Of a stretch of DNA of 10,083 nt, positions 1 to 10,083 are shown one piece after another. The DNA comes from an uncultured Opitutaceae bacterium (GTDB lineage: Bacteria > Verrucomicrobiota > Verrucomicrobiia > Opitutales > Opitutaceae). The position numbers were made by a program, and so were the translations under genes. The first letter of the stretch is position 1, and the number at the start of each line of letters is the position of its first letter. The notes beneath the pieces are model-generated. The model saw only the letters and a list, made by a program, of their open reading frames with translations, made no database searches and was not told where the DNA came from. The stretch lies in contig CAKZMS010000710.1 in the NCBI GenBank assembly GCA_937128785.1, forward strand, positions 1 to 10,083, given 5' to 3'.

Positions 1-644
1 GGGCCGGGGGGCGCGGTGGTCGGGATGTAGGCGAAGAACGGTCGGTCGCGGTTGGTCCGCATGAACTTCATCGCTTCATCGAACCAGATGTCCGTGCAGT
101 AACCCTCAAATTGTCGGGGCTCGTTGTTCACGAAATAGACGTCATCGAAGTAGTTGTTGCCCCAGTAGTCGGAAAGCTCCCCCACGCCGCCGGACATGTG
201 TTGGACCGACAGGCCAAAGCCGCTGTCGGTGGCGCGCACGGGGTAGGCGTCGCCCAGGTGCCATTTGCCAAACAGGCCGGTCTGGTAGCCGTTCGCCTGG
301 AAGATGTCTGCCAGGGTGGTGTTGTCAGGCGAGAGCGCGTCGCGACCTTTGTAGGTGGCCCACGCGCCGTTGTTGATGGGATAGCGGCCAGTCATGAGCG
401 CACCGCGGGTGGGCGTGCAGACCGGGCTGACATGATAGTCGGTGAAGCGGACGGAATCGGCGTGAAACTGATCCAGGTGCGGCGTCTTGAGCCAGGGATT
501 TCCATGGGCACCGATGTCGCCGGGACCTTGGTCATCCGTGAGGATGAAAATGACATTGGGCGGAGGCTTGGCGTCAGCGAAAGCCCCAAGGGGCAGGACG
601 ACCCAGAGCAGCAAACCCAGGAGGGTGGGGCGGGATTTAGGCAT
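1..644 (-). CDS. Secreted S1-family (arylsulfatase-type) sulfatase, N-terminal part, cut by window edge
   Basis: Hydrolyses sulfate esters, here probably on an algal polysaccharide. 214 complete codons are visible and the C-terminal part lies beyond position 1. Residues 1-23 form a signal peptide (hydrophobic core LLGLLLWVVLPLG, likely cleavage AFA|DA). The S1 hallmarks follow in order: metal-binding TDDQG (D37, D38), the formylglycine signature CTPTRG with C76 as the residue to be oxidised and R80, ALMTGRYP, and KWHLG with K127 and H129. C76 would need a formylglycine-generating enzyme or anSME, neither of which is in this window. Where family members usually read NAPHGP this protein reads TAPPGP (residues 210-215), so the usual sulfate-binding His is Pro. 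The ATG is preceded by CCCC with no Shine-Dalgarno. It lies 38 nt downstream of the GH117 gene on the same strand, so the two are probably cotranscribed. The substrate position cannot be assigned. Confidence 0.95.
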   Translation of the reverse strand, partial: MPKSRPTLLGLLLWVVLPLGAFADAKPPPNVIFILTDDQGPGDIGAHGNPWLKTPHLDQFHADSVRFTDYHVSPVCTPTRGALMTGRYPINNGAWATYKGRDALSPDNTTLADIFQANGYQTGLFGKWHLGDAYPVRATDSGFGLSVQHMSGGVGELSDYWGNNYFDDVYFVNNEPRQFEGYCTDIWFDEAMKFMRTNRDRPFFAYIPTTAPPG

Positions 645-682
645 GGGGATAAGGGAGAGAAATAGGGATAGCGAGCCAGGGC

Positions 683-1954
683 CTAGCGCGACAACTCTTG
701 ATCATTCTGCGTCGCGATGAGGGCACGTTGGGAGGCGGAAAGACCTTGGTTGAAATAAACTTCGGGCGGCAGGCCCACGCGGCTGTTCTTCAGGGACGGA
801 TCCTGACCATCCACGGTGAGGTCGCAGTCAAACCGGGCCATGATGGAGTAGCGTTTACCGGGTTCGCCCACACCGACGAAGTGGCTGAGGCCCCAGGAGA
901 TGCCGCGCCCGTCTTTCGTATCGGTGAAGGCATCAGGACTGTAGGGAGCGCCGGCGTTGGGGCCGAGGGAGATCACGGAGGCGATCTCGAAGTTTACGCC
1001 GTCGGCGGCATACTGCACGGTGCTGCGCTCGTTGCCGTCCTTGAGCAGGATGGTCGCGATCCCTTCCTTGAAGGGGAAGTAGATCGTTTCGTGTCCGGAA
1101 TTCACGACCGGATTGAGGGGGTGTTTGGCGAACGGGCCAAACGGGTGGTCGGCGATGCCCAGACCATTGCCCACCGCATACTGATCGCGAATGTCGGGCC
1201 ATTTGTTGTAGGCGGCCTTGTAGTAGAGATGGATTTTGCCGTCACGGACGAGTGGTTGCGGGTCATGCTGAGCGTCCTGATCCCATTCCCCCTTTTGGCC
1301 GAACTCCATCACCTGTTTGCCGATAGGCGTCCAAGGACCTGTCGGCGAATCAGCCCACGAGACCGTGACGGGGCACCAGTCGCCCTTGGTGCCACTCGGT
1401 TCGTTAAATGCCTGATAGTAGAGGTAGTATTTACCCTGCCAAACGAGGACGTCAGGCGTGGAGACGGATCGCCAACCCAACTCCGGTTGGGGCGGGCGCG
1501 GCACGGCGACACCTTGTTCTTTCCAAGTGAATCCGTCGGTGCTGGTGGCATACCAGATCTCACACAGGTCCCAGTCCGTAGAGGGGATTTCATCAGTCGC
1601 CTCCGCGGCGCGATGTGAACCGATGGGCGGCACGATGGTATCGCGCTTCGTGTAGTAAATGTAGTAGGAGCCATCGACCAGGATGGGACGGGAAGGATCA
1701 CGACGGGAGACCGTGCCGTCGCCGTTCGCGTAGTCGAACCCCTGTAAACGAGTATACTTGAATTGGGAGAAGAGCGGATTGTCCTGCGCGCGGGGAGCCA
1801 GGTAATCGAACATCCGATCGGCCGCCGAGCTGAGAGGGATGTCCGGCCTCCCGGTTGGCATTTTGTGAGGGAAGACAGATGCGTCGGCGGAACAGGGCAC
1901 GGCGAAGAAAAGGACCAACAGGAAGGCCGGGAGCAGGGGCAATGGGGATTTCAT
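683..1954 (-). CDS. Secreted GH117 family glycoside hydrolase (alpha-1,3-L-neoagarooligosaccharide hydrolase-like)
   Basis: 423 residues from the ATG at 1954. GH117 enzymes are five-bladed beta-propellers that release 3,6-anhydro-L-galactose from the non-reducing end of neoagaro-oligosaccharides. Residues 1-23 are a signal peptide (MKSPLPLLPAFLLVLFF, cleavage CSA|DA). Residues about 43-75 match the N-terminal helical segment used for domain-swapped dimers, ending in QFKYTRLQGFDY. Propeller motifs are SRRDPSRP (D86), STDWDLCEIWYATS, GWRSVSTPDVLVW, HDPQPLV (D231), NSGHET (H288, E289) and SWGLSHF (H358). D86, D231, H288 and E289 correspond to the catalytic and active-site residues described for the family. 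A longer reading from a TTG at 2014 is possible, but the ATG at 1954 gives a clean signal peptide. It is divergent from the GH9-like gene and probably in an operon with the sulfatase. Some GH117 clades are inactive on agar sugars, so the exact substrate is open. Confidence 0.93.
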   Translation of the reverse strand: MKSPLPLLPAFLLVLFFAVPCSADASVFPHKMPTGRPDIPLSSAADRMFDYLAPRAQDNPLFSQFKYTRLQGFDYANGDGTVSRRDPSRPILVDGSYYIYYTKRDTIVPPIGSHRAAEATDEIPSTDWDLCEIWYATSTDGFTWKEQGVAVPRPPQPELGWRSVSTPDVLVWQGKYYLYYQAFNEPSGTKGDWCPVTVSWADSPTGPWTPIGKQVMEFGQKGEWDQDAQHDPQPLVRDGKIHLYYKAAYNKWPDIRDQYAVGNGLGIADHPFGPFAKHPLNPVVNSGHETIYFPFKEGIATILLKDGNERSTVQYAADGVNFEIASVISLGPNAGAPYSPDAFTDTKDGRGISWGLSHFVGVGEPGKRYSIMARFDCDLTVDGQDPSLKNSRVGLPPEVYFNQGLSASQRALIATQNDQELSR

Positions 1955-2078
1955 GGGATCTGAAATCACAGCCAATAAGATTGCACACAAAATACCAAGC
2001 AGGGATCGATTCAACCGTTTACCTACTTACGGCTTTCGTCCGTCCGCCGTCGGGGGCCATGCTCTGTTCCCATACCCC
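1955..2078. promoter_or_regulatory. Divergent intergenic region driving both arms of the polysaccharide cluster
   Basis: These 124 bp separate the GH117 start (leftward) from the GH9-like start (rightward), so promoters for both arms should lie here. The GH117-proximal half (about 1958-2030) is clearly more AT-rich than the flanking genes, as expected for a promoter. I find no convincing sigma-70 -35/-10 pair at good spacing on either strand and no strong palindromic operator. Neither downstream ATG has a Shine-Dalgarno sequence; both are preceded by a C run. The regulatory role is inferred from gene orientation only. Confidence 0.4.
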
Positions 2079-4370
2079 ATGAATATAATTCGCTCCCTTC
2101 TTTTTTCGGTTGGATTGCTGGCAACGGTCTCGATGGCGGTTGCTCGCAACAACCTCGCGACGACCGGAACTGCCACCTCCAACGGCACCGGTGACTCCTC
2201 GCCCCAGCTGGTGCTTGATGGCCAGGCCGACACCGCGTGGATCGGCACTGCTGGAGAGGACCGGTCGGTTTGGTTGAAAATCGAACTACCGGGGCACACC
2301 GAGGTGAAGGAGGTCTCGTTTACTTTGGATTTGGAAGCGGGCGACGCTCCGGAGTCCTATGCGTTTCAGAAGTGGATGAACGGAATATGGTGGAAGATCG
2401 CCGAGGGAGATTTCACGGGAGAAGCCGAGATCACGGCCGAGATAAAGAAGGATGCCTTGGTTGATCAGGTGCGGCTCGAGCTCTTTGGGGTCGAGCGAGT
2501 TGCGGTCACGGAGGTGGGCATATTCGGAGAGGAGTATGAGGCAGACCTGACTGAGCTGCGCGCGGTGATTCTTAACCAGAGTGGATTCAACCGGGGAGCA
2601 CCGAAACGGTTTACCGCACCCAATGTGGCCGATGGCACGCGGTTCGTAATCCGCAATGTGCGCACGGGAGCGGAAGAATTCGCCGGTCGGGTTGAAGGCG
2701 AGGTGGGGGACTTCAGCAGGTTTGATCCCGCGTCGGGTGATGAATTTGTCGCGGTTGTGGGCGGCCAGGAGTCGTTTCCGTTTCGCATCGGACCCTGGTG
2801 GATGGAACGGGTGAGTTACCGCAACTCCCTCGATTTCATGGCGGGGGCGCGGCACTACGTGGGCACGACCAAGAGCATCTGCACCTTCTCCTGGGAGTGG
2901 CGGGACGGAGATTTCTTCAACTGGGCCCTGCAGACGCTCATCGCCCAGTATCTCTCCAACCCGGCCGCCTATGAGCGCATGGAGCGGACCATCGAATACG
3001 TTCCGAACGGACAATACCCAAATGAATACGCGGGTTTGTGGGGCGCGCTGGAGCCTCCGGCGGAAGATGCGCCGGACATCGTCAAACTCATCCACTGGGA
3101 CGCGGACGTGAAACTCTCCCAACGGCTCGAACATGAGCACCAGAAAGCTGAGTTGGCGCATTTCCTATACGCTTATCCGGCGATGGCAAAGTGGCTTCCG
3201 CAGCAAAATTTCGACGCCGTCTACGCCTACACGAAAGCGGTATGGAACAAGCCGACTGTTCGGGAAGATTCCACCACCAAATATGATCTCAGCGAGGAGC
3301 ATAACCTACTCGCCTTAAAGACCCGTCTAGGCACCAACAAGGGAGAGCTCCCGCCCGGTGCTTCGGTCATGCCCAACCTGATGATGTATGAGGTGGCGAA
3401 GGCTCAGGGGGAATCGGATGCGGACAAGTATTTCGCGGCGGCCCACCGGCAAATGACCTGGATGATCGAGCATCTGGATTGGGAGGACCCGATGAGCACG
3501 AAGGGACAGCGCATGTCCGAGCATCTCACCATGCGCGCGTTCGCCTTCTTCTATCAGCAGTATCCCGACCGGCATCCGGCGGGCCTGCAGGAGAAGATCG
3601 AGGAATGGGCCCGCGTGGCGGTGCGTCGTTCGGATAATCTGTGGGACTTCCGGCGGTTTACCGATGATGCCGAATGGGCACCTTTGGGTTGGAACGAGAC
3701 GGGGAATATCCTCGGATTTCCAGCGGCGGCGTTGGCGGCGAAAAGTGCCGTTAAATCCGCCGACCTTCGGCAGCGATTGGACGAGATTGCATGGGCACAC
3801 TTCGACAACGGATTTGGCCGGAACCCGCTGGGACGTCATTCCTCCTTTGATGGTCCCCGCGAGATCGAGGGAGTGGACCTGGGCTGGTTCAACGCGCACA
3901 AGGGCGGAATCGGTTTGCTGGAGCCGGTGCCGTTCGTTTTCGACGGATCACCGAAGGCGGAACACTTCCCGAATCACCCGGAGCTCGGCAACTTCGGTTG
4001 GACCGAGGGATGGGTGCAATTCAACATCGCTTTCAACGCGGCCTTGGCTTTCGCCGCCCACGACGCCACCGATCTCACGATCGAGCGGATCGGGGAAAAC
4101 GAGGTCGAAATTCGGCTGCGTGCCCCGTTGAATTTTGATGAGCAGGTGACGGATACCGTGACGCTCACCTTGCGCAACTCGCAGGGTCAATCGATGCCCG
4201 TCGTATTGACGGAAGAGAGCCAGTATTCGCGCTATCTGTCTGCCCGCCTCAATGTCGCGGGGCGCGCCCTGACGGCCGGAAATGAAGGACTGGCGTGGAG
4301 GCTAGGGGATGTGATCTCGACCGAATACGGCCGGAGTTATTTGAAGAAAACAGCCTCCCTTCGCCGTTAA
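2079..4370 (+). CDS. Secreted discoidin-like/Ig-like protein with GH9-like (alpha/alpha) barrel; candidate novel CAZyme
   Basis: 763 residues; I do not recognise a named family for the whole protein. Residues 1-22 are a signal peptide (MNIIRSLLFSVGLLATVSMAVA). Residues about 24-152 look like an F5/8 type C (discoidin) beta-sandwich: NLATTGTATSN, LVLDGQADTAW, WLKIELPG, and ending VAVTEVGIFG. Residues about 160-240 resemble the Ig-like N-terminal domain of GH9 enzymes (AVILNQSGF, KRFTAPN, FRIGPWW). Residues about 245-660 are mainly helical and Trp-rich, consistent with an (alpha/alpha) barrel. They contain WRDGDFFNW (D276, D278), HEHQKAELAHF, GFGRNPLGRHSS (580-589) and WTEGW...FNAALAFAA with E643. 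The last two recall the GH9 GRNPLGRSY and NE...NAAL segments. Residues 663-763 form a beta-rich tail. The frame is open upstream to 1953, but the ATG at 2079 starts the signal peptide and avoids overlap with GH117. It lies 115 bp before the GH29 gene on the same strand. Catalysis and substrate are inferred, not shown. Confidence 0.85.
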   Translation: MNIIRSLLFSVGLLATVSMAVARNNLATTGTATSNGTGDSSPQLVLDGQADTAWIGTAGEDRSVWLKIELPGHTEVKEVSFTLDLEAGDAPESYAFQKWMNGIWWKIAEGDFTGEAEITAEIKKDALVDQVRLELFGVERVAVTEVGIFGEEYEADLTELRAVILNQSGFNRGAPKRFTAPNVADGTRFVIRNVRTGAEEFAGRVEGEVGDFSRFDPASGDEFVAVVGGQESFPFRIGPWWMERVSYRNSLDFMAGARHYVGTTKSICTFSWEWRDGDFFNWALQTLIAQYLSNPAAYERMERTIEYVPNGQYPNEYAGLWGALEPPAEDAPDIVKLIHWDADVKLSQRLEHEHQKAELAHFLYAYPAMAKWLPQQNFDAVYAYTKAVWNKPTVREDSTTKYDLSEEHNLLALKTRLGTNKGELPPGASVMPNLMMYEVAKAQGESDADKYFAAAHRQMTWMIEHLDWEDPMSTKGQRMSEHLTMRAFAFFYQQYPDRHPAGLQEKIEEWARVAVRRSDNLWDFRRFTDDAEWAPLGWNETGNILGFPAAALAAKSAVKSADLRQRLDEIAWAHFDNGFGRNPLGRHSSFDGPREIEGVDLGWFNAHKGGIGLLEPVPFVFDGSPKAEHFPNHPELGNFGWTEGWVQFNIAFNAALAFAAHDATDLTIERIGENEVEIRLRAPLNFDEQVTDTVTLTLRNSQGQSMPVVLTEESQYSRYLSARLNVAGRALTAGNEGLAWRLGDVISTEYGRSYLKKTASLRR

Positions 4371-4485
4371 ATTGCGGTGACCGACTGCCGCAGCCGACAA
4401 CGCGCTTAAAACGCGGTGTGGGTGACTGGATATGCGTAGTGCGGAACGGCGTTTGGAGCTAGGGTCAGACTAGCCCCTTATCTCC
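4371..4485 (+). other. Intergenic spacer between GH9-like and GH29 genes, with a small inverted repeat
   Basis: The 115 bp hold no ORF. CGCG at 4401-4404 and 4412-4415 could form a weak 4-bp hairpin. A 5-bp inverted repeat, GCTAG (4458-4462) and CTAGC (4470-4474) with a 7-nt gap, lies 12 nt upstream of the GH29 start and could be a small operator or chance. There is no T-rich tract after either element, so no terminator is called and cotranscription of the two genes remains possible. Confidence 0.3.
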
Positions 4486-5796
4486 ATGAATATCGCACGT
4501 ATCGTCGGTCGTTGTTTCGTTTTGGCGTTGGTAATGATGGGTCGCGCTGCCGCGGCCGATCCCGGTCACGTGGGTTATGTGCCTGCTCCGGAGAACTTGG
4601 AGGCGCGGGAGTGGTTTCGTGATGCCAAGTTTGGGCTCTTCATCCACTGGGGCATCTACAGTTTAAAAGAAAACGGCGAGTGGGTGATGCACCGCACCCA
4701 GATTCCCAAGGTCGAGTATCAGAAACTGGCCGGTGAGTTCTATCCCTACGCTTTTGACGCGGACGAGTGGTGTGAAATCGCCAAGGCGGCGGGAATGAAA
4801 TACATCACCATAACCAGTAAACACCACGACGGCTTCGCGATGTATGACAGTGCGGTGAGCGACTACGACATGATCGACGCCACGCCGTTCAAACGGGATA
4901 TCCTGAAGGAACTGGCGGAAGCCTGCGAACGGCACGACCTCAAGCTGTTCTTCTATTACTCCCAATTGGATTGGCAGCATGAGGATTACTTTCCCCGCGG
5001 TCGGACCGGTGGTTTTACGGCCCGCCCGGAGTCGGGCGACTGGGAGGCATATATCGACTACATGGATACGCAACTGACCGAACTGCTCACGGGCTACGGA
5101 CCGATCGGTGGCATCTGGTTTGACGGCATGTGGGATCGGCCGGACGCCAACTGGCGATTGGGCCGAACCTACAAGCTCATCCACGACCTGCAGCCCGCGA
5201 CTTTGATTGGCAGCAATCATCACGTGTCCCCGATTCCCGGCGAAGATTTTCAGATGTTCGAAAAAGGACTGCCGGGCGAAAGCCCGTTCGACAAGAAAGC
5301 CCGGATCAGTGACCTACCGCTCGAAACCTGTGACACCATCAACAACTCGTGGGGGTATAACCAGCACGACCATTGGCTCAAAAAGGACCGCGACCTGATT
5401 CACTATCTCGTGCGCGGGGCGGGGATGAATGCGAATCTTCTTCTCAACGTTGGCCCCAAGCCGAATGGCACCATCGCGGAAAACCAGGTGAAGAAACTAA
5501 AGATGATGGGCGCCTGGATGGAGAAGTGGGGACACACGATTTACGGCACGCGGATGGGGCCCTATCGTCCGTCGGGGTGGGGGGTATCGACGGAGAAGGA
5601 CGGCCAGGTGTATGTGCACGTGCTCACCATGGACCGTTCCATTGTCCTCCCGAAGATTGATCGATCGATTGCGGCGGCCCGCTTACTCGATGGCACGGCG
5701 GTCGAATTCGAAATCGCCGAGACCGGCACGATCTTGCACCTTCCGACGGAGCGACCGGATCCCTACGATACGATCATCGTGCTGGATTATGAGTAG
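4486..5796 (+). CDS. Secreted GH29 alpha-L-fucosidase (possibly alpha-L-galactosidase)
   Basis: 436 residues, a normal length for a single-domain GH29. GH29 enzymes are retaining exo-hydrolases that remove terminal alpha-L-fucose; some algal-galactan members remove alpha-L-galactose. Residues 1-24 are a signal peptide (core FVLALVMMG, cleavage near AAAA|DP), so the enzyme acts outside the cytoplasm. The family landmarks appear in order: WFRDAKFGLFIHWGIYS (H54, W55), ITSKHHDGFAMY (H113, H114, D115), FYYSQLDW, GPIGGIWFDGMWD with nucleophile D213, ETCDTINNSWGYN (E280 in the conserved segment), and NANLLLNVGPKPNGTI. A short beta-rich C-terminal domain follows (about 355-436). The ATG is preceded by CTCC with no Shine-Dalgarno. 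It lies downstream of the GH9-like gene on the same strand and is followed by a hairpin. With GH117 and a sulfatase nearby, L-galactose or L-fucose on a sulfated algal glycan is the likely target; sequence alone does not decide which. Confidence 0.96.
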   Translation: MNIARIVGRCFVLALVMMGRAAAADPGHVGYVPAPENLEAREWFRDAKFGLFIHWGIYSLKENGEWVMHRTQIPKVEYQKLAGEFYPYAFDADEWCEIAKAAGMKYITITSKHHDGFAMYDSAVSDYDMIDATPFKRDILKELAEACERHDLKLFFYYSQLDWQHEDYFPRGRTGGFTARPESGDWEAYIDYMDTQLTELLTGYGPIGGIWFDGMWDRPDANWRLGRTYKLIHDLQPATLIGSNHHVSPIPGEDFQMFEKGLPGESPFDKKARISDLPLETCDTINNSWGYNQHDHWLKKDRDLIHYLVRGAGMNANLLLNVGPKPNGTIAENQVKKLKMMGAWMEKWGHTIYGTRMGPYRPSGWGVSTEKDGQVYVHVLTMDRSIVLPKIDRSIAAARLLDGTAVEFEIAETGTILHLPTERPDPYDTIIVLDYE

Positions 5797-5852
5797 GTTC
5801 GGGTAGGTCCGACCCTGCTCCTGCGGTTGACCTGCCGGAGGCGAAACCGTCA

Positions 5853-5876
5853 GGTTCGGGCCTTCATGCCCGAATC
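5853..5876 (+). terminator. Stem-loop after the GH29 gene, probable transcription terminator
   Basis: TTCGGGC (5855-5861) pairs perfectly with GCCCGAA (5868-5874) across a 6-nt loop CTTCAT. A G-T wobble and a G-C pair extend the stem to 9 bp. A pyrimidine-rich but imperfect tract (TCCTATCTCTGTTCTCTCC) follows. This suits a weak intrinsic terminator separating the polysaccharide cluster from the transporter gene. The octamer GGTTCGGG also occurs just after the GH29 stop (5797-5804). Confidence 0.5.
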
Positions 5877-5915
5877 GTCCTATCTCTGTTCTCTCCGCCC
5901 GCTAGGCATTAGCCG

Positions 5916-6647
5916 ATGAACCTGGAGCTGTGGCAATGGGGACTGGCGGTCTTTGCCGCGATGTTCATCGGCATCTCGAAGACGGCGGTCGGGGGCTTGG
6001 GGCTCGTAGCGGTGACGATTTTCGCGAACCTGCTGCCGGCAAGGGAAGCCAGCGGCTTTGTGCTGCCGATGCTGATTTGTGCGGATCTGGTGGCGGTGAA
6101 AAGCTACCGGCAACACACCCAATGGAAGCATCTGGCCAAGCTGTTTCCCTGGACGGCCGGCGGTGTGATCATCGGCTGGTTGGCGATGGGCCGGATCGAT
6201 GATCGGCAGGCCAGTCTGTTGATCGGTGTCATCGTGCTGGCCATGGTCGGTCTGCACGTGTGGCGGATGCGGAAGGGAGAGGCGCACCCACCGGGGAGCG
6301 TCGTCTTTGCCGCCTTCATCGGAATTTTGGCGGGATTCACGACTCTGGTGGCCAATGCGGCGGGGCCGTTGATGGCGCTGTATTTGTTGGCGATGCGGTT
6401 TCCCAAGATGGAATGGATGGGCACCGCGGCGGTCTTCTTTTTTCTCATCAATCTGTTCAAAGTGCCGTTCATGATGCAGCTGGGATTGATTGATGGATCG
6501 AGTATCACGGGTAACCTCGCGCTATTTCCTGCCGTGATCGTCGGGGCGATGATCGGTCGCTGGCTGTTACCCAAGATCAACCAAAAGCTCTTCGAAACCT
6601 TTGCGCTGTGGATGAGCCTCATTGCCGGCGTGAAGCTGATGTTTTGA
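5916..6647 (+). CDS. TSUP family (TauE/SafE, DUF81) membrane transporter
   Basis: 243 residues, nearly all hydrophobic, with about 8 membrane segments (for example near 5-20, 46-62, 78-92, 98-114, 128-148, 172-187, 197-215 and 226-243). TSUP proteins export or take up small sulfur or carbon anions such as sulfite, sulfoacetate or sulfonates. The two-repeat signature of the family is present: GISKTAVGGLG at 19-29 in the first half and GFTTLVANAAGP at 140-151 in the second, the latter followed by LMALYLLAM. The ATG at 5916 begins the first helix and has no Shine-Dalgarno. The gene lies behind a probable terminator after GH29, so it is likely its own transcription unit. Export of sulfur anions released by the nearby sulfatase is possible but rests only on proximity; TSUP substrates cannot be read from sequence. 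Confidence 0.93.
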   Translation: MNLELWQWGLAVFAAMFIGISKTAVGGLGLVAVTIFANLLPAREASGFVLPMLICADLVAVKSYRQHTQWKHLAKLFPWTAGGVIIGWLAMGRIDDRQASLLIGVIVLAMVGLHVWRMRKGEAHPPGSVVFAAFIGILAGFTTLVANAAGPLMALYLLAMRFPKMEWMGTAAVFFFLINLFKVPFMMQLGLIDGSSITGNLALFPAVIVGAMIGRWLLPKINQKLFETFALWMSLIAGVKLMF

Positions 6648-6673
6648 AGGGCGAGAGGCAGGTGTTGTGTTTG

Positions 6674-6772
6674 ACCACGGATGGACACGGACTCACACGG
6701 ATGGCTGACACACCCGAGGTTAGATGTTTCAGAAAGTTGGAAATATCTGTGTCTATCTGGGTTCATCCGTGG
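6674..6772. repeat. Imperfect inverted repeat built from 10-bp CACGGATGGA-like units (REP/MITE-like)
   Basis: The left arm (6674-6702) contains three tandem 10-bp units, CACGGATGGA, CACGGACTCA and CACGGATGGC (6676-6705). The right arm (about 6744-6772) reads as the reverse complement: ATCTGTGTCTATCTGGG and then TTCATCCGTGGT. Over 29 aligned positions I count 22 identities, and the outer 10 are perfect (ACCACGGATG against CATCCGTGGT). Three more positions would be G-U pairs in plus-strand RNA. The arms flank about 40 nt that contain CTGA (6705-6708) and TCAG (6729-6732). It ends 19 bp before the ruvC ATG and begins 26 bp after the TSUP stop. From memory, short CACGGATGAA/TTCATCCGTG repeats recur in many environmental bacterial genomes; copy number here is unknown. 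Confidence 0.7.
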
Positions 6773-6791
6773 TTAATAGTTTCGACAGATC

Positions 6792-7397
6792 ATGGCGCGT
6801 AAATCGGTTCGAGACATGTGGAAGGCGAAGTTGGCGGGCGAAACCATCGCTCCTTCCCCGCATGGCCGACGGGTGAAAGCCGCCGTGCCCGCGCCGCTGA
6901 GCATGCAGCGCACGCCGTTTGATGGTTTGGTGCTGGGCATCGACCCATCGCTGCGGGGCACGGGTTTGGCGGTGATCGAGTTCAAGGGCGGCCGGCAACC
7001 GATCATGCTGCGGTGCCAGACCGTGAAGGTGAAACCCAAGGTGCCCATGGCCGAGGCGCTGGCTGAGATCCACCGGGCGGTCACCGCCATGGTTGCAGGC
7101 TTCAGCCTCACTCACGTGGCGCTCGAGCAGACTATTTACGTGCAGAATTTCCAGACTGCCCAGATCCTGGGCGCGGCCCGGGGCGCAGCGATCACGGCGG
7201 TGGCGCTGCACGATCTCCCAATTTTCGAATACGCGCCCCTGCGGGTGAAGCAGGCGGTCGTCGGGGCAGGGCGGGCGAGCAAGGAACAGATGGCCCGCAC
7301 GGTGATGAGCCTGCTGGGCCATGGCGCCACCCTGGGTCACGATGAGGCCGATGCAGCGGGAGTAGCGCTGTGCCACGCCTTCACCTGGCGCGGATGA
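6792..7397 (+). CDS. ruvC: Crossover junction endodeoxyribonuclease RuvC
   Basis: 201 residues. RuvC cuts Holliday junctions symmetrically, working with RuvAB in recombinational repair. The RNase H-like core starts at about residue 46 and carries all four acidic metal ligands: D51 in LGIDPSLRGTG, E112 in VALEQTIY, and D184 and D187 in GHDEADAAG. Other landmarks are NFQTAQILGAARGAA, PIFEYAPLRVKQAVVGAGRASKEQM and the closing helix AGVALCHAF. E. coli RuvC begins almost directly with its LGIDPG segment, while this protein has about 44 extra, Arg/Lys-rich N-terminal residues. A shorter version from Met38 (ATG at 6903) is possible; neither start has a Shine-Dalgarno. No ruvA or ruvB is adjacent; tatC follows 69 bp downstream on the same strand. 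The upstream inverted repeat must lie in or near the promoter region. Confidence 0.95.
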   Translation: MARKSVRDMWKAKLAGETIAPSPHGRRVKAAVPAPLSMQRTPFDGLVLGIDPSLRGTGLAVIEFKGGRQPIMLRCQTVKVKPKVPMAEALAEIHRAVTAMVAGFSLTHVALEQTIYVQNFQTAQILGAARGAAITAVALHDLPIFEYAPLRVKQAVVGAGRASKEQMARTVMSLLGHGATLGHDEADAAGVALCHAFTWRG

Positions 7398-7466
7398 TTT
7401 CTAATTCCTCGCTTTCCAACCACGAGAATTCCCGCACGATGCCGGGTTCTACTGCTTTGAACACCC

Positions 7467-8303
7467 ATGGCTGACACTCCCGGAGATACCCACGACCCCT
7501 TCCACGACGAAGAGGAAGACGAGGCCCTCGCCCCGCGCGAGAGGCCGATGGCGTTCCTCGATCACCTCGAGGAGTTGCGTTGGGTATTCGTGAAATCGGC
7601 GGGAGCGTTCATGCTCTGTGCGATTCTGATCGGTGTCTTTCTGAAGAAGTTCAATCAGGTCCTGCTCTGGCCGTTGGAGTCCCTGAAGGACGAATACCCC
7701 AGTCTGGCCCTTGATCTGGGCACGGTTTCGGTGATGGAGAGCTTCACTGTCGTGATCCAGATGTGCGTGGTGGGCGGATTGATCATGTCGGCGCCGCTGC
7801 TGTTGATGTTTATCGGTCAATTCATCGCTCCGGCTCTCAAGGAATCGGAGCTCAAGCTGGTGGCCCCGGGATGCGTCGCCGCGGGTGTCCTCTTTTTACT
7901 GGGGATCTGCTTCAGTTTCTTCCTTCTCGTGCCGGGCACCATTCGGGTCTCGATCGAGTTGAACGAGCTTTTTGGCTTCATCACGCGGTGGACTCCGGGC
8001 TCCTACTACGGGACGCTGATATGGCTGACGCTGGGCGTGGGGGCCGCCTTCGAATTTCCGCTACTCATTGTGATCATGGTTCATTTGGGTTTGGTCACGA
8101 GTGAGAAACTGAAGAGCTGGTGGCGCCACGCCATCATCGTCAGTTTCGTGGTGGCCGCGATCGTCACGCCGACTCCTGACCCGATCAACCAATCCATTTT
8201 GGCGCTGTCGCTGTATTTTCTCTATTGGATCTCCATCCTGGGCGCCAAACGGGTTGAGAAGCGCAAACGCGAACAGGCCGAGGCTGAAGGGTTCGAGGAC
8301 TAA
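7467..8303 (+). CDS. tatC: Sec-independent protein translocase subunit TatC
   Basis: 278 residues. TatC is the membrane receptor of the twin-arginine translocase, binding RR signal peptides of folded exported proteins. Six membrane segments fit the hydrophobicity (near 43-60, 92-120, 131-155, 182-208, 219-234 and 240-259). Conserved landmarks are FLDHLEELR (30-38, E36 matching E. coli E15), PALKESE (122-128, E128 or E126 matching E103), FEFP (E196 matching E170) and WRHAIIV...TPTPDPINQ (D238). The cytoplasmic N-terminus is about 28 residues long and unusually acidic (PFHDEEEDEALAPRERP); the C-terminus is charged (KRVEKRKREQAEAEGFED). The ATG is preceded by ACCC with no Shine-Dalgarno. tatA/B are not in the window. 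It follows ruvC after 69 bp and converges with mntR. Identification is secure. Confidence 0.96.
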   Translation: MADTPGDTHDPFHDEEEDEALAPRERPMAFLDHLEELRWVFVKSAGAFMLCAILIGVFLKKFNQVLLWPLESLKDEYPSLALDLGTVSVMESFTVVIQMCVVGGLIMSAPLLLMFIGQFIAPALKESELKLVAPGCVAAGVLFLLGICFSFFLLVPGTIRVSIELNELFGFITRWTPGSYYGTLIWLTLGVGAAFEFPLLIVIMVHLGLVTSEKLKSWWRHAIIVSFVVAAIVTPTPDPINQSILALSLYFLYWISILGAKRVEKRKREQAEAEGFED

Positions 8304-8313
8304 GTCCCGTCGA

Positions 8314-8356
8314 GGCGCATAGGCGGGCCGATAAGGCCCGTCCGCCCGCTTGCGCC
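8314..8356. terminator. GC-rich nested palindrome after tatC, possible terminator or REP-like element
   Basis: GGCGCA (8314-8319) pairs with TGCGCC (8351-8356). Inside it, AG plus CGGGC (8321-8328) can pair with GCCCGCT (8344-8350) with a one-base bulge. Alternatively, CGGGCC (8324-8329) pairs with GGCCCG (8335-8340) over the loop GATAA. It starts 11 bp after the tatC stop, which fits a transcription end, but there is no U tract, so a Rho-independent terminator is not certain. Confidence 0.4.
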
Positions 8357-8522
8357 AAGGCTTCCACCGTCGTCCAGGCTATGGAGGACAGGTCGGCGGA
8401 CAGGCGAGGCGAGTCGAGCAGTGGAGTGGCGATGCCATCTGCCTGAAGCCGGACGCGTCTCCACCTCGATAGCACAAAAGGGGGGGGCTCACCGCGCCAC
8501 TGCCGCAGGCTGCCTACGGCGT
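8357..8522. other. Non-coding region between convergent genes, rich in imperfect palindromes
   Basis: No credible gene lies here. It holds TCCACCGT (8370-8377) facing ATGGAGGA, a TGGC-GAT-GCCA palindrome (8427-8437), a run of eight G (8480-8487), and a hairpin with arms GCCGCAGG (8502-8509) and CCTACGGC (8513-8520) that match at 7 of 8 positions. The wording of GGCTTCCACCGTCG ... GGCGGACAGGCGAGG looks to me like decayed interspersed repeat sequence rather than a coding or RNA gene. That is an impression, not a search result. Confidence 0.45.
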
Positions 8523-8543
8523 TTGTAACGTAATACGTTACAA
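8523..8543. promoter_or_regulatory. Perfect 21-bp palindrome, candidate operator or protein-binding site
   Basis: The arms TTGTAACGTA (8523-8532) and TACGTTACAA (8534-8543) are exact reverse complements around a single central A. It is AT-rich inside a GC-rich region. It sits 10 bp beyond the mntR stop codon and about 220 bp after tatC, where no obvious promoter is needed. Its two-fold symmetry suits a dimeric DNA-binding protein better than a terminator, since no U tract follows on either strand. Confidence 0.5.
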
Positions 8544-8553
8544 TCGGTCGGAG

Positions 8554-8991
8554 TCAGGCATCGCGGAGGGAGTCGCGCAGTTCGGGATTCGCCTCGAGGT
8601 GGGCGTTGAGCCGTTCAAGGGCGGCGAACGTCTCGGCGCTTACGTGGTGCTCCATGCCTTCAACGTCTTTGGCGATGACTTTTTCCTCGAGCCCGAGATG
8701 GCGCAGGAAATTGGTCAGCAACTCGTGGCGATGCGCGATACGGGCGGCGACCTTTTCGCCGGCCTCCGTCAGGATCATGCCCCGGTATTTTTCGTAGTTC
8801 ACGAGGCCCTCGGCATCGAGCCGCTGGACCATGGTGGTGACGCTGGCTTGGGAGATTTTTAGTTCCGCGGCGATGTCCACGACGCGGGCGTAGCCCTTGG
8901 TCTGGATCAATTCACTGATCCGTTCGAGGTAGTCCTCGACGGCAGCAGTGGTGCGGGGAGTGGAAGGGGCGTTGGCCACGTCCTCAATCAA
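8554..8991 (-). CDS. mntR: Manganese-responsive DtxR-family transcriptional regulator MntR
   Basis: 145 residues, close to Bacillus subtilis MntR in length and layout. It senses Mn(II) and represses manganese uptake (or controls efflux) when loaded. The winged helix spans about 15-80 (GYARVVDIAAELKISQASVTTMVQRLDAEG, then YEKYRGMILT). The dimerisation and metal domain spans about 85-140. All six MntR metal ligands are conserved: D20, E23, H89 (HRHE), E111, E114 and H115 (DVEGMEHH). The Glu at the position where DtxR has Cys supports Mn rather than Fe sensing. There is no SH3-like third domain. The start is not ATG: TTG at 8991 or GTG at 8979. A GGAGG ends only about 1 nt before the TTG and about 13 nt before the GTG, so the start is uncertain. 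No manganese transporter gene is adjacent. Confidence 0.93.
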   Translation of the reverse strand: MIEDVANAPSTPRTTAAVEDYLERISELIQTKGYARVVDIAAELKISQASVTTMVQRLDAEGLVNYEKYRGMILTEAGEKVAARIAHRHELLTNFLRHLGLEEKVIAKDVEGMEHHVSAETFAALERLNAHLEANPELRDSLRDA

Positions 8992-9005
8992 CCCTCCGGG
9001 GAGGG
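8992..9005 (-). promoter_or_regulatory. Small hairpin enclosing the mntR Shine-Dalgarno
   Basis: CCCTCC (8992-8997) and GGAGGG (9000-9005) are perfect reverse complements with a 2-nt gap. On the mntR strand the GGAGGG arm nearest the start is the only clear Shine-Dalgarno in the window. If the stem forms in RNA the ribosome site would be masked. The loop of two is tight, so fewer pairs may form in practice. Confidence 0.35.
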
Positions 9006-9018
9006 ACGGTCAAACGAA

Positions 9019-9034
9019 TCCGCCCGACGGCGGG
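9019..9034 (-). terminator. Hairpin after the small membrane protein gene, weak terminator candidate
   Basis: CCGCC (9020-9024) pairs with GGCGG (9029-9033) across CGAC, with a wobble extension. It lies 2 bp beyond the stop at 9036 and, on the minus strand, is followed by ATTCGTTTG, a short imperfect U tract. It may reduce read-through from the hemA side into mntR. Confidence 0.4.
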
Positions 9035-9035
9035 A

Positions 9036-9275
9036 TCAGTCCCGGTTGTTGAGCACCTTCTGGTAGCGGTAAACCGTGCGGAACATCCATGAAGCCAGCC
9101 AGAACACGCCGGTCATACAGGCCGCGGTGCCGGCGGACCAGAGCATGATCATATTCGGATCATTCGAGGGCACGTGCTTCTGCAGCACGGTAAACATGAA
9201 TGCGAAGAAGCCGCCGCAAAGGACAGCATCTACAAGGAAGTCGGATTTCTTAACGGTGACTTCGGATTCGGCCAT
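9036..9275 (-). CDS. Small two-helix membrane protein of unknown function
   Basis: 79 residues; I do not recognise the family. Two hydrophobic segments, about 14-31 (LVDAVLCGGFFAFMFTVL) and 43-65 (IMLWSAGTAACMTGVFWLASWMF), flank a short polar loop KHVPSNDPN. A basic C-terminal tail follows (RTVYRYQKVLNNRD), and the N-terminus is polar (MAESEVTVKKSD). By the positive-inside pattern both ends would be cytoplasmic. The ATG at 9275 has no Shine-Dalgarno. The gene lies 57 bp downstream of hemA on the same strand, so it may be cotranscribed with it. Composition and codon use look like the neighbours, which supports a real gene; no function is proposed. Confidence 0.75.
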   Translation of the reverse strand: MAESEVTVKKSDFLVDAVLCGGFFAFMFTVLQKHVPSNDPNMIMLWSAGTAACMTGVFWLASWMFRTVYRYQKVLNNRD

Positions 9276-9332
9276 AGGTCTTGAAAACAGAGGATGAGGA
9301 GCGGGGTTGTCGATGGGAATTTGAACCGATCC

Positions 9333-10083
9333 TCAATTTTGCGGGCGTGACCGCCGAGTGAGGGAATTCCACAGAAACGCGGCTTTGGTCACGATCAGCT
9401 CCCGGGCTTTCTCGATTTCGGCTACGCGGGCGGCGCGGTTCTCCTCGGAGATTTTGGCAAGATCATCCAGATTATAGAGATACACGTTGTCGATGTCGGC
9501 GGCCGCGGGATCGATGTCGCGGGGTAAGGCCAGATCGATGAGGAAAAGCGGAGCGGCCGGGCGGCGGCGCATGGCATCTTTGAGCACCGATTTGGTCAAA
9601 ATGGACCCCGGCGCGGCGGTAGCACATACCACGACATCAAAATCGCCGATATGGTGGGCGATCTTGTCGAAGGGGAGCGCGCGGCTGTCGAGGGTCTCGG
9701 CCAGGCCCATGGCCCGTTCCATGGTGCGGCTGGTGACGGTGATGTCGGTTGTGCCGCGGCTACGGAAGGCCTTGGCGGCTTGCTCGCCGATTTCGCCGGC
9801 ACCGGCGAGAAGAACCCGCGCATCGGCCAGGTCGCCAAAAATGGTCGTGGCCAGATCCACGGCGACGTTGGCAACACTCACCTGGCCCTCGGCGATCCCG
9901 GTCTGGGTGCGCACCTGTTTGGCCGCCTGAAAGGTTTTTTGGAAAACCTTGTGCAGCACGGGTCCCACGGTGTGTCCGGTCTGGGCATCGGCATAGGCGT
10001 CCGTTACCTGACCGAAGATCTCGTTTTCGCCGATGCGCTGGGACTCGAGGCCGGCCGCCACCGAGGTCAGATGGTAAATGGTT
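9333..10083 (-). CDS. hemA: Glutamyl-tRNA reductase HemA, C-terminal part, cut by window edge
   Basis: About 250 residues are visible; the N-terminus, with the catalytic Cys region, lies beyond position 10083. HemA reduces glutamyl-tRNA(Glu) to glutamate-1-semialdehyde with NADPH, the first step of C5 haem synthesis. The visible part starts with the active-site helix segment HLTSVAAGLESQRIGENEIFGQ. It continues with the spinal region (HKVFQKTFQAAKQVRTQTGI), the Rossmann NADPH domain (VLLAGAGEIGEQAAKAF, VTSRTMERA, DVVVCATAAP) and PLFLIDLALPRDIDP...YLYNLDDL. The frame is open through a GTG at 10061, so that is not the start. The protein ends soon after the NADPH domain (ISEENRAARVAEIEKA...FLWNSLTRRSRPQN) and lacks the roughly 85-residue C-terminal dimerisation domain of E. 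coli-type enzymes. Only 57 bp follow before the next gene, so the shortness is not a hidden frameshift. Confidence 0.95.
   Translation of the reverse strand, partial: TIYHLTSVAAGLESQRIGENEIFGQVTDAYADAQTGHTVGPVLHKVFQKTFQAAKQVRTQTGIAEGQVSVANVAVDLATTIFGDLADARVLLAGAGEIGEQAAKAFRSRGTTDITVTSRTMERAMGLAETLDSRALPFDKIAHHIGDFDVVVCATAAPGSILTKSVLKDAMRRRPAAPLFLIDLALPRDIDPAAADIDNVYLYNLDDLAKISEENRAARVAEIEKARELIVTKAAFLWNSLTRRSRPQN

Follow-up and report, generated by a model that had tools for sequence, protein, structure and literature searches.

A candidate GH9-like glycoside hydrolase family with the reduced base motif WRD, encoded beside GH117-type, sulfatase and GH29 genes

A protein of 763 residues, encoded within a 10,083-nucleotide stretch of DNA from an uncultured Opitutaceae bacterium (the window, meaning the whole stretch that was analysed), is probably a secreted glycoside hydrolase of the GH9 superfamily, which forms a sequence family of its own and would cleave an algal-type glycan with inversion, with E643 as the acid and D276 as the base. 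This reading draws on computed homology, a predicted fold, residue conservation and gene neighbours, from which we infer secretion, catalysis, inversion and substrate. The membership of the window protein in a real family is confirmed, with 31 homologues aligned, a signal beyond chance and controls near zero. A library search alone reveals nothing but a discoidin domain, whereas the profiles identify a member of the GH9 superfamily whose base motif is altered. The analysis yields two residues to mutate and, from the neighbouring genes, a short list of candidate substrates, and it makes it possible to ask whether GH9 chemistry can do without the second aspartate.

Gene and domain layout

According to the open reading frame listing, the gene opens with an ATG at 2079, its stop ends at 4370 and the product has 763 residues, in agreement with the coordinates and length given in an earlier note on this DNA; the earliest possible start, at 1953, would make the protein 42 residues longer. 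The residue numbering of that note (GRNPLGR at 580-586, TEGWVQFNIAFNAAL at 642-656 and RDGD at 275-278) is correct throughout, and the domain order that it had read, from a hydrophobic N-terminus through a discoidin domain (PF00754), an Ig-like domain and a helical barrel to a beta tail, holds as well (Table 1). In the proposed mechanism the protein would be secreted, the discoidin domain would bind the glycan and the Ig-like domain would pack against the (alpha/alpha)6 barrel. Among phage protein families, the discoidin part (residues 24-110) also has a match, at E 3e-6, to PHROG 10304, which comprises virion structural proteins.

Table 1. Coordinates of the gene, its domains and motifs, the neighbouring genes and the family members found in IMG/VR
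Feature	Positions	Strand	Evidence
Sulfatase, cut by the window edge	3..644	-	PF00884; best PDB matches GalNAc-6 and kappa-carrageenan sulfatases
GH117-type enzyme (GH43 in Pfam)	683..2014	-	PF04616; PDB matches to 4u6b
Gene of the GH9-superfamily protein	2079..4370	+	ORF list; 763 aa plus stop; homologues along most of the length
Probable signal peptide, residues 1-23	2079..2147	+	Hydrophobic stretch, read by eye
F5/8-type C (discoidin) domain, residues 31-133	2169..2477	+	PF00754, 30.5 bits against a cut-off of 28.2
Ig-like (CelD_N-type) domain, residues ~158-240	2550..2798	+	Strands in both structure models; CelD_N matches in homologues
(alpha/alpha) barrel, residues ~242-664	2802..4070	+	Model of 155-665; GH9 the best Foldseek matches
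WRD motif, residues 274-276	2898..2906	+	W274, R275 and D276 in 32/32; aligned with DAGD
TKGQRMSE motif, residues 474-481	3498..3521	+	Family signature; T474, K475, G476 and R478 invariant, E481 in 30/32
GRNP motif, residues 580-583	3816..3827	+	32/32; aligned with GxNP of GH9
EGWVQFN, residues 643-649	4005..4025	+	E643 and W645 in 32/32, N649 in 26/32; aligned with NE(x5)N
C-terminal beta domain, residues 665-763	4071..4367	+	Strands; pLDDT mostly high in the first (4-sequence) model
GH29 alpha-L-fucosidase family protein	4486..5796	+	PF01120, 331.8 bits; 9eu1, 470 bits
TauE/SafE sulfite-exporter type membrane protein	5916..6647	+	PF01925
IMG/VR family members	L036 4677-6953; L037 4677-6953; L038 4413-7631; L039 4512-6788; L063 5863-8217; L064 5950-7605

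Library searches and the homologue set

The F5/8 type C domain is the sole Pfam match of the window protein above a cut-off. No model in Pfam or NCBIfam covers the barrel in the window protein or in the members scanned, so that the statement of the earlier note that no named catalytic family could be recognised holds for these two libraries. The window protein itself matched neither PF00759 (GH9), with E-values up to 1 considered, nor CelD_N (PF02927). Among the 23 members scanned with Pfam at E up to 1, the F5/8 type C domain was matched in 18, CelD_N in 17 (best E 8.4e-7) and Glyco_hydro_9 (PF00759) in 4 (best E 1.9e-4), and NCBIfam contributed a discoidin-type model alone, in 4 of the 23. 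CelD_N was also matched in 8 of 10 trimmed rows, and it exceeded its cut-off in two of the 10 members listed (L029 and L034) and in all six phage members.

The homologues were drawn from genome samples, one genome contig scan and IMG/VR scans. A sample of 387 genomes, a subset of the phylum of the window, gave 20 barrel-covering matches in 15 genomes, its own genome included, and 12 more matches to the discoidin domain alone. The genome contig scan added three loci in Bacteroidota with 50-56% identity, closer relatives contributed three further homologues, and profile scans of IMG/VR found family members on six contigs. A profile was needed there, for the window protein sequence alone found no match in IMG/VR; the plasmid and named-phage collections held no match to the window protein or to a phage relative.

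Searches of solved structures with sequences returned little beyond the discoidin domain. NKG2-D entries, the sole PDB matches of the single-sequence search (best E 0.0014), were judged to be chance. With a profile of 23 sequences the PDB matches were mostly to discoidin domains, accompanied by faint GH9 entries at E 0.044-1.4, and a profile of the barrel reached 5dgq at E 0.17. The viral structure search in BFVD gave nothing at E 0.001 or better. Among the literature matches listed, no paper was recognised as describing the family, which does not imply its absence from print; in the accessible part of PMC8857213, GH9 does not occur as a whole word.

Profile and fold relation to GH9

The kinship to GH9 was assessed with a family profile of 28 of the 31 members and a GH9 profile built from 18 proteins out of the 21 that matched GH9 in the same class. 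In profile-profile comparison the Ig domain plus barrel scored 99.2% against GH9 (E 3.6e-19 over 431 columns, at 13% identity), and the barrel alone scored 84% in local mode (115 columns) and 97.6% in global mode (361 columns), the E-values being those of a single comparison and not of a database search. Control profiles, each from 18 of 20 fetched loci, gave 0.23% local and 0.04% global for GH88 (GH88/GH105, PF07470) and 0.12% local and 0.03% global for GH127 (PF07944). As negative controls, ten column shuffles remained at or below 0.23% and the reversed profile reached 0.13%. The GH9 profile itself gave 15.8% with GH88 and 7.0% with GH127, which indicates some cross-family signal on this fold.

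A first structure model, made from 4 sequences, was poor (pLDDT 57.7). The AlphaFold model of residues 155-665 (pLDDT 69.7, pTM 0.74) predicts the barrel, and the 14 best Foldseek matches to it are all GH9 chains; the model also presents an Ig-like domain on an (alpha/alpha)6 barrel, as in the CelD_N-bearing subset of GH9. The suggestion of the earlier note, that this is a candidate family of carbohydrate-active enzymes built on a GH9-like barrel, is thereby supported, by the profile comparison with its controls, by the fold search and by the CelD_N and sub-threshold GH9 matches of the homologues. No strong match to a named GH or PL family emerged.

Two rival enzyme types on this barrel were weighed against these data. 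A polysaccharide lyase, or another non-hydrolytic enzyme on the same barrel, had been put forward in the earlier note and does find structural matches by Foldseek (5nok/5noa), but it gains little: the 14 better matches are all GH9, and the acid glutamate motif keeps the GH9 spacing with E643 invariant, which makes a lyase very unlikely. An unsaturated-uronyl hydrolase of the GH88/GH105 type is scarcely credible, as its alignments are bound to the barrel and span at most 309 residues (rows without CelD_N), against 380-399 for the two-domain GH9 rows, and the profile comparison with GH88 was at the level already given.

A remote kinship to GH9 is therefore established at the profile level, with support from the predicted fold. 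The protein is not assigned to GH9, since it stays below the Pfam threshold and lacks the two-aspartate motif; it most likely works like a GH9 member. In the same genome, on contig C501, two adjacent matches (L001 and L002) lie above the GH9 Pfam cut-off, with E-values of 3.9e-53 and 9.4e-10.

Candidate active site

Conservation was counted over 32 members, the window protein and its 31 homologues. Three acidic residues, D276, D576 and E643, are invariant (32/32), D576 being located seven residues ahead of the NP in GRNP. E481 is kept in 30 of the 32, and the sole exceptions, L066 and L067 from the same genus, carry Ala at this position of TKGQRMSE. In five of five hhalign settings, all run on one and the same pair of profiles, the first Asp of DAGD is paired with D276 and the second with F279, GxNP is paired with GRNP, and the Glu and Asn of NE(x5)N are paired, with no gap between them, with E643 and N649. 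The second Asp near the start of the barrel is missing, for the aligned position 279 is acidic in one of 32 members and position 280 in none.

Of the pair D276 and D278, which the earlier note had set in the place of DAGD, the former stands, on the first Asp and in every member, and the latter does not: D278 was rejected as the GH9 base, being kept in 4/32, and all of its carriers are the window protein and Bacteroidota proteins. The acidic residues on which the proposal turned are thus conserved as far as D276 and E643 are concerned. The four extra residues that had been counted between E643 and NAAL disappear in the hhalign alignment, where E643 and its partner N649 are spaced just as the Glu and Asn of GH9 are. 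N653 was rejected as the GH9 Asn by the same alignment; N649 and N653 are about equally conserved (26/32 and 24/32), and the choice of N649 therefore rests on the alignment.

As aligned, the counterparts of the GH9 base and acid are kept in the family and the second Asp is lost. Cleavage would proceed by inverting single displacement, with E643 as the acid and D276 as the base, or as a water-binding Asp, and with no second Asp taking part; D276 may act alone or be helped by another invariant residue (R275, K421, K475, R478 or D576). Caution is due in reading the protein as a GH9-like enzyme, because both D276 and E643 lie in low-confidence stretches of the model (pLDDT <50 around D276) and because four of the 18 GH9 proteins compared, one of which reads DAAD, also do without exact DAGD, which the other 14 have.

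This last count also bears on the possibility, a real if rather doubtful one, that the protein is a true but strongly diverged GH9 member, to be ranked in CAZy as a subgroup and not as a new family. In its favour are the shared two-domain order, the retained GxNP and acid motifs and the sub-threshold PF00759 matches, but the identity is 13%, the second Asp is absent, and L029 reaches 19.2 bits against PF00759 (E 8.2e-4), below the cut-off of 27.7. That almost every member has lost the second catalytic Asp would likewise fit a GH9-fold protein that is catalytically dead or serves for binding only; we hold this to be improbable, given that D276 and E643 are invariant in all three groups of the family tree (16, 9 and 6 rows) and in L029, an invariance that suggests a working active site. 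The preferred reading remains that of a hydrolase with its own sequence family.

Gene neighbourhood and candidate substrates

The neighbours named in the earlier note, GH117, sulfatase and GH29, are borne out by PF00884, by the PDB matches of the GH117-type protein and by PF01120 together with 9eu1. The GH117-type protein matches 4u6b at 675 bits, 4u6d at 507 bits and anhydro-alpha-L-galactosidases (3,6-anhydro-galactosidases) at about 200 bits, entries that we take to be GH117. Its specificity may differ, in view of the higher score with 4u6b than with the entries named anhydro-galactosidase. Past the TauE-type gene lie RuvC, TatC, an iron-dependent-repressor-type regulator and a glutamyl-tRNA reductase fragment, so the sugar genes adjoin housekeeping genes. 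The substrate is left undecided by the neighbour genes; here it would most likely be a sulfated algal-type oligo- or polysaccharide, shared with the products of the GH117, sulfatase and GH29 genes.

To compare neighbourhoods, the flanks of 25 family loci and 16 control stretches from the same genomes were searched by single-query phmmer, with loci unequal in length, some genomes represented twice, and neighbour queries taken from the window and from L033-L035, so that those loci count themselves. FAD oxidoreductases of the PF12831 type were found in 8/25 flanks (L034, L035, L072, L073, L074, L082, L083 and L087) and sodium:solute symporters in 9/25 (L034, L035, L072, L073, L074, L077, L082, L088 and L105), against 0/16 controls in each case; without L034 the counts are 7/24 and 8/24. 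Beyond L034 and L035, Pfam confirmed three oxidoreductases and two symporters, and the 10 kb window contig holds neither gene. GH29 was counted in 6/25 flanks against 1/16 controls, sulfatases in 8/25 against 2/16, GDSL esterases in 3/25 against 0/16, and GH117-like proteins, with weak scores of 27-33 bits, in 3/25 against 0/16. These counts are suggestive of the FAD oxidoreductase and the symporter as recurrent neighbours of family members.

Family tree and phage members

The IQ-TREE phylogeny of the 32 members consists of three well-supported groups of 16, 9 and 6 rows, plus L029. The residues after WRD vary along these lines. The window protein and three Bacteroidota proteins read GDFF, and the other rows of the 16-row group DHHF or something close to it; the 9-row group has G(T/S/V/N)YY, again with close variants, and the six phage rows share SHQF with L029. 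The window protein and the three Bacteroidota proteins group together with support of 100/100, apart from the two copies of its own genus (L066 and L067) and those of its bacterial family (L065 and L015). A search for SusD, positive in a Bacteroides control, came back empty for all 19 close relatives, a set that includes the genome of the window, which is therefore very likely not a member of Bacteroidota. Gene transfer between phyla is suggested, since the window protein groups with Bacteroidota while its relatives are without SusD.

Capsid genes lie near the phage member in L036, and tail genes near those in L063 and L064. The L036 member lies between a minor head protein and a scaffold gene, in a module with a portal, an SU10-type capsid and a tail sheath, and the order of open frames in L037 and L038 is similar by eye. 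The L063 member is located inside a tail module of minor-tail, tail-tip and endopeptidase-tail genes, and that of L064 follows a weak endopeptidase-tail match (22.8 bits against a cut-off of 31.3). The L036 capsid protein shares 54.6% identity with the capsid protein of a Sporosarcina phage; the L063 tail protein has its best matches in Enterococcus and Bacillus phages, and the first frame of L064 has its best matches among Lactococcus tape measures. Golvesin_C replaces the discoidin domain in 5 of the 6 phage members, L064 having only a short N-terminal piece, and no PHROG matched the barrel in the four phage members examined.

For the phage copies, a role as virion-borne glycan depolymerases is the natural guess. 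This would be a depolymerase built on a GH9-like fold, of which no example was recognised among the literature matches listed. Taken together, these observations allow a broader picture to be put forward tentatively, at somewhat less than even confidence: a new GH family sister to GH9, working with one invariant Asp (in WRD) and the acid Glu, whose members fall into three or more well-separated groups. It would have moved between Bacteroidota and the phylum of the window, and phages would have taken it up as a glycan depolymerase borne on the virion.

Comparison with known systems

Compared with the GH88/GH105 unsaturated-uronyl hydrolases, the window protein aligns over a shorter length, through the barrel alone, and without profile similarity (0.23%). 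The Vibrionaceae GH9 exo-glucosidase/glucosaminidases (VC0615 6gdt, VP2484 3h7l and PBPRA0520 5dgq) have 11-12% identity to it. For VC0615, which is among the closest solved folds, the accessible part of the source describes D140 as the postulated base, D144 as the residue that places the water and E546 as the acid, with 8.4 Angstrom between base and acid (PMC6096475); a counterpart of this extra water-placing Asp was not found in the window family.

The best Foldseek E-values, 2e-8 to 1.3e-7, belong to those GH9 endoglucanases that carry an Ig domain at the N-terminus (CelD 1clc, AaCel9A 3rx5 and J30 5u2o), at 12-14% identity. These enzymes presumably carry the canonical DAGD, where the window protein reads WRDGD, and presumably act on cellulose-type substrates. 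The multi-modular xanthanase (6fhj/6fhn), which we take to be a GH9 enzyme, has about 13-14% identity and is larger, with 978-979 residues. What the window family shares with the local GH9 profile are the GxNP and NE(x5)N motifs.
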